64,000 nt of DNA from Athalassotoga saccharophila (lineage in GTDB: Bacteria; Thermotogota; Thermotogae; Mesoaciditogales; Mesoaciditogaceae), in NCBI RefSeq assembly GCF_009936215.1, contig NZ_AP019551.1:1450708-1514707 (forward strand). Direction: 5' to 3'. Each line of letters opens with the position of its first letter. Position 1 is the first letter of the stretch. Under the pieces are notes generated by a model. The model was not told the origin of the DNA, did no database searches, and was given only the letters and a program-made list of their open reading frames with translations. The position numbers were made by a program, and so were the translations under genes. This document shows positions 1-64,000 of this stretch, one piece after another.

Positions 1-42
1 TAGGTTTTAGCAGGATTTTTAAGGTGGAATGATTGTCTAAAC

Positions 43-51
43 TGGTATAAT
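43..51 (+). promoter_or_regulatory. Extended -10 promoter for the adenosyltransferase operon
   Basis: The sequence TGGTATAAT is a perfect -10 hexamer with the TGn extension. No good -35 is visible at 16-18 bases upstream, which is tolerable for an extended -10. Transcription would start near position 58, giving a very short leader. Confidence 0.5.
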
Positions 52-71
52 CGAGAAGGGAGATGATGTTT

Positions 72-593
72 ATGTCAATAATAAACACTGGTCGTGGAGA
101 TGACGGACAGACTGATTTGTTCACAGGTGAACGTGTCTACAAAGATTCGGCGCGAGTCGAGGTTTACGGAACATTAGACGAATTGAGTTCATTTCTCGGC
201 ATGGCAAAGCATCAGGCTAAATACGAAAAAAACAAAGAGATAATAGAATACTTTCAGGACAAAATCTTTACGCTCGCGGCGATCTTTGCTTCTGCCCGTG
301 AAACGAAGTACAGGATATTCAAAGAAGATGTTGAGTTTTTAAATCTTAAGATAGACGAATACGAAAAACTCATAAAGTTGCCAAATGGCTTTGTCAAACC
401 GGGAGGGACATTTGGATCGGCCATTTTGGACGTTTGCAGAACTGTCGCAAGGCGTGCAGAAAGAAGGGCCGTTGAACTTACCAAAACTGCTCCTCAAGAC
501 AGAAATGTTATGGTTTATTTGAATAGAATGAGCGATTTGCTTTACCTTATGGCAAGAGCAGAAGAACAATTAACCGGAGGAACAAATGGGTAA
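72..593 (+). CDS. PduO-type corrinoid adenosyltransferase
   Basis: This enzyme transfers the adenosyl group of ATP to cob(I)alamin to make adenosylcobalamin. The N-terminus carries the PduO-family nucleotide-binding motif (TGRGDDGQTDLF) followed by RVEVYGTLDEL. The C-terminal helix has the family motif YLNRMSDLLYLMAR. About 173 residues is normal for the PduO type and the gene is not of the CobA or EutT type. In-frame ATGs lie at 63, 66 and 72. I chose 72 because the AAGGGAG ribosome-binding site ends at 62 and abuts the first two. It is the first gene behind the promoter at 43-51 and overlaps the downstream kinase by 8 bases. It fits the btuFCD uptake genes and riboswitch found later in the window. 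Confidence 0.93.
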   Translation: MSIINTGRGDDGQTDLFTGERVYKDSARVEVYGTLDELSSFLGMAKHQAKYEKNKEIIEYFQDKIFTLAAIFASARETKYRIFKEDVEFLNLKIDEYEKLIKLPNGFVKPGGTFGSAILDVCRTVARRAERRAVELTKTAPQDRNVMVYLNRMSDLLYLMARAEEQLTGGTNG

Positions 594-1497
594 GATCGTT
601 ATAGCCGGAGAAATGCTTATAGATATGATCACAACGGATTACGTCGACGATTTAGGAAAGGCCGAAACCTTCACGAGACACTTCGGTGGATCTCCAGCGA
701 ATATAGCGATTAACCTTGCAGACTTAGGAATAAAATCGAAAATAGTCTCGAGAGTTGGAAATGATCCTGTTGGTCACGCACTTATAGATCACGCAAAAAG
801 TCGAAATTTAGATACCCGCTACATTCAAATTGACAGTTTAAGACCAACAACCTTTGTAATAGTCTCAAAATCAAAATCAACGCCCCAGTTTTTGGCCCTA
901 AGAGGAGCTGAGACCGCACTCGAGATGCCACCGATTGACATTTTTGATGATGCGTCTTACTTTCATTTCAGCAGTTGGCCCATCTCTTACAAAAAGTCGA
1001 GGAAGACTATCTTTGAGATGGTAGAATATGCGTCTGATAAGGGAATTAAAATTTGCTTCGATCCGAATTACAGAAAAGTACTCTGGGAAAATGGCGCCGA
1101 TGGAAGAAGAACTCTAAAAAGCATTTTTAAATATATCTTCCTTGCGAAACCATCCAATGATGATGCCTTTCACATATTTGGATCTATGAATGAGATGGAA
1201 TATATAAAGGCATTTCACAGGTTTGGAGTCGAAAATGTCGTTTTGACTCTTGGAAAAGATGGCGCGATAATTTCAAATGGTAAAAGATCCCAAATTTTGT
1301 CCTCTGTCGCAAAAACAGTCGTTAACACAACTGGCGCTGGAGATGCTTTTTGGTCAGGGATGTACTATGCGATGATGAACGGTGCAGACATCTTTGAAGC
1401 GGCTAAGTTCGGAAATGCGACAGCGGCCTTCAGAATCGGATGCCAAAGCCCCGATTCTCCTCTCGATAAAGGGAAAATAGAAAGGGACTTCCTATGA
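586..1497 (+). CDS. PfkB-family carbohydrate kinase, probably fructokinase
   Basis: A ribokinase-family sugar kinase of 303 residues. The first PfkB signature (GGSPANIA, around residues 34-41) and the second (NTTGAGDAFWSG, around 247-258, with D253 the likely catalytic base) are intact. It overlaps the next gene, a sucrose-phosphate-synthase-like glycosyltransferase, by an ATGA junction. Translational coupling suggests the sugar is fructose, so that the pair makes or recycles a fructose-containing disaccharide. The substrate is inferred from this neighbour only. 2-keto-3-deoxygluconate or another ketose would also fit the family. Start: ATG with GGAGG upstream inside the adenosyltransferase gene. 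Confidence 0.85.
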   Translation: MGKIVIAGEMLIDMITTDYVDDLGKAETFTRHFGGSPANIAINLADLGIKSKIVSRVGNDPVGHALIDHAKSRNLDTRYIQIDSLRPTTFVIVSKSKSTPQFLALRGAETALEMPPIDIFDDASYFHFSSWPISYKKSRKTIFEMVEYASDKGIKICFDPNYRKVLWENGADGRRTLKSIFKYIFLAKPSNDDAFHIFGSMNEMEYIKAFHRFGVENVVLTLGKDGAIISNGKRSQILSSVAKTVVNTTGAGDAFWSGMYYAMMNGADIFEAAKFGNATAAFRIGCQSPDSPLDKGKIERDFL

Positions 1498-2873
1498 GAG
1501 TCATCTTTGTAAACCCACAGGGCAATTTCGATTCCAAGGACAGCAGACTTTCTTCCCACCCGGATTTCGGAGGCCAGATCGTGTATGTCAAAGAGGTGGC
1601 CATCGCGATGGAGAGGATGGGAATAGATGTCGATATAGTAACAAGAAGAATAAAAGATCCACAATGGCCCGAATTTTCATCTAAGTTCGATGGTTATCCC
1701 GGTACCAATGTAAGAATTGTGAGAATTGATTTTGGCCCTCCAGAATTTTTGCCCAAAGAAAGATTGTGGCCATACCTTGGCGAATTTGCAAAACAGATGG
1801 CCGATTTTTACAAAAAAGAAGGATTAGATTTCATAACAACCCATTACGGCGATGGGGGGATTTCGGGGGCGATGCTTTCAAAGTATCTTGAAATTCCATT
1901 TTCATTCACGGCTCATTCACTCGGTGCTCAAAAAATGGACAAATTGGGCGTTAATGAGAAAAATTTTTCTCATTTCGACGAGATTTACAATTTTTCGGCA
2001 AGGATTCTTGCCGAAGGCACGTCCATGAAATATTCTGCTTTTAACGTTGTAAGCACACGCATGGAACAATTCGAACAGTACGGCCACAAATTGTATAAAG
2101 ATTACATAAAGGTCAATGACAGGAAATTCAAGGTAATACCGCCCGGTGTAAATGGTAAGATATTCAACGCCAACCCGATGGACGATAGAAAAATCGAAGA
2201 AAAGGTCAAAAAGATCTCTGGCACAAGACCACTTATCATAATATCGAGCAGGCTTGATCCAAAAAAGAATCATATATCAGTCGTAAAAGCCTACGCCGCA
2301 AGCGCGATCTTAAAGGAAAGGTACGATCTTCTCATCGTGACTAACGGGTATGAAGATCCATATAACAACAAATACGATAACGAAGTCTTAAAAGAGATCG
2401 TCGATTTCGTGATCAAGCACAATTTAAAGTCGAGAGTGCACTTCATAAACATAGAAAATCAAAGAGACCTTGCGAGTCTTTACAGGGTTGCCTTCCGTAG
2501 CCGATCGTTTTTTGTCAGTATGGCGTTGTATGAGCCTTTTGGCCTTGCGATAATAGAGGCTATGGCATGCGGTCTCCCGGTCGTTGCAACAAAGAATGGC
2601 GGACCTACAGAAATAATAAAAGAGGGAGAAGGTCTACTTGCCGATCCCCAAAATGTAGATGATATTAGATTTCAGATGGAAAGATTGACAGACGAGAAAC
2701 TTTACATGAATATAAGCGAGAATGGGATAAAAAGGGTAAACGCATCTTACACGTGGGAATCAACTGCCAGAGGCTATCTTGAAAACATTCAAAATGCTAA
2801 ATTCATGAATTTGGAAATTCCATCTTGTTTCTACACGGGAAAGGATTTTCCGCGTCTATTCGAAAAGCAATAA
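1494..2873 (+). CDS. Sucrose-phosphate-synthase-like GT4 glycosyltransferase
   Basis: A retaining GT-B glycosyltransferase of 459 residues. The N-terminal acceptor domain has HPDFGGQIVYVKEVA, matching the DxGGQxVYV motif of sucrose synthases and sucrose-phosphate synthases. The C-terminal nucleotide-sugar domain has SSRLDPKKNH and the GT4 motif EPFGLAIIEAMACGLPVVAT. It likely transfers glucose from a nucleotide sugar to fructose-6-phosphate or fructose. No sucrose-phosphate phosphatase domain is fused and none is adjacent. A mannosylfructose-type or other compatible-solute synthase is the main alternative. It is the last gene of the operon and is followed by tRNA-Val on the other strand. Confidence 0.8.
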   Translation: MRVIFVNPQGNFDSKDSRLSSHPDFGGQIVYVKEVAIAMERMGIDVDIVTRRIKDPQWPEFSSKFDGYPGTNVRIVRIDFGPPEFLPKERLWPYLGEFAKQMADFYKKEGLDFITTHYGDGGISGAMLSKYLEIPFSFTAHSLGAQKMDKLGVNEKNFSHFDEIYNFSARILAEGTSMKYSAFNVVSTRMEQFEQYGHKLYKDYIKVNDRKFKVIPPGVNGKIFNANPMDDRKIEEKVKKISGTRPLIIISSRLDPKKNHISVVKAYAASAILKERYDLLIVTNGYEDPYNNKYDNEVLKEIVDFVIKHNLKSRVHFINIENQRDLASLYRVAFRSRSFFVSMALYEPFGLAIIEAMACGLPVVATKNGGPTEIIKEGEGLLADPQNVDDIRFQMERLTDEKLYMNISENGIKRVNASYTWESTARGYLENIQNAKFMNLEIPSCFYTGKDFPRLFEKQ

Positions 2874-2874
2874 T

Positions 2875-2949
2875 TGGTGGGTGTGACAGGGATCGAACCT
2901 GTGGCCTCTTCCGTGTGAGGGAAGCGCTCTCCCTCTGAGCTACACACCC
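2875..2949 (-). tRNA. tRNA-Val (anticodon CAC)
   Basis: The minus strand folds as a full cloverleaf. The acceptor GGGTGTG pairs with CACACCC, the anticodon stem CTTCC/GGAAG carries the loop CTCACAC with anticodon CAC, and the T arm is ACAGG-TTCGATC-CCTGT. The terminal CCA is encoded. A strong minus-strand promoter lies 14 bases upstream. Confidence 0.97.
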
Positions 2950-2952
2950 AAA

Positions 2953-2980
2953 TTCACTTTTTTATTGTACAATATATAAG
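2953..2980 (+). promoter_or_regulatory. Candidate promoter for the phosphohexomutase gene
   Basis: TTCACT, a 16-base spacer and TATAAG precede the mutase gene. It overlaps the divergent tRNA-Val promoter, so the two may compete for RNA polymerase. Confidence 0.4.
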
Positions 2981-2993
2981 ATAAAGATGTCAA
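2964..2993 (-). promoter_or_regulatory. Promoter of tRNA-Val
   Basis: On the minus strand TTGACA, an 18-base spacer and TACAAT lie just upstream of the tRNA. The predicted start is about 8 bases before the mature 5' end. Confidence 0.75.
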
Positions 2994-3009
2994 GAAAGGT
3001 GTGATAAGA

Positions 3010-4686
3010 ATGGACAAAGAAAGCATGGAAAGATATCAATCATGGCTTAACGATCCTGCCATCTCTTCCAAAGACAAAGAGACTTTGAAAAAGATGAATC
3101 AGGATGAACTTCAGGATGCTTTCTACAAAGATCTTGAATTTGGAACGGGTGGAATGAGAGGAATAATGGGACTTGGTGCAAATAGAATGAATATTTATAC
3201 GGTCGGAAGGGCAACTCAGGCGCTTGCAAATTACATAAATAAAAATGTAAATGGGCCAAAAAGTGTTGCCATCTCTTACGACACAAGAAATATGTCAAAA
3301 GATTTTGCGATGGAATCGGCCGAAATACTTGCGGCCAATGGAATAAAGGTGTACCTTGTGGATGATTTTAGACCAACGCCAGTTCTATCCTTTGCCGTGA
3401 GATATTTCAAAACGACTGCCGGTATAATGATAACTGCCAGTCATAACCCTCCTCAGTACAATGGATATAAGGCCTACTGGTCGAATGGTGCACAGGTTAT
3501 ACCTCCTTATGATGAGGGAATAATAAAGGAATACGAACTGATAAAATCCTTTGCCGAGATAAAGAAGATGCCATTCGAAAATGCTCGAAAGAAGTCATTG
3601 ATAAATCTTGTTGGAAATGAACTCGATGAGGCCTATTTCAAAAAAGCGCTTTCATATTCATTCCATATCTCTTCAAAGGACTTAAAGATCGTCTATACAC
3701 CTCTTCACGGTACGGGCATGAAGATAGTACCCATCTTGCTCCAAAGAGATGGATTTGAATTTTACGTTCAAAGAGAACAGGGTATCCCCGACGGGAATTT
3801 TCCAACGGTCAATTACCCCAATCCCGAATTTGACGAAGCCTTCAAACTGTCGATAGAAGATGCGAAAAGGCTTGATGCAGACATAATAGTGGCATCCGAT
3901 CCCGATGCGGATCGCATGGGGGTAATGGTAAAAGATCACGGGAAATACGTCAGAATAGACGGAAACCAGATGGGATCATTGCTTTTGCATTTCATTCTCG
4001 AGATGTACTCGAAAAAAGGTATGCCTTCCAACCCGGCCGTAATCGAGTCAATAGTCTCGTCCAAACTGTTCGCAAAGATAGCAAAATCCTATGGAGTCGA
4101 AGTTCATGAAGTACTGACTGGATTCAAATGGATATGCAACGAGGCCGATATGCTAAGAAGCAAAGGAAAGAATGTTTTCTTTGCTTACGAAGAAAGTTAT
4201 GGATACAACATAGGCGATTTCATATACGACAAAGATTCTGGAACTCCGATAATGGTCACGTGCGAAATGGCGACGTATTACAAACAAAAAGGCATGACAC
4301 TCGTTGACGCCATGGAGGAGATTTACAAAAAATACGGTTATTACTTAGAAGATCAACTCTCTCCTGTCTTTGAGGGAGAATCCGGGGTGGCCAAGATAAA
4401 GCACATAATGGAAAGCCTGAGAAAAACGCCTCCAAAAAAAATCGGTGGGTACAGTCTTACCAATTTCGTCGATTATCTAAAAGGTCAAGATCATATTCCA
4501 CCTTCTGATGTTATAAAGATGGAATTCGGAGATCGTGTCGTCATATACGGAAGGCCTTCCGGAACGGAGCCAAAGGTCAAGTTTTACTTCATGATAATGA
4601 ATATGGAAAATCTCGAAGGGGCAAAAAAGTTAATCAAGAACGTGAAGGATGAATTTTCTGCCCTTTTAAAATCAATAGAGGAATAA
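3010..4686 (+). CDS. pgcA: Phosphoglucomutase/phosphomannomutase (PgcA-like)
   Basis: An alpha-D-phosphohexomutase of about 558 residues interconverting glucose-1-phosphate and glucose-6-phosphate, with mannose forms as possible substrates. It shows EFGTGGMRG near residue 45, the phosphoserine loop TASHNP (serine near 144), the metal loop DPDADRMGV near 295-303 and the phosphate-binding loop GRPSGTEPKVKF near the C-terminus. Domain order and length match the PgcA subfamily. A GTG at 3001 is in frame, but it lies inside the AAAGGTG ribosome-binding site. ATG 3010, eight bases further on, is the better start. Its product feeds nucleotide-sugar synthesis, which suits the upstream glycosyltransferase. 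A metallophosphoesterase gene follows after one base. Confidence 0.92.
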   Translation: MDKESMERYQSWLNDPAISSKDKETLKKMNQDELQDAFYKDLEFGTGGMRGIMGLGANRMNIYTVGRATQALANYINKNVNGPKSVAISYDTRNMSKDFAMESAEILAANGIKVYLVDDFRPTPVLSFAVRYFKTTAGIMITASHNPPQYNGYKAYWSNGAQVIPPYDEGIIKEYELIKSFAEIKKMPFENARKKSLINLVGNELDEAYFKKALSYSFHISSKDLKIVYTPLHGTGMKIVPILLQRDGFEFYVQREQGIPDGNFPTVNYPNPEFDEAFKLSIEDAKRLDADIIVASDPDADRMGVMVKDHGKYVRIDGNQMGSLLLHFILEMYSKKGMPSNPAVIESIVSSKLFAKIAKSYGVEVHEVLTGFKWICNEADMLRSKGKNVFFAYEESYGYNIGDFIYDKDSGTPIMVTCEMATYYKQKGMTLVDAMEEIYKKYGYYLEDQLSPVFEGESGVAKIKHIMESLRKTPPKKIGGYSLTNFVDYLKGQDHIPPSDVIKMEFGDRVVIYGRPSGTEPKVKFYFMIMNMENLEGAKKLIKNVKDEFSALLKSIEE

Positions 4687-4687
4687 G

Positions 4688-5905
4688 ATGGGTCTTAGGC
4701 TTTTTTTGAGTGATCTCCACATAGGAGATGGCACGGCAAATGACGATTTCGTATACGACAGGGAACTTATAAGGTTGCTCAATCAAATGAAGGATATCGA
4801 CGAAAATTACGAGATCGTCTTTGTCGGTGATGTACTTGAAATACTCGAGGGAGACAGTGTAAGAAAGATAGGTCTTGTGAATTTCAACAAGGTGTGTGCT
4901 TCTTTGAATGAAGATGCCATAGGATCTATAATCGAAAAGCACAAAATTCTTTTTGAATTTTTAAGGTCTCTTGTGAGAACGAACAAGATATATTACATCA
5001 TAGGAAACCATGATTATTATCTGCTTTTCAATCAAAGGTTGATGAACTCTTTGATCGATTTCATGAATTCCAAGAATTTCATTGTAACATCTTACTTTTA
5101 CGACGAAGAGGATGGAATTCTTTCCCAGCATGGAAGCCAGTACGACTTCATTTATTCCTTTTCCAAGGACAAGGAAAATGTATTGATACCTCCACTTGGT
5201 GATTATATTACAAGGTATACGATGATAAACTTCGAGCCAATACTTCATTCGGTCTATTTACCTGTCGAGACTGTAAGAGATTACGATAACATAAGGCCAA
5301 CTATGGATGTCGTTGATTGGCTTGAATACATAAATATGATTTACAAAATACCGGTAGATCTCGTCGGAGAGTGGCTCAGAAGTTTTTTGAAGATCTTTCA
5401 AACTTCCGAATTCAACAAATGGATAAGGGTTAAGTTTCCACACACCTATCCCATAGGGGATTTCTTCTTTAAAAATCCAATCTTTTTCCAGATCGGAAGG
5501 AAAATAACGACACTCGGAGACGAAATTCAAAAATTCAGGGGTGTAAACTATTTGAAATCTAAGGCAGAAAAAATTCTGAATGCCTACCATATGCCAGAGT
5601 GGAGACTCAAAGAAAAGGATTTTTTGGGATATTCTGACAAGATGCCAGATATAAATTACGAGAGACTTAAGATCGTCGTCTTCGGTCACAACCATCTTCC
5701 GGGCTTTTACGTCATACCCACTCCAAAGGGGCCAAAGTATTACATAAATACAGGGACATGGAGGCCTCTTGTTGAAAAATCGCGTGGCAAATGGGGTCAG
5801 AGGATATTTCACAAAAAAGTCGAACTCAACTATGCCATTATAAGCAAAGACAAAAATCTTTTATCGGCAGAGACGCATCTTGTAAGTAGGGTGATCTTAA
5901 GTTGA
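4688..5905 (+). CDS. Calcineurin-like metallophosphoesterase
   Basis: A 405-residue phosphoesterase with the dinuclear-metal motifs in order: SDLHIGDG at the N-terminus, GDVLEI near 46, GNHDYYL near 103 and GHNHLPG near 325. The blocks match the D-x-H, G-D-x, G-N-H-D/E and G-H-x-H metal ligands. No signal peptide or membrane segment is seen. The large insert between GNHD and GHNH, about 220 residues, is longer than in minimal family members and gives no clue to the substrate. It is one base from the mutase stop and overlaps the next gene, so it is within an operon. Confidence 0.85.
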   Translation: MGLRLFLSDLHIGDGTANDDFVYDRELIRLLNQMKDIDENYEIVFVGDVLEILEGDSVRKIGLVNFNKVCASLNEDAIGSIIEKHKILFEFLRSLVRTNKIYYIIGNHDYYLLFNQRLMNSLIDFMNSKNFIVTSYFYDEEDGILSQHGSQYDFIYSFSKDKENVLIPPLGDYITRYTMINFEPILHSVYLPVETVRDYDNIRPTMDVVDWLEYINMIYKIPVDLVGEWLRSFLKIFQTSEFNKWIRVKFPHTYPIGDFFFKNPIFFQIGRKITTLGDEIQKFRGVNYLKSKAEKILNAYHMPEWRLKEKDFLGYSDKMPDINYERLKIVVFGHNHLPGFYVIPTPKGPKYYINTGTWRPLVEKSRGKWGQRIFHKKVELNYAIISKDKNLLSAETHLVSRVILS

Positions 5906-6315
5906 TCAATGACATCGTTGATTTTTTCTCCAACATTTACATATGGGCAGCGGTAATTTCATGGTTTGCGGCCCAGTTTATCAAAATCATAATAACGTAC
6001 GCAAAAGAAAAGAGATTTCGTCCGTCCCTTTTGGCCTCAACCGGAGGAATGCCGAGTGCCCATTCGGCAACAATTTCAGGTTTGACCTTTGCAATCGGCA
6101 AATATGCCGGCTTTTCGAGCGCCGCCTTTGGCATATCTTTTATAGTGGCGATAATCGTGATAACAGATGCACTTCATCTAAGACGTGAGGTTGGAAAGCA
6201 TTCAGAAGCACTTGCAAAGATCACAGGAGGTAAGTTCAACGCAAGATCTGGTCATAAACTTTCAGAGGTAGTCGTTGGAATTCTGATCGGGATGGCAATA
6301 GGTCTTTTGATATGA
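5902..6315 (+). CDS. DUF212 (divergent PAP2, YuiD-like) membrane protein
   Basis: A 137-residue membrane protein with about four hydrophobic segments. It carries MPSAHSA (near residue 50) and ITDALHLRREVGKHSEAL, the hallmarks of the divergent PAP2/DUF212 family, whose biochemical role is not established. The likely start is TTG at 5902, overlapping the metallophosphoesterase stop, with GGGTGAT upstream. No ATG or GTG start fits the family's N-terminal length better. Confidence 0.85.
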   Translation: MINDIVDFFSNIYIWAAVISWFAAQFIKIIITYAKEKRFRPSLLASTGGMPSAHSATISGLTFAIGKYAGFSSAAFGISFIVAIIVITDALHLRREVGKHSEALAKITGGKFNARSGHKLSEVVVGILIGMAIGLLI

Positions 6316-6324
6316 GGTGGTTTT

Positions 6325-8304
6325 ATGGAATTCAAACTCACAACGAAGTTAACGCCTAAAGGAGATCAGCCCTCGGCAATACGTGGGATCGTTGAGGGGA
6401 TAAAAAAGGGCGAAAGATTCATAACCCTTCTTGGCGTTACAGGTTCTGGTAAAACCTTTACTATGGCAAATGTTATAAATGAAATAAAAAGACCGGCCCT
6501 CGTGATCTCTCCGAATAAGACTCTCGCTGCCCAACTTTATCGTGAATTCAAAGGATTCTTTCCGCAAAATCAGGTTGAATTCTTTGTAAGTTATTACGAT
6601 TATTACAGACCGGAGGCTTACATTCCTTCGAAGGATATTTACATAGAAAAAGAAGCAGACATAAATGAAGAGATAGAGAGAATGAGACTTTCTGCAATGA
6701 AATCCGTCATAACGCGGAAAGATGTTATAGTGGTTGCAAGTGTTTCTTGTATCTACGCGTCCGGAGATCCAAAAGATTTTCGTGAGATAAATCTTTCGGT
6801 AAAAAAAGGCGAGAAACTCGAAAGAAGATATCTTCTAAAAAGATTGTCTGCCATGCAGTACAAAAGGTCTGACTCCGAAATAGAGCCCGGGACCTTTAGA
6901 ATTCATGGAGAGGTTTTGGAAATACATCCGCCTTACGATGTTAATACGGTAAGGGTAGAATTTTTCGATGATGAGGTCGAAAGGATCCTGGTGCTTGATT
7001 CTGTAACGAGAAAAACCGTTGAACAACTCGACAGGATCATATTCTATCCTGCCCGTGAATTCACAACGGACCAGAGAAATTTGGAGATGGCAGCGAAGTC
7101 GATAAGAGAAGAACTCAACGTCAGACTTAAAGAATTCGAAAGTCAGGGGAAGGTTCTCGAGGCTGAAAGACTAAGACAGAGAACGCTTTACGATATAGAA
7201 ATGATCCAAACGATGGGATATTGCAACGGAATAGAAAATTACTCCCGACATTTCAGCGGGAAAAAACCCGGAGAGCCCCCATGGACTCTTATGGATTACT
7301 TTGACAAAGATCTCATCGTCTTTATAGACGAATCACACATAACCGTTCCTCAATTGATGGGAATGGTACGCGGTGATAGAAGCAGAAAGGAAAGTCTTGT
7401 CGAGTATGGATTTAGATTGCCAAGTGCCTTTGACAACAGGCCGCTCAAATTCGAAGAGTTTCTCGAAAGAGCGCCACAAATAGTCTTTGTCTCGGCTACA
7501 CCCGGACCTTACGAGAGAGAGAAATCTTCGAGAATAGTCGAGCAAATAGTAAGACCAACAGGCCTTGTGGATCCAGAGGTGATAATAAAGCCGACGATAA
7601 ATCAAATAGACGATCTCATGAATGAGATGGAAACAGTAAAAAATAGAAATGAAAGGGCTCTCATCGTCACTCTGACAAAGGAGATGTCGGAAAAGTTGAG
7701 CGCATATCTTGTCGAGATGGGATACAGATCCGAATTTCTACATTCGGATCTCGACACGATAGAAAGGATGAAGGTTCTGACAAGGCTAAGGAAGGGAGAA
7801 ATAGATGCCATAGTCGGTGTTAACCTTTTGAGAGAAGGACTCGATCTGCCAGAAGTCTCGCTCGTTGCCATACTCGATGCCGATAAAGAAGGATTTCTGA
7901 GATCTACAACTTCTTTGATCCAAACAATGGGAAGGGCTTCAAGGAATATCAACGGAAAGATAATCCTTTACGCGGATACCATTACCGATTCGATGAAAAT
8001 GGCAATAGATGAGGCGAAGAGGAGAAGACAAAAACAGATCTCTTACAACATCAATCACAACCTTAAGCCTGAAACAATTCAAAAAGAGATAGATGAATTC
8101 TTTATGGGACTTAAAAAAGAAGAAAAAACTTACGAAAATGTCGGAGAAGATGTAAAATCAGTCTTGACTCTCAAAGAAAAACTTGGAACCGATGAATATA
8201 TAGAAGTGCTTTCTCAAAAAATGCGTGAAGCGGCCGAAGATTGGAGATTTGAAGAGGCTGCCTTTTACAGAGACGAAATAAAGCGTGTGAAAAATGGTAG
8301 ATAA
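6325..8304 (+). CDS. uvrB: Excinuclease ABC subunit B
   Basis: UvrB, the damage-verifying helicase-like subunit of nucleotide excision repair. The 659 residues show Walker A GVTGSGKT (37-44), the beta-hairpin region with [12 protein letters not shown], the DEAD-like DESH motif ([13 protein letters not shown]), helicase motif VI (GRASRN) and a C-terminal UVR domain (residues about 620-655) that contacts UvrC. The length is typical. GAGGTGG precedes the ATG. The C-terminus overlaps rnhB. uvrC lies 15 kb away in the same window rather than adjacent. Confidence 0.99.
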
Positions 8305-8968
8305 AGGATTTGACGAAAACTACAAGAGAGAATATGGAAATGTAATAGGAATCGATGAGGTCGGAAGAGGCTCTCTTGCCGGTCCCGTTGTTGTTGCGGC
8401 CGTCTTGCTCGATACCTTCATAGAGGGAATAGACGATTCGAAAAAGATAAGCCCCAAAAAGCGCGAATTTTTAGCGGCCGAAATAACAAAAAGATCGAAA
8501 TTTGCCATAGGGATTGCCACACCCTACGAGGTGGATACGTACAACGTTTTGGGATCGACGAGGATCGCAATGGAGAGAGCCTTTAAAAAACTTGGAATAG
8601 ATGGCTTTGCCATTGTTGATGGACCCGAGATAGGTCTTGATTTCGATCATAAATGTATAGTGAGGGGAGATTCAATAAGTCCATCGATTGCAGCCGCTTC
8701 GATAATCGCAAAGGTATACAGAGACGGGATCATGAGAAAACTTTCCCGATACTTCGATCTTTACGATTTCGAACACAATGTGGGTTATGGAACAAAAAAA
8801 CACATCAAAGCGCTTGAACAATATGGCCCCACGCTTTTTCACAGATTCACTTATGCTCCCGTCTACAAAAATATCGATTACAAAAAACTCAAAGAATGGA
8901 TAACAGAGGGAAGATTATCTGAAAATCGAATAAAACATCTTAGCGGTACCATTTGTCGTATGGCGTGA
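8294..8968 (+). CDS. rnhB: Ribonuclease HII
   Basis: RNase HII removes ribonucleotides and RNA from RNA-DNA hybrids. The 224 residues carry the signature [19 protein letters not shown] (D21 and E22 catalytic), the third acidic residue in VDGPE (D109) and [12 protein letters not shown] (D144). The ATG start overlaps uvrB by 11 bases. This is repair-gene coupling, with rnhB last in its operon before the flagellar promoter. Confidence 0.97.
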
Positions 8969-8971
8969 GCC

Positions 8972-8998
8972 TTCATTTATTTTCTCCATTGCCGATAA
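8972..8998 (+). promoter_or_regulatory. Candidate sigma-28 (FliA) promoter upstream of flgK
   Basis: GCCGATAA at 8991-8998 is identical to the consensus -10 of flagellar sigma-28 promoters. The -35 at the standard 11-base spacing (TTCATTTA) agrees poorly with TAAAGTTT. flgK and flgL are classic late flagellar genes, so the location supports the call despite the weak -35. Confidence 0.5.
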
Positions 8999-9055
8999 TA
9001 TGATCGAAGGAAAAATTACTCTTTGCAAAGAATTATCCTGTGGGAGGTTTTGAAA

Positions 9056-10927
9056 GTGGGAATGGATCTTTTTGCAACTCTTAACACTGCCATGCTTGGA
9101 ATGTACACCCAGCAGACGGCCATTTCAGTTGTTGCCAACAACGTCTCTAACGCGAATACCCCGGGATATTCGAGAGAGAGCCCTGTCATAGTTCAGACCC
9201 CTCCTATGGTGCTTGGTACTCTTACTCAGGCCGGGATGCCGATGATCTTTGGTACTGGTGCTGAAGTCAAGGACATTCAAAGAATAAGAGACCCGTTTTT
9301 GGATACACAGTACAGACAATCTAATTCGAGTTTGGGATTCTGGAATGAAGTTAACACACAATTCCAATACATAGAGCAACTTTTCAACACGACGAATTCC
9401 AACGGTCTTAACGCCTATTACAACAATTTCTGGTCTGCGGCCCAGCAACTCGCGACAAACCCGACAAATGTCGCAAATCAGGAAGGGTTCGTTCAATCGG
9501 CGAAGGCTTTGATTGATAACGTTAAAAGCGTGTATTCGTCCCTCGAACAGATGAAAACGAATTACACCTCTCAAATTCAAACTCAGGTTGGAAATATAAA
9601 TTCAATCCTCAAGCAAATTGCGGATTTAAACGTTAAGATACGGGAATCTTCGGTAATAGGAAATACACCAAATCAACTTCTCGATCAAAGAGATCTCTTA
9701 CTCGATCAACTCTCCAACCTTACAGATTTTACCATTACGAACATGAGTGGAAATCAAATATCCATAAATATAGGCGGTACGAATGTACTCTCGGGCCAGA
9801 CTTACGTACCGCTTAACTTTCAAAATGTTGCCGGAGAGCCAAACGCGGCCTTCGTTACGGCAAACAATCAGGCCGTGACATTCAGCCAAGGAGAGATGGG
9901 AGCACTTTTCAATCTTAGAGACAAACTAATACCGCAGTACGAGACACAACTTAATTCCTTTGCCCTAAACCTCGTAGACAAGGTGAACACAATACTCACA
10001 CAGTCATACGATCAAAATGGCAATTTGGGCCAGCCACTTTTCACAATACAAAATGCGGCGGGCCAGCCTACATCTCTTTACAGGATCATGTCATCCAACC
10101 CTCCTTCGGGCGTTGTCTACGATCCATCGGCTCCTATCGGAAATATTTTTTCTGGATTGCCATCTTCAATAACTTTGAATGTTAACGGAGCATTTGTAAA
10201 TATAAACACCTCTGTCGATACACTTAGTTCAATAGTCTCAAAGATAAACAACGCAAATGTTGGAATAGAAGCATCTCTAAGTCCAAGAGGAAATCTTGTC
10301 TTGCGTGCAACAAGTGCGATAAACTTCGACCTGATGAGAACGAATCCAAACGGAATGACAAATCCTGTCTCAATTTCTGAGAGTGACAACGGCGTGCCAG
10401 GAAATGCGTTGCTTGATAAACTTGGATTTCAAACGAACAATTACTCCATAGATCTATCGTCTTATTCCAATAATCCGAATGGCCTTGAGGTACCCGTAAA
10501 AGATGCTGCCATGAGCATAAGTGTCAATCCAATTTTGATATCCAATCCCTCTTACGTTGCGACTGATTTCTCGCCCGTTTTTAACGGAAATCCTATAGGT
10601 ACAGTTGGACCAACCGGTCCTCAGGGAAATGGCGGGATCGAACAAATAGTATCTCTCGATAGCGATTCGAATCCCCAGTCATTTAGCGCGTATTTTAGCA
10701 ATCTTGTAAGTCAACTCGGAATTCAAGGGCAAAACGCGACGGCAATGTACAACAATGCCAATTCTTTGGTCAACCAGATAAGTCAGGACAGAAAACAGGT
10801 TTCAAGTGTTTCTATAAATGATGAACTTGCCCAGATGATTCTTTACCAAAATGCTTATACGGCCTCTGCTCAAGTTATATCGACTGTGAATTCAATGCTC
10901 CAAACACTTGTTTCAATGGTGGGGTGA
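9056..10927 (+). CDS. flgK: Flagellar hook-associated protein 1
   Basis: FlgK joins hook and filament. The N-terminus (MDLFATLNTAMLGMYTQQTA, then VVANNVSNANTPGYSRE) is the standard flagellar rod/hook helical signature. The C-terminus (SINDELAQMILYQNAY) is the matching FlgK helix. About 623 residues. The reading frame is open from 9023, but GGGAGG at 9042-9047 points to GTG 9056; ATG 9062 is an alternative. Near residue 515 a short Gly-Pro-rich run (GPTGPQGNGG) interrupts the variable domain, an unusual collagen-like patch. It is first of flgK-flgL-fliW-csrA. Confidence 0.97.
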   Translation: MGMDLFATLNTAMLGMYTQQTAISVVANNVSNANTPGYSRESPVIVQTPPMVLGTLTQAGMPMIFGTGAEVKDIQRIRDPFLDTQYRQSNSSLGFWNEVNTQFQYIEQLFNTTNSNGLNAYYNNFWSAAQQLATNPTNVANQEGFVQSAKALIDNVKSVYSSLEQMKTNYTSQIQTQVGNINSILKQIADLNVKIRESSVIGNTPNQLLDQRDLLLDQLSNLTDFTITNMSGNQISINIGGTNVLSGQTYVPLNFQNVAGEPNAAFVTANNQAVTFSQGEMGALFNLRDKLIPQYETQLNSFALNLVDKVNTILTQSYDQNGNLGQPLFTIQNAAGQPTSLYRIMSSNPPSGVVYDPSAPIGNIFSGLPSSITLNVNGAFVNINTSVDTLSSIVSKINNANVGIEASLSPRGNLVLRATSAINFDLMRTNPNGMTNPVSISESDNGVPGNALLDKLGFQTNNYSIDLSSYSNNPNGLEVPVKDAAMSISVNPILISNPSYVATDFSPVFNGNPIGTVGPTGPQGNGGIEQIVSLDSDSNPQSFSAYFSNLVSQLGIQGQNATAMYNNANSLVNQISQDRKQVSSVSINDELAQMILYQNAYTASAQVISTVNSMLQTLVSMVG

Positions 10928-10930
10928 TTT

Positions 10931-11890
10931 ATGAGAATAACTCAAAGCATGATGAAAGACCAAATAGTCAACAACATAGATAACGTTTTAAGAAGAATAT
11001 CCACACTTCAAAGACAGGCATCGAGTGGGAACAAATTCGATCTTCCTTCTCAAGATCCTTCAGACGCAGTTTTGACCGTCAATTACAATGCCGTCCTTGA
11101 AAAATTGAACACATACAAATCTTCGCTCAGTCAGGTCCAAAATAACTTTCAGGGATATGACAACATAACCGGACAGATAATGGCTGCCGTCCAGCAGGTT
11201 AACTCTCTCGTCGTTCAGGCTGCAAATGGTACGAATACTCCCTCTGATAGGGCAGCCATCGCCGATGAAATAAAGCAGATAAGTAGCACAATAGCCCAGT
11301 TGGGTGGAACGAATGTAAATGGAAATTACATGTTCGCAGGATCGAGCAATTCGAATCCAATCACTTCCATGGTCTCTGGAGGATCAACGATTTATTACTA
11401 CACGAGCAATTCTGCCACGTCTGCAAGACTCTCTCTAAAAATAGGTACGGTTACGATCGACAGCAACGTAAATGTTGTCGATCTCTTCAATTACACGCAG
11501 ACCTCGGGATCGGTTCAGAGTGCGAGTTTGATCTCTTACGTGACAGGATCTGGCGGTACAATCCATATGGGCCTTCTCGATAAGATCGTGCAAGATCTTC
11601 AAAACAACAACGTTGCAAATCTTAAATCTGATCTTGGTGATCTTCAGGATTACGAGAACTCTCTTTCAAAGGTGACAACTCAGATAGGTGCAACGGAGCA
11701 ATCTCTTCAAAGCCTTATAAATAGCAATCAAAGTTTGAACATGTATGTGACACAACTTGTCTCTTCGGCACAGGGCGCTGATATGGTAAAGGTATTGTCC
11801 GATCTTGCGCTTCAGGAAACGGTTTATCAGGCGGCATTGCAAACAAGTGCAAATTCATTGCTTCCTACCCTTGCAAATTTTTTGAAGTGA
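10931..11890 (+). CDS. flgL: Flagellar hook-associated protein 3
   Basis: FlgL, the second hook-filament junction protein, 319 residues. The N-terminal MRITQSMMKDQIVNNI and the flagellin-like segment SSGNKFDLPSQDPSDA match the family. The C-terminus (ALQETVYQAALQTSANSL) carries the flagellin C-terminal helix. It starts 3 bases after flgK with GGGGTGA upstream, so it is cotranscribed. Confidence 0.96.
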   Translation: MRITQSMMKDQIVNNIDNVLRRISTLQRQASSGNKFDLPSQDPSDAVLTVNYNAVLEKLNTYKSSLSQVQNNFQGYDNITGQIMAAVQQVNSLVVQAANGTNTPSDRAAIADEIKQISSTIAQLGGTNVNGNYMFAGSSNSNPITSMVSGGSTIYYYTSNSATSARLSLKIGTVTIDSNVNVVDLFNYTQTSGSVQSASLISYVTGSGGTIHMGLLDKIVQDLQNNNVANLKSDLGDLQDYENSLSKVTTQIGATEQSLQSLINSNQSLNMYVTQLVSSAQGADMVKVLSDLALQETVYQAALQTSANSLLPTLANFLK

Positions 11891-12312
11891 TGGACATGGT
11901 GTACGAGACAAAGGTTGGAACTTTCGATATTTCTGAAGAAAATGTGATAAATTTTAAAAACGGAATTCCGGGATTTGAACATCTTAAAAAATTTGCGGTA
12001 ATCTCTCTTGCAGAGACAGAACCTATAAAATGGTTGGTCTCTTTGGAAGACAAAAACATAGGTCTTCCCATTGTCGATCCGTGGATAGCATTTTCTAATT
12101 ATTCGATAAATCTAAATCAATCCGTGCTCGATGAACTTGGAAATCCCAAAAGAGAAAATGTCCTTGTCTTTTGTGTTATATCTTTGAAAGAGCCCGTTAC
12201 GATAAATCTGGTCGCACCAATAGTTATAAACCTTGAAAAGGGCATCGGCATGCAGGTCATCCTCGAGGGTACCAATTACTCAGTCAGAGAACCAATTAAG
12301 GCGAGTGATTGA
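11890..12312 (+). CDS. fliW: Flagellar assembly factor FliW
   Basis: FliW binds flagellin and also binds and inhibits CsrA, linking filament assembly to flagellin translation. The protein has the family motif [17 protein letters not shown] and the later [16 protein letters not shown] strand. Start ATG 11890 overlaps the flgL stop in a TGATG junction; GTG 11887 is also in frame. No strong ribosome-binding site is seen, so coupling to flgL is likely. It is followed directly by its partner csrA. Confidence 0.93.
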
Positions 12313-12313
12313 T

Positions 12314-12541
12314 ATGCTCGTTCTCAAAAGAAAGAATGGACAGGGAATAAAGATAGGCAATGATATAACTGTAAGAATTCTTTCCGTTGATAAAGATGGA
12401 GTCGTTAAAATAGGAATAGAAGCACCAAGAGAGATAAAGGTATTCCGAGAGGAAATATATGAAGAAATAAGTCAGCAAAATAGATCTTCTTCAGATTTTG
12501 ATATCAAATTGGCAAACGTATTCAAAAACAAAGGGCCTTAA
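12314..12541 (+). CDS. csrA: Translational regulator CsrA
   Basis: CsrA is an RNA-binding dimer that blocks ribosome-binding sites; flagellin mRNA is the usual target in bacteria with FliW. The 75 residues begin [15 protein letters not shown], the canonical start, and contain [20 protein letters not shown]. The usual HRxEVY is FREEIY here. The frame is open upstream to 12233 inside fliW, but homology fixes ATG 12314. The stop overlaps a bidirectional terminator. Confidence 0.96.
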
Positions 12542-12553
12542 AGGCCCTTTGTT
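12527..12553. terminator. Bidirectional Rho-independent terminator
   Basis: AACAAAGGGCC pairs with GGCCCTTTGTT around a TTAAA loop, an 11-bp stem. It sits between convergent csrA and the peptide-binding-protein gene and overlaps both stop regions. Confidence 0.85.
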
Positions 12554-14429
12554 ATTTAGAAAGAGAATAAAAATCTATTCCAGGTCTCATCGCATTCCAG
12601 TACCAGCCCTTGACCCAGGTTCTTTCAACCCAATAACCTTCTGGCTGATCTGTCCATATATAAAGCGCATTTTCATGATCCAATTCGGCTATCTTTTTAG
12701 CAATTTGTGCGCGCTGTGCAGGGTCAACTGTGGTCATCAAAGAATTGACAAGTGGATCCATATACGTCTTTGCCCACGTGGTATAACTTGCACCAAGTGT
12801 TGCTCCGTAGGCACCACTTGAAGCGTAGTAAGCCTGTGCGAAATCGTAAGGATCAGGATAATCGGCGAGCCATCCCATCATGTACATCGGCAATCTTCCG
12901 GCAAGATAATCGGAAAGGAAAGAAGACCACAATTCTCCGACAACATTTATTTGGAACTTGGGATTCAAAATTCTTGCGTAATTGGCAAGAGCCTGAAGTG
13001 CAAGTTCTCTGATCGAGTTTCCAGTGTTATATACCGCAGTAAATTTGAATCCCTTTTGCCACAATTGACCGTTGTAGGCTTTTTTGAAATATTCTGCGGC
13101 TTTTTGAAGATTTTGCTCATATTTAGGAAGATTTGGATCGTATCCAGGCAATCCTTCTATTATAGCGCTGTTAGGTTGAATCGCCATTCCATTCCATGCC
13201 TGCTGTATGTACTGTGTGTAAGGAAATAGGTACTCGAATCCCTTTCTAACATCCAAATTCGAGAAGAAATCGGGCGGAATGCCATTTCCGTCAAGTTTTC
13301 CAGATCCTATGTAAGCATTTCCTTGAGCGTTTATATTCCATGTAAAGTAGATGTTATCAACTTCAAGGGTTGGGAGATCCTTTATAACCCTTATATCTTT
13401 GTTATTTTCGACTTCCTGCAGATATTGAACCGGAACATATATCGTATCAGCCTGACCGGACTGGAGATCAAGCAGTCTTGTTGTGAACTCGCTTACATAT
13501 TTTATAACGGCATATTTTGTTGGAGCAGGTCCAGCCCAGTATTTATCAAATCTTACAAAGGCTATTTCTCTGCCAGGTGTCCAGTACTGAATCGTATAAG
13601 GTCCGGTACCATTTTCTATTGAAAGAAGAGGATCTTCGGCATGGGTTGGATTATGGTAATACCACCAGTCATCGGCCTTGCCGTCCCAAGCGTTGTGATC
13701 GGCTGCCCATTTTTCATCAAGAATTGCCGAAATATTAGATCCGTGAGCGAGAATTTCGAGAAATGGTGGATAAGTTTGTGGAAGATGAATTATGACATCA
13801 TTTCCTTTGATCTCAAAATCTTTTGCAAGCAAATTAAACGCGTTGATGAGTGCCTGCTTGTACTTGTCATTCAAAGGATTCTTCGTGCCAGTTGCGAATA
13901 TTCCCAGCGATGACAGACTTGTGTAATTTAGAGGATTGCTAAGACCGAGTTCATTTGCGACTACCTGAACAATTGAAGTTACATATTGGCCATCTATCAT
14001 CGGAAATAATGGACCCGCAAGCATCCAAGAAGGCCCACCAGATCTGTCAAATATAACGGCTCTCTCGAGTGAATAAACAACATCCTGCGGAGTAAGAACA
14101 TCTCCGTTGTGGAAGTAGACACCCTGTCTTATGTGGAAGACATAGGTTGTGCCATTGTCGAGTATAGTACCGTCAGACAGAGATGGAACATTGGTAGAAA
14201 GCATTGGCAAAAATTTTGTTGTAGATGTACCATCGTACTGAACAAGATTGTCATATAGTTGCCATATAACCTCTCCCGATGCCGTATCATAAGCCCACGC
14301 TGGATCGATTGAATCGATGGGCCCTATAGTTTCTTCAACTATAGTATCGGGATTAACAACGTTTTGAGCCATTCCAATGGAAAAAAACACCACCGAAATG
14401 ACCGCAAGCACTACCAAAAGCCTTTTCAT
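12552..14429 (-). CDS. Extracellular solute-binding protein family 5 (oligopeptide-type)
   Basis: A 625-residue periplasmic binding protein of the OppA/DppA family. There is an N-terminal signal peptide (MKRLLVVLAVISVVFFSIGMAQ), apparently cleaved after AQ, with no lipobox cysteine. SBP5 features include IDPAWAYDTASGEVIWQLYDNLV, the FHIRQGVYFHNGD block and VVYSLERAV. The ligand may be a peptide or, as in several Thermotogota members, an oligosaccharide; the sequence does not decide this. AGGAGGAGG precedes the ATG. No permease or ATPase gene is adjacent, so it must work with a transporter encoded elsewhere. Confidence 0.92.
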   Translation of the reverse strand: MKRLLVVLAVISVVFFSIGMAQNVVNPDTIVEETIGPIDSIDPAWAYDTASGEVIWQLYDNLVQYDGTSTTKFLPMLSTNVPSLSDGTILDNGTTYVFHIRQGVYFHNGDVLTPQDVVYSLERAVIFDRSGGPSWMLAGPLFPMIDGQYVTSIVQVVANELGLSNPLNYTSLSSLGIFATGTKNPLNDKYKQALINAFNLLAKDFEIKGNDVIIHLPQTYPPFLEILAHGSNISAILDEKWAADHNAWDGKADDWWYYHNPTHAEDPLLSIENGTGPYTIQYWTPGREIAFVRFDKYWAGPAPTKYAVIKYVSEFTTRLLDLQSGQADTIYVPVQYLQEVENNKDIRVIKDLPTLEVDNIYFTWNINAQGNAYIGSGKLDGNGIPPDFFSNLDVRKGFEYLFPYTQYIQQAWNGMAIQPNSAIIEGLPGYDPNLPKYEQNLQKAAEYFKKAYNGQLWQKGFKFTAVYNTGNSIRELALQALANYARILNPKFQINVVGELWSSFLSDYLAGRLPMYMMGWLADYPDPYDFAQAYYASSGAYGATLGASYTTWAKTYMDPLVNSLMTTVDPAQRAQIAKKIAELDHENALYIWTDQPEGYWVERTWVKGWYWNAMRPGIDFYSLSK

Positions 14430-14599
14430 ACCGTCTTGCCTCCTCCTGATTAATTAAGATAAAAAAACAGAATTGATACATTTCAAGGATATCAAAAAAA
14501 ATATGCGAAAGTAATTTCAAATAAAATAAGCATTTTTTATCCAATACTGTACTTTAAATGAAATTGCATCAAATAAGTAAGGAATAATTAACTCAGAAG
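14430..14599. other. AT-rich gap between binding protein and heptamer tract
   Basis: About 170 bases of AT-rich sequence containing the upstream region of the minus-strand binding-protein gene. I see no convincing promoter pair and no gene. Confidence 0.5.
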
Positions 14600-14732
14600 G
14601 CACGTAGCATGTGGCTCGTGGCACGTAGAATAAAATTGAGAATTGAAAATGGACAATTTTCAATTTTTAATTTGCAATTATCAATTATTCCATTCACTGC
14701 TCACTGGCTCCATTGGCTATAAGCCATGCGCC
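14600..14732. repeat. Degenerate heptamer (7-bp period) repeat tract abutting the CRISPR array
   Basis: From 14600 the sequence can be cut into 19 consecutive 7-mers with no phase slip, each resembling its neighbours. Examples are GCACGTA, GCATGTG, GCTCGTG, GCACGTA; then ATTGAGA, ATTGAAA; then ATTTTCA, ATTTTTA, ATTTGCA, ATTATCA; then CATTCAC, TGCTCAC. The word drifts along the tract from GC-rich to A-initial AT-rich to C-rich. It ends at the first base of the degenerate terminal CRISPR repeat. Confidence 0.75.
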
Positions 14733-16500
14733 AATACATTCCTCAAAGGTAGGATAGAAACACGAACATCAGGTGAAACACCTGAATTAACGCTTGTCAG
14801 GTTTTCATTCCTCAAAGGTAGGATAGAAACATTAAAAATTCCAAGGTTTTATTTGCAACCTATTGTGTTTTCATTCCTCAAAGGTAGGATAGAAACACGA
14901 TGGTTTTGCGTTCGGAAATTTAGAACAATATCAGTTTTCATTCCTCAAAGGTAGGATAGAAACCACAAAAATTCAACAGCATCTTCGACGTCATCGGTGT
15001 TTTCATTCCTCAAAGGTAGGATAGAAACATTACATTGATTTTTTAAGGTCTCTAATTGTGTTTTAGTTTTCATTCCTCAAAGGTAGGATAGAAACCATAT
15101 CCTCCACGCTGATGGTAGAAACAGGCATGTTCAGTTTTCATTCCTCAAAGGTAGGATAGAAACCGAATCTTTGTACTTTTACTTAGGCGTCGCGGAGTTT
15201 GTTTTCATTCCTCAAAGGTAGGATAGAAACGCATATATGCCGGCGGTTTATACGAAATTGTTAGGTTTTCATTCCTCAAAGGTAGGATAGAAACCAAGCA
15301 TCGAGGGGGTTGGGGTTGGAGATTTTATGTAAAGTTTTCATTCCTCAAAGGTAGGATAGAAACGATTTTATAAATAATGAAACTGGTGAACGAGATAGGT
15401 TTTCATTCCTCAAAGGTAGGATAGAAACAACTGGGCTGGAAAAAGCGCATATGACTGGTATTCCAGTTTTCATTCCTCAAAGGTAGGATAGAAACTAAAG
15501 CAGTCTCAGTCTGCTCGTACATTTGCGCCTCTGTTTTCATTCCTCAAAGGTAGGATAGAAACAGAGAAAATTTAATTACGAAAACATGAGAGGTTTGTAC
15601 GTTTTCATTCCTCAAAGGTAGGATAGAAACAACAATCTTGGCCTTGTGTATCTCTTCCCATTGCTGGTTTTCATTCCTCAAAGGTAGGATAGAAACTCAT
15701 ATTTCGCCGTCAACTTGTTTATTGCATCCGTGTTTTCATTCCTCAAAGGTAGGATAGAAACAAAAAGTTTATCGATAGCGTCGGCTTGTGTCATATCAGT
15801 TTTCATTCCTCAAAGGTAGGATAGAAACGTTTACCCTTGACAACGTTAAGCGGAGTGAGTATGCTGTTTTCATTCCTCAAAGGTAGGATAGAAACAATAT
15901 TGTAAGTACTGAAAGAGGTGATAATATAAAAGTTTTCATTCCTCAAAGGTAGGATAGAAACAAGATAATTTGACACCTCTTCACGTTCTACATATGCAAG
16001 TTTTCATTCCTCAAAGGTAGGATAGAAACTGTTGTTATCCCTTGCCTCCCTTCGTTGTTTTATGCGTTTTCATTCCTCAAAGGTAGGATAGAAACCGTTC
16101 TCTGGGAGGGCGAAGAAGTGAACTCTCGGCTGTTTTCATTCCTCAAAGGTAGGATAGAAACTAATGCAATTCCGGCTGGAGTATTCACTCCATTGCTCCA
16201 AGTTTTCATTCCTCAAAGGTAGGATAGAAACACTAAACTCTAACCAACGAAAAGCGTTATAAATACTATAGTTTTCATTCCTCAAAGGTAGGATAGAAAC
16301 TTAGTATAGTTTATTTAGGATTTGATGGTAAATTGTAGTTTTCATTCCTCAAAGGTAGGATAGAAACCTCGAAGCGATTTCAAAAAATATCTTTTTGCAT
16401 ATACCGTTTTCATTCCTCAAAGGTAGGATAGAAACTGTCAGTCCTTCGCAATAGATTGCATACGTTTCGCGTTTTCATTCCTCAAAGGTAGGATAGAAAC
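14732..16500 (-). CRISPR. CRISPR array, 27 repeats and 26 spacers
   Basis: A 30-base repeat occurs 27 times; on the plus strand it begins GTTTTCATTCC and ends GGTAGGATAGAAAC. Spacers are 34-40 bases. All repeats look identical except the leftmost (14732-14761), whose first five bases are changed. Read on the minus strand, the repeat (GTTTCTATCC...GAATGAAAAC) closely resembles type I-B/III repeats of Clostridia and Thermotogota that end in ATTGAAAC. A strong minus-strand promoter sits just right of the array and the degenerate repeat is at the far left. All three point to minus-strand transcription with the leader on the right. No cas gene is in the window, so the type cannot be assigned here. 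Confidence 0.97.
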
Positions 16501-16510
16501 TCGTTGACAT

Positions 16511-16539
16511 AGTATAACATAAGGATTTCTAAAAGTCAA
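16511..16539 (-). promoter_or_regulatory. Promoter reading into the CRISPR array (leader side)
   Basis: On the minus strand TTGACT, a 17-base spacer and TATACT end 10 bases before the first repeat. Transcription would start about 4 bases before the array. The AT-rich sequence to its right is the presumed leader. Confidence 0.75.
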
Positions 16540-16619
16540 TTTTGGGAAAAAGTATGTGAACTTGTATACATAAAAGTGAGATAAAAGCTTTAGTGATAAT
16601 TATTTATGTAAGAAATCCG

Positions 16620-16669
16620 ATCGTCGTCGATCTCCGGGGGTTTTTCGAGTATCGTAGGTCGACGACGAT
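16620..16669. repeat. Long-loop GC-rich inverted repeat
   Basis: ATCGTCGTCGA (16620-16630) is perfectly complementary to TCGACGACGAT (16659-16669), with a 28-base loop containing CCGGGGGTTTTT. It stands out from the AT-rich gap around it. It could be a stem of a small RNA, a protein-binding dyad or a relic of a mobile element. Confidence 0.6.
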
Positions 16670-16680
16670 GGTAAATGAAG

Positions 16681-16932
16681 TATGAATGATGTTAAGAGAA
16701 AAGGAGGCGATGGAAATGATCTGTGGATATATGTAAATATATTTAATTATTGGAGATAATTAATATGAGTTCTTATGTGATTGAATGTTAATGGTCGGGT
16801 GTGTAACAAAAGAGGTGGGGAAAAGAGGCTAAATTTAACGTAAAAGGGTATATACTCGCAATCCAATGGTAAAATATGAGAGGTCATTCACCTGTGTTGT
16901 AACATGCCAGATCAGATATTTTGGCAATTTAC
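16681..16932. other. Gene-poor gap with two tiny ORFs behind ribosome-binding sites
   Basis: No gene of normal length is supported. An AGGAGG at 16702-16707 precedes ATGs at 16710 and 16716 that encode only eight or six codons. A second short ORF of eight codons follows a GGAG near 16760-16795. These may be chance or remnants of decayed genes between the CRISPR leader and the riboswitch promoter. Confidence 0.4.
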
Positions 16933-16961
16933 TTGATCGGTCATTTCTTTTGTGATAGAAT
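16933..16961 (+). promoter_or_regulatory. Promoter of the B12 riboswitch-btuFCD operon
   Basis: TTGATC, a 17-base spacer and TAGAAT with a TGn extension. The predicted start (about 16968) coincides with the first base of riboswitch helix P1. Confidence 0.8.
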
Positions 16962-16967
16962 AATTCT

Positions 16968-17110
16968 GAAACAGGTTTTAACAGGGAAGTTCGGTGAGAA
17001 TCCGACATGGTCCCGCCACTGTAACCGGCGACGAAATCTGCAGATGCCACTGGGAAACTGGGAAGGCGCAGATGGAGAATGACCCGGAAGTCAGGAGACC
17101 TACCTGTTTC
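16968..17110 (+). promoter_or_regulatory. Adenosylcobalamin riboswitch aptamer
   Basis: The aptamer is closed by GAAACAGGT (16968-16976) pairing with ACCTGTTTC (17102-17110). Inside are the conserved GCCACTGTAACC and GCCACTGGGAA segments and the B12 box AGTCAGGAGACC (17089-17100). It precedes cobalamin uptake genes. High adenosylcobalamin is expected to favour the downstream terminator and shut off btuFCD. Confidence 0.95.
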
Positions 17111-17164
17111 GAGAAGTTCATAAACACTCGCGCGAAGTGTTGAGGATGGTAAAAATGGGAAACC

Positions 17165-17192
17165 AGCCGACTTTGTCGGCTTTAATTTTTTT
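17165..17192 (+). terminator. Riboswitch expression-platform terminator
   Basis: AGCCGAC pairs with GTCGGCT around TTT, followed by TTAATTTTTTT, immediately before the btuF ribosome-binding site AAGGAGGG. The 54 bases between aptamer and terminator include a small AACACT/AGTGTT hairpin that may take part in switching. Confidence 0.85.
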
Positions 17193-17206
17193 AAGGAGGG
17201 ATTAAA

Positions 17207-18094
17207 TTGAGGAAAATAGCGTTGATCTTTCTCTTGGTGATCTTTGCAGTTGCGTTTGCCTTCGCCGCTTACTATCCAATTACTTTGGTAGATGATGCGG
17301 GTAACGTTGTAACGATAACAAGCACTCCGATGCGTGTCATAGATGCCGCACCTTCAGTCACGGATTTTCTTTTGCAATTGGGATACGCTGATAGGATCGT
17401 TGGTGTAACTCAATACGATTCTTACACGAAGGCTCAAAATATAGGTCTGCTTTATCCTTTGGATCTCGAAAAGATATTGTCTTTAAAGCCAGATATAGTA
17501 TTTTTGTTTGGCGGTTTTCAATTGCCACAATATGAGAGACTTAAGAAAGTAGGACTGACAGCATTTGTGCTCAATGCCAACAGCCTTAACGGTGTTTATC
17601 GTGATGTGATGGATGTAGCCACAATAATGGGGGATCCTCAAAAGGGTACCGCGCTTGTTAACAAATTAAAAGATATAGAATCAAAAATAGAAAACAGTGC
17701 ATACAAGATACCTCTCGATCAAAGGCCAACGGTTTTTTATGGTTCACCAGACAAGGAGATATGGACTGCCGGAATGGGATCATATCTTAACGAATTGATA
17801 TCTCTTGCAGGGGGAGTTAACATAACTGGTAACTATGCAGGACCGAATGGATGGTTACCTGTAAGTCCAGAATTCGTCGTCTCTAAAAATCCAGATATAA
17901 TTCTTGTGCCTTATTACGCACCCGGAGGTGAAGAGGCCGCTATAAAGCAATTTGAGACTTATCCTCCTTTTGCAAATCTCAAGGCTGTAAAAGAAGGACA
18001 TGTATATGCCATAAACGGAAATATAGCCTCGCAGCCCAATACTCAACTTATAAATCTACTTCAACAACTTTACGATATTTTCCAGAAATGGTAA
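17207..18094 (+). CDS. btuF: Cobalamin ABC transporter, periplasmic binding protein
   Basis: A 295-residue class III (BtuF/FhuD-type) binding protein with an N-terminal signal peptide (MRKIALIFLLVIFAVAFAFA). The two-lobed family pattern is visible: PMRVIDAAPSVTDFLLQLGYADRIVGVT, then LSLKPDIVFLFG, and later NPDIILVPYY. The riboswitch directly upstream makes cobalamin the likely ligand, although the family also includes heme and siderophore binders. The TTG start at 17207 follows AAGGAGGG by six bases. It overlaps the permease gene by 7 bases. Confidence 0.92.
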   Translation: MRKIALIFLLVIFAVAFAFAAYYPITLVDDAGNVVTITSTPMRVIDAAPSVTDFLLQLGYADRIVGVTQYDSYTKAQNIGLLYPLDLEKILSLKPDIVFLFGGFQLPQYERLKKVGLTAFVLNANSLNGVYRDVMDVATIMGDPQKGTALVNKLKDIESKIENSAYKIPLDQRPTVFYGSPDKEIWTAGMGSYLNELISLAGGVNITGNYAGPNGWLPVSPEFVVSKNPDIILVPYYAPGGEEAAIKQFETYPPFANLKAVKEGHVYAINGNIASQPNTQLINLLQQLYDIFQKW

Positions 18095-19092
18095 GATTCT
18101 CGAAAAGCAGGGTCTTTTTTCTGACCCTGCCTTTTATTTTGGCTTTTGTACTTGTCAATATAGCCATTGGTCCTGTTTATGTGCCAATTGTTGATGTCTT
18201 TAAATCTCTAATCGGGATGAAAGTTCCGTACACGGATAAGATAATCATACTTCAGTTAAGATTACCGAGGGTTTTACTTGGATTAGGTGTCGGAGCGGCG
18301 CTCTCTGTTACAGGCAATGCATTTCAGGCCATGTTAAAGAATCCTCTTGCCGATCCTTACATACTTGGTGTTTCTTCCGGTGCCGCGTTTGGCGCGATTC
18401 TCGCAAATGTAATAGCACAACTTTATTATCCTTATTTTGTTTTTTATATGTGGATCTTCGCATTCGTATTTGGACTTCTTGCCACAGCGATAACCTATTT
18501 CGTTTCAAGAAGACATGGAAAGTTACCTCCAACAGAACTTATATTAAGTGGTGTGATAGTTAATTTGATGTTCGGTGCCGGTGTAACTTTTTTGATAGTT
18601 TACGGATGGAGAGATGTTCAGATAACGTCTTTCTGGCTACTCGGAAGTCTTTCTGGTGCGGGATGGCATGATGTTTTGCTTGTGGGAATTTCTTCAACTG
18701 CGGCAGTTGTTTTTTTCACGGCTATAAGTAAGTATCTTAATGCAATGGTTGCAGGAGAAGAGGAAGCGCTGTATTTAGGAGTTAACGTTGAGATGATGAA
18801 ATTACTGATATTCGTCATAGGAACTTTGATAACTGCAATAGCGGTTTCGACTTCCGGCATTATAGGGTTTGTAGGACTAATTATACCGCACATTTCAAGG
18901 AGGCTCTTTGGATCTGATCACAGAATTTCAACTCCGGCCTCGGCGATATTTGGAGGTGTCTTTCTCGTTGCCTGTGATACAGTTGCAAGAAGCGCTTTCA
19001 CTCCTGCCGAGATGCCAATAGGGACTATAACTGCGCTTATAGGGGCTCCTATTTTTATATACATTCTCAGGAGGCGGGTACAAAATGTCTGA
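18088..19092 (+). CDS. btuC: Cobalamin ABC transporter permease (FecCD family)
   Basis: A 334-residue permease with about ten membrane segments. The FecCD/BtuC features include LRLPRVLLGLGVGAALSVTG near residues 53-72, NPLADPYILGVSSGAAFGA near 90-108 and the ATPase-coupling loop GFVGLIIPHISRRLFGSDHR near 257-276. The ATG overlaps btuF, and the 3' end overlaps the ATPase gene. Confidence 0.94.
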   Translation: MVRFSKSRVFFLTLPFILAFVLVNIAIGPVYVPIVDVFKSLIGMKVPYTDKIIILQLRLPRVLLGLGVGAALSVTGNAFQAMLKNPLADPYILGVSSGAAFGAILANVIAQLYYPYFVFYMWIFAFVFGLLATAITYFVSRRHGKLPPTELILSGVIVNLMFGAGVTFLIVYGWRDVQITSFWLLGSLSGAGWHDVLLVGISSTAAVVFFTAISKYLNAMVAGEEEALYLGVNVEMMKLLIFVIGTLITAIAVSTSGIIGFVGLIIPHISRRLFGSDHRISTPASAIFGGVFLVACDTVARSAFTPAEMPIGTITALIGAPIFIYILRRRVQNV

Positions 19093-19882
19093 AGTATTGA
19101 AGATCGAAAATCTTTCTTACGTATATCCCAAATCTTCGAAAAAAGCCCTTGACTCTTTGAATTTCTCCGTAGAAAAGGGAGAAATAATAGGAATAATAGG
19201 CCCGAACGGATCGGGTAAGACAACACTTATAAAAGCAATATCGGGTCTTGTGGAATACGAAGGAAGCATAAAGTTGTTTGGAAAAGAGATAAAATCCATT
19301 CCGAGAACAGAACTTGCAAAAAAGATAGGAGTTATGGCCCAGGAATTTTCTCCAATATACGATGCAAGGGCGATTGATATAGTGGAGATGGGCAGAACCC
19401 CTTACACAAATCTTTTTGGAGATCTAAGCGATCTGGATAAAACATACGTTGATTTTGCATTCAAAGCGCTTAACATTGCACATCTTAGAGAAAGGATGTT
19501 TTATTCTTTAAGCGGTGGAGAAAGGCAGATCGTCTACGCGGCAAAGGTTTTTGCCCAGAGCCCTGAGATTTTTTTGCTCGATGAGGCCACCGTTCATCTC
19601 GATATAGGAAATGCCCAGCATTTACTTCTAAAGATGAAGGAAAGGGCAATCAATGGTGCAACTGTTATAGCAACATTCCACGATATAAACCAAGCCTCTG
19701 TTTTTTCAGACAGAATTATCGTTATGAAATCTGGAAAGATATACAGTATGGGAGAGCCCGAAGAGGTAATAACGCGCAAAATGATAAAGGAAGTCTATAA
19801 CGCCACGTGCGAGATAGTTAAAGGACCATCAAATGTGGTGAATGTTTTGATGACTCTCGATACAATGCTTGTGAATCGATAA
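19085..19882 (+). CDS. btuD: Cobalamin ABC transporter ATPase
   Basis: A 265-residue ABC ATPase: Walker A GPNGSGKTT near 38-46, Q-loop AQEFSP, signature LSGGERQ near 140, Walker B IFLLDEAT and H-loop TFHD. It completes the binding-protein/permease/ATPase set under the B12 riboswitch. It is last in the operon, with tRNA-Gln on the opposite strand three bases downstream. Confidence 0.94.
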   Translation: MSEVLKIENLSYVYPKSSKKALDSLNFSVEKGEIIGIIGPNGSGKTTLIKAISGLVEYEGSIKLFGKEIKSIPRTELAKKIGVMAQEFSPIYDARAIDIVEMGRTPYTNLFGDLSDLDKTYVDFAFKALNIAHLRERMFYSLSGGERQIVYAAKVFAQSPEIFLLDEATVHLDIGNAQHLLLKMKERAINGATVIATFHDINQASVFSDRIIVMKSGKIYSMGEPEEVITRKMIKEVYNATCEIVKGPSNVVNVLMTLDTMLVNR

Positions 19883-19885
19883 AAA

Positions 19886-19959
19886 TGGTTGCGCGGGGAG
19901 GATTCGAACCTCCACGCCGGGATCCAAAGTCCCGTGTGCTACCATTACACAACCGCGCA
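19886..19959 (-). tRNA. tRNA-Gln (anticodon TTG)
   Basis: The minus strand gives a cloverleaf with acceptor TGCGCGG/CCGCGCA, anticodon arm CGGGA-CTTTGGA-TCCCG (anticodon TTG), T arm GGAGG-TTCGAAT-CCTCC and encoded CCA. Confidence 0.97.
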
Positions 19960-19971
19960 ATGACAATTCAT

Positions 19972-20000
19972 ATTCTAACACATGAAAATGAAGATTTCAA
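19972..20000 (-). promoter_or_regulatory. Promoter of tRNA-Gln
   Basis: On the minus strand TTGAAA, a 17-base spacer and TAGAAT. The predicted start is a few bases upstream of the mature tRNA. Confidence 0.75.
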
Positions 20001-20052
20001 GTGTAAATTCATATTAAAAGAAGGTGAACTTTTACCGACTTACCTTAGAAAG

Positions 20053-20061
20053 TGATATAAT
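20053..20061 (+). promoter_or_regulatory. Extended -10 promoter for the FtsX-like permease operon
   Basis: TGATATAAT is a perfect -10 with TGn extension; the -35 region is weak. Transcription would start near 20068, giving a leader of about 23 bases. Confidence 0.55.
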
Positions 20062-20090
20062 CATCCCAGAGATCGAAGTGGAGGATGTCG

Positions 20091-23021
20091 GTGACTTTTC
20101 CTTTTTTTGTTCTTTCTATTGGTGCAATTGTAATAATAGTTATCACCTTACTTTTGGCTTTGAAGTGGAAAATCCTCGCAAAAATGGGAATGAGAAATGC
20201 TTTGCGACGCAAAGTAACGATGATGCTTATAATCGCCGGATCTTTAACCGGAACGGCATTTGTCGTCGGTTCTTTTGTCATAAATGATTCTTTCCAGTAC
20301 TTTATGTATTCTGGCATAAGAAGGAATCTCGGGACGATCGATGAAGTACTAACACCAAACAAAAATCCTTATTTTTCGGATGCGGAAGTATCAAAGTTAG
20401 TAGAGGCGCTTTCTAATTCACAATACGTTGAATCAGTTCTTCCGATAATGACCAAAAGCACCGTTGCAGCCCCGGTGGGCCAGATAAGATCTCTCGATCC
20501 TTCCAAGATCGCTCAAGTCAATTTCATAGGCGTGAATTTGGATCAACTCAGAAAGTTTGACACAGGTAAGTTCTTTCCCGATCTTTCTCTCTCTGGAAAT
20601 TCAGTCGTTGTCTCAGAACAGTTTGCAAATGCTTTAAATTTGAAAGTTGGCGATTCTTTTGAAGCGATAATAAATCCATTTCAGATTATTCTCGGATCGC
20701 CACAAAGATTCAAAATAGCGGGAATTGTGCCACAGGAAGGTGTACTCGGTTACCAGGATATTCAAGGGATTACCTCTCCGATTTTTATGACAACCGATCA
20801 GATGAAGGCAATATTTTCAATCGACAATTACAACGAGATCCTCGTCGCAAATAAGGGTGATTATATAACTGGAGCCAAATACACATCGGATGTTAATTCA
20901 TTGATAAAGAATTTAGATGTCCCTGTCAAAATTTACAACGTCAAAGAAGAGCAAATAAAAAATCTTAACCAAGGACAGATAGGATGGCTCTTCCTTATTC
21001 TAAGCGGATTTTCAATAGCGGCCGGAGTTTTATTGCTTATAAATGTTTACACGATGCTTTCGGATGAAAGAAAAAGTGATCTCGGAACCTTGAGAGCCAT
21101 AGGTTTTTCGAGGTTTAAAGTTGGATTTATACTTTACTTTGAGGGCTTTGTTTATTCTTTGATCTCTTCTTTTTTGGGCATTTTCGTTGGCCTTGGAATA
21201 GCGTGGTTTATGATAAATGAATTCTCAAACCTTGCGACAAATGTAAGTCACGAATTTACGCCTCTTATTAATACCGGTACCTTTAACTTTTCTCTTCACT
21301 TTAATTTGCTTTCTTTGATTTATGGTTTTCTTGTAGGATTAATAGTGCCTATCGTTGTGCTTATTTACATGGCCTTCAAAATAGGCCGTCTTAACATAGT
21401 AAAGGCCATAAGAGAAATCGAAGATACCGAAAAAGAAAAGAGACACAGAAATTTTGTCTTAACATTTGTGATCTTTTCTATCTCTGTGCTTGTTTCTATC
21501 TGGGCCGTATTTTCTTCAAACGCGATTCTAACTTATGGCTCGATAATGACCGCGGCCCTCATCTTTCCGTTCTTCTTTTCAGACAACCTTAGAAGAATCG
21601 TTGGAAACTTTTTCTCATTTTCCGTCATCGTTTTTGCCTTCGCATCTAATTTGATACCCTTTATCTCCGAGCAAAGCAGTAAATCTTTGTGGTTACTTGG
21701 TTTAAGAAGTTTTTCTATCCTTCTTGCCGCTTTATTCCTTCTGTCCTACAATTTCGAAATTTTCGATAAATTTCTCGGCATCTTTTCTCTGAAAAAATAT
21801 CGTGCCGCCGTAAAACTTGCAGTTGCTGAGACTGCGCATCACAAAAGAAGAACGGGCCTAACTATAGCGATGTATTCGATAGTTATATTCGTTATTTCTC
21901 TTATGACAGTTATTCCTTATTCCGAAACTTTGCAGATAAATTCTGCGAAATCTACGATTTTTGGCGGTTTCGATACCGTCGGTATACCGATAATTGGCAA
22001 GTTAAATGTATCTTCATCTCAACTTTCAAATTTAGATTACATAACCTATTACGCCACTATGTCCATGATCTCTGCAAAGTACATTTCGAATGGAAAGGTT
22101 TCTTCTGATTACCAGATGGTAATTTTGAATAAACGTCTCGTAGATGGACTCGATCTTCAGGTAAACAACGCCGTCAACGGCATAAAGGACCTTAAAGGCC
22201 TTTACGATTATCTTGATTCCCATCCAGGGAGCGTTGCTGTCTTTGGTCTTAACGGTATAAAAATAGGTCAAAAGATTTTGATATCCAATGAAGGGGTATC
22301 GAACTTCAATTTTTCCCAGTCTTCTCAATCACAAAACACGACCTCTTCGGCCACCTTTCTTAAAAATCCAAAAGAATTTACCGTCGTTGGAATACTCCAA
22401 AGCAACAACAATTACAATGCAATTCCCGCCGGCTTTTACACGACGATGAAATCGGCATCCGTTTTTGACAACATCTCACCTACGGAATTCTTGCTCACAA
22501 AACTCGCCGGTACAACGGAAGAGGCACAGTACGAGAATTTCCAGAAATTAACGGCATTTCTAAAGACAAGGTTTATCTTCGCACTCTTTTCGAAACAAAC
22601 TGTCGAGATATTCACGAATATACTCAACGGATTTGTCAACATAGTCAATGTCTTCCTTTACTTCGGTCTTTCTGTCGGCATAATCGGCCTTGCGATACTC
22701 ATAGTGAAATCGCTTCACGAGAGGAAAAAAACAGTTGGAATACTTAAAGCGCTTGGGTTCAGCAAAAATCTTATCTTCACGAGTTTTTTCCTCGAGATAA
22801 ATTTTGTCGTTGTGCTTGGTATTTTAATAGGATTTATAACCGGCGTTGTAACTTCGTATCTTATTTACACGACTTTAAATCTCGGAACGATTTACATACC
22901 TTTGGGGCAGTTTGCGATTCTTGGAATCGTCTTTTATCTCATATCGGTCCTTACGACATTTATACCCACGAGAAATGCGACGAGAATACCACCTGTGGAG
23001 GCTTTGAGATATAGAGAATGA
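20091..23021 (+). CDS. Large FtsX-like (MacB-type) ABC permease with two permease modules
   Basis: A membrane protein of about 976 residues. An N-terminal anchor near residues 5-25 is followed by a large extracytoplasmic domain. Three helices (about 300-440) lead into a run of extra hydrophobic segments (about 460-560). A second module repeats the pattern, ending in three helices with ERKKTVGILKALGFSKN and TRIPPVEALRYRE. The YtrF/FtsX-type phrase (ERKSDLGTLRAIGFSR) occurs in the first module. ABC permeases of this type export lipoproteins or peptides or act mechanically. No ATPase gene is adjacent. Start: GTG 20091 lies six bases after GTGGAGG, whereas ATG 20085 directly touches it. It overlaps uvrC by four bases. 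Confidence 0.85.
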   Translation: MTFPFFVLSIGAIVIIVITLLLALKWKILAKMGMRNALRRKVTMMLIIAGSLTGTAFVVGSFVINDSFQYFMYSGIRRNLGTIDEVLTPNKNPYFSDAEVSKLVEALSNSQYVESVLPIMTKSTVAAPVGQIRSLDPSKIAQVNFIGVNLDQLRKFDTGKFFPDLSLSGNSVVVSEQFANALNLKVGDSFEAIINPFQIILGSPQRFKIAGIVPQEGVLGYQDIQGITSPIFMTTDQMKAIFSIDNYNEILVANKGDYITGAKYTSDVNSLIKNLDVPVKIYNVKEEQIKNLNQGQIGWLFLILSGFSIAAGVLLLINVYTMLSDERKSDLGTLRAIGFSRFKVGFILYFEGFVYSLISSFLGIFVGLGIAWFMINEFSNLATNVSHEFTPLINTGTFNFSLHFNLLSLIYGFLVGLIVPIVVLIYMAFKIGRLNIVKAIREIEDTEKEKRHRNFVLTFVIFSISVLVSIWAVFSSNAILTYGSIMTAALIFPFFFSDNLRRIVGNFFSFSVIVFAFASNLIPFISEQSSKSLWLLGLRSFSILLAALFLLSYNFEIFDKFLGIFSLKKYRAAVKLAVAETAHHKRRTGLTIAMYSIVIFVISLMTVIPYSETLQINSAKSTIFGGFDTVGIPIIGKLNVSSSQLSNLDYITYYATMSMISAKYISNGKVSSDYQMVILNKRLVDGLDLQVNNAVNGIKDLKGLYDYLDSHPGSVAVFGLNGIKIGQKILISNEGVSNFNFSQSSQSQNTTSSATFLKNPKEFTVVGILQSNNNYNAIPAGFYTTMKSASVFDNISPTEFLLTKLAGTTEEAQYENFQKLTAFLKTRFIFALFSKQTVEIFTNILNGFVNIVNVFLYFGLSVGIIGLAILIVKSLHERKKTVGILKALGFSKNLIFTSFFLEINFVVVLGILIGFITGVVTSYLIYTTLNLGTIYIPLGQFAILGIVFYLISVLTTFIPTRNATRIPPVEALRYRE

Positions 23022-24694
23022 TCGAAAAAATAAAGGAAATTCCGGATAATCCCGGAGTTTATATCTTTAAATCAAATGGAAAGATAATATACGTTGGCAA
23101 GGCTAAAAATTTAAAGAAAAGGGTTTCATCTTATTTTTTATCCAATGCCTCGGAAAAAGCAAAAAAAATAGTCGAAGAGGCGGACGGTTTTGAATACACA
23201 ATAGTTTCTAATGAAAAAGAAGCGTTGCTTTTAGAGGCAAACTTAATATACACAAATAAGCCTAAATACAACGTTTTATTAAAAGACACACGCGTTTATC
23301 CCTATGCCGTCTTTACGAATGATGAATTTCCTTACATTGAAATCACGCATCAAAAAGTCCCCGGCGCTTACGGCCCATTCACGAGTGTGAGTTTCCTAAG
23401 GACTCTCATAGAAATAATCGATCCAATTCTTCAAATAAGAAATTGCGATTACGATCTTTCAAAGGTAAAAAGACCCTGTATAGAGTATGGAATGAAAAGA
23501 TGTTCAGCACCATGCGCGGGGTTGATAACAAAAGAAGAATATGCAAAAAGAATCGAAATTGCCAAGTCTTTTCTTTCCGGTAACTCTAAAAGGTTAAAAG
23601 AATGGATAAAGGAAAAGATAAACAATTATTCAAAGATGGAAATGTTCGAATCGGCACTTAGGTTGAAAAAACTGTACGATAGGCTTGAAGAATTTTTGGA
23701 AGTCCAGAGTGTAGAGTTAGATGGAAATGTGAATTTAGATGTTTTGACGATAGAAAGCGGCATTGTCGTGATGCTAAAGATAAGAAATGGAATGATGCTT
23801 GCAAAACTTGAATTCGAAATCAACGGTGGATATGAGGACTTCATAAAATGGTACTACGTAGGAAGAAATGAGGAACTTGCCGATAGGATTGTCGTCAAAA
23901 AGAGATTCAAAAAGATGAGCGAGATCTCAAAGATCCTGTCTACACGGATAAGTTTACCTGTCGATGAAAATGAAAGACGTCTGGTATCTATAGCGTACAA
24001 AAACCTCCAGAACAGAATAAAAAGTTCTGAGGTCATCAAAAATTCATTGAACAGGCTAAAGGAACTTTTAGATCTTCCAATGCCTCCGAAATTTATAGAA
24101 GGAATAGACATTTCCCACACTCATGGAGATTTAACCGTTGCCTCGGTCGTTACATTTGAAGATGGAAAACCCAACAAAAGCCTTTACAGAAAGTATAGAC
24201 TTTCAATCGCAAAGATAGACGATTTTGAATCAATGAGACAGGTTGTAAAACGCAGATATACAAAGCATCCGCTCCCGGATCTTTTGCTAATAGATGGAGG
24301 AAAGGGACAGGTAGATGCGGTCAAGGGAATTCTTGATGAGTTAAAATTGAATGGAAAGATCATAGGACTTGCGAAGGAAGACGAAAGGATCGTCTTTCCT
24401 GATGAAAGGCCCGATCTTCATCTTAGAAGAGACGATGGTGCCCTTAGAATTCTAATAAGTGTAAGGGATGAAGCGCACAGATTTGCCACCTCCTACCATT
24501 ATTCCCTAAGAGACAAAGAGATGGTAAGGTCTGGACTTGATTCTATCCCGGGCATTGGTGAGAAAAGAAAAAAGTTACTTTTAAAGGCCTTTAAAAACAT
24601 AAACGGGATAAAGCGTGCCTCCTTTGAAGAGATTAAAAAAATCGTGGGAGAAAAGGTGGCCATGAGGATAATCGAAAAGATTTCAAAAGATTAG
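23018..24694 (+). CDS. uvrC: Excinuclease ABC subunit C
   Basis: UvrC makes both incisions in nucleotide excision repair. The 558 residues start with a GIY-YIG nuclease domain (PGVYIFKSNGKIIYVGKAKNL). A UVR motif follows near 200-235. The C-terminal RNase-H-like endonuclease domain has GIDISH (about 364-369) and LLIDGGKGQ, and a helix-hairpin-helix closes the protein (SIPGIGEKRKKLLL). The ATGA overlap with the permease gene implies cotranscription. Confidence 0.98.
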   Translation: MIEKIKEIPDNPGVYIFKSNGKIIYVGKAKNLKKRVSSYFLSNASEKAKKIVEEADGFEYTIVSNEKEALLLEANLIYTNKPKYNVLLKDTRVYPYAVFTNDEFPYIEITHQKVPGAYGPFTSVSFLRTLIEIIDPILQIRNCDYDLSKVKRPCIEYGMKRCSAPCAGLITKEEYAKRIEIAKSFLSGNSKRLKEWIKEKINNYSKMEMFESALRLKKLYDRLEEFLEVQSVELDGNVNLDVLTIESGIVVMLKIRNGMMLAKLEFEINGGYEDFIKWYYVGRNEELADRIVVKKRFKKMSEISKILSTRISLPVDENERRLVSIAYKNLQNRIKSSEVIKNSLNRLKELLDLPMPPKFIEGIDISHTHGDLTVASVVTFEDGKPNKSLYRKYRLSIAKIDDFESMRQVVKRRYTKHPLPDLLLIDGGKGQVDAVKGILDELKLNGKIIGLAKEDERIVFPDERPDLHLRRDDGALRILISVRDEAHRFATSYHYSLRDKEMVRSGLDSIPGIGEKRKKLLLKAFKNINGIKRASFEEIKKIVGEKVAMRIIEKISKD

Positions 24695-24705
24695 GAGGTG
24701 GTCCT

Positions 24706-25287
24706 TTGAAAGGAACGTTAGAGGTCGTAATAGGGCCGATGTACGCGGGAAAAACGGAAGAATTGATAAGAAGGGTTGTAAGAAGAAAGATAGCAAAGCA
24801 AAATGGCGTTATATTCAAGATTTTATCTGACACGAGAAATAGAGATCCTCTCGTTGTTTCAAGGGCAGGGACACATTTCGAAGCCGAGTTCGTAAAGGAT
24901 GCGTCAGATGCAAAAAAGTACATTAATTCAGGCCTTGATTATGTGGCATTTGATGAGGCTCAGTTCTTTGGAGAGGATTTAATTCAGGTCGTAAAAGAAT
25001 TCATCGATGTCGGAACGGATGTTATAGTTTCCGGTCTGAATTTGGATTTTCGAGGCGAAGTTTTTGAAAATGTTATGAGGATAGCTGCAATGGCCGATGA
25101 AATCGTACTTCTTAAGGCTGTATGTGTTGTGTGCGGTAAAGATGCGACGCTAACGCAAAGACTTATATTCAAAGATGGAGAATGGGTACCGGCCTCTTCG
25201 AAAGATCCTGTCTTTAAAGTCGAGGGATCGGATGTAGAGATCAAATACGAGCCAAGGTGCAAGGATTGCTGGAAGGTGGGTGAATGA
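24706..25287 (+). CDS. tdk: Thymidine kinase (type II)
   Basis: Phosphorylates thymidine to dTMP in salvage. The 193 residues have the P-loop GPMYAGKTEEL near 9-19, the lasso/Walker B region FDEAQFF near 85 and structural zinc cysteines in CVVCGKD and CKDCW. The TTG start at 24706 follows AGGAGGTGG. Twelve bases separate it from uvrC and it overlaps the cupin gene. Confidence 0.96.
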   Translation: MKGTLEVVIGPMYAGKTEELIRRVVRRKIAKQNGVIFKILSDTRNRDPLVVSRAGTHFEAEFVKDASDAKKYINSGLDYVAFDEAQFFGEDLIQVVKEFIDVGTDVIVSGLNLDFRGEVFENVMRIAAMADEIVLLKAVCVVCGKDATLTQRLIFKDGEWVPASSKDPVFKVEGSDVEIKYEPRCKDCWKVGE

Positions 25288-25633
25288 ATTGGCACTGGTT
25301 GGAAATCATATGGAAGTAATGCCAGAAATAATAGATGGAAAAGGCGCAAAGGCCGTTGAAAAGCGTGTTCTGATAGGACCTGCGCAGGGCGCTCCGAATT
25401 ACATAATGAGACATTTCAGAATAAAGGCCGGAGGTTACACGCCGGATCATTCTCATCCGTGGGAACATGAGGTTTACGTCTTAAAAGGCTATGGATTTTT
25501 GAGAAATGATGGAAATTCCATACCGATAAAATCCGGTGATTACGTTTTTGTGCCGGCCGGCGAGCAACACCAATTTTGTGCCGGTGATGATGGAATAGAA
25601 TTCATCTGTGTAATTCCAAAATACGGACAATAA
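25280..25633 (+). CDS. Cupin-domain protein
   Basis: A single-domain cupin of about 117 residues. The first cupin motif is present (DHSHPWEHEVYVLKG, with the HxH...E metal ligands). The second is GDYVFVPAGEQHQF with the third histidine. Such proteins bind a divalent metal and may be isomerases, dioxygenases or sensors; nothing here identifies the substrate. Start GTG 25280 is close to GGAAGGTGG and TTG 25289 is an alternative. It lies between tdk and glnA, 22 bases before the latter. Confidence 0.85.
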   Translation: MNELALVGNHMEVMPEIIDGKGAKAVEKRVLIGPAQGAPNYIMRHFRIKAGGYTPDHSHPWEHEVYVLKGYGFLRNDGNSIPIKSGDYVFVPAGEQHQFCAGDDGIEFICVIPKYGQ

Positions 25634-25655
25634 AATAAAAAGAGGAGGAAGCAAA

Positions 25656-27014
25656 ATGAACGAAGAAGAATTTCTGAAAAAAGTTAAGCGTTACGATTAT
25701 CTCGATCTCAAAATTTACGACGTTAACGGGACTCTAAGGCATGTTACACTCCCATCTGGATATGTCAGTCAGTCAATTCTTACAAATGGAGTTGGGTTTG
25801 ATGCCTCAAACTTCGGTTACATGAACACATCTTTCAGTGATATGATAGCCATGCCTTTGATATCCACAGCCATCGATGAACCCTTTGCAGAATCTACGCT
25901 TTCTGTCCTGTGCGATGTCATGTTGCCGGACCGAACTTCTTTTGGATGGTATCCGAGAAATGTGCTGAAGAAAGCCATCGATCATGTAAAAGAACTTGGA
26001 ATTGCGACGAAGATGATGGTTGGTCCAGAGATGGAGTTTAACATTTTCAAAAGTATATCCCACGAAATATCTCAAAGATCTGTCTGCGTAAAGATAAAAA
26101 GCGAGTCTGAATGGCCCCTGAAGCATGAGCCAAATATAGAGATAGAAGAAGGATACCATAGATTACCACCTTTTGATTCTACCTATGAGATGAGAAATGA
26201 GATGGTTTCCATCCTCACAGATATAGGCATGCCAATAAAGTACCATCACCACGAGGTCGGAATATCCCAATTTGAAATAGAATTTCAATTGTTAGATGCA
26301 ATCGAGGCGGCCGATTGGATACCACTTTTGAAATACATAGTAAGAAATGTGGCGCACGAATATGGATACGTTGTGAGTTTCCTTCCAAAACCCCTTAAAG
26401 ATCAGGCTGGCAACGGAATGCACGTTCATCAATACCTTGTAAAGGACTCGAAGAATATCTTCGACGATCCGAAAGGCCTTTATTCGCTTTCAAAAAAGGC
26501 GCTTTCTTACATTGCTGGTCTTCTTAAACATGCTCCTGCAGTTATGGCCTTTACAAATCCATCTACGAATTCTTACAAAAGGCTCGTGCCCGGTTTTGAA
26601 GCCCCAACAACACCTTCATTCGCATTTGGAAATAGAAATTCCGCCATAAGAATACCTGCCTACGTAAATGATGGAAATGTAAGGAGAATAGAGTTCAGGA
26701 CGCCTGATGCAACGGCAAATGTCCATTACGCGATGTCTGCCATGCTTCTTGCAGGCATTGACGGTATAAAACAAGATCTCGATCCGTCAAAAGAAGGTTT
26801 TGGTCCATTTGAAGGAGATCATATGCCAAACTTGAAAAATCTTCCTTCCACGCTCGACGAGGCTTTAACCGCTCTCGAAGAAGATCACGAATTCCTTTCC
26901 CCGGCCTTTACCTCTGACTTTATAGAGATGTGGATTGAAAAGAAACGTAAAGAGATCCAATTCATAAATTCGATACCCCACCCGGGAGAATACGATCTAT
27001 ACTTCGGAATTTAA
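25656..27014 (+). CDS. glnA: Glutamine synthetase
   Basis: ATP-dependent amidation of glutamate. The 452-residue protein is type-I sized. It has the N-terminal beta-grasp region, GPEMEFNIF near 128-136, the HHHEVGISQFEIEF metal-binding block near 197-210, the ATP block GNGMHVHQ, NPSTNSYKRLVPGFEAPT near 305 and the glutamate-binding RNSAIRIP near 330. An AGAGGAGGAAG ribosome-binding site precedes ATG. A bidirectional terminator follows. It is convergent with the proline-oxidation operon, whose end product is glutamate. Confidence 0.95.
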   Translation: MNEEEFLKKVKRYDYLDLKIYDVNGTLRHVTLPSGYVSQSILTNGVGFDASNFGYMNTSFSDMIAMPLISTAIDEPFAESTLSVLCDVMLPDRTSFGWYPRNVLKKAIDHVKELGIATKMMVGPEMEFNIFKSISHEISQRSVCVKIKSESEWPLKHEPNIEIEEGYHRLPPFDSTYEMRNEMVSILTDIGMPIKYHHHEVGISQFEIEFQLLDAIEAADWIPLLKYIVRNVAHEYGYVVSFLPKPLKDQAGNGMHVHQYLVKDSKNIFDDPKGLYSLSKKALSYIAGLLKHAPAVMAFTNPSTNSYKRLVPGFEAPTTPSFAFGNRNSAIRIPAYVNDGNVRRIEFRTPDATANVHYAMSAMLLAGIDGIKQDLDPSKEGFGPFEGDHMPNLKNLPSTLDEALTALEEDHEFLSPAFTSDFIEMWIEKKRKEIQFINSIPHPGEYDLYFGI

Positions 27015-27038
27015 AAACAGCGCTTTCGCGCTGTTTTT
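27013..27038. terminator. Bidirectional Rho-independent terminator
   Basis: AAAAACAGCGC and GCGCTGTTTTT form an 11-bp stem with a TTTC loop, giving T-runs in both directions between convergent glnA and the delta-1-pyrroline-5-carboxylate dehydrogenase gene. Confidence 0.9.
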
Positions 27039-28584
27039 AAATCCTTTCGGCTATAGACTTTGCCTGAAGGAAGAGCAGGAGATAATCTCTTCCGCCGGCC
27101 TTCGAATCGGTGCCGGACATGTTGAATCCTCCAAATGGCTGGACGCCTATAAGGGCGCCGGTTATCTTTCTGTTTATGTAGAGATTTCCAACGTGAAATT
27201 CATCTTTTACTCTCTTTATCCTGTCCTTTCTTTTTGTATAAGCTCCACCGGTTAGGCCATACTCAGTTCCGTTGAAGATCTGGACTGCCTCATCAAAGTC
27301 TTTTGCCCTTATGAATGCGAGTACGGGACCGAAGATCTCTTCTTGGGCAATTCTTGCACTTCCTTTGACTTCAGAAAAGATCGTCGGTTCTATGAAAAAT
27401 CCCGTATTTCCGATCCTTTTTCCGCCAAGGACAAGTTTGCCCTCATTCTTTCCTATTTCTATGTATTTCATTATCTTGTTCATAGCCTCATCGCTCGAGA
27501 CCGGCCCCATCCAATTTTCAAAGTTAGATGGATCTCCCACCTTTATCTTTTTGGACCTATCTATAACCTTTTTAAGCAATTCGTCATAGATCGAATCGAC
27601 GGCGATAACTCTCGAGCATGCCGAACATTTTTGTCCCTGATTTCCAAAAGCACTTACGACGATGCCTTCGGCTGCCGCATCGAGATCGGCCGTTTCATCG
27701 ACCACAATCGCGTCTTTCCCGCCCATTTCCAAGATCACGCGCTTTATCCATTTCTGCCCATTCGGTTTTGCGGCGAGTTCGTTTATTCTAAGTCCAACTT
27801 CTTTTGAGCCTGTAAAGGCTATAAACCTCGTCTTTGGGTTCTCTACAAGATAATCGCCAAGTTTTGATCCCGAGCCGGGAACGAAATTGAAAACTCCATC
27901 GGGGAGTCCAGCCTCGCAGAAGATCTCCGCGACCTTTGCCCCTATAACGGAAGTGATTGAAGCGGGTTTAAGCAAGACGGTATTTCCAGAGGCTATCGCC
28001 GCGGCCGTCATGGCGGTGAGAATTGCGACCGGAAAGTTCCATGGTGGAATTACAACCCCTGCGCCAAGCGGAATGTATTTTACCTCATTTCGTTCTCCAG
28101 GTATCTGATAAGGTTTGTATCCCCTGGCGTACCTTATCGCCTCGCGCGCATAATAGTTGAGTGCGTCTATGGCCTCGGCCACGTCTCCATCGGCTTCGGT
28201 CCAGTTCTTTCCAACTTCGTAGACCATCCAACTGTCTAATTCATACCTTTTTTCTTCCATCAACTTTGCAACTTTGAAAAGGTATGAGGCCCTTTCGGTT
28301 GCCTTTGTATTCTTCCAAGATTCGAAGGCCTTCCATGCCGCGTCAAAGGCCATGTCTGCCTCGGATTTTGTGCAACTTGCGACGTATCCAACAACTTCAG
28401 ATGGATTTGATGGATTGATCGAGGTGATTTTGTCTTTTGTGTCTATCCATTTTCCTCCTATGAAGGCTTTGTAAGTCTTTCCGAACTCCTTTTTGACCGA
28501 TTTGAGTGTTTCCTCCATTCTCGATTTGCTGGCCGGGGATTTGAAATCGAGAACTTCCATGTTTTTAAATTTTTCGATCTTCAT
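27037..28584 (-). CDS. rocA: 1-pyrroline-5-carboxylate dehydrogenase
   Basis: Oxidises glutamate semialdehyde (from delta-1-pyrroline-5-carboxylate) to glutamate with NAD(P)+. An aldehyde dehydrogenase of about 515 residues with PPWNFPVAI, the Rossmann GSKEVG region, the catalytic glutamate in LEMGGKDA and the catalytic cysteine in GNQGQKCSACSR. The frame extends to 28605, but GAGGAGG is spaced five bases from ATG 28584, which also avoids overlap with the upstream gene. It is the last gene of the minus-strand operon with the flavoprotein subunits, which is the main reason to read that operon as proline oxidation. Confidence 0.93.
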   Translation of the reverse strand: MKIEKFKNMEVLDFKSPASKSRMEETLKSVKKEFGKTYKAFIGGKWIDTKDKITSINPSNPSEVVGYVASCTKSEADMAFDAAWKAFESWKNTKATERASYLFKVAKLMEEKRYELDSWMVYEVGKNWTEADGDVAEAIDALNYYAREAIRYARGYKPYQIPGERNEVKYIPLGAGVVIPPWNFPVAILTAMTAAAIASGNTVLLKPASITSVIGAKVAEIFCEAGLPDGVFNFVPGSGSKLGDYLVENPKTRFIAFTGSKEVGLRINELAAKPNGQKWIKRVILEMGGKDAIVVDETADLDAAAEGIVVSAFGNQGQKCSACSRVIAVDSIYDELLKKVIDRSKKIKVGDPSNFENWMGPVSSDEAMNKIMKYIEIGKNEGKLVLGGKRIGNTGFFIEPTIFSEVKGSARIAQEEIFGPVLAFIRAKDFDEAVQIFNGTEYGLTGGAYTKRKDRIKRVKDEFHVGNLYINRKITGALIGVQPFGGFNMSGTDSKAGGRDYLLLFLQAKSIAERI

Positions 28585-28594
28585 GACAACCTCC

Positions 28595-29737
28595 TCAAAC
28601 GACATTTTTCTCTATCTCGATGTGTTCTTTGAATCTATCCATTTTCAAATTGCTTATGTCCATCGTGATTGTCTTTCCATGAACGATCATTTCGGCGACA
28701 GCCTCTCCGACGGCCGGTGCCAACATAAAGCCGTGCCCGCTGAATCCCGTCGCGTATATGAACTTGGAGACATCTCTCGATTCATCTATTATAGGCTGGG
28801 CGTCGGGAGACATGTCGTAGGCTCCAGACCACTGTCTCACTATGTGGACATTCTCGAGAATTGGAAAGTCCTTGACCATTTTTTGAGCCATTTCCTCGAG
28901 AAATTCTATAGAATTTCCGAGATCCTCTCCCGGCATAGGATTTGCATCTCCCTGACCCATCAAAAGAGAGCCATGCTTTGTCTGCCTTACATAATAATTA
29001 TGGTTGAAATTTATCACAAGAGGATCAAGAAAATGATTGACAGGTTCCGTTACAAGTATCTGGTGCCTTTCGCCGTGGACAGGGATATCAACGTTTATCA
29101 TCTTTCCTATCTTTGAAGATTCAAAACCAGCGGCGTTGACAACCGTGTCTGTTTTTATATACCCTCTATCTGTTTGAACTCCTATTATCTTTTTGTTCGC
29201 AATGTCAATGCCTTCGACCTTTGTGTGTGTGATAAAGTCTCCGCCCATTCGTCTTATCGCCATGGCATAGGCAATGTTGGCGATTTGTGGATTTGCATGA
29301 CCATCACTTTGGCACCAACTACCAATCCTTACACCGTCCAGGTTCATAAATCCAAATTTATCCTTTATTTGAGATTTTGAGAGTATCTCGACATCGAGGC
29401 CTTGTGCTTTTTGCATCTTCACATTTTTTACGAAATCCTCTTCTTCCTCTTGAGTGTAGGCAAGTAAAAGATATCCTCCCTGTTTGTATTCTATATCCAT
29501 TCCCACATCTTTTTCGAATTTTTTAAACAATTCGACACTTCTCATCGCAAGTCTGACATTCATGGGAGAAGACCACTGCTGGCGTATTCCTCCAGCGCAT
29601 CTACCTGTCGATCCCGAAGAGATGTATGATTTTTCAATAACGCATATATTTTTGACGCCCATTTTAAGGAGGTTAAAGCCTACCGCGCTTCCTATTATTC
29701 CCCCTCCTATTATTACAACCCCGTAGGAATCCTTCAT
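28595..29737 (-). CDS. FAD-dependent amine dehydrogenase, proline dehydrogenase beta-like
   Basis: A DAO-superfamily flavoprotein of 380 residues. The N-terminal dinucleotide fold is VVIIGGGIIGSAVGF, with the GSTGRCAGGIRQQW segment near 42-55 typical of the sarcosine oxidase/dye-linked proline dehydrogenase beta group. The C-terminal ATGFSGHGFMLAPAVGEAVAE closes the FAD site. In the multisubunit enzymes of Thermococcales this subunit oxidises L-proline. HcnC of cyanide synthase and the octopine oxidase subunit are relatives. The neighbouring P5C dehydrogenase favours proline. It overlaps the next upstream subunit by an ATGA junction. Confidence 0.88.
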   Translation of the reverse strand: MKDSYGVVIIGGGIIGSAVGFNLLKMGVKNICVIEKSYISSGSTGRCAGGIRQQWSSPMNVRLAMRSVELFKKFEKDVGMDIEYKQGGYLLLAYTQEEEEDFVKNVKMQKAQGLDVEILSKSQIKDKFGFMNLDGVRIGSWCQSDGHANPQIANIAYAMAIRRMGGDFITHTKVEGIDIANKKIIGVQTDRGYIKTDTVVNAAGFESSKIGKMINVDIPVHGERHQILVTEPVNHFLDPLVINFNHNYYVRQTKHGSLLMGQGDANPMPGEDLGNSIEFLEEMAQKMVKDFPILENVHIVRQWSGAYDMSPDAQPIIDESRDVSKFIYATGFSGHGFMLAPAVGEAVAEMIVHGKTITMDISNLKMDRFKEHIEIEKNVV

Positions 29738-31518
29738 TTTTCTCCCTCCTTCAAAAAGACTTTGAACTCGACTGGCTTCGTTGGTGGTCTTGATGTGCCA
29801 TGTGAAAGCGAGGAGATGGGGATCCCTGTTTTTTTAGAAAGTATTCCAAGCACTACCATCTTGCAATTCTTTCCGTTGCACGGTCCCATTGTAACTCTTG
29901 TCAGCCTTTTTAGTTCCTCAAAATCAGTTATACCCGAATCTATGACTTTTTCGATCTCATCGAGGGTAACCTCTTCACATCTGCAAACGTAGGGACTCTC
30001 TTTTGATTGATACTTTACATGTCTTACCATATCGACGAATTCGGAAGGCAATTCTACGTAGACGATATTAGTTTTATTGGGATTTTTGACAACTCTTTTG
30101 ACCTTTACATCGCAGACGTAATTTCCTTCCCTGTCGATTCCCCACATTACATCATCCATCTTTGGAAGAGGTAAAAATTCGTATGGAATACCGAGGGTAG
30201 CGGTTTTGCCATCTACTTTTTTCATAAAGATGGCAAGGCCCGGGCAGGCTGTCACGCAAACTGCACATCCTGTGCATTTCGAAGGATCAAAAGAAGGCAC
30301 TGAGTTTATATTACTTCCAACCTTTATGGCATCAAATTTGCAGGCATACTCGCAAGAATTGCAAGGTATCTCTTCGTTACATTCTATCACCGCGTGTAAT
30401 TTAGAATCATCGTACTTTTCGAATTTTTGAGATTTTGGGATATCTATTTTTGGAAAATTTATACCCATCTTTTCAAGGCCTGTTCGTATCTTTGACGATT
30501 TAGGACCACTTCTGAAAATGACAAGGGAATTCAAATCATACAAAATCTTATCTTCAAGGCTTTCACCGGTAAGATCCTCGAATATCTGCATGGCCGCAAT
30601 CTTTCCTTCCATCATGGCAGTTGTCGCTTCTTCTATCGAAGAAAGGTCTCCGGCCACAAAGACATCGTGATTTGTCGTGCGCATCCGTTCATCTCTTAGC
30701 GGTACATATCCGCCGAGTTCTGGAATGTATGAAACCTTTGCGCCAGATTGTTCGGCAAGTTCTATAAGAGGAGTAAGTCCGACGGCCACACAGATCGTAT
30801 CGACAACGACCTCTCTTTCTGTACCCTTGACCGTGTTGAAATTTTTGTCAACATTGGCGATGACGGCTCCTTCCACTTTTTCATCGCCTATGGCCTTTAC
30901 TATCGTATGACCCGTCAAAATGGGTATTCCAAGGCGTCTTACCTTATTTGCGTGGACTTCATATCCTCCGACTTTATCAAGTGCTTCAAGGATCATCTTA
31001 ACCTCGACACCAGTCTGGGCAAGTTGATAGGCCAAAATGAGCCCTATGTTGCCCGAACCAACTATTAAAAATCTTTTTCCCGGGAAAATTCCATACTGGT
31101 TCATGAGCGTCTGAATGGCGCCCGCACCGTAGACACCCGGAAGATCTGAATTCACAAATGGAAGTTGCCTTTCCATGGCTCCTGTTGCCAAAAGCAATTT
31201 TTTGTACTGAACTTTTTGGATCTGTCCATCTTTTACGTAGGCAACAGTGTTTTGAGGATAAATTCCTATAACTGTCGAAGAGGGTGAAATTTCGACAGGC
31301 TTTTTTTGAATCTCTTTTAAGAGTTTATCTGCAATCTCAAATCCTCTCGTTGATGCGTAATGTTCATGATCTCCGAAAAATTTGTGAGTTTGCTTTACAA
31401 GTTGACCACCGAGCCTGTCATTTTCGTCTATGATGAGAGTCTTCACCCTATCTCCCAAAACGGTGGCGGCGCTCATGCCGGCCGGCCCTCCACCAATGAT
31501 TATGACATCGTACATCAT
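29734..31518 (-). CDS. NAD(P)/FAD oxidoreductase with ferredoxin and BFD-type domains (proline dehydrogenase alpha-like)
   Basis: A 594-residue three-part protein. Residues 1-330 are a pyridine-nucleotide-disulfide-type flavoprotein (VIIIGGGPAGMSAA; second nucleotide motif LIVGSGNIGLI; FVAGDLSSIEEAT). Residues about 380-440 hold ferredoxin-like cysteines, including a full CTGCAVCVTACPG cluster and a preceding CNSCEYAC cluster. Residues about 500-560 form a BFD-like [2Fe-2S] domain (VCRCEEVTLDEI ... GPCNGKNC). HcnB and archaeal proline dehydrogenase alpha subunits share the first part and the C-terminal domain. The embedded ferredoxin gives a built-in route for electrons to or from a soluble carrier. 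It lies between the beta subunit and the small [2Fe-2S] subunit. Confidence 0.88.
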   Translation of the reverse strand: MMYDVIIIGGGPAGMSAATVLGDRVKTLIIDENDRLGGQLVKQTHKFFGDHEHYASTRGFEIADKLLKEIQKKPVEISPSSTVIGIYPQNTVAYVKDGQIQKVQYKKLLLATGAMERQLPFVNSDLPGVYGAGAIQTLMNQYGIFPGKRFLIVGSGNIGLILAYQLAQTGVEVKMILEALDKVGGYEVHANKVRRLGIPILTGHTIVKAIGDEKVEGAVIANVDKNFNTVKGTEREVVVDTICVAVGLTPLIELAEQSGAKVSYIPELGGYVPLRDERMRTTNHDVFVAGDLSSIEEATTAMMEGKIAAMQIFEDLTGESLEDKILYDLNSLVIFRSGPKSSKIRTGLEKMGINFPKIDIPKSQKFEKYDDSKLHAVIECNEEIPCNSCEYACKFDAIKVGSNINSVPSFDPSKCTGCAVCVTACPGLAIFMKKVDGKTATLGIPYEFLPLPKMDDVMWGIDREGNYVCDVKVKRVVKNPNKTNIVYVELPSEFVDMVRHVKYQSKESPYVCRCEEVTLDEIEKVIDSGITDFEELKRLTRVTMGPCNGKNCKMVVLGILSKKTGIPISSLSHGTSRPPTKPVEFKVFLKEGEK

Positions 31519-31826
31519 AGGAGATCACCGTTTTTGTTCTGCCTTCTGACCTGCATTCCATCTCTTACTTTCGTCATACAGGATCTGACGTTGGGAATGC
31601 CATCTATCTCCATAAGGCAGGCCGAACATTTTCCGATGGCACAAAAAAATCCGGCAGGTCTTCCGTCTATGGGAGTATACCTTAAGACCCTTATTCCGGC
31701 AGCGTGAAGGGCTGCGGCAACACTTTCTCCTTCGTATGCTTCTATTTCTCGTCCTTCAAAGAAGATCTTTACACGTGCTTTACGTTGAAAGTTAAGGATA
31801 GGATGTTCTAAAATCCTTCCTTCCAT
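31515..31826 (-). CDS. [2Fe-2S] ferredoxin-like subunit (HcnA type)
   Basis: A 103-residue plant-type [2Fe-2S] subunit. Its cluster cysteines lie in GFFCAIGKCSACLMEIDG followed by VRSCM. This small subunit is the usual third partner of HcnABC, octopine oxidase and dye-linked proline dehydrogenases. The frame is open to 31874, but AGGAGG lies six bases before ATG 31826. It is the first gene of the four-gene operon. A possible minus-strand promoter (TTGAAA, 18 bases, CATAAT) lies upstream near 31870-31910. Confidence 0.9.
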   Translation of the reverse strand: MEGRILEHPILNFQRKARVKIFFEGREIEAYEGESVAAALHAAGIRVLRYTPIDGRPAGFFCAIGKCSACLMEIDGIPNVRSCMTKVRDGMQVRRQNKNGDLL

Positions 31827-31925
31827 ATGCTTCCTCCTCTTTTCTGTGCGCTTACAATCGTCACCTTTATACAATTACACGACATATTATGACATTTTAC
31901 GTTGAATATTTTCAAGATCGAGAAT

Positions 31926-33425
31926 TCACTGTATTAATTCTTTAATGATTTGTGGTACCAAATCTCCAATCTCTCGTGCGATCATCGAATATTCACCTTT
32001 ATCTTGCGCGTAAAGTTCGGACGTTCTACCGTGAATATACGCGGACAATTTCGCCGCATCAAAAAGATTCATTCCTTGGGCCGCAAATCCGGCTATCATT
32101 CCAGTCAGTACGTCTCCACTTCCACCTTTTGCAAGGGCACTGTTTCCAGTTATGTTTATCGCGTATCGGCCATCCGGATTCGCAATAACGGTTGTTGGTC
32201 CTTTAAGAAGCGTTAAAGCGTGCTTTTCATTTGAAAATCGTATGGCGTGCGTGAGAGGATCGGCAAGTATCTCATCGATTGATTTCGAAGTAAGACGTGC
32301 AAATTCGCCCGGATGCGGGGTGATAATCATATTTGGCAAAAGTTCGTAATCAAATTTTGAAAGCACATTTATTCCGTCTGCGTCTATAACGATAGGTTTA
32401 TTTTTCCACTTCGTCAAAATATGGTGTACGATGCCGGTCGCATTCTTCCCGGTCCCTATGCCGGGTCCTATCGCGATGACATCTGAGATGTCTACCAAAT
32501 CATCGATTAGTGGCAAGTTCTTCAAAGAGATCTCTGAATCTTCCATTTCAAGGGGTATCGATATGGCCTCTGGAAGGGATAGAGCGATGGATGTTGACGC
32601 GATCCTTACAAGGCCAGCGCCAGATCTCAACGCACCGAGCGCTACCATTGTTGGAGTGCCCGTGTAATTTTTCGATCCAGAAATCACCAAAACCTTCCCA
32701 AAGGTTCCCTTGTTTGAAAATGGAGGGCGCAAAGGAAGAAGTGATTTTGCATCCAAAAAAGTTGTAACCTCACCTTTAGGATTCACCTCTTCGATTATTT
32801 CGGGTGGTATTCCTATCTTTCCAACTTTTATCTTTCCACAAAGAGATCTCGCAGGATAAAAGAGCATCCCGCGCTTTATCATACCGAAGGTTACCGTCAT
32901 ACTCGCAATTATGGCCTTCCCGTTGACATTTCCTGTCTGTGCGTCCACCCCGCTTGGTATGTCTACCGATACCGTGAATTTTGAATTTGCGTTTATCATA
33001 TCAATAATTTGAGAGATTTTTTCATCAATCTTTGATTTAAGCCCTATTCCAAAGATTCCGTCAATAACGATATCTGCCGATCTTATTTCGTTCTTGTCTA
33101 TCGAATCGACCACGGGAATCCCCATCTTTTTGATTATCGAAAGGTTTTTGATGGCAAGAGGAGAAGACACATCTCCAAAAACAAGACATACCTTCACATC
33201 CATTCCAGACTCGTGCAAATTTCTCGCAAGCGCCATCGCATCTCCACCGTTATTTCCCTTGCCGGCAAAGATCAGAGCATGCTTACCTTCAAAAGTTCCG
33301 ATCTCCTCTTCAATGGCAAGATAAAGGGAAAAGGCCGCATGCTCCATCATTATCGACTCATCTTCGTAAATCTCATTTGTCCGTCTTTCTAACTCTCTCA
33401 TTTCATCGATACTTACTATTTTCAT
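31926..33425 (-). CDS. nnr: Bifunctional NAD(P)HX epimerase / ADP-dependent NAD(P)HX dehydratase
   Basis: Repairs hydrated NADH and NADPH. The N-terminal YjeF_N epimerase domain (residues 1-210) has GKGNNGGDAMALARNL and VDIPSGVDAQTG. The C-terminal ribokinase-like dehydratase (about 220-495) has TPHPGEFARL and NSALAKGGSGDVLTGMIAGF. About 499 residues is normal for the fused form. GGAGG lies five bases before ATG 33425; the frame is open to 33437. The start lies inside the preceding TPR gene (23-base overlap). It ends the envelope-module transcript, and the gap before the proline operon is about 100 bases. Confidence 0.96.
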   Translation of the reverse strand: MKIVSIDEMRELERRTNEIYEDESIMMEHAAFSLYLAIEEEIGTFEGKHALIFAGKGNNGGDAMALARNLHESGMDVKVCLVFGDVSSPLAIKNLSIIKKMGIPVVDSIDKNEIRSADIVIDGIFGIGLKSKIDEKISQIIDMINANSKFTVSVDIPSGVDAQTGNVNGKAIIASMTVTFGMIKRGMLFYPARSLCGKIKVGKIGIPPEIIEEVNPKGEVTTFLDAKSLLPLRPPFSNKGTFGKVLVISGSKNYTGTPTMVALGALRSGAGLVRIASTSIALSLPEAISIPLEMEDSEISLKNLPLIDDLVDISDVIAIGPGIGTGKNATGIVHHILTKWKNKPIVIDADGINVLSKFDYELLPNMIITPHPGEFARLTSKSIDEILADPLTHAIRFSNEKHALTLLKGPTTVIANPDGRYAINITGNSALAKGGSGDVLTGMIAGFAAQGMNLFDAAKLSAYIHGRTSELYAQDKGEYSMIAREIGDLVPQIIKELIQ

Positions 33426-34728
33426 TTTTGCCTCCATTCACGTTCGTTAATTTCATTGCGAGAGAATACTCTCTCTGGGCCTCGACGTATTTACCCATCT
33501 TTTCGTAGGCAGAGGCTATTTTGATGTGAAGTGAAGGATCCTCTGGATGCTTTGACAATGCCTTCATGTATATCTTTATTTCATATTTATGCATTCCAAG
33601 AATGCTGTAAATTCTCGCCCTTACAGAGGGAAACGTGAATATCAAAACGATCGCGCCGGCAATTACAATTGTGTAAAATACCCACAATTGATCGTCAGAC
33701 TTTTGCGCCGTATCTTTGTGTGGGGTAAGCATCGATATCGAGATCAACTTCGAAGTGTTAGGATCGGAGGGAAAATTTGCGATAAGACTTTTTATGTCCT
33801 GTGATATCGAAGGAGAAAGAAGAGTTGGATTTGCGCTTATTGCCTGAAAGACGAGATCGAGGTATGTCGACATCAGATTATCAAGGGGCGTTCTGTATTG
33901 AACGGGAAGGTCTTGAAGAGCCCTGTAAAAGATTATCATATTTTTTACGTATGGAGTCAGATCTTTTGCGCTTGATATCTCCCTTATCGCGTCGTTTATC
34001 GATGAATAAAGTGCCAAATAATTTGAAACTGTGAATTTCCACTGGAGAAGATTTGGATCCATCTGAACCGAAGAGACTGACGCTATTTGAGACTCAAAGT
34101 CGATGATGTTAAATCCCATCTGAACCTGTGAGATACTCAGACCGCTTAACCACACGTAGGTTTTTACATAGATATTCTTTATATCGTAAGGTGTGGATAT
34201 TGCCGCCACGAATTTTGCCGCGTTCACGTCAAAAGATCGAGGATTGGTGTTTATCATCTGGGCAAAGAGATTCCACAAAGACACGACATTTTGAGATGGA
34301 AGAAATTTGTAAAGTTCTGGGATTTTGTAAAGGTATTTTATTTTGTCAAAGATTCTGAGTGCATCGGTATAGTCTCCTTGGGATATATAGGTAAAGAGCG
34401 CGTTGTAATCATTTTGAATTGGCAGTATATTGAAGACAAGATCAAAATTATTTGGAAGAGTTTGAATTTCAGAGTTCTTTAAGGCATCGTAAAAACCATC
34501 GAGATTATTCGAGACAATGGCATTCACAATATTTGCCGTTGGAGTTGATGATGCGCTCTGGATCAACAACTTTGAATATACAATTCTTGCCTGATTTAGA
34601 AGTGTCAAAGAGGCCGGGTCTGTCATAAGACCTTCGAGAATCTTGTCTCTTTGAATCTCAAGACTTTCAGAGGCGAAAATGGTGTAAGAAATTGCAATGA
34701 CAAGGAAAAATATGAAGAATTTTTTCAA
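33403..34728 (-). CDS. Membrane-anchored TPR protein of unknown function
   Basis: A 441-residue protein with an N-terminal signal sequence (MKKFFIFFLVIAISYTIFA). A helical extracytoplasmic region of about 320 residues follows. There is one membrane segment near 347-366 (FYTIVIAGAIVLIFTF) and a short cytoplasmic tail with a TPR-like pair (HPEDPSLHIKIASAYEKMGKYVEAQREYSLAM). I do not recognise the extracytoplasmic part. It is coupled by ATGA to the upstream secreted protein and overlaps nnr downstream. It is probably part of an envelope complex, but no function can be assigned. Confidence 0.75.
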   Translation of the reverse strand: MKKFFIFFLVIAISYTIFASESLEIQRDKILEGLMTDPASLTLLNQARIVYSKLLIQSASSTPTANIVNAIVSNNLDGFYDALKNSEIQTLPNNFDLVFNILPIQNDYNALFTYISQGDYTDALRIFDKIKYLYKIPELYKFLPSQNVVSLWNLFAQMINTNPRSFDVNAAKFVAAISTPYDIKNIYVKTYVWLSGLSISQVQMGFNIIDFESQIASVSSVQMDPNLLQWKFTVSNYLALYSSINDAIREISSAKDLTPYVKNMIIFYRALQDLPVQYRTPLDNLMSTYLDLVFQAISANPTLLSPSISQDIKSLIANFPSDPNTSKLISISMLTPHKDTAQKSDDQLWVFYTIVIAGAIVLIFTFPSVRARIYSILGMHKYEIKIYMKALSKHPEDPSLHIKIASAYEKMGKYVEAQREYSLAMKLTNVNGGKNENSKYR

Positions 34729-35708
34729 TTCATCACCTCATAAAGATAGTATTCTCTTAAAAGTTCTATGCACAATAAATCTCTTTCGTAGCCATACTGG
34801 TTTATCTTATCGGAAATTGAGTTCACATCTTTCGCACTTGCTTTCCCGGCAAGATAATTTCCGTAAATTGTTGAATAAGATTGCAAAAGACTATTTATCT
34901 GTGCATCGTACATTTTTACGTAACTTGCGAGTATATGGATATCGTCAAAGTACTTTTGCTTTTTGATATTTTCGAGATTTTGAGAAACACTGTTTGAAGG
35001 CTTATTCCATGCGTAATTTAGAGAAATGGAAAAATTCGCGCTTTGATTTTGTTCTATCGATCCATTCAACGTGAAATAAAGATCGGTATTTTGCGACTGT
35101 AACGTGTACTTGTTGTATGGTGTAAAGTTGGAAGGAATTTGAGGCACGCTAAGAGGTGGAAAGGAAAGTTTGTCAACGGTTATATTCAAAAGGGCACCTA
35201 ACATTCTAAGATCGTAAGTGTATTGGGATCTCATAAGATCTACATTCGCAAGGTTTTGAAGTGAGGTTGACTTGCCCGTTTGGTAATTTATCATCGTGTT
35301 CATCTTCATCGCATCGAAAAAGTAATTTATAACGTCCATTTTCAAATTCAGTCTCTCATTTTGATAACTTGCAAAGGCCTTTTCCTCTGACTTTTGGTAA
35401 AGGGTCGGATCAAAGATCAAAGATGCAAAAAGCGCATTATTCGAAGAGATACCAATGTTCAAATTCAAATTTTTGTATATTCCAATGCTGACAATTCCCG
35501 TCGCCGAATAAGACATCCCTGAATTTATAGCCGATCCGCCAGCAATTCCAGAGAGGCCAAAAGATGTTATTCCCGAAAATGAAGATATATCTCTTACGTA
35601 ATTAATGCTCGAGATGTTGTCGGCTATCTTGAGAAGATCATCTATGCTCTGGCCCATTATGACGATTCCGATGGCAAGACCTATAATTATAAGTACAAAT
35701 TTTTTCAA
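34725..35708 (-). CDS. Secreted protein, weakly outer-membrane-efflux-like
   Basis: A 327-residue protein with a signal peptide (MKKFVLIIIGLAIGIVIMGQ). A Gly/Ser-rich segment (about 45-90) is followed by two long helical stretches (about 105-175 and 245-325). Alternating beta segments lie between them (YFTLNGSIEQNQSANFSISLNY, cut here to a short part). Helix-beta-helix order recalls one half of a TolC-type efflux protein, but no motif confirms this. It overlaps its neighbours by four bases on both sides, so the three proteins are made together. Confidence 0.6.
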   Translation of the reverse strand: MKKFVLIIIGLAIGIVIMGQSIDDLLKIADNISSINYVRDISSFSGITSFGLSGIAGGSAINSGMSYSATGIVSIGIYKNLNLNIGISSNNALFASLIFDPTLYQKSEEKAFASYQNERLNLKMDVINYFFDAMKMNTMINYQTGKSTSLQNLANVDLMRSQYTYDLRMLGALLNITVDKLSFPPLSVPQIPSNFTPYNKYTLQSQNTDLYFTLNGSIEQNQSANFSISLNYAWNKPSNSVSQNLENIKKQKYFDDIHILASYVKMYDAQINSLLQSYSTIYGNYLAGKASAKDVNSISDKINQYGYERDLLCIELLREYYLYEVMN

Positions 35709-36568
35709 TTTTTATCCCCTCTTTCTTCTTTTTCTTTCAATTTCAAAGAGAGTATAGTTTCTCTCATCTCATCTATCTGTGCATAGAGTTTTTTTATAGT
35801 CGAATTGTACTCTTCGAATTGTTTTCTTTGATCGTCCATTATCGATCTTACCCTTTCCTGACAATCTTGTTTCTCCTTCATTATCTCCGTTTGATGCTCC
35901 ATCTTATACCTTACAGTGATATTTTCGATCTCCTTTTGATGATCCGTATCCATTCTTTTTATCTCATCGTTTAAATTCTCTATTTTTTCTTCAAGCACTT
36001 TCTTTTCCTTTTCCAGACTTTCCAACTTGGCGATCAAGTCTGTAATTTGCGATTTGAGTTTCTCATTTTCTGTCATTTTATCTTCGTAAGATGAGATTTC
36101 TGATTCCAATTTTTTTATCTTTTCTTTGTACTCCTTTACAAGTTCAATATTCGTGGAAGCCTTTTCTCCAAGGTCTTTTAAACCCTTTTTTAGTGCATTT
36201 ATCTCTTTTTCCATCTCATTCTTTGACTCTTTGAGTTTTGAATTTTCATTTTCAAGTTCTCCAACTCTTCCCTTAAGGGATTCTATCGCATTGTCTTTCT
36301 CTCCGAGACGTTTTTCAAAGTCGGACTTTAAAGCCTCGATCTCTAATTTGTGACTCTCAAGAACGGAAGAAAAAATTCCTTTAATCCTCGAAAGATGTCC
36401 TTCGAGTTCGGAAAGTTCTTTAATGTGGCCTTCAAATGCACTTTGTGACTCGTAGATCTCAAGAAGTTTTGAAAAAAATTCCTTGCCCGTTACACCCGAG
36501 TTCTTGATGGCATTCGTTATTTTCTCCTTTAACTCTTCATCTATCTTAACCGAATAAGTCGTGTCCAC
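35705..36568 (-). CDS. Ribbon-helix-helix-like N-terminus fused to a long coiled coil
   Basis: 287 residues without signal peptide. Residues 1-45 (TYSVKIDEELKEKITNAIKN and on) look like a ribbon-helix-helix DNA-binding fold. From about 50 to 280 the protein is an almost continuous coiled coil rich in Glu, Lys and Leu. The architecture is analogous to KfrA-like plasmid proteins or chromosome-organising factors, although KfrA has a different DNA-binding fold. The GTG start at 36568 lies six bases after GGAGG. It is the first gene behind the extended -10 at 36600-36608 and is coupled to two envelope genes. It could autoregulate that operon. Confidence 0.7.
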   Translation of the reverse strand: MDTTYSVKIDEELKEKITNAIKNSGVTGKEFFSKLLEIYESQSAFEGHIKELSELEGHLSRIKGIFSSVLESHKLEIEALKSDFEKRLGEKDNAIESLKGRVGELENENSKLKESKNEMEKEINALKKGLKDLGEKASTNIELVKEYKEKIKKLESEISSYEDKMTENEKLKSQITDLIAKLESLEKEKKVLEEKIENLNDEIKRMDTDHQKEIENITVRYKMEHQTEIMKEKQDCQERVRSIMDDQRKQFEEYNSTIKKLYAQIDEMRETILSLKLKEKEERGDKN

Positions 36569-36599
36569 ATTATACCTCCATCATAGATGTCTTAAATTG

Positions 36600-36608
36600 A
36601 GTATACCA
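36600..36608 (-). promoter_or_regulatory. Extended -10 promoter of the coiled-coil/envelope operon
   Basis: On the minus strand TGGTATACT, with TTTTAA 17 bases upstream as a weak -35. Predicted start near 36593, leader about 25 bases. Confidence 0.55.
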
Positions 36609-36645
36609 AAAAGATATTGAGTTTAAAATATCAAAATTGGTTTAC

Positions 36646-37227
36646 CTACAAATTAACGGATTTATATCTTTCGTTCATTTCCTCCCTTTCTATTCCTATA
36701 TATCTTAAAGTTATCTTCGGACTTGAATGGTTAAGCATCTTCTGAAGCATCGCTATATCGGTACCATTTTTGTACTGGTGATATCCAAAGGTTTTTCTGA
36801 GAGTATGCGTTCCAACATTTTCTTTTATTCCTGCGGCCTTGCAGTATTTGTTTATCATCTGCCATGCGGCGATTCTACTTATAGGCCTTATCCCGCCGTT
36901 TTTCTTCCTGCTTGGAAATACCCACATTTCCATGTCTGAAGGTTTGATCTGTTGAATATACAAATTTATACTCTCGATAACTGCATCGTTGAGAGGAAAT
37001 TTCTTCGTTTTTCCGGTCTTTTTTTCCTTTACAAGTACCTCTTCTCTTATCTTTCCATTTTTGTAAAGCAAATCTCCCCACCTTAATTTGAGGATATCGG
37101 ATATCCTTAATCCCGCATTTATACCGAGTGTAAAGATGAGAAGGTCTCTGAGATCCCCATTTTCCTTCATTAAACGCTTGACAGTTCTTATCTTTTCTAT
37201 ATCCTTTATTGGGTTAACCTCTTTCAT
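36646..37227 (-). CDS. Minimal tyrosine recombinase (catalytic domain only)
   Basis: A 193-residue integrase-family protein with all catalytic residues visible: R41 (GLRISDILKLRW), a lysine near 70 (KEKKTGKTKKFPL), H141 and R144 (HTLRKTFGYH), H167 (LNHSSPKITL) and the nucleophile Y176 (RYIG). The N-terminal core-binding domain of XerC/D-type enzymes is missing, but the start is supported by AAGGAGATG, so the gene looks complete. Similar short integrases occur in Clostridia. The ribosome-binding site overlaps the end of patB five bases upstream. No att site or other mobile gene is recognisable next to it. Confidence 0.9.
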   Translation of the reverse strand: MKEVNPIKDIEKIRTVKRLMKENGDLRDLLIFTLGINAGLRISDILKLRWGDLLYKNGKIREEVLVKEKKTGKTKKFPLNDAVIESINLYIQQIKPSDMEMWVFPSRKKNGGIRPISRIAAWQMINKYCKAAGIKENVGTHTLRKTFGYHQYKNGTDIAMLQKMLNHSSPKITLRYIGIEREEMNERYKSVNL

Positions 37228-37231
37228 TCTT

Positions 37232-38395
37232 TCATCTCCTTAAAGACTCTTCCAACTTTTTTAGCCCTTTCAAAAGCATATTGCGAGGCATCGCAACATT
37301 CATTCTTTGAAATCCACTGCCTCCGATTCCGAAAAGATTCCCATCGTCGAGGGCGATCCCTGCCTTTTCAGTTATGAGATTGTAAAGTTCACCGTCCGAA
37401 AGACCAAGACCTCTAAAATCTATCCACCCAAGGTAAGTTCCTTCTGGGTTTACGAGTTTGGCCTGCGGAATATTTTCTTTGAGGAAAGATCTGACAAGAT
37501 CGAAATTTCCTTTCAAGTACGTCAAAAGTTCATCAAGCCATTCAGCACCATAGGTGTAGGCAGCCTCAGTTGCCACTATAGAAAAAATATTTGAAGTTTC
37601 AAGTTCGAAGTTTTCAGACGTGATCAAAAATCGATCTCTCATTCTTTTATCTGGAATTATAACGACAGAAGATGGTATACCGGCAAGATTGAAGGTCTTA
37701 TTTGGTGCTATGAAAGCAAGCGTTGACTCTTTAAAACTCGTTGAAAGTACCGAAGTATGAACGTTGGGGCTGTAAACAAAATCAGAATGTATTTCATCCG
37801 ATGCCACTATTATGTCATGCCTTTGGCATATCTTACCAAGAGTTTCAATTTCTTCACTTTTCCATACCCTTCCAACGGGATTGTGAGGACTGCAAAGGAT
37901 AAGCATCCTCGTCCTTTTCGTGATCTTGCGCAAGAGGTCTTCAAAGTTCATAGTATATCTTCCATTTTCGAACCTTAAAGGGTTATTCACGATTACCCTT
38001 CCATTGTTTTGAATTATCCTAAAGAAAGGATAGTAAACCGGCGGCTGGACTATTATCTCATCTCCCGGATTGGTGTAAGAAAGCACTGCGATTGTCAGTG
38101 TTGACACAACACCGGCACCATCGACTATCCATTCCTTTTTTACATCAACGTTATGCCTCGTCTTCATCCACTTGATTATAGAATCGTAAAAACTTTCTGG
38201 CCTGAAGGTATACCCAAATATTCCATGATCTGCCCTTTTTTTAATGGCCTCTATAATTTCGGGTGGCGTTTTGAAATCCATGTCGGCTATCCACATCGGG
38301 AAAAGATCGTTTCTTCCAAACATTTCCTGCATACCTTCCCATTTTCGAGAGTTCGTGCCGTGTCTATCAATTTCTTCATCAAAATTGTAGCGCAT
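37232..38395 (-). CDS. patB: PatB/MalY-type PLP aminotransferase (cystathionine beta-lyase)
   Basis: A fold-type I PLP enzyme of 387 residues in the MalY/PatB group, which cleaves C-S bonds of cystathionine or cysteine. N-terminal RHGTNSRKWEGMQEMFG and FPMWIADMDFKTPPEI are family hallmarks. SDEIHSDF near 199 binds PLP and APNKTFNLAGIPSS near 232-245 carries the PLP lysine. Length is typical. AGGAGG precedes the ATG. A 14-bp-arm inverted repeat sits in the leader, suggesting regulation. The recombinase gene follows in the same transcript. Confidence 0.92.
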   Translation of the reverse strand: MRYNFDEEIDRHGTNSRKWEGMQEMFGRNDLFPMWIADMDFKTPPEIIEAIKKRADHGIFGYTFRPESFYDSIIKWMKTRHNVDVKKEWIVDGAGVVSTLTIAVLSYTNPGDEIIVQPPVYYPFFRIIQNNGRVIVNNPLRFENGRYTMNFEDLLRKITKRTRMLILCSPHNPVGRVWKSEEIETLGKICQRHDIIVASDEIHSDFVYSPNVHTSVLSTSFKESTLAFIAPNKTFNLAGIPSSVVIIPDKRMRDRFLITSENFELETSNIFSIVATEAAYTYGAEWLDELLTYLKGNFDLVRSFLKENIPQAKLVNPEGTYLGWIDFRGLGLSDGELYNLITEKAGIALDDGNLFGIGGSGFQRMNVAMPRNMLLKGLKKLEESLRR

Positions 38396-38414
38396 TTTCT
38401 ACCTCCTGTGAGTT

Positions 38415-38445
38415 GAATTTAACAAAAGCCTCTTGTGTTAAATTC
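38415..38445. promoter_or_regulatory. Inverted repeat in the patB 5' leader
   Basis: GAATTTAACAAAAG (38415-38428) and CTTGTGTTAAATTC (38432-38445) form 14-base arms with one mismatch and a CCT loop. It lies between the predicted start (about 38451) and the AGGAGG of patB, so it could be a repressor operator or an mRNA hairpin. Confidence 0.6.
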
Positions 38446-38457
38446 GAAATTTAGAAA

Positions 38458-38466
38458 ATTATACCA
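38458..38466 (-). promoter_or_regulatory. Extended -10 promoter of patB
   Basis: Minus strand TGGTATAAT; the -35 region is weak. Confidence 0.6.
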
Positions 38467-38565
38467 TCAAAGGGCCATATAAAGTATATGTTCGATGATT
38501 TAATATGGTAAACTAAAATTCGATGCTTAAACAAAGAAATAAATTATGTATACTGAAAATATTTA

Positions 38566-38574
38566 TGGTATAAA
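38566..38574 (+). promoter_or_regulatory. Candidate extended -10 for the small secreted protein genes
   Basis: TGGTATAAA, with no clear -35. A TATACT at about 38550 is an alternative. The leader would be about 60 bases. Confidence 0.35.
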
Positions 38575-38641
38575 AGTAAACCTATTCAAAAAACAGAGAT
38601 GTGATAAAATTATTAAGACAACTTCTTGAGGGGGTGGAAAG

Positions 38642-38935
38642 ATGCGTAATGCCATTGTTATATTTTTGGTAATCTGCTTAATTGGAAGTTCCTTCGCGTT
38701 TGCGTCTCAGGGTTCAGCCACAACCGTGGCAACTGCTGTCCCGATCACAAAATCAGCCCAGCACAATTCTGCAATTGATTTTCTGATCCAACTACCTGAA
38801 ATGACGGTAAAGTACTTGATGCCTATCGAAATGGTACTTTCGGCAGTGCCTATAATTGGCATAATACCGACTTCGCTGTTTTTTTTACAATTGATTATCT
38901 TCTTATTCCCACTATATATCCTGCAGATGCTGTGA
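38642..38935 (+). CDS. Small secreted or membrane protein of unknown function
   Basis: 97 residues with a clear signal peptide (MRNAIVIFLVICLIGSSFAFA) and a very hydrophobic C-terminal third (about 62-97, two possible membrane segments). GAGGGGGTGG precedes the ATG strongly. I do not recognise the family. It is followed immediately by a second exported protein, so the two may act together. Confidence 0.65.
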   Translation: MRNAIVIFLVICLIGSSFAFASQGSATTVATAVPITKSAQHNSAIDFLIQLPEMTVKYLMPIEMVLSAVPIIGIIPTSLFFLQLIIFLFPLYILQML

Positions 38936-38948
38936 GATGGTGATCAAT

Positions 38949-39500
38949 ATGAAAAAGATAATTTTGTTTACGGTAATCGGTATTCTGTTTTCCTTCATGG
39001 CTTTCGGATCATACATTGGAATAAGTGGATGTCCCCTTACTTCCCTTCTTGTGTGGATACCGGGGCCTCTTGTCCCGATCCCTATAACTCCCCCGTCAGT
39101 TTTACCGGCAAATCTTTTGCCATACGCTGAACTAATTTACGGCATTCCGGTAGGCAAAAATTTCTCCATCACATTTGATCTCGAAGGATTTGTCAATAAT
39201 GTCCATGTAAGTAATATACCTTTTGTAAGCGGCACGATCGGCGCAAGGTATACCTCTGATACTTTAGATACCTTCATGGGCCCTCTAAAGATCTTTGCCG
39301 GAATAAGCGGAGGAGGGATAAAGTGGATTGGAGACAACAATGTCTTTTTTGTTGGTGCGGCAGATGGTGGAGTTTCATTTAACCTGATAGACAACATAGA
39401 AACATTCTGGGATTTCAAGTATTACTTCCCAAACTCCGATCAAATAACCTATTATAATTCGCCATTCTTGGCTTTAGGCGGTCTAAAGTTCGATTTTTAA
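38949..39500 (+). CDS. Secreted, probable small beta-barrel outer-envelope protein
   Basis: About 183 residues: a signal peptide (MKKIILFTVIGILFSFMAFG), then a Pro-rich stretch (about 28-55) and alternating glycine-rich beta segments. It ends in GGLKFDF with a C-terminal phenylalanine, as in outer-membrane barrels. No family recognised. The frame is open from 38937, but GGTGAT four bases before ATG 38949, and a signal peptide beginning there, decide the start. Confidence 0.65.
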   Translation: MKKIILFTVIGILFSFMAFGSYIGISGCPLTSLLVWIPGPLVPIPITPPSVLPANLLPYAELIYGIPVGKNFSITFDLEGFVNNVHVSNIPFVSGTIGARYTSDTLDTFMGPLKIFAGISGGGIKWIGDNNVFFVGAADGGVSFNLIDNIETFWDFKYYFPNSDQITYYNSPFLALGGLKFDF

Positions 39501-39562
39501 AAGGAATGAAATAGCACAAAAATTATTAGAACTTGCATATCATCATTATAGGAACTGATCTC

Positions 39563-40237
39563 ATGTCAGAAATAAGAATTGAGAAAATAATTCGATCAAA
39601 AAGAAAGACAATAGAACTCCAGATTACAGATAATGTCGCCCTTATAGTAAGGGCGCCTTTTGGTATGGATGAAAAAAAGATTTTTGATGTTATTAAAAAA
39701 CATTCAAAGTGGATTGATAACAAGAAAAAAGAAATAGAGGCAAGAGATCCTAAAGTTTTAAAAAAGGAATTTGTGAATGGGGAAGGATTTTTGTATCTTG
39801 GAAAGTACTATAAACTTTACATAGTGGATAATCAAAAGATTCCTCTCAAATTTGAAAATGGCTTTTATCTTTCAAGAGATTATTTAGATAAAGCAAAAGA
39901 GGTTTTTATTGATTGGTATAAAAAAGAGGCTTTTATAAAAATATCTGAAAGAGTCAATTGGTATGCTAAAAAAAGCAATTTAAAATACAAAAAAGTAAAT
40001 ATTACCTATGCACAAAAAAGGTGGGGATCTTGCTCTTTAAATGGAAATTTAAACTTTTCATGGAAACTCATAATGGCTCCTGTTTCTGTTATAGATTACG
40101 TTATTGTGCATGAACTTGCACATCTTGAAGAAAGAAATCACGGAAAAAATTTTTGGGTAAAGGTAAAAATGCTAATGCCAGATTACAAAAAACATGCGGA
40201 TTGGCTCAAAAAGAACGGATATTCGTTGAATTTATGA
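39563..40237 (+). CDS. YgjP-type (DUF45) metallopeptidase
   Basis: A predicted zinc metallopeptidase of about 224 residues. The family blocks are present: RKTIELQI near the N-terminus, RWGSCSLNGNLNFSW near 165-180 and the active-site VIVHELAHLEERNHGKNFW (HELAH zinc motif). DUF45/YgjP proteins are cytoplasmic; some are encoded with restriction systems, but none is seen here. The frame is open to 39533; ATG 39563 matches the usual N-terminus. Codon use is more AT-rich than in flanking operons. Confidence 0.9.
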   Translation: MSEIRIEKIIRSKRKTIELQITDNVALIVRAPFGMDEKKIFDVIKKHSKWIDNKKKEIEARDPKVLKKEFVNGEGFLYLGKYYKLYIVDNQKIPLKFENGFYLSRDYLDKAKEVFIDWYKKEAFIKISERVNWYAKKSNLKYKKVNITYAQKRWGSCSLNGNLNFSWKLIMAPVSVIDYVIVHELAHLEERNHGKNFWVKVKMLMPDYKKHADWLKKNGYSLNL

Positions 40238-40333
40238 GGCATACTGAAAATTTAATTACAAATTCATCGCCTGCAAATAAATGGCTCACTTTTAATGGGC
40301 GCAATTGATGATTTTTGATTTGTTTTCTACAAT

Positions 40334-40891
40334 TTAGAACAATGGCGTGAATCCCATTTCATCCCAGTATTCTTTATTTTTTTCTTCATAAAGACTGTAG
40401 AGTATGTCTCTATGTGCTTTTTCCCATGAACTTAACATTTTAAAAACATTTTTGGCATCGATGTCTTCTATCTTTTCGGCAGAATCTCCATAAAAATGCA
40501 TGAAATCATCCTCTATAAGATAAGCCATTCTTAATATTGAAAGTTGAGATGCGATCTCATCTATCTTACCACCAACTATTTCTTTTGTTTCACGTTTCTT
40601 GAAAAATTCAGGATTTTGATCTGGTGCTTTAACCTCCGATACAGATCTTCCTTTTTCAACGTTTTCTATCAACTTTCTCACGTAATTCACGTGATCATTT
40701 TCCATCTCTGAAAGTTGCCGAAGAACTTCTTTTACCTCAGGATCTTTGACGGATTTTACTTTTTCTTGGTAGAATTTCATCCCCTCTATTTCTCTCGAAA
40801 GTGCAAATTTCAATATTCCAAGTATGCCATCATCCATGGTTTTTTTCCGAATTTTCGGAAACGTCACCTTCTTTTCTTTATATTTCGACAA
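40334..40891 (-). CDS. Ferritin-like (rubrerythrin-type) protein
   Basis: A four-helix-bundle protein of up to 185 residues. The first helix pair has SREIEGMKFYQEKV and MENDHVNYV, matching the E...ExxH iron ligands. The second has LIEDDFMHFYGDSAEKI and WEKAHRDIL. No rubredoxin domain is present. It may store iron or detoxify peroxide in an anaerobe. The start is uncertain: TTG 40891 has a weak GAAG, and ATG 40837 (MDDGILGILKFAL) would still keep the whole bundle. Confidence 0.75.
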   Translation of the reverse strand: MSKYKEKKVTFPKIRKKTMDDGILGILKFALSREIEGMKFYQEKVKSVKDPEVKEVLRQLSEMENDHVNYVRKLIENVEKGRSVSEVKAPDQNPEFFKKRETKEIVGGKIDEIASQLSILRMAYLIEDDFMHFYGDSAEKIEDIDAKNVFKMLSSWEKAHRDILYSLYEEKNKEYWDEMGFTPLF

Positions 40892-40969
40892 TTCTTCAGA
40901 ATCATCGCTATTTTTATTTTAGCACTAATTTTTCAATAATATACATGGGTAAAGTCACTTGGTTAAGTA

Positions 40970-40975
40970 TATAAT
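40970..40975 (+). promoter_or_regulatory. -10 element upstream of the SDR gene
   Basis: TATAAT with a weak -35; predicted start near 40982, just before the GGAGGTGAT ribosome-binding site. Confidence 0.45.
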
Positions 40976-40998
40976 TAGTACGACGATGGAGGTGATTT

Positions 40999-41775
40999 AT
41001 GAAGAACGTTGTCATAACGGGAAGTACAAGAGGATTAGGTTTTTTCATGGGTAAAGAGTTTTTAAATGCGGGATGTAATGTAACATTTTCTGGAAGAGGA
41101 GAAAAACCCAATGAAAATCTTTTATCTTTAATGGATCAATACAAGGATCAATCCCTTTACGTCCGTTGTGATGTAAAAAACAAAGCAGATGTCGAAAATT
41201 TATGGAATGAGTCTGTTAAAAAATGGGGCAGTGTAGATATATGGATAAACAACGCGGGAGTAAATTACCCAGAAGATTTCATTTACAATATAAATTCAGA
41301 ATACGTTGAATCAGTGATTGACACTAACATAAAGGGCATGATTTATGGATCTCAGATCGCGTCTAAGAACATGCTAAAACAGGATAAAGGTCAGATCTGG
41401 AATATGGAAGGTCTTGGATCAAACAATATGATAGTTTCTAAGACAATTTTATATGGCACCTCTAAACATGCTTTGACTTACTTCACAAGGGGTTTAGCAA
41501 AGGAACTTTCAAAGACATCTGTCAAAGTTGGCAGATTATCTCCTGGAATGATGGCAACCGATTTCATCCTAAAACAACCAGAGAGTAAAGGCATTAGCGA
41601 ATCTTTCAAGAAGATTTTCAATATTCTCGGGGACAAACCGGAGATAGTAGCCAAATTCTTCATACCAAGGATCCTAAAAAATACAAAAAATGATGCTCAC
41701 ATAATGTGGTTAACCACATCAAAGATCATATTCAGATTCGCAACATCACCTTTTGTAAAAAGAAAGATAATTTGA
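40999..41775 (+). CDS. Short-chain dehydrogenase/reductase
   Basis: 258 residues of the classical SDR fold: cofactor motif TGSTRGLG near 7-14, NNAGVN near 89 and the catalytic YGTSKHA (Tyr-x3-Lys) near 154. The residue context WNMEGLGSNN lacks the usual clear catalytic serine spacing, which is a mild oddity. The substrate is unknown. GGAGGTGAT precedes ATG. It stands alone between the ferritin-like gene and hydF. Confidence 0.88.
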   Translation: MKNVVITGSTRGLGFFMGKEFLNAGCNVTFSGRGEKPNENLLSLMDQYKDQSLYVRCDVKNKADVENLWNESVKKWGSVDIWINNAGVNYPEDFIYNINSEYVESVIDTNIKGMIYGSQIASKNMLKQDKGQIWNMEGLGSNNMIVSKTILYGTSKHALTYFTRGLAKELSKTSVKVGRLSPGMMATDFILKQPESKGISESFKKIFNILGDKPEIVAKFFIPRILKNTKNDAHIMWLTTSKIIFRFATSPFVKRKII

Positions 41776-41791
41776 ATTTATTTTCTCGATT

Positions 41792-41821
41792 TTGGGTGTT
41801 GGCTGATATTTGTGTTATAAT
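41792..41821 (+). promoter_or_regulatory. Promoter of hydF operon
   Basis: TTGGGT, 18-base spacer and TATAAT with a TGn extension; start near 41828, giving a leader of about 41 bases with GGAGGCG before ATG. Confidence 0.6.
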
Positions 41822-41868
41822 TCACATGTCTGAGATGAAAGAGTTTTTCTGACATCGAGGAGGCGTAA

Positions 41869-43098
41869 ATGAGAACACCGGAATCTTACAGGCCGCATCT
41901 TATTTTCGTTGGAAGAAGAAATGCTGGGAAGTCCTCTCTTTTCAACGCTTTTATAGGTTCTAATATAGCCATTGTATCGGATCATCCCGGTACAACGACG
42001 GATCCGGTCTACAAATCAATGGAATTACTTCCGATGGGTCCAATCACTTTGATAGACACGGCAGGTCTTGACGACGAGGACACGATAGGAAAACTAAGGG
42101 TTTCAAAGACTTTATCGACGATTTACAAAGCGGACATTGTCTGTGTAGTTGTCGAGGGAAATGGCCGTTGGAGTGAATACGAAGAAGAAGTTGTAAAAGA
42201 TTTAAAAAAGCGAGAAATACCTTTCGTGATAGTGCTTTCCAAATCAGATCTCGGAATAAATGAATCTCTTGTGGAATATGTAAAATCTTGCAAATATCCG
42301 TATTCTATCCTTTCTGTAAAGGATGAAAAGTCCATCGACGATCTAAGAAAGATGATTGTCTCTATTGGATCAAAGCCATACGAGCCTCCACTTATAGAAG
42401 ATCTTGTGGATGGAGGAGATTTTGTTGTCCTTGTCGTTCCGATAGATCTTGAAGCGCCAAAGGGAAGGCTTATAGTCCCGCAGGTAGAGGCAATAAGAGA
42501 ATGCTTAGATGCGGAGGCTATTCCCATTGTCACAAAGGAGAGAGAACTAAGATGGACTCTCGAGGGATTGAAATCAAAGCCTAAACTTGTCGTAACTGAT
42601 TCTCAAGCGATAATGAAGGTCATGGCAGATGTGCCTGAAGACATACCCCTGACAACATTTTCGATCCTTGAAGCAAGACACAAAGGAGATCTTTTAGAAC
42701 TTGTAAGAGGTCTAAAGGCAATAGATAAACTCGAAGACGGAGATTACATACTTATCGCAGAGGCGTGCAATCACAGGACGCTTGCGGATGACATAGCACG
42801 TGTTAAGATTCCAAGATGGCTCGAGAACTTCACCGGAAAATCGTTGAATTTTGAAGTTCATTCCGGCAGAGAATACCCCAACGATGTGCAGAAATACAAA
42901 ATGATCCTTCACTGCGGAGGATGTGTCATAACAAGAAGGATGATGCTGGAAAGGATAAGGCAGGCAAAGGAAATTGGAATTCCAATAGTCAATTACGGTG
43001 TTATAATATCTTACCTTCACGGTGCGATTCCGCGTGTGTTAAGGGTATTTCCAGAAGTTATGATGGAGTGGGAGAGTATAAATGCGAAAAGAATATGA
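41869..43098 (+). CDS. hydF: [FeFe]-hydrogenase maturation GTPase HydF
   Basis: HydF is the scaffold on which the 2Fe subcluster of [FeFe]-hydrogenase is assembled. The 409 residues have a P-loop GRRNAGKS (15-22), G3 DTAG near 63-66 and G4 SKSD near 124-127. The C-terminal cluster ligands follow the family spacing exactly: C300-N-H302, then 46 residues, then C349-G-G-C352. Length is typical. HydE and HydG and the hydrogenase are not in this window. The 3' end overlaps the aspartase gene by 17 bases. Confidence 0.97.
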   Translation: MRTPESYRPHLIFVGRRNAGKSSLFNAFIGSNIAIVSDHPGTTTDPVYKSMELLPMGPITLIDTAGLDDEDTIGKLRVSKTLSTIYKADIVCVVVEGNGRWSEYEEEVVKDLKKREIPFVIVLSKSDLGINESLVEYVKSCKYPYSILSVKDEKSIDDLRKMIVSIGSKPYEPPLIEDLVDGGDFVVLVVPIDLEAPKGRLIVPQVEAIRECLDAEAIPIVTKERELRWTLEGLKSKPKLVVTDSQAIMKVMADVPEDIPLTTFSILEARHKGDLLELVRGLKAIDKLEDGDYILIAEACNHRTLADDIARVKIPRWLENFTGKSLNFEVHSGREYPNDVQKYKMILHCGGCVITRRMMLERIRQAKEIGIPIVNYGVIISYLHGAIPRVLRVFPEVMMEWESINAKRI

Positions 43099-44461
43099 TG
43101 CGATCGGAGAGATAGATGTACCTGATGATGCCTATTACGGGGCTTTTACCTCCCGTGCGATGAAGAACTTTCCTCCTTCAAGAAAGGCTCACCCGCATCT
43201 TATCCATGCGCTTTCAGATGTCAAATGGGCGTGCGCATCTGCAAACGAAGAACTTGGACTTTTAGATCACAACGTGGCCAGTGTCATAAAAAGATCATGC
43301 GACGAGATGAAAGACCTTTCTAAATGGTTTGTAATCGATCCGCTCTCGGGTGGATCGGGGACGGCCCTTAATATGAATATCAACGAGATCATAGCCAACA
43401 GATCTACAGAACTTCTTGGAGGCCGTCTCGGTCAGTATCTTGTCCATCCGGTAGATGATGTCAACAAATCTCAATCAACGAATGACGTTTATCCGACGGC
43501 CATAAAACTTGGTGCAATAAGGCTTTTGAGAGAACTTGTAGATGAGGTTGCTTTGCTTCAAGAAAGTCTCCAGTCGAAGGAAAAGGCCTTTGACAATATC
43601 TTAAAGGTCGGCAGGACCGAGATGCAGGATGCAGTCCCAATTACTCTCGGTCAGGAATTCGGTGCGTACGCAGAAGCGATAGCGCGGGACAGATGGAGAC
43701 TTTACAAAGTCGAAGAAAGGATAAGGTTTGTAAATCTCGGCGGAACTGCGATTGGAACCGGAATAAACGCTCCAAGGACCTTTTCCTACGTTGCCATCCG
43801 TTATCTTTCCGAGAGGACCGGATTAGGCCTTGTAAGGTCCGAAAATTTGATAGAGTCAACACAAAATACGGACGTCTTTTCTGAAGTACACGGCCTTTTG
43901 AAGACGCTTGCAACGAATCTTATAAAGATCTCAAACGATTTAAGATTGTTATCGAGCGGGCCGCGCGCGGGCATAGGCGAGATAAAATTAAAGGCCGTTC
44001 AGGCTGGAAGTTCCATAATGGCCGGAAAAGTGAATCCCGTCCTTCCAGAATATGCCATTTATCTCTCTATGAAGGTGCTCTCTAATGATGTGGCGGTGAA
44101 TATGGCAGTTTCTTCCGGGAATTTAGAGTTAAATGCTTTCTTGCCGTTGATTCAATACTCACTTTACGATTCCTTTGACTCTCTCATTCAAGCCGTGCAT
44201 GCATTAAGAACGTGCGTAGATACGCTTGAGGCCGATCCAGATCGGTGCAGAGAAAATCTTGAAAAAAGTGCCATGATGGCAACATGTTTTGTTCCGATTC
44301 TCGGATATGAGAAGGTCTCAAAGATCGTATCAGAGGCCATAGAAAAGCATGAAGATGTAAAAAAATTGCTTTTGGATGCCGGAATTCCTTCCGAAATGAT
44401 AGAAAGCGCCTTCGATCCAAAAAAGATGATAGCCCTCGGCTATATCCCGGATAAAAGATAA
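43082..44461 (+). CDS. aspA: Aspartate ammonia-lyase
   Basis: Class II fumarase/aspartase superfamily, 459 residues, likely converting aspartate to fumarate and ammonia. Blocks: SGGSGTALNMNINEI near 94-108, NDVYPTAIKLG, GRTEMQDAVPITLGQEF near 180 and the mobile-loop signature GSSIMAGKVNP near 313-323, where Ala replaces the usual Pro of GSSxMPxKxNP. Aspartases of this group are often encoded among the hydE/F/G genes in anaerobes, so the overlap with hydF is meaningful. GGAGAG lies before ATG 43082. Confidence 0.88.
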   Translation: MRKEYDAIGEIDVPDDAYYGAFTSRAMKNFPPSRKAHPHLIHALSDVKWACASANEELGLLDHNVASVIKRSCDEMKDLSKWFVIDPLSGGSGTALNMNINEIIANRSTELLGGRLGQYLVHPVDDVNKSQSTNDVYPTAIKLGAIRLLRELVDEVALLQESLQSKEKAFDNILKVGRTEMQDAVPITLGQEFGAYAEAIARDRWRLYKVEERIRFVNLGGTAIGTGINAPRTFSYVAIRYLSERTGLGLVRSENLIESTQNTDVFSEVHGLLKTLATNLIKISNDLRLLSSGPRAGIGEIKLKAVQAGSSIMAGKVNPVLPEYAIYLSMKVLSNDVAVNMAVSSGNLELNAFLPLIQYSLYDSFDSLIQAVHALRTCVDTLEADPDRCRENLEKSAMMATCFVPILGYEKVSKIVSEAIEKHEDVKKLLLDAGIPSEMIESAFDPKKMIALGYIPDKR

Positions 44462-44507
44462 TCTTCTCGAAAAATTTGAAATTTAAATGAAAAGATGAAA
44501 TGATAAG

Positions 44508-44524
44508 ATCTCCTCGAAGGAGAT
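44508..44524 (+). promoter_or_regulatory. Hairpin sequestering the sdaAB ribosome-binding site
   Basis: ATCTCCT (44508-44514) pairs with AGGAGAT (44518-44524) around CGA. The 3' arm is the Shine-Dalgarno sequence of sdaAB (ATG at 44531), so the hairpin would hide it. Confidence 0.55.
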
Positions 44525-44530
44525 GATCGG

Positions 44531-45193
44531 ATGGTTTCAATTCTCGATATAATCGGCCCTTCAATGATAGGGCCATCGAGTTCTCATACCCTCGGGGCAA
44601 TGAGGATAGCCAAATTCGCCTACAACCTTTTCGGAACGCCTCCCGATAGCGTTTCGTTTTACCTGCACGGATCTTTTAAAGAGACCTATATAGGTCATGG
44701 GACCAAACTCGCCTTGATCGCCGGTATATGCGGCATGGAAACGGATGATCCCAACGTTGCAAAAGCAGATAAAATCGCAGATGAACTTGGAATAAAGTAT
44801 GAATTCAGAGGCATAGATCTCGGAGATGTCCACCCGAATACGGTCAAGATCGTGATAAAAAAATCAAATTCATTCCACGAAGTGATAGGCTCTTCAATAG
44901 GAGCAGGAAGGGTAAAAATTATTTCGATAGATTCAATAGTTTGCTCTGTAAGCGGCGATTTCCCGACACTTGTGATAGAAAATGAAGATGTCCCCGGTGC
45001 ACTTGAGTCCATCATTAGAATAATTTCGACGAATGGTATAAATATAGCACAGGTTAATCTCAACAGGCTTAGCAAGGGATCGAAGATTGCGAGTATGGTA
45101 ATCGAACTCGATGATGAACTTCCATCTTTCGTTTTAGAATCTCTAAAAATGTTAAATGTCGTAAGGTTTGCCACATATGTAAAACCTATTTGA
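44531..45193 (+). CDS. sdaAB: L-serine dehydratase, beta subunit
   Basis: The small subunit of the iron-sulfur L-serine dehydratase (serine to pyruvate and ammonia). The 220 residues begin with SILDIIGPSMIGPSSSHTLGA, the family signature. They end with an ACT domain (about 145-220: PTLVIENEDVPGALESIIRI), a likely serine-sensing site. AAGGAGATG is the ribosome-binding site and is occluded by a hairpin. It is 17 bases from the alpha-subunit gene. Confidence 0.95.
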   Translation: MVSILDIIGPSMIGPSSSHTLGAMRIAKFAYNLFGTPPDSVSFYLHGSFKETYIGHGTKLALIAGICGMETDDPNVAKADKIADELGIKYEFRGIDLGDVHPNTVKIVIKKSNSFHEVIGSSIGAGRVKIISIDSIVCSVSGDFPTLVIENEDVPGALESIIRIISTNGINIAQVNLNRLSKGSKIASMVIELDDELPSFVLESLKMLNVVRFATYVKPI

Positions 45194-45210
45194 AAGAAGG
45201 TATAAAATAA

Positions 45211-46098
45211 ATGAACGTGAAATCACTGAAGGATCTTATAGATATATGCGAAAAGACTGGAGAAACGCTGCACAAAGTCATAATGGATTGGGAAATGCTT
45301 GATACGGGATATTCGAATGATTACATAATAGAGAAAACTTCAAAATTATTGTCCGTAATGGAGGAAGAGTACGCATCAAAGAAGGGAAAGGAATTCAAAA
45401 CGCTAATAGGTCTAACAGGATCGAATGGGAAGAAGATGCTCGAATACCTTCCCAAGGCATACGTTGGAGAGAATGTCTTTAAGGCGGCCACGATAGCGGT
45501 CACGATGTCTGAAAGTAATGCGTCCATGGGAAGGATAGTCGCGTGCCCTACGGCAGGATCGAGCGGCGTAATGCCGGGAGTGCTTTTGACGCTTGAAGAA
45601 AGTGGAATAGAAAGGGATAAACTCGTTCTTGCTCTAATTGTTGCCGGAGGTATAGGAAAGATCATCTCGATGAGAGCCTCTCTTTCGGGAGCAGAGGCAG
45701 GCTGTCAGGCAGAGATAGGCAGTGCTACAGCCATGGCCGCAGGAGGTGCCGTTTATGCGATGGGAGGCAGTCCTCAGGCCGTTTCACATGCCGCCGCTCT
45801 TTCTTTGAAATCTTTAATGGGACTTGTGTGCGATCCCGTTGGTGGTTTTGTCGAGGTACCATGCGTCAAAAGGAATGCGGCCGGTGCAACGCTTGCTCTG
45901 CTTTTTGCAGACATCGCCATGGCCGGAGTCGAGAGCGTAATCCCATTCGATGAAGTCGTTGACGCAATGATGGCTGTTGGAAGGAGTATGCCAGAAGCCT
46001 TAAGAGAAACCGGCAAGGGGGGCATTGCCATATCTCCAACGGCAAGAAGGATAATGAAAAACCTCAAAGATAAGTTAAGCATTCCTGAAGATAATTGA
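45211..46098 (+). CDS. sdaAA: L-serine dehydratase, alpha subunit
   Basis: The catalytic [4Fe-4S] subunit, 295 residues. The substrate and cluster region includes CPTAGSSGVMPGVLL near 112-126, GAEAGCQAEIGSATAMAAGG near 155-174 and CDPVGGFVEVPCVKRNAAGA near 208-227, with the conserved cysteines. With sdaAB it supports serine fermentation. About 90 bases separate it from the next leader ORF and no terminator is evident between them. Confidence 0.96.
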   Translation: MNVKSLKDLIDICEKTGETLHKVIMDWEMLDTGYSNDYIIEKTSKLLSVMEEEYASKKGKEFKTLIGLTGSNGKKMLEYLPKAYVGENVFKAATIAVTMSESNASMGRIVACPTAGSSGVMPGVLLTLEESGIERDKLVLALIVAGGIGKIISMRASLSGAEAGCQAEIGSATAMAAGGAVYAMGGSPQAVSHAAALSLKSLMGLVCDPVGGFVEVPCVKRNAAGATLALLFADIAMAGVESVIPFDEVVDAMMAVGRSMPEALRETGKGGIAISPTARRIMKNLKDKLSIPEDN

Positions 46099-46195
46099 AA
46101 AAATTTAAAACAAATGAAATTGAATATTCTCACTTAAGAAACCGAAGGTTATTATTTTATGTTGTAAAATTTTTTTAAAGGTCAAGGTGATAGGT

Positions 46196-46264
46196 TTGAA
46201 TTACGTAAAATTGTTAGAAAACAAGAAGTACGTCAAGCAACCGCCCGGTGGAGCGGAAGTTTGA
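46196..46264 (+). CDS. Candidate lysine-rich leader peptide of the DAP/lysine operon
   Basis: A 22-codon ORF with four Lys codons, including the run NKKYVK, and ending QPPGGAEV. It starts with TTG 46196 behind AAGGTGA; an in-frame GTG at 46187 behind AAAGG would give 25 codons. A perfect intrinsic terminator lies 24 bases after its stop and before dapF. Its last codons overlap a segment (46244-46252) complementary to 46281-46289. The arrangement matches a translation-controlled attenuator. Whether the peptide is made is unproven. Confidence 0.6.
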   Translation: MNYVKLLENKKYVKQPPGGAEV

Positions 46265-46319
46265 TCGTGCTTTTTCCATATCCACCGGGCCACATCGAAA
46301 AGATGTGGCCTTTTTATTT
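46241..46319 (+). terminator. Attenuator: competing hairpins and intrinsic terminator upstream of dapF
   Basis: GGCCACATC (46288-46296) pairs with GATGTGGCC (46302-46310) around GAAAA and is followed by TTTTTATTT. Upstream, CCCGGTGGA (46244-46252) pairs perfectly with TCCACCGGG (46281-46289), which overlaps the terminator's first arm by two bases and abuts the rest. CCGC/GCGG (46241-46256) is a third small hairpin. Both the alternative helix and the leader ORF suggest conditional termination. Confidence 0.75.
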
Positions 46320-46335
46320 GAAGAGGAGGTGAAGA

Positions 46336-47040
46336 ATGAATTTTTTCAGGTACAACGCAACAGGCAACACATTTATAATCTGTGACATTTCGAATTCTAA
46401 AGTAACAGACGAAGAAAAAAGCAAGATAGTCATCGAAAGGGTAGAAGATCGAGACGGGATGATCTTCGTAGAGAAGAAAAAAGGCGAATTTTTTATGGAC
46501 TATTTCAACCGTGACGGGAAAAGGGCCGCTTTTTGTGGTAACGGATCGAGAAGTTTTGTCAAATATCTTCACGATTCAGGACAAATAGTTGATAAGGTTA
46601 TCTTCAATTCATTCTCCGGCTACGTTGAGGGAAGAATAACGCCAGAAGGCGTTATGGTAAAGATGCCACCTTTGAAAGTTGAAAGGATAGATAAAAAAGG
46701 ATATTACGTCACTGTCGGCGTACCACATTACGTGATCTTTTCCAAGGACATAGAAAAGATAGATGTTGAAAATGAGGGAAGAAGATTAAGAAATGAGTTA
46801 GACGCGAATATCGATTTTGTAGAGGTAGAAGGTGATTCAAGAATAAAGGTTAGAACTTACGAAAGAGGCGTTGAAAAGGAGACAAAGGCATGCGGTACCG
46901 GATCGACCGCAAGTGCTTACGTCGGGAGAATGATCAATAACTGGGATGATTCAGTTACCGTTATCGTTAGAGGAGGAATTCTCGAGGTCGTATTTGATGG
47001 AAATGACATATATCTTAGAGGAGGCGTTGAGAATGTTTAG
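46336..47040 (+). CDS. dapF: Diaminopimelate epimerase
   Basis: Interconverts LL- and meso-diaminopimelate by a two-cysteine mechanism. The 234 residues carry YNATGNTFI at the N-terminus, NRDGKRAAFCGNGSR with catalytic C67, and TYERGVEKETKACGTGSTAS with catalytic C186. It is shorter than the usual 260-280 but both halves are complete. AGAGGAGGTG precedes ATG. It is the first structural gene of the DAP operon and overlaps dapA by eight bases. Confidence 0.95.
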   Translation: MNFFRYNATGNTFIICDISNSKVTDEEKSKIVIERVEDRDGMIFVEKKKGEFFMDYFNRDGKRAAFCGNGSRSFVKYLHDSGQIVDKVIFNSFSGYVEGRITPEGVMVKMPPLKVERIDKKGYYVTVGVPHYVIFSKDIEKIDVENEGRRLRNELDANIDFVEVEGDSRIKVRTYERGVEKETKACGTGSTASAYVGRMINNWDDSVTVIVRGGILEVVFDGNDIYLRGGVENV

Positions 47041-47929
47041 AGGAGTGGGAACTGCGATCATAACTCCATTCAAAGATGGAGAGTTAGACATGGAAACTTA
47101 CGTGAGATTGGTGAATTTCCAGATCGAAAATGGCGTCAGAGCGATATTCGTTCTTGGAACTACGGGAGAATCCCCGTCTGTAGAAAATGATGAAGTTGAC
47201 CGTCTTGTAAGCAAAAGTACCGAAATTTGCAAGGGCAAAGTAGAAGTCATAGTCGGCGCGGGAACAAATGGCACAAAAAAGACAGTTGAGATTATAAAAC
47301 GTGTCGAAAAGTACGATCCAGAAGGAGTCCTTGTTGTGACACCTTATTATAATAAGCCTACCCAAAGGGGCCTTTACGAACATTACAAGTACATCTCTGA
47401 GCGTACAGATATGAACGTGATAATTTACAATGTGCCATCGAGGACTGGGGTCAATATTCTTCCAGAGACTGTCTACAAAATAGCATCTGATTGTAAAAAT
47501 GTCAGAGGATTGAAAGAGGCAAATCCAGACATAAACCAGATCGACATGGATATACTCACTCTCAAAAGTATTGAGAATTTCAGAATATACTCGGGAAATG
47601 ACGACTCTGCCTTCCATTTGCTTTGCTCGGGTGGAGATGGCATAGTCTCTGTCGCTTCAAACGTGATTCCTCGCCAAATGCAGGAGATGTGCGATCTTGT
47701 CTTTTCTGGAAATGTAGAGAAGGCAAGAGAAATTCACATGAAATATTTTAATTTCTTTAAAGCACTTTTTATCGAATCAAATCCAATTCCGGTAAAGGCC
47801 GCCATGTCCATGATTGGATTTGGTAATGGAGAATTGAGATTGCCCCTCGTCAGCGCTAATGAAAAAACCATCGATACATTGAAAGAAACGATGAGAAGAT
47901 CCGGAATATTGAAAGCAGAGGTGGCGTAA
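47033..47929 (+). CDS. dapA: 4-hydroxy-tetrahydrodipicolinate synthase
   Basis: Condenses pyruvate with aspartate semialdehyde. The 298-residue TIM barrel has GVGTAIITPF, FVLGTTGESPS near 42, YYNKPTQRGLYEHY with the catalytic Tyr near 134 and VRGLKEAN with the Schiff-base lysine near 162. The frame is open to 46946 inside dapF. ATG 47033, eight bases after AGAGGAGG, gives the standard N-terminus. Confidence 0.97.
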   Translation: MFRGVGTAIITPFKDGELDMETYVRLVNFQIENGVRAIFVLGTTGESPSVENDEVDRLVSKSTEICKGKVEVIVGAGTNGTKKTVEIIKRVEKYDPEGVLVVTPYYNKPTQRGLYEHYKYISERTDMNVIIYNVPSRTGVNILPETVYKIASDCKNVRGLKEANPDINQIDMDILTLKSIENFRIYSGNDDSAFHLLCSGGDGIVSVASNVIPRQMQEMCDLVFSGNVEKAREIHMKYFNFFKALFIESNPIPVKAAMSMIGFGNGELRLPLVSANEKTIDTLKETMRRSGILKAEVA

Positions 47930-48588
47930 TGAACTTTGGAGTAGTTGGCACTGGGAAGATGGGAAAGGAGATAATCGAGACATTTCAGGATGCCGGCCAC
48001 AAACTTGTCCTGAAGGTCAACAGTTCTGGACAGAAGATGGAAGGTGTTCCAGATGTCATCGTTGATTTTTCAAGACCTGAAGCCCTTAAAACAACGCTGT
48101 CGATCTGTTACGATCACAAAATCCCTCTCGTCATAGGTACAACCGGCCTTGGACAGGAAGAGATGGAAGAACTTAAAAAAGCATCAAATCATTTTCCAGT
48201 CGTTCAATCTTACAATTTTTCCATTGGAATAAATTTAATGCTTAAGATCCTTTCACAATTTTCGATCTATTTGAACGGATGGGACACGGAAATTTTCGAA
48301 ATGCACCACTCTTCCAAAAAAGATAAACCTTCCGGTACTGCCTTGATGATAAAAAATGCACTTGGAAGAGAAGTACCAATTCATTCTCTCAGAATAGGCG
48401 GCGTTTACGGAGATCACAGATTAATCTTTGGAAATACAGGAGAAATAATAGAGATATCCCACAGGGCATTGTCAAGAAAAGTATTCGCAATGGGGGCGTT
48501 AAAAAGCGCGGAATGGATAGTAGGAAAAGCACCCCGGTTTTACGCATTTGACGAGATAATCGAAAATATGAAAGGCGTGGAAAAATGA
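47929..48588 (+). CDS. dapB: 4-hydroxy-tetrahydrodipicolinate reductase
   Basis: NAD(P)H-dependent reduction of the DapA product. 219 residues: cofactor loop [16 protein letters not shown] near 79, the catalytic [15 protein letters not shown] near 124-138 and [14 protein letters not shown]. It is short like other Thermotogota DapB. The ATG shares a base with the dapA stop and its end overlaps dapH. Confidence 0.97.
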
Positions 48589-49289
48589 ACACAGACGAGA
48601 TAATAAACCTTATATCCAATTCAAAAAAGGTGACTCCTGTGAAAGCCTTTATAAAAGGCGATCTTGGCGGAATCGACTTTGGGAGTCTTGAATTTTTTGG
48701 AGATGAAAAATTTGGAATCCTCTTTGGAGAATACGAAGAGGTAATGAAAATCGTAAATAGCGGGAAAATAAATGGGTACCATCTCGAAGTCATCGCGAAA
48801 AATTCTGCCATTCCACTTTCAGACATTTTGAAGTACAACGCAAGAATAGAGCCCGGCGCGATAATAAGGGACATGGTCGAGATAGGAGACGGTGCCGTAA
48901 TAATGATGGGCGCGATCGTAAATATAGGCGCAAGCATAGGAAATGGAACGATGATAGACATGAATGCCGTAATCGGCGGCAGGGCAATTATAGGTCAGAG
49001 GTGTCATATAGGCGCAGGTGCTGTGATAGCCGGTGTGATAGAGCCACCGAGTGCAACGCCGGTTATGATAGAAGATGACGTGCTTGTTGGTGCAAATGCG
49101 GTAATTTTGGAGGGAGTTCATGTCGGAAAGGGAAGCGTTGTGGCGGCCGGTGCCGTTGTGATAGAGGATGTACCTCCATACCACGTCGTTGGTGGAGTGC
49201 CTGCAAAGATAATAAAAATTGTCGACGGAAAAACGATGTCAAAGTCACAGATTGTGGAAAGTTTGAGAAATCTTGGGGGCCAAAAATGA
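48585..49289 (+). CDS. dapH: Tetrahydrodipicolinate N-acetyltransferase
   Basis: Acetyl-CoA-dependent acetylation that opens the tetrahydrodipicolinate ring. The 234 residues show a short N-terminal domain. A left-handed beta helix of hexapeptide repeats follows (about 85-200: [38 protein letters not shown] and [20 protein letters not shown]). Its presence marks the N-acetyl branch rather than the succinyl or dehydrogenase route. Confidence 0.95.
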
Positions 49290-50485
49290 ATGTGATCGTT
49301 CAAAAATACGGTGGATCTTCCGTTGCAGATACTCAAAGAATTAAAAACGTTGCAAAAAGGATAAAGGCGAAGATAGATCAAGGGTACAAAGTCGTTGTCG
49401 TCGTATCGGCGATGGGAAAGACGACAGATAATCTAATTTCTCTTGCAAATGAGTTGAGTAAAGATCCGAATCCGCGGGAAATGGATATGCTACTTTCAAC
49501 TGGAGAGCAAATATCCATTGCCCTTCTTTCGATAGCGCTTGAGGAGATCGGGGTGTCTTCAAAATCTTTCAACGCATTTCAGATCGGGATAAAAACAACT
49601 AACAATCATACTCAGGCAAAGATAAAGGACATAAATGATGAGGTCATTTTCAAAGAATTTGAAGATCATGATGCCCTCATAATCGCAGGCTTTCAAGGCA
49701 TAGACGAGATGCAGGATTTGACAACGCTTGGACGTGGTGGATCGGATACGACTGCAGTTGCATTTGCCGCAAAGTTGAAATGCGATTGTGAAATATACAG
49801 CGATGTGGATGGGATATACACATGCGATCCCAAGATGTACCCTAATGCAAAAAAACTGTCTTACATAACTTACGATGACATGTTAGAACTCGCTTCTTTG
49901 GGAGCAAAGGTTTTGCATTCAAGATCGGTCGAAATTGCCAAGAAATACGGTGTAAAGATTTATTGTGCATCTTCATTTACAGATACGGAGGGGACTTACG
50001 TGGTAAAAAAATTGCCTGAATGGCTTGAACAGCCCGTCGTTACGGGCGCAACGATCGAGAAAAATCAGACAAAGATCACCATTTCAGATCTTCCAGACGA
50101 CGATCTTTTAATCTCGAAAATTTTTGAAAGACTTTCCAATTTAAATGTGAACGTGGATATGATATCTCTTTTCTCCGATGGAGAAAAAATGCACCTTTCA
50201 TTTACGATCGTCGAAGATCACAAGGAATCGATGATGAATTCTTTGAAGGAATTGGTAGGTCAAGGAGCAAAAATAACCAACGATGGATATTACACAAAGG
50301 TCTCTATAGTTGGCGTTGGCATGAAATCGAGCACCGGAGTGGCTGGCCGCTTCTTTTCGATTCTTTCATCTCTTCACGTTAAACCCGTCCTTGTTACAAC
50401 ATCTGAGATAAAGATTTCATGTCTTGTCGATCCACAAAAGTCTGGAATCGTTTTGGAAAACCTCGCAAAAGCCTTTGATCTCTGA
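49286..50485 (+). CDS. lysC: Aspartate kinase
   Basis: First enzyme of the aspartate family. 399 residues: [11 protein letters not shown] at the N-terminus, [22 protein letters not shown] near 135-156, then two ACT domains (about 255-399) that normally bind lysine or threonine for feedback inhibition. It overlaps dapH by an ATGA junction. Placement inside the DAP operon suggests this isozyme serves lysine and cell-wall DAP. Confidence 0.96.
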
Positions 50486-50495
50486 GGTGAGAGAT

Positions 50496-51644
50496 ATGAA
50501 TCAATATTTAGTGGATCTTTACAAACCATTTCCAATAACCGTTGAAAGATCAGAACGTATATACATTTACGATTCAAAAGGGAAAAAGTATATCGACACC
50601 TTTTCTGGAATAGGAGTACTCGCCTTTGGTCATTCAAATGAAGAGATAAAACGCGCGATGAAAGAGAAGATAGACAGATACACCCATCTTTCGAATTACT
50701 TCACAGATCCGGATGCAATAGAGGTTGCGAAAATGATCGTAGAAAGGACCGGAAGGCGCGGAAAGGTATTTTACGGAAATTCTGGAACGGAGGCGAATGA
50801 AGCGGCTCTAAAGGCTATAAAAAAGAGAAAGGGAAAGATACTCTCTTTTAGTGGAAATTTTCACGGAAGAACGATAGGATCCCTTTCTATAACTGGCTTT
50901 GACAATCTTTCAAAACCATTTCTTCCATTGATCGAAGATGTGGACTTTCTCCCATTTGGAGATTCAAAGGCCTTCGAAGATTATATGTCAAAAAGAGGAA
51001 GTGATGTTTCGGCAGTCTTTGTCGAGACATTGCTTGGAAGTGGCGGGCTTAAGATGATCGATGACCAATTTGCAAAGAAGGTTATGGAATCGAAAGAAAA
51101 GTACAAATACATTCTTGTCGCCGACGAAGTTCAATCTGGCCTCGGAAGGACTGGAAAGTTTTACGCGCACGAACATTTCAACATAAAGCCGGATATAATA
51201 ACGGTCGCAAAATCAATAGGAGGAGGACTTCCACTCTCTGCGACAATCTTTTTAGATGAATACTCGGATATGTTCTCACAGGGCGAACATGGATCAACCT
51301 TTGGACCCAATCCTGTCGCACTTGCGGCGGCAAAGGTTGTGCTGTCGAAATTGAATGCGGAATTCATAGACGAAGTAAGAGAAAAGGGAGAGTATTTCAA
51401 AAGAAATCTAAGTGTCATGCCGGTCAAAGAGGTAAGAGGCGTGGGATTGATGATAGGTGTCGAAATTCCATTTCAATCGAAAGATATAATTGCGGCAGGA
51501 TTAAAAAACGATTTACTTTTGAATGTTGTGAATGGAAACACGGTAAGATTCCTTCCGCCTCTCGACATTTCCTATGAAGAAATGAATGAAATACTTGAAA
51601 GGTTTGAAAAAACACTTGAGGCATTGAAAAATGGACTCGATTGA
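50496..51644 (+). CDS. Class III aminotransferase, probable N-acetyl-LL-diaminopimelate aminotransferase
   Basis: An ArgD-like PLP enzyme of 382 residues: GVLAFGHSN, YGNSGTEANEAALKAI near 86-101, VADEVQSGLGRTGKF near 206-220 and TVAKSIGGGLPLSA with the PLP lysine near 239. Sequence alone would allow acetylornithine aminotransferase. Its position between lysC and the M20 deacetylase, in an operon with dapH, favours transamination of N-acetyl-2-amino-6-oxopimelate. ATG 50496 follows GAGGTGAGA; the frame is open further upstream inside lysC. Confidence 0.85.
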   Translation: MNQYLVDLYKPFPITVERSERIYIYDSKGKKYIDTFSGIGVLAFGHSNEEIKRAMKEKIDRYTHLSNYFTDPDAIEVAKMIVERTGRRGKVFYGNSGTEANEAALKAIKKRKGKILSFSGNFHGRTIGSLSITGFDNLSKPFLPLIEDVDFLPFGDSKAFEDYMSKRGSDVSAVFVETLLGSGGLKMIDDQFAKKVMESKEKYKYILVADEVQSGLGRTGKFYAHEHFNIKPDIITVAKSIGGGLPLSATIFLDEYSDMFSQGEHGSTFGPNPVALAAAKVVLSKLNAEFIDEVREKGEYFKRNLSVMPVKEVRGVGLMIGVEIPFQSKDIIAAGLKNDLLLNVVNGNTVRFLPPLDISYEEMNEILERFEKTLEALKNGLD

Positions 51645-52722
51645 ATTAAGGCGTCTTATACACCAAAATCCGGAACTTTCATTTCAGGAATACAAGACCC
51701 AAGAACTACTCAAAAAGGCGGTAGAGGAGATCGGAGTCGAAGTTTACCCGATCGCTCAAACGGGCCTTATCGCGATCATAAAGCGTGTAAACTCTCCGTA
51801 CATACTTTTAAGGGCAGACATGGATGCCCTTCCCATTAAAGAGAAAACTGGATGGAAATTTTCTTCCCAAAACGATTACATGCATGCCTGTGGCCATGAT
51901 GTCCATATGGCTATCATGTACGAAGTTATGAAGGCAATCTACAAGTGGAATGGAAATTTTATCTTTGTCTTTCAGCCGGCAGAAGAGAGCGGCGGAGGAG
52001 CGAGCCGAGTTATAGAAGAGATAAGGGATAAATACGAAATATCTTGTGCGATCGCAACTCACGTGACCGATGAATATCCATTCGGAACGGTTGCGACAAA
52101 TAGAGGTGTGATCTTTGCAAGTGCGACAGAGATAAATCTAACCTTTACAGGAAGGCCGGCACACATCGCGTTCTACAAAGATGGAATAGATGCGATAAGG
52201 GCCGCATCAAACTTTCTTGAGAAATTTTATTCTGTCGATTTCGGTGAAAATGCAATCGCTGGATTTGGGAAGGCTTTCGGTGGACAGGCAAGAAATATAG
52301 TTGCAGACGAATTTCAACTTCAGGGCACAATAAGAACGGACACCGTTGAAAAATCTCGTATGGTTTACGAAAAGATATATGAAATCGCGAAAGATATTTG
52401 TAAAACAACTGGATCCAATTTTTCCTTGGAAAAAGGGAGTTTTTATGTGCCCGTGAATGTCGATGAAAGGATGTTTGAGATATTCAAGAAAACAGTAGAT
52501 AAAAGCGAATTTGAACTCGAAATGTGCAAAATGAAATACACCGGGGAAGATTTCGGATTTTTCTCTCAAGAATATCCTTCTCTTATCTTTTGGGCGGGAA
52601 CGATGGAAAAGACGCGATACGGACTTCACAATCCTATGTTTTTACCAGATGATAAGGTTATAAAGCCAATTGCAAATCTTATAGTTTCTTACGTAAGAGA
52701 GATAATGGAAAACGCGCACTGA
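51631..52722 (+). CDS. N-acetyldiaminopimelate deacetylase (M20D peptidase family)
   Basis: A 363-residue zinc amidohydrolase releasing acetate from N-acetyl-LL-DAP. Features: IHQNPELSFQEYKT at the N-terminus, LRADMDALPI near 58-67, HACGHDVHMA near 86-95, FQPAEESGGGA near 112-122 and TGEDFGFFSQEYP near 305. The M20D family also has amino-acid amidohydrolases, so the specific substrate rests on operon context. It overlaps the aminotransferase by 14 bases and is followed by a terminator. Confidence 0.9.
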   Translation: MDSIELRRLIHQNPELSFQEYKTQELLKKAVEEIGVEVYPIAQTGLIAIIKRVNSPYILLRADMDALPIKEKTGWKFSSQNDYMHACGHDVHMAIMYEVMKAIYKWNGNFIFVFQPAEESGGGASRVIEEIRDKYEISCAIATHVTDEYPFGTVATNRGVIFASATEINLTFTGRPAHIAFYKDGIDAIRAASNFLEKFYSVDFGENAIAGFGKAFGGQARNIVADEFQLQGTIRTDTVEKSRMVYEKIYEIAKDICKTTGSNFSLEKGSFYVPVNVDERMFEIFKKTVDKSEFELEMCKMKYTGEDFGFFSQEYPSLIFWAGTMEKTRYGLHNPMFLPDDKVIKPIANLIVSYVREIMENAH

Positions 52723-52734
52723 AAGTGCGCGTTT
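52710..52734 (+). terminator. Terminator hairpin of the DAP operon
   Basis: AAACGCGCACT pairs with AGTGCGCGTTT around GAA; the T-run after it is short (TTTGAGTT). The stop codon of the deacetylase lies within the stem-loop. Confidence 0.7.
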
Positions 52735-52738
52735 GAGT

Positions 52739-53017
52739 TCAATAATTGCCCTGGAAATCTCCGTTTTGTACAACCTCTGATTGAACGTTATCCATATCAT
52801 TTGCCGGCTCATTTAGACTTTCGGCATTCTCTGGAGTTTCAGACGCTTCTGAAATTGAATCTTCTTGCAAAGGTGCCGAGACAGAGGTTGACATTTGTGA
52901 TATTGCAGTCTGAGTTGAAGAATTTGAAGAGGCAGTTGTTCCTGATCCGTTTGCAAAGACGAAAACTCCCAAACTTAACACCGCCGCTATGGTCATCAAA
53001 ATTATCCATTTTCTCAT
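52739..53017 (-). CDS. Small secreted Ser/Thr-rich protein
   Basis: 92 residues with a signal peptide (MRKWIILMTIAAVLSLGVFVFA). A low-complexity tail follows, rich in Ser and Thr, then in Glu and Asn. No domain is recognised and it is likely disordered outside the membrane. AAAGGAGGTG precedes the ATG. It is divergent from the two-component system, only 91 bases away, and could be one of its targets; that is inference from position. Confidence 0.7.
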   Translation of the reverse strand: MRKWIILMTIAAVLSLGVFVFANGSGTTASSNSSTQTAISQMSTSVSAPLQEDSISEASETPENAESLNEPANDMDNVQSEVVQNGDFQGNY

Positions 53018-53093
53018 TTTTTCACCTCCTTTGTCTTTTTCAGTCTCAATATACCCTGCGGAAATTAAAAATAAATTAGAATTTTGACTTCGA

Positions 53094-53102
53094 TGGTAAA
53101 AT
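53094..53102 (+). promoter_or_regulatory. Extended -10 promoter of the response-regulator gene
   Basis: TGGTAAAAT ends six bases before the ATG at 53109, so the predicted transcription start falls on or next to the start codon. No Shine-Dalgarno sequence is present. Confidence 0.5.
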
Positions 53103-53108
53103 TAAGAT

Positions 53109-53777
53109 ATGAAGGTTTTGATAGTCGAGGATAACTTGGAACTTTGCAAAAATTTAGAGGAAATCTTTTCTGAGAATGGCTTTATCGTTGATACGGCTCA
53201 CGACGGAGAGAAAGCGATTGATTTGCTTTTTTCTTCAGAATACGATCTCGTCATCCTCGATATAATGCTTCCCAAAATGAGTGGATGGGATGTGTGTCTC
53301 AATGCAAGAAAGGCCAAACTAAGAGTTCCGATTCTTATGCTTACGGCCAAAGACGCGGTCTCTGACAAAATAAAAGGCCTCGATATGGGAGCCGACGATT
53401 ATCTTGTAAAGCCGTTTGACATCGGAGAATTGCTTGCAAGATCGAGGACCTTGATAAGAAGAAATGCGTGGACAAAGAGCAACACAATAGAGATTAAAAA
53501 TGTCAGAATCGACACACTTGGGAAGATCGTTCGAGTGGATGACAAAGAAGTTAAGTTGAGCAAAAAAGAGTACGATATCTTGCTCTACCTTGCCATAAAT
53601 CGTGGAAAGATCGTCGAAAGAGAAGAGATAATCGACCATGTATGGGAGACAGGCTTTGAAATGTACAGTAATGTCGTGGATGTCTACATCAATTACATAA
53701 GGGAAAAATTCAAAAAGCAAGGTGTGGATGATCTAATAGAAACGATCAGAGGAATAGGCTACAGAATAAGAGGATGA
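53109..53777 (+). CDS. OmpR/PhoB-family response regulator
   Basis: 222 residues: receiver domain (1-120) with E7/D8, phosphoacceptor D51 (LVILDIMLP), T79 and K101 (LVKPF). A winged-helix DNA-binding domain follows (about 130-222: LSKKEYDILLYLAIN, then VWETGFEMYSNVVDVYINYI and ETIRGIGYRI). It is paired with the histidine kinase starting one base after its stop. The mRNA appears to be leaderless. Confidence 0.96.
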   Translation: MKVLIVEDNLELCKNLEEIFSENGFIVDTAHDGEKAIDLLFSSEYDLVILDIMLPKMSGWDVCLNARKAKLRVPILMLTAKDAVSDKIKGLDMGADDYLVKPFDIGELLARSRTLIRRNAWTKSNTIEIKNVRIDTLGKIVRVDDKEVKLSKKEYDILLYLAINRGKIVEREEIIDHVWETGFEMYSNVVDVYINYIREKFKKQGVDDLIETIRGIGYRIRG

Positions 53778-53778
53778 C

Positions 53779-55128
53779 ATGAAGAGCATAAGATTTAAGG
53801 TGATAATCTGGTTTTCAGTGACTATTTCGGCGGTCTTTTTGGTGATTGGATTTTTGATATACAATCTTCAACTTAGCACCTCTTACAAAACCTTTGACGA
53901 TTATTTGATTTCAAATGCCAATCGCGCCGCAAATTATTTTAAAAATCTCCCGGATAACTCAGTATCGATTCAAGCATTTATAAACAACATCGGAATTTCT
54001 GACGTGTCCTATTACATCTTTGACTCCAAAGATAATCTCATTTTTTCTTTTGCCCCGGATCAGGAAAATGATCTCACCTTAATAAAAAATGCCTTCAAAA
54101 AATATCTTCTTATTCATGAAAAGATCCTTACCCTCGAAGATTCAAATGGATCTGGAGAGAACATTCAGCAATCCAATCCGCAAAGGATATTTGTCTTGCC
54201 ATTTGAAAAAGGCGGAGAAAATTATTATCTTGTCGCCTCAAGGCAGATGGAAGAGTTTAGATCTACAAACCTTGGGATTTCATACTGGCTTTTAATCGGA
54301 TTGATAATTGCTTTTATAATCATAATGTCAGGTGGCCTTTTGATAATAAGCAAGGCACTTAAGCCAATAGAAGAGATGTCTTCTCAGGTCAAAAGAATAA
54401 AGACTGACAATCTATCCGAAAGAATAAATGTAAAAAAGTCAGCAAAAGAGATAGAAATTCTTGAGCAATCGATAAATTCCGCGCTCGATAGGATCGAATC
54501 CGGCGTCAAGACTATCGAAAGATTTTCATCTATTGCCGCCCATGAACTTAAAACTCCAATTTCTGTGATAAAAAGCGATGCACAGATTGCGATGAAGAAA
54601 AACTCTATAGAAGAATTGAAAAATGTGCTTGCAAAGATATCGCAAAAATCTGACGAGATGTCAAAATTAATAGACACTCTTCTTTTAATCTCGAAGGTTA
54701 AAAATGTGCCGGTAAATTTTGAAAATCTAAATGTGAATGAGATTACATTTGAGGCCGTTGAAGATCTGATAAGACAATATCCCGATAGGATAGAGTTCTT
54801 ACCCAGCGGAAATTCATATATAAAAGGCGATGAAAGTCTTCTCAAAGAAATGATATTCAACGTTGTCGAAAATTCATGTAAGTACACAGATAGAAGGGTA
54901 AAGATCGAAATAGGAAATAATTGCATTACGGTATCCGATGAAGGACCTGGAATGGATGAAGAGACAAAATCCCATCTTTTCGAAGAATTTTTCAGAAAAA
55001 GAACTGACGTTCCAGGTTTTGGATTGGGATTAAGCGTTGTTAAATACATAGCGGATCTTCATGGAATAAAAATACATGTAGATTCTTCTCCCATCAGAGG
55101 CACGAAGATAAATTTCATCTGGAAATAA
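53779..55128 (+). CDS. Sensor histidine kinase
   Basis: 449 residues: membrane segment near 8-29, an extracytoplasmic sensor of about 135 residues, and a second membrane segment near 169-190. A HAMP linker, HisKA with phosphorylated H255 (AAHELKTPISVIKSD) and HATPase_c with NVVENSCKYTD, DEGPGMDEE and GFGLGLSVVKY follow. The signal is unknown. It is cotranscribed with the response regulator. Confidence 0.95.
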   Translation: MKSIRFKVIIWFSVTISAVFLVIGFLIYNLQLSTSYKTFDDYLISNANRAANYFKNLPDNSVSIQAFINNIGISDVSYYIFDSKDNLIFSFAPDQENDLTLIKNAFKKYLLIHEKILTLEDSNGSGENIQQSNPQRIFVLPFEKGGENYYLVASRQMEEFRSTNLGISYWLLIGLIIAFIIIMSGGLLIISKALKPIEEMSSQVKRIKTDNLSERINVKKSAKEIEILEQSINSALDRIESGVKTIERFSSIAAHELKTPISVIKSDAQIAMKKNSIEELKNVLAKISQKSDEMSKLIDTLLLISKVKNVPVNFENLNVNEITFEAVEDLIRQYPDRIEFLPSGNSYIKGDESLLKEMIFNVVENSCKYTDRRVKIEIGNNCITVSDEGPGMDEETKSHLFEEFFRKRTDVPGFGLGLSVVKYIADLHGIKIHVDSSPIRGTKINFIWK

Positions 55129-55135
55129 AAATCAT

Positions 55136-55164
55136 TTGCAAAAATTAAGATTTTGATCTATAAT
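55136..55164 (+). promoter_or_regulatory. Promoter of the MFS exporter gene
   Basis: TTGCAA, 17-base spacer and TATAAT; predicted start near 55171, with AAAGAGGTG before the ATG at 55206. Confidence 0.75.
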
Positions 55165-55205
55165 ACCATGTAGTCAGTATTTTTAATCAAAAAAGAGGTG
55201 AAAAT

Positions 55206-56867
55206 ATGAAAAAACAAAATACGGTTCTTTTGCTGCTTTTTATCTTTGGGATATTCATGGGTGCCATAGATTCTGGTATTGTGTCTCCTGCGAGAGTTAT
55301 AATAGGAAACAGTTTTGGAATAGATCAAAGTTTAGGTATATGGATGATAACACTTTACACGCTCATATACGCGGCATCAATGCCTATAATGGGAAAGTTA
55401 GGGGATAGGAGGGGATACAAAAAGATATTCATAATAGGCATAATCATCTTTGGAATAGGTTCTTTTCTTTCGGGAATGAATAACTTCTTTGGCAATTTCT
55501 GGCTTTTTCTCCTTTCGAGATCGATTCAGGCTCTCGGAGCCGGCGGTATGGTTCCGATAGCAACGACGGCCGTCAGCAAGATCTTTCCGGAAGAGAAAAA
55601 AGGTACGGCACTCGGAATAGTCGGTGGAGTTTATGGAATTGCGACGATAGTGGGACCAACGATTGGAAGTTTTATACTCTCGATAGCGGGAACGGACAAA
55701 TGGGGATGGCTCTTCTTTATAAATGTGCCTATAAGTATACTTGTAATTCTACTATCTTTGACCGTTAAAGAAATAGAGATAGAGAAAGCATCAAAGAAGT
55801 TAGACATAACTGGATCCATTCTTTTAGCCGCCTCGATAGGAAGTTTGATGTACGCACTTACGAATTTGGACTTTTTCAATCTCTCAAACTCGATTCGTGA
55901 TTTAAACGTCTATCCTTTTCTTATAGCCTTTGCAGTACTCTTCCCGTTGATGCTTTTATTCGAAAGCAAAAATGAAGATCCAGTCTTCAACACGAAATTT
56001 TTGACAAACCCGAACACGTTTTTCATTATGATGACCGCTCTTGTCGTCGGTATAGGAATGATGGGGCTCATATTCATCCCGCAATTTGCCGAAAACATCC
56101 TAAAACTTCCAGCAGGCACAGGCGGATATGTCGTCACCCTTTTGGCAATATTTTCAGGCATAGCGGCTCCACTTTCAGGAATTCTCGTCGACAGGCGTGG
56201 GGCAGTCTTTGTTATGTCGATAGGATTTGTCTTTAACATAGCGGGAGCGCTGTTTTTGGGATACGTCACGACGTACATGCTTAATTTTGCCGGTCTGCTT
56301 ATAGGACTTTTCATGATGGGAATCGGAATAGGCTTTACTCTGGGAGCACCTTTGAACTACATGATACTCAAAAGCGTTGATTCGGAAAACTCAGCCTCAG
56401 CCCTTGCAAATCTTTCCTTGATGAGATCGATAGGAGTAACAGTTGCTCCAAATGTGATGGTGGGATTTTTGGTACAGGCCGGAAAGGGCCTTCAGACCAA
56501 TCTTACCCAAACTCTAAGCAATGCTGGAATAAAAATACCGCCAATAAAGATGGATTCTCAAGCCGCCAATGCCTTTGCATCCCTTCAAAATGCAGATGTT
56601 ACGAATATAGTTACCAAACTCGAAGATGTGCTTAACAAAGTAATTCCTTTTCCTCTCAACAAATTAGTCGTAAATGACGTTCAAGGTGTAAAGGACAAAA
56701 TCCAGCAAACATTTCAATCAACGATAAACACGGGATATACGGAGATGTTTTTGACAACGGCCATTATCTCTTTGATAGGGTTGATCTTCGTTTTAATGGT
56801 TGGAAAGTTGAAATCGCCGGTTGTTACCGGTGCAAAAGAAATTTTGGAAGAGAAAATTCAAGACTGA
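55206..56867 (+). CDS. MFS drug exporter, EmrB/QacA (DHA2) type
   Basis: A 553-residue antiporter with about 14 membrane segments. MFS motif A is GKLGDRRGYKK near 62-72. The motif C-like segment GIVGGVYGIATIVGPTIGSF near 137-156 is typical of drug/proton antiporters. An extracytoplasmic loop of about 95 residues (about 425-520) lies before the last helix, as in QacA-type proteins. The substrate is unknown. It has its own promoter just after the two-component system, which may control it. Confidence 0.9.
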   Translation: MKKQNTVLLLLFIFGIFMGAIDSGIVSPARVIIGNSFGIDQSLGIWMITLYTLIYAASMPIMGKLGDRRGYKKIFIIGIIIFGIGSFLSGMNNFFGNFWLFLLSRSIQALGAGGMVPIATTAVSKIFPEEKKGTALGIVGGVYGIATIVGPTIGSFILSIAGTDKWGWLFFINVPISILVILLSLTVKEIEIEKASKKLDITGSILLAASIGSLMYALTNLDFFNLSNSIRDLNVYPFLIAFAVLFPLMLLFESKNEDPVFNTKFLTNPNTFFIMMTALVVGIGMMGLIFIPQFAENILKLPAGTGGYVVTLLAIFSGIAAPLSGILVDRRGAVFVMSIGFVFNIAGALFLGYVTTYMLNFAGLLIGLFMMGIGIGFTLGAPLNYMILKSVDSENSASALANLSLMRSIGVTVAPNVMVGFLVQAGKGLQTNLTQTLSNAGIKIPPIKMDSQAANAFASLQNADVTNIVTKLEDVLNKVIPFPLNKLVVNDVQGVKDKIQQTFQSTINTGYTEMFLTTAIISLIGLIFVLMVGKLKSPVVTGAKEILEEKIQD

Positions 56868-56892
56868 CCGACCGGTTTCTTAAGAATAATTG

Positions 56893-56898
56893 TATAAT
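56893..56898 (+). promoter_or_regulatory. -10 element upstream of the secreted protein operon
   Basis: TATAAT 30 bases before the ATG at 56928; no good -35 at standard spacing. Confidence 0.4.
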
Positions 56899-56927
56899 AA
56901 GTTAAATATATCGAAAGGAGATATAAA

Positions 56928-57602
56928 ATGAAATATAAATTTTTAGTATTTTTACTCGCTTCATTGGCAATGGCATCGATTGCCTTTGCACATGCACCTA
57001 TCGTTTCGACGATGTCGGGATCGGACATATCGAACGCCATTCCGATAAATCACATAGAGATATCACAAGTTTTGTACAAAGTCTTCGATCACAACAACAG
57101 TTTTCTTTGGATGACCTTTGAAGGCAAGAAAGGACAGAGTTTGTATTTTCAGCCAGGCGTTCCAAAGATAGACAAATTCAAAGATTTAAAACCCGAGGTT
57201 GTTATAGTCGGACCTGGTCTGCCAAAGGCAAATGATCTGCCTTTTGAAATTCCATCCGGCATGGGTGCGCTTGTATTCACGTCAACAGGCACACCGACCG
57301 TTTTTTATGAACCCGTAACGGATACATATTCGTGGATATATTTCAACCAGACGATAACCTTGCCAGAAAGCGGAAGATATTACATAGTCTCATTCTTTCC
57401 TCCTTCAGGTGAGGCCGGAAATCTTTTCATTGCCGTTGGAAAGATAGAACAATTCAGCCCACAAGACATAGTAAACGTCTTCAACATACTTCCGCAAATA
57501 AGAGCATTTTATGGCCTTACAGGCCTTCCCGGCTGGATGAACGCGGTAATAGACATTTCTGCGGTTGGGTTGGTATTTTTAATTGCTTTCATTTTCAGGT
57601 GA
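56928..57602 (+). CDS. Secreted protein with C-terminal membrane anchor, unknown function
   Basis: 224 residues: signal peptide (MKYKFLVFLLASLAMASIAFA), an extracytoplasmic domain of about 175 residues with beta-sandwich-like strands, and a C-terminal membrane segment (AVGLVFLIAFIFR). I do not recognise a family. GAAAGGAGAT precedes the ATG. It heads an operon with the B12-binding gene and an ABC transporter. Confidence 0.75.
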   Translation: MKYKFLVFLLASLAMASIAFAHAPIVSTMSGSDISNAIPINHIEISQVLYKVFDHNNSFLWMTFEGKKGQSLYFQPGVPKIDKFKDLKPEVVIVGPGLPKANDLPFEIPSGMGALVFTSTGTPTVFYEPVTDTYSWIYFNQTITLPESGRYYIVSFFPPSGEAGNLFIAVGKIEQFSPQDIVNVFNILPQIRAFYGLTGLPGWMNAVIDISAVGLVFLIAFIFR

Positions 57603-57607
57603 TGTGA

Positions 57608-58243
57608 ATGGAAATATCTGATCTCAAGTCCAATCTTTATGCTGGAAGAAAAAAAGAAAGTGTAGAATTATTTATCTCGGCACTTGACAGTGGAATTGAT
57701 GTGATCGAACTCTACAAATTATTTGCCAAAATTCTCAACGAATGGGAGTGCGATTACGAGTTGGATCCTTTGTGCATATGGAAAGAGCATGTGATGTCTT
57801 CGATCGTCAGAACATGCATAGAATGCGCATATCCTTACGTAATAAAAGCAAAAATGCCGGACATGGATCTGACCTGTGCAGTTTTCTGTCCACAGGAAGA
57901 AGAGCACGAACTTGGACTTAGAATGAGTTAAGATATCTTTACGCTCAACGGTATCAAAACCGTTTTTGCCGGAAAAGAAGTGCCCCTTGAAACATTTAAA
58001 GAGGCCATAAAAGCCGAAAAATTCGATATGTTGTCCATAAGTATAACCAACCACTACAATCTTGTTTATCTTTGCAAGTTCATAGATGAACTAAAAAGAT
58101 ATTCTCCCAAGACTAAAGTGATCGCCAGTGGTCGCGCATGCGTTAAAAATCCCGAATACACCAAAAAATGCGGGGTAGACTTTCTCTTTGCCGATTTTGA
58201 TGAACTTGTAAAATTTTTAAAAGATCTGAGGGGATCAAAATGA
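57608..58243 (+). pseudogene. Cobalamin-binding protein interrupted by an in-frame TAA
   Basis: The frame from 57608 encodes 107 residues of a helical B12-binding cap ending CPQEEEHELGLRMS, where E-x-H-x-x-G is the usual corrinoid-ligand context. A TAA at 57929-57931 interrupts it. The same frame continues at once with DIFTLNGIKTVFAGKEVPLE and the rest of a Rossmann-type B12-binding domain, to a stop at 58243. Intact relatives read straight through this point, so one codon change would restore about 211 residues. GTG 57980 could allow a truncated second product lacking the ligand histidine. It is closely spaced within the operon (5 bases after one gene, overlapping the next). Confidence 0.85.
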
Positions 58244-59409
58244 GTTTACCGTTCAAAATTGCTTTAAGATTCATACGATACAACAGATCCCAGTCGATTT
58301 TCATAATTTTAAGCATAGCGATAGGGATATCCGTTCAAATATTCATAGGCCTTTTGATCCAAAGCCTTCAGACAAGTTTGGTACAAAGTACGATAGGCAA
58401 TTCATCACAAATAACTATTGTATCTAAACTTCAAGGAACACCTGTAAGCAGTTGGGATGGGATAATTCAAAAGATAAGTTCGGATCCTGCATACAACAAA
58501 GAGATAAAATACCTTTCTCCGTCCGTCGATACGCCGATCTTCATTTCGGAAGGTTCCGCAATAAATTCACTGCTTTTGAGAGGGTTCGATTTCAAAGCCT
58601 CCGACCCCATATACCATTTCAACTCACACATCATAGAAGGGACACTCCCCACAAATGACAACGAAATAATGATAGGAAAGCAATTTGCAAAGGATGCCAA
58701 CTTAAGCGTTGGGAAGACCGTGACCGTGTTTACGGCAAAAAGACAGTTGAAGATACTTAAAATAAGCGGTATCTTTGATTTCAACGTATCGGCCATAAAC
58801 TCATCGTGGGCCATTTCGAATTTGCAAACGGCCCAAAATATAGGCGGATTTGGCAATAACGTAAGCAGCATAGAAATGCAGGTTGTGAACGTCTTCGATG
58901 CCAAAAAGATTTCTGAAGAGATCGCTCAAACGCTTAACAATCCTTCGATAAAGGTCGAAAACTGGGAAGATCAAAATGCGGATCTTCTTACCGGTCTTCA
59001 GGGCCAAAGCATTTCAAGCATAATGATTCAAGTCTTCGTCATAGTGGCAGTTACACTTGCGATAGCAAGCGTGCTTGCCATAACTGTCTTGCAAAAATCA
59101 AAAGAAATAGGGATATTGAAGGCAATGGGCCTTACAGACGGGAAAACGGGTCTTGTCTTTTTGTTTCAAGGATTAATTCTTGGAATCATAGGCGCTCTTG
59201 CCGGTGCCGGCTTGGGACTCGGACTGTCCTTCATGTTCGCAAAATTTGCGGTAAATTCCAACGGGACACCGGTCGTGCCGCTTGAGATAAATTACTTCTT
59301 TGTACTCATATCCATGATAATAGCGATAACCGCATCCGTTGTCGCTTCCATAATACCTGCCAGAAGTTCGATAAGCCTTGATCCGATAGAGGTGATAAGA
59401 AATGGCTGA
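58240..59409 (+). CDS. ABC transporter permease, MacB/LolE-FtsX type
   Basis: 389 residues: one N-terminal membrane segment (about 20-40), an extracytoplasmic MacB-like domain (about 45-245) and three C-terminal segments (about 260-380). The coupling helix is QKSKEIGILKAMGLTDGKTG and the protein ends [16 protein letters not shown]. It forms a unit with the ATPase overlapping its 3' end. This type moves lipoproteins, lipids or peptides from the inner membrane. Confidence 0.92.
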   Translation: MSLPFKIALRFIRYNRSQSIFIILSIAIGISVQIFIGLLIQSLQTSLVQSTIGNSSQITIVSKLQGTPVSSWDGIIQKISSDPAYNKEIKYLSPSVDTPIFISEGSAINSLLLRGFDFKASDPIYHFNSHIIEGTLPTNDNEIMIGKQFAKDANLSVGKTVTVFTAKRQLKILKISGIFDFNVSAINSSWAISNLQTAQNIGGFGNNVSSIEMQVVNVFDAKKISEEIAQTLNNPSIKVENWEDQNADLLTGLQGQSISSIMIQVFVIVAVTLAIASVLAITVLQKSKEIGILKAMGLTDGKTGLVFLFQGLILGIIGALAGAGLGLGLSFMFAKFAVNSNGTPVVPLEINYFFVLISMIIAITASVVASIIPARSSISLDPIEVIRNG

Positions 59410-60094
59410 CATAATAGTTCTCAAAAGCATAAACAAATTTTACACATCGGGAAAGATGAAATTTCAGGTACTCCACGACATAAATCTGTCCTTTGAAGAA
59501 GGATCCTTTAATTCAATAATAGGGCCTTCTGGATCCGGAAAGACCACATTAATGAATATAATGGGAATTCTCGACAAACCCCAATCAGGTGAAATAACCA
59601 TAGACGGAGAAAGAATAGACAGGATAGAAAAGAAAAGGCTTGCATACATAAGAAATCAAAAAATAGGATTTGTCTTTCAATTCCATTATCTTCTGCCTGA
59701 ATTCACGATATACGAAAATGTCCTCATGCCATACCTCATGAAAGATTCAAAACCAACAAAAGAGGTGATGAAAAGAGCCGAAGAACTCATCGATCTCGTC
59801 GGCGTTTCCAAAATAAAAAACAACATGGCAACGGAGGCTTCTGGCGGCCAGCAACAAAAGACCGCTATAGCGCGTGCTCTTATGAACAATCCAAAGATAA
59901 TACTCGCGGACGAGCCGACGGGAAATCTTGATTCTCAAAGCACAGAAGATATATACGCGCTTTTAAGACAGATAAACAAAAAATACAACACGACCTTTAT
60001 AATAGTAACCCATGACAGAAGAATAGCCGAAAGGACAGACAGAATTGTGGAAATTTTGGACGGCAGGATAATATCCGATATCAAAAAATTTTGA
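59402..60094 (+). CDS. ABC transporter ATPase, LolD/MacB type
   Basis: 230 residues: Walker [13 protein letters not shown] near 41-52, Q-loop [11 protein letters not shown], signature ASGGQQQK near 142, Walker [13 protein letters not shown] and H-loop THD. The signature begins ASGG rather than LSGG, a modest deviation. It partners the overlapping FtsX-type permease. It might also serve the lone FtsX-like permease at 20-23 kb, but nothing in the sequence shows this. Confidence 0.93.
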
Positions 60095-60099
60095 TTTAT

Positions 60100-60126
60100 A
60101 AATAAAAGGGCCCGAAAGAGCCCTTT
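60100..60126 (-). terminator. Terminator downstream of the PhaR-like gene
   Basis: AAAGGGC (60105-60111) pairs with GCCCTTT (60120-60126). On the minus strand the stem is followed by TTTTATTTAT. The plus-strand T-run is poor, so it mainly serves the minus-strand gene. Confidence 0.65.
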
Positions 60127-60180
60127 GAAAAAGGTGAAAAAAGTATTGAGTGAAGATCCTCATAAGGGCTTTTGTTGCGA

Positions 60181-60873
60181 TTATGGGATCGTCCACATCC
60201 ATGATTCAACTCCGTCTTTTTGTTTGACGTTTAAAAAGTTTTTTCTTACAAGGTTATCTCTTACATTCTCGAAATGCTCTAAAGACCAATTTAGAGATTT
60301 TGCCGCTTCTTTTGGATTTACAATATTATCACTTGCTTTTGACTTTATGTAAACTATAAGTTCGTCATAACTGAGAAGACTGGTTAACTTTAAAAGTTCA
60401 TTCCATACTTTTCTCTGCTCTGATTCAACGATCGCTTTTTCTATTTTGACATTTCTTTCTTTTAAAATATCATACAATGTTTTTTCAACGTCTATGGCTA
60501 TCTCGGCGTTTATAACACCTTCATCGGCCAATTTATTGACAATTTTATTTAAAGTATCTCTATCGGTCGAAGCAAGTTTAAGAAGATCATATATGACCTC
60601 GAGAGATCTTTTCACCTTTATCATGTTTATCTTATTCTTGATAAGATCAAGAGGTGATTCACCTGAAATATCCAGAAGTTGTCTATTATGATCAAAATGT
60701 TTTTGAATCAGTGTCGAAATTACATGATCTGTAACATCTTCTCCGTTTTTATCAATAACTTTAACAATATCGCCAGCATTTATCATCCTGGCGATATTGT
60801 CTAAAGTTGTAAAACACTTACGGGTGGTATCGTAAAGTTTTCTGTTAGAATACCTTTTTATAATTACATTCAT
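60181..60873 (-). CDS. PhaR-type (PHB accumulation regulator N-domain) DNA-binding protein
   Basis: 230 residues. The first 60 (IIKRYSNRKLYDTTRKCFTT, then LDNIARMINAGDIVKVIDKNGEDVT) match the N-terminal DNA-binding domain of polyhydroxyalkanoate regulators, which begin KRYPNRRLYDT. The remaining 170 residues are helical and resemble no PhaR C-terminus I know. The last 50 look like a winged-helix-like unit (PKEAAKSLNWSLEHFENVRD). No polymer-synthesis genes are in the window. The -10 box lies six bases before the ATG and no Shine-Dalgarno is visible, implying a leaderless mRNA. Confidence 0.85.
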   Translation of the reverse strand: MNVIIKRYSNRKLYDTTRKCFTTLDNIARMINAGDIVKVIDKNGEDVTDHVISTLIQKHFDHNRQLLDISGESPLDLIKNKINMIKVKRSLEVIYDLLKLASTDRDTLNKIVNKLADEGVINAEIAIDVEKTLYDILKERNVKIEKAIVESEQRKVWNELLKLTSLLSYDELIVYIKSKASDNIVNPKEAAKSLNWSLEHFENVRDNLVRKNFLNVKQKDGVESWMWTIP

Positions 60874-60879
60874 ACTTTA

Positions 60880-60888
60880 AGTATAACA
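60880..60888 (-). promoter_or_regulatory. Extended -10 promoter of the PhaR-like gene
   Basis: Minus strand TGTTATACT, six bases before the start codon. Confidence 0.55.
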
Positions 60889-60891
60889 TTT

Positions 60892-62043
60892 TTAGAAATA
60901 AACTGTACCATTTACATACACTTCACTTTCGCTCGAATTAGAAGAATAGTAGGTATCATTTCCAGCGTAAAGGGATCCTCCGATATTTATTTCGACATTT
61001 TGGACAGGAGTGTATTTAAAATTTCCATTAACAGCATATCCAAATTGCATGTTATTCGTAAAACCAACCGAGGCCATGCCGCTGAACTCCAAAGAAGAAT
61101 TAAAGGTTTTCGTATCATAAACAGAAATCGCATTTTCGGGATCATTGATATTTTGACCAGGTAATCCTCTTTCAATTTCAATCCCCATATTTTGATTAAA
61201 AACATAGCCGTTAATCCCAAGTGAACCATTAAAATTAATCTTTGAATTTTGGTAGGTGATCAATCCTTCGCCGTAAAAATTGTAGTTTTGATTAAACGGA
61301 AATGGACCCGAAAACTCCATTCCGCCAGCATTCAATTGAGCATTGTAAAGAGTAGGGGTTGAATTCAAAATTTCAACAGAATATGCATGATCAAATCCAT
61401 GGTACAGATCGAAATATAAGTTGTAGTTACCTGCAAACATTGAGTATCTAACTCCTAATTGAAAATTAGACGGTGACATTGGGACAAAATAGACTGATTT
61501 TAACGGAAATGATTGAAGAATATCAGGGGTGAAGATCGGTATGAGATCGATCTCTAAAGAATTGCCATTTTGGTACCAGTATATTGCTTGAAATCCAGTT
61601 ACGGATTCTCTAACAGGTGATGTGGCAAATAAATCTGCAAAATTGTAGGGTTCTATAAGATTTACAACGTTAAACAACGGAGAGGTTCCCCAATCTGTGT
61701 AATATTTTCCGACTAAAAAATTTGAGTTTTGTCCATCATACTCGATGTAAAGTTCGTTAAAGTATAAATTAGCCATGCTATCCTGAGCAAAAATAGGAGA
61801 ATTGCAATTCGACGCAAAAATATCAGATATCGATCTTGACTGTGTGAGGGTAAATTTTACCTTCGCAGTAAAATTATTCCCGATGTTAATCGAAGATTCA
61901 TTTATTTCGTTAATCGCCTCAATAAACTGTCCATTCATATATCGCAGTATGTATTCTCCGCTGCTATCTATGGAAGGCGATGCAAGAATTACATTTGCTG
62001 TAAAGATTATTAAAAGCATTAACAATGGAATTGATTTTTTCAT
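60892..62043 (-). CDS. Predicted outer-envelope beta-barrel protein
   Basis: 383 residues: a signal peptide (MKKSIPLLMLLIIFTANVILA), then alternating amphipathic strands rich in Asn, Tyr, Phe and Gly throughout, ending in VNGTVYF with C-terminal Phe. Segments such as LYIEYDGQNSNFLVGKYYTDWGTSPLFN recall DUF1302-type barrels encoded beside RND exporters and LolA-like proteins. That family call is tentative. GAAGGTGAG precedes the ATG. It is the third gene in the RND/LolA-like set. Confidence 0.7.
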   Translation of the reverse strand: MKKSIPLLMLLIIFTANVILASPSIDSSGEYILRYMNGQFIEAINEINESSINIGNNFTAKVKFTLTQSRSISDIFASNCNSPIFAQDSMANLYFNELYIEYDGQNSNFLVGKYYTDWGTSPLFNVVNLIEPYNFADLFATSPVRESVTGFQAIYWYQNGNSLEIDLIPIFTPDILQSFPLKSVYFVPMSPSNFQLGVRYSMFAGNYNLYFDLYHGFDHAYSVEILNSTPTLYNAQLNAGGMEFSGPFPFNQNYNFYGEGLITYQNSKINFNGSLGINGYVFNQNMGIEIERGLPGQNINDPENAISVYDTKTFNSSLEFSGMASVGFTNNMQFGYAVNGNFKYTPVQNVEINIGGSLYAGNDTYYSSNSSESEVYVNGTVYF

Positions 62044-62053
62044 TTTCTCACCT

Positions 62054-62812
62054 TCAATAATTCAGATTTGGCTCGAACAAAGTTCTTACAGAGAAGAAAG
62101 ATTCTGGTATGTCTATGTTAGATTGGATATTTTCTATCTCCAATCTTGTTTCTGAACTTCCATCGGCCATTTTCATATCTATTTGTTTGTACGACCAGTG
62201 GCCATCGAAATTGGTAAGATCCTTGCATATCATAGTTTTGTAAAGGGAAGTTCCTTTATAAAATTCTACTTTTTGCGGAAGCATGTGATCGATTTCTATT
62301 GTCATTATGAGTTTAGAATATTCGAAATTTGTGTTTGGCTTTGAGGTAACTTCCAAAATATAGCACGTAGCACTTTTCGAAATAAGATCGTAATTTGCAT
62401 TTTGCTCTTGAGCGTAAAGCAATGAGAGATCGTTAAATGTGAAATCAGATCCTGCAAATTTCGAATTTTTGGATGATCCCGCTATTCTTTCAATTCTATG
62501 ATAGGCCGGCATGTAAAGATATTCATCGTTAGAACCCAAACTCAAAAATGACATACCTTTTATGCTTTCGGGAGAGACAAAACGTATAAGCGCATATTTT
62601 TGATCTGTAGATTTGTTGTAAATGTAAATGAATAGTGTATAACTGTCTACCTGACCATTTTCAGATATCTTCATGTTCATTTCTATTTTCTGGTTTTTAA
62701 AATCTGAATTTTGGTTTATGACCTGGTTTATAACCTCCTGACCGGTCATCGAAAATGCAACAATCCACGTTGTAACTAAAATACCGAGAAGTACAAAGAA
62801 ACTTTTTTTCAT
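62054..62812 (-). CDS. Outer-membrane lipoprotein-sorting-like protein (LolA-like, TP0789 type)
   Basis: 252 residues: signal peptide (MKKSFFVLLGILVTTWIVAFS), then a LolA-like concave beta-sheet domain. The family block is clear: GMSFLSLGSNDEYLYMPAYH, then RIERIAGSSKNSKFAGSDFT and NDLSLL. Such proteins carry lipid or lipoprotein across the periplasm and are typically encoded beside RND exporters, as here. AAAGGGTGA precedes the ATG. There is a one-base gap to the exporter gene. Confidence 0.88.
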   Translation of the reverse strand: MKKSFFVLLGILVTTWIVAFSMTGQEVINQVINQNSDFKNQKIEMNMKISENGQVDSYTLFIYIYNKSTDQKYALIRFVSPESIKGMSFLSLGSNDEYLYMPAYHRIERIAGSSKNSKFAGSDFTFNDLSLLYAQEQNANYDLISKSATCYILEVTSKPNTNFEYSKLIMTIEIDHMLPQKVEFYKGTSLYKTMICKDLTNFDGHWSYKQIDMKMADGSSETRLEIENIQSNIDIPESFFSVRTLFEPNLNY

Positions 62813-62813
62813 G

Positions 62814-64000
62814 TTATTTCACCCTTTCTTTCTTGAATTTTTTATTTAAAAAGTCTTCTCTCAAAAAAGACAATAAAGATGGAAGTAGGATTATCACAAG
62901 TACCAAAGAAATTATCATGGTCGAAATCGTCAGTATGGCAAATTGTTTCAATCCTCCTATTGTAGAGAAGAAGAACATTGCAAATCCTGCGGAGGAAGAA
63001 ATAGAATTCAAAAGTAGACCCTTTCCCGAGGTTGAAAATGTCTTAATTATGGCGTCGCTAATGCCATTAGATCTACCGTATTCTATTCTGAAACGACTGA
63101 AGATTTGAATTACGTAATCGACACCGACTCCAACTGTCATGGAGGCAATTGTAATGTTTATGGCATTCAAACTTATACCAAAAATACCCATAATACCAAA
63201 ATTAACGATCATTGTTAAAAGCACCGGAAAAATACCGATTAATCCCATAAGCCATGAATTTGTTTGAATCATCAACAATACAAACACAAGTATGATTGAT
63301 ATAATCATCGATTCACATTGATCGTTTATTATAATGGACGAAACATAATTTGTCAGTATTGGAACACCTGTTAATTTAACATCAAAGGAATTTGAGCCAT
63401 TCGGATCGTATACGGGTATTTTTCTGCTGGATAATGTCCATGACAGATTATTGACTTCTTCGTCTGAAAGACCTTTTACATTTGAAAGCAGTGATTTGGC
63501 GTAATCTTTTCTTGCAATCTGTGCTAAAACAGAATCCTGAGATTCTATTACCGGAGAGATCATTGATGTGTTATCAGGACCTATCTTGCTATTAAGGTTA
63601 TCTTCAAGAGTTTTATTCGAATATCCCTCTTTGAAAGTATCTAACAACGCCATACGGAGATCAGATGTTGAAAATCCAGATATCATTCCATAACTGCCAA
63701 TCATATCTGTCAAATAATTGACCAAATTCGTTGCATCTTTTGATAATACAGTTTCGTTACTTGATAAAAGAATTCTTGATACTATGGAATCTATGTCCGT
63801 ACTGTTGTAGTCTAAATTAAGCGATTTCATATAATCTGTGACATAATTTTCCATCGATAAAATGGCAGACTTAACTTCAACCGGACTTGCTGAATCTAAA
63901 TTCACATACGAATATCTTTTGTAAATGTTTGAATTTATAAAATCAGTCAATGAATCTTGAAGTGCTTTTATTTTTTTACTTGATTCAACATTGACTCTTA
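62814..64000 (-). CDS. RND-superfamily (MMPL-type) exporter, 5' end beyond the window
   Basis: At least 395 C-terminal residues; the frame stays open through position 64000. An extracytoplasmic segment is followed by five or six membrane helices near the C-terminus (ISIILVFVLLMIQTNSWLMG; VGVGVDYVIQIFSRFRIEYG; SSSAGFAMFFFSTIGGLKQF). The G-V-D-Y motif in the third and the following Arg-rich loop are typical of MMPL/HpnN-type transporters. An initiation codon proposed at 63950 is unlikely because coding potential continues upstream. It probably exports a lipid to the LolA-like partner. Confidence 0.9.
   Translation of the reverse strand, partial: RVNVESSKKIKALQDSLTDFINSNIYKRYSYVNLDSASPVEVKSAILSMENYVTDYMKSLNLDYNSTDIDSIVSRILLSSNETVLSKDATNLVNYLTDMIGSYGMISGFSTSDLRMALLDTFKEGYSNKTLEDNLNSKIGPDNTSMISPVIESQDSVLAQIARKDYAKSLLSNVKGLSDEEVNNLSWTLSSRKIPVYDPNGSNSFDVKLTGVPILTNYVSSIIINDQCESMIISIILVFVLLMIQTNSWLMGLIGIFPVLLTMIVNFGIMGIFGISLNAINITIASMTVGVGVDYVIQIFSRFRIEYGRSNGISDAIIKTFSTSGKGLLLNSISSSAGFAMFFFSTIGGLKQFAILTISTMIISLVLVIILLPSLLSFLREDFLNKKFKKERVK

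Follow-up and report, generated by a model that had tools for sequence, protein, structure and literature searches.

A Probable Ribosome-Mediated Lysine Attenuator before the Diaminopimelate Operon of Athalassotoga saccharophila and Its Relatives in Mesoaciditogaceae

Introduction

Leader-peptide attenuators of the classical type are known from the trp, his, thr, leu, ilv, and phe operons of enterobacteria, and several of them have separate Rfam leader families. The leader described here, which precedes a diaminopimelate (DAP)/lysine operon of Athalassotoga saccharophila, resembles them in having a short open reading frame (ORF) rich in codons of the amino acid presumed to be regulated, a leader-codon hairpin, an antiterminator, and a terminator before a biosynthetic operon. 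Unlike in the classical systems, its antiterminator strand is part of the coding sequence (P-P-G-G), is situated at the apex of the leader-codon (1:2) hairpin, and takes 3-4 bp from the terminator, and paralogous copies with different putative sensor codons have a common RNA core. Lysine-responsive leader-peptide attenuation was reportedly described by Tsubouchi and coworkers (J Biol Chem, in 2005) for the lysine (α-aminoadipate) gene cluster of Thermus thermophilus; the leader here would be alike in its mode of control but belongs to another phylum and pathway (diaminopimelate). T-boxes, which sense tRNA charging by direct tRNA binding, are likewise a family of homologous RNAs whose amino-acid specificity can be exchanged, whereas here the specificity would lie in a translated ORF.

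In other Thermotogota, lysine operons of this gene order are targets of the L-box, which binds lysine directly by an aptamer of roughly 180 nt that the Mesoaciditogaceae leader does not have. One survey found L-boxes before this operon in all Thermotogae species it examined, and listed asd-dapF-dapA-dapB-dapD-lysC-aminotransferase as an L-box target in Kosmotoga and Thermosipho (PMC5584792). A study of Actinobacteria detected no RNA element upstream of lysine operons and described lysine as L-box-regulated elsewhere (PMC1262725). With the covariance model of the L-box (RF00168), 57 of 103 Thermotogota genomes gave a match, but none of the ten Mesoaciditogaceae genomes did. This and the survey agree with an earlier, sequence-only reading of the locus, according to which Thermotoga-type lysine operons are known for lysine riboswitches and a different solution would be used here.

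A. saccharophila NAS-01 is a cultured, completely sequenced hot-spring thermoacidophile of the Mesoaciditogales (Thermotogota) that grows at 55 °C, and its genome was published as 1,957,762 + 43,703 + 43,534 bases (PMC7163026). The assembly used here totals 2,044,999 bases, with a chromosome of 1,957,762, and the window is the whole stretch of 64,000 nucleotides of it that was analysed. Collectively, the data below make it very probable that the leader is a ribosome-mediated transcription attenuator sensing the supply of lysyl-tRNA.

The Lysine Operon and the Leader ORF

The operon 3′ of the leader reads dapF-dapA-dapB-dapD (acetyl type)-lysC-argD-like aminotransferase-M20-type amidohydrolase, and these NCBIfam matches bear out its earlier assignment to the diaminopimelate/lysine pathway.

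46336..47040, forward strand: dapF, diaminopimelate epimerase, first gene of the operon presumed to be controlled (TIGR00652, 166.5 bits; cut-off 114.65)
46946..52722, forward strand: remaining operon, dapA to the M20-type amidohydrolase (NCBIfam; ORF bounds)

For the dapA ORF, the match to its family starts only from residue 34. A promoter scan gave three promoter-like sites, compared to 5.0 expected in shuffles, and is thus uninformative. Elsewhere, the window contains a cobalamin riboswitch (16956-17121, forward strand, 103 bits).

The leader begins with a translation signal and a short ORF.

46184..46191, forward strand: Shine-Dalgarno (SD) sequence AAGGTGAT of the leader ORF (direct reading; 4 nt before the start)
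46196..46264, forward strand: leader ORF of 22 codons plus TGA, MNYVKLLENKKYVKQPPGGAEV (TTG start at 46196, TGA end at 46264)
46223..46228, forward strand: putative sensor codons Lys10-Lys11 (AAG AAG), among the codons at which a ribosome stall permits the antiterminator; KK, RK, or RR in homologues

The sequence-only reading had proposed 22 or 25 codons, a ribosome-binding site, and four Lys codons. The binding site and the Lys codons, at positions 5, 10, 11, and 14, are present, and the 22-codon version is the right one because the identical SD motif and its 4-nt spacing are kept in two orthologues (G002 and G003), whereas the GTG at 46187, from which 25 codons would be read, sits inside this conserved motif and is a less likely start. 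The locus thus has a translatable short ORF with SD, start, and stop. In each of 22 members of the family introduced below, its frame stays open over no fewer than 20 upstream codons; the other two frames are generally closed, and the insertions and deletions within the ORF are multiples of three.

These properties of the frame bear on whether translation matters at all. A translation-independent RNA switch, be it a small riboswitch or a T-box-like element that contains the ORF by chance, would be in keeping with the strong conserved RNA structure, with the conservation of TTGATC around the stop codon, and with a terminator stem that is conserved in sequence besides pairing. However, the start, SD, and stop accompany the open frame in all 22 homologues, and those codons that do change track the downstream gene. 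Neither the L-box nor the T-box, for both of which the region before the ORF had been judged too short, nor any other Rfam family matches the leader, and the Rfam leader families (His, Trp, Leu, Thr, and Phe) give no match at or above the gathering score in the window or the homologues. We therefore regard such a switch as very improbable and prefer an attenuator that is read by ribosomes.

Alternative RNA Structures

The whole leader folds with z = −5.25, and four structural elements could be assigned.

46223..46275, forward strand: leader-codon (1:2) hairpin enclosing the antiterminator 5′ strand (minimum-energy fold, predicted −26.1 kcal/mol; compensatory changes in 9 and 22 homologues)
46243..46252, forward strand: antiterminator 5′ strand, GCCCGGTGGA, codons 16-19 (P-P-G-G), half of a 10-bp helix
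46281..46290, forward strand: antiterminator 3′ strand, TCCACCGGGC, half of the 10-bp helix; the final 3-4 nt of this strand double as the base of the terminator stem
46287..46311, forward strand: intrinsic terminator stem-loop, followed by a U-run at 46311-46315 (−18.1 kcal/mol; compensatory changes)

The terminator, which pairs 46287/46288-46296 with 46302-46310/46311, was correctly placed by the sequence-only reading directly before dapF. That reading had also recognized the ORF and a complementarity of 46244-46252 with 46281-46289, which is real but one base pair short: the antiterminator helix comprises 10 bp, 46243-46252 with 46281-46290, and a perfect complement of 10 arises in only 3 of 2000 dinucleotide shuffles. 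The overlap between the two alternative helices is 3-4 nt (46287/46288-46290) instead of the two bases previously counted. What went unseen was the hairpin at 46223-46275. In the minimum-energy fold it starts at the first Lys codon of the Lys10-Lys11 pair and carries the antiterminator 5′ strand in its apex, and by this model it is a leader-codon hairpin of the classical attenuator type; the fold and its covariation indicate a structure that would give termination without translation. The antiterminator and terminator share 3-4 nt and are mutually exclusive to that extent, but the exclusion at equilibrium is only partial.

Covariation

Since the MAFFT alignment (A3) puts a 3-nt gap in the wrong position within the antiterminator, its pairs were counted on 22 members by anchoring each sequence. 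Positions 1-10 are each paired in 18-22 of the 22 sequences, and position 11 in none. Position 2 occurs as G-C, G-U, or A-U and position 7 as C-G, U-G, or U-A, while position 9 is C-G in 17 members and G-C in five. The 3′ nucleotide of pair 9 pairs in the terminator stem as well, at its base, and its partner there changes along with it (C to G). Covariation of one nucleotide with each of two alternative partners is the pattern expected of a switch. There is little variation in the 5′ strand, so that a part of the support for the antiterminator comes from conservation rather than covariation, and a single permease homologue (in G003) has an A-C mismatch in the helix.

For the 1:2 hairpin and the terminator, 93.3% of the cells are paired in an alignment (A4) that was fitted to the model and hence leans towards the structure, whereas slid versions reach 36-45%; ten pairs are changed on both sides, as is attained by 3 of 500 shuffles, and the covariation score is 0.225, compared to 0.148 in shuffles. 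An unfitted alignment of nine sequences gives a similar picture.

From the small overlap of 3-4 nt, one might suspect that the terminator is constitutive and that the short ORF translated before it confers no response to amino acids, but this would leave unaccounted for a 10-bp helix kept with covariation in 22 homologues, with one nucleotide covarying with both partners, and a complement that chance yields about three times in 2000 shuffles. This explanation appears the least probable of those considered, and the antiterminator is taken in what follows as one state of a switch.

Codons That Could Sense Lysine

In order to locate the responsive codons, the A site was set at each codon in turn and the RNA beyond the ribosome was folded, this RNA being free from the first base of the A site +13. 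In this in-silico stalling, the antiterminator forms only with the ribosome at about codons 8-13 (ENKKYV), which include Lys10-Lys11, and the part overlapping the terminator is strongest for stalls at codons 9-12. The responsive codons hold for leading edges from +10 to +16 and for 37 or 55 °C, with shifts of about one codon. Lys5 lies outside this stretch, and from a stall at Lys14 only the non-overlapping part of the antiterminator can pair. A ribosome that has reached the stop codon, or one that sits on PPGG, covers the antiterminator strand in the folding and lets the terminator form. It had been proposed earlier that a stall at Lys10-Lys11 frees the antiterminator strand and a ribosome at the stop codon hides it, and the in-silico stalling reproduces both. 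Codons for the end product are thus located where a stall would free the antiterminator, and Lys10-Lys11 is kept before other lysine operons.

In a transcript short of the 3′ arm of the terminator, with the ribosome on Lys10 or Lys11, the complete antiterminator is predicted at −18.3 kcal/mol at 55 °C. At equilibrium with the same ribosome positions, the overlapping antiterminator pairs have a probability of about 0.6-0.7 and the terminator base one of 0.56-0.73, and in homologues the computed antiterminator probability is only 0.1-0.2 in several and about 0 in three. Because the exclusion at equilibrium is partial, switching would have to be kinetic, with the antiterminator forming first.

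The responsive codons coincide with a run of K/R/H codons in 16 homologues, amounting to 42 of 65 responsive codons as against 46 of 337 elsewhere, a comparison of related sequences that is to be read as description and not as probability. Another candidate for the sensor is arrest of the nascent chain at PPGG, eased by EF-P, in place of waiting at Lys codons. The window peptide does contain PPGG, and the PGG codons hardly change among homologues. This holds for them as nucleotides, however, and the flanking residues differ, in keeping with a constraint on the RNA rather than on the peptide: with SPGG, LPGG, LPSG, PPGE, or PAGG at this place, homologues keep the antiterminator nucleotides and not the PPG motif. 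In addition, a ribosome on PPGG would cover the antiterminator strand and favour termination. Arrest at PPGG was consequently rejected as the sensor, its probability being very low, and Lys10-Lys11 are preferred as the sensing codons.

A Family of Leaders in Mesoaciditogaceae

A pattern search followed by a covariance model (R2) gave 24 elements, the window leader and 23 homologues, in all ten Mesoaciditogaceae genomes searched; since all come from one bacterial family, these counts are not independent. The 24 members score at least 51 bits, and the next match scores 29.7 bits. The reading frame, 1:2 hairpin, antiterminator, and terminator are kept and covary across the homologues. Two further matches of the pattern search were set aside: L041 is unrelated, the remaining core being absent, and L045 is missing a part of the terminator arm, probably by a fault of the draft assembly. 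A transporter leader of G001 (L084:1501-1589, reverse strand) is also without a part of the antiterminator/terminator arm; a draft-assembly fault is probable because that genome's dapF leader is broken at the corresponding place. A search of viral contigs returned only a chance fragment, and one of named genomes a single relative, ARK-11.

Orthologues of the dapF-operon leader are found in three congeners (G001, G002, and G003). Those of G002 and G003 read MNFCDFLKNKKYVKCPPGGAVL, and that of G001 is cut by a contig end that falls within the terminator. A non-syntenic operon of another genus, lysC-dapB-dapA-dapD-aminotransferase-lysA, has the same type of leader with NKKQVK. It had been reasoned that homologous leaders keeping neither the Lys codons nor the complementary segments would speak against attenuation; the opposite was found, with NKKYVK in the dapF-operon leaders, NKKQVK, the antiterminator, and the terminator all kept. 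Among the ten genomes, six have dapB above cut-off, and each of the six has a Lys leader before its lysine operon. For lysine biosynthesis, the agreement between putative sensor codons and target genes is clear.

Other copies precede genes for uptake and peptide use. Leaders of amino-acid ABC transporter genes read N(K/R)KH(H)VK, the best NCBIfam model being lysine/arginine/ornithine-binding, below its cut-off, and those of APC permease genes read NRKH(D/I)KY. A match between codons and target is plausible for cationic amino-acid transport, with the transporter specificities themselves being predicted. Leaders before family-5 solute-binding protein genes read NERR(H/D)HRV, and those before operons of a Xaa-Pro-dipeptidase-like amidohydrolase and a family-5 binding protein (L085, L086, L087, L091, and L092, with a PAGG core) read (Y/H/F)(I/V)VLI(L/M); for these Arg/His and Ile/Val/Leu copies in front of peptide-use genes, no metabolic match is obvious.

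Other Leaders in Thermotogota

Several other leaders were observed in the phylum. Arg-rich leaders (e.g., ..NIRRRTRCRWVMNGA) with a terminator stand before argG-like genes in other Thermotogota (L095:1501-1606 and L096:1501-1606, reverse strand; L098:1501-1610 and L109:1501-1602, forward strand) and are likely arginine attenuators, unrelated to the window family. Leaders with His runs (HHH/HHHH) and terminators (L099:1501-1602, L111:1501-1613, and L113:1501-1609, forward strand; L100:1501-1610, reverse strand) are likely histidine attenuators; the gene downstream of L099 matches hisZ models, and those downstream of L100 and L113 look alike. A candidate asparagine attenuator in a Mesoaciditogaceae genome (G004; L124:1501-1614, reverse strand), MCKDINLVASYKFNNNNNPLDIGRWG, contains a run of five Asn codons, is followed by a terminator, and precedes a gene for asparagine synthetase A. 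In another Thermotogota family, RHHSRCGL leaders that precede genes of amino-acid ABC transporters (L094:1501-1605, reverse strand; L097:1501-1605 and L110:1501-1604, forward strand) mix Arg and His codons in a manner similar to the Mesoaciditogaceae transporter leaders. A conserved argJ leader (L101-L104, L106, and L107, around 1391-1580), GGAGGCGCC(A/C)ATGTAGCCGGTGG, has an SD followed by AUG and directly by UAG, and its AUGUAGCCG has a complement in the CGGCUACAU arm of the terminator, so that it is possibly an attenuator based on a start-stop. Finally, a leader MKIFILSLFNLINTLNNQPEPKVWPSQHLKFGV with a terminator precedes a citrate synthase gene (L105:1501-1614, reverse strand; G038). The Arg, His, and Asn leaders suggest that ribosome-mediated attenuation may be common in Thermotogota.

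Proposed Mechanism

The observed anatomy, conservation, and covariation of the leader, the permissive stall positions, and the family-wide agreement of sensor codons and genes are the basis of the following model. When lysine is ample, the ribosome would pass Lys10-Lys11 and occupy codons 15 to the stop, hiding the antiterminator 5′ strand, upon which the terminator would form and transcription would end before dapF. When lysine is scarce, the ribosome would wait at Lys10 or Lys11 and cover the 5′ arm of the 1:2 hairpin. The segment 46243-46252 would then be left free to pair with 46281-46290 as these emerge, and the antiterminator would take the lowest 3-4 bp from the terminator, allowing RNA polymerase to read into the lysine operon. 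In the event of no translation, the 1:2 hairpin would form and the terminator would stay on. The antiterminator 3′ strand is made before the terminator is complete, which could provide for kinetic switching. We infer from the sequence that the ribosome actually stalls, that the kinetics are of this kind, and that lysine regulates the operon.

Conclusions

Ribosome-mediated attenuation is already known; what appears to be new is a probable lysine-specific attenuator of classical type that precedes a DAP operon, occurs in a new lineage, and belongs to a homologous family with exchanged sensor codons. Our literature search, which lay outside most subscription journals, found nothing specific on lysine leader peptides or attenuation in Thermotogales. 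Likewise, a family of related attenuators with a shared RNA core and exchangeable sensor codons, found on the same operon type instead of the L-box, appears to be new. It seems reasonably probable that one ancestral Mesoaciditogales attenuator was copied to several operons and had its sensor codons rewritten (Lys; Lys/Arg/His; Arg/His; Ile/Val/Leu) on a nearly fixed antiterminator-terminator core. The result would be a modular family comparable to T-boxes, with the specificity in codons and some copies sensing several cationic amino acids via one leader, and on the lysine operon of this order it would be present instead of the L-box.

One operon type would thereby be under two unrelated RNA regulators within one phylum, of which Mesoaciditogales is a deep-branching order. 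The family presents attenuators as reusable modules whose specificity would be set by two or three codons, and such modules would allow direct tests of how amino-acid specificity evolves.
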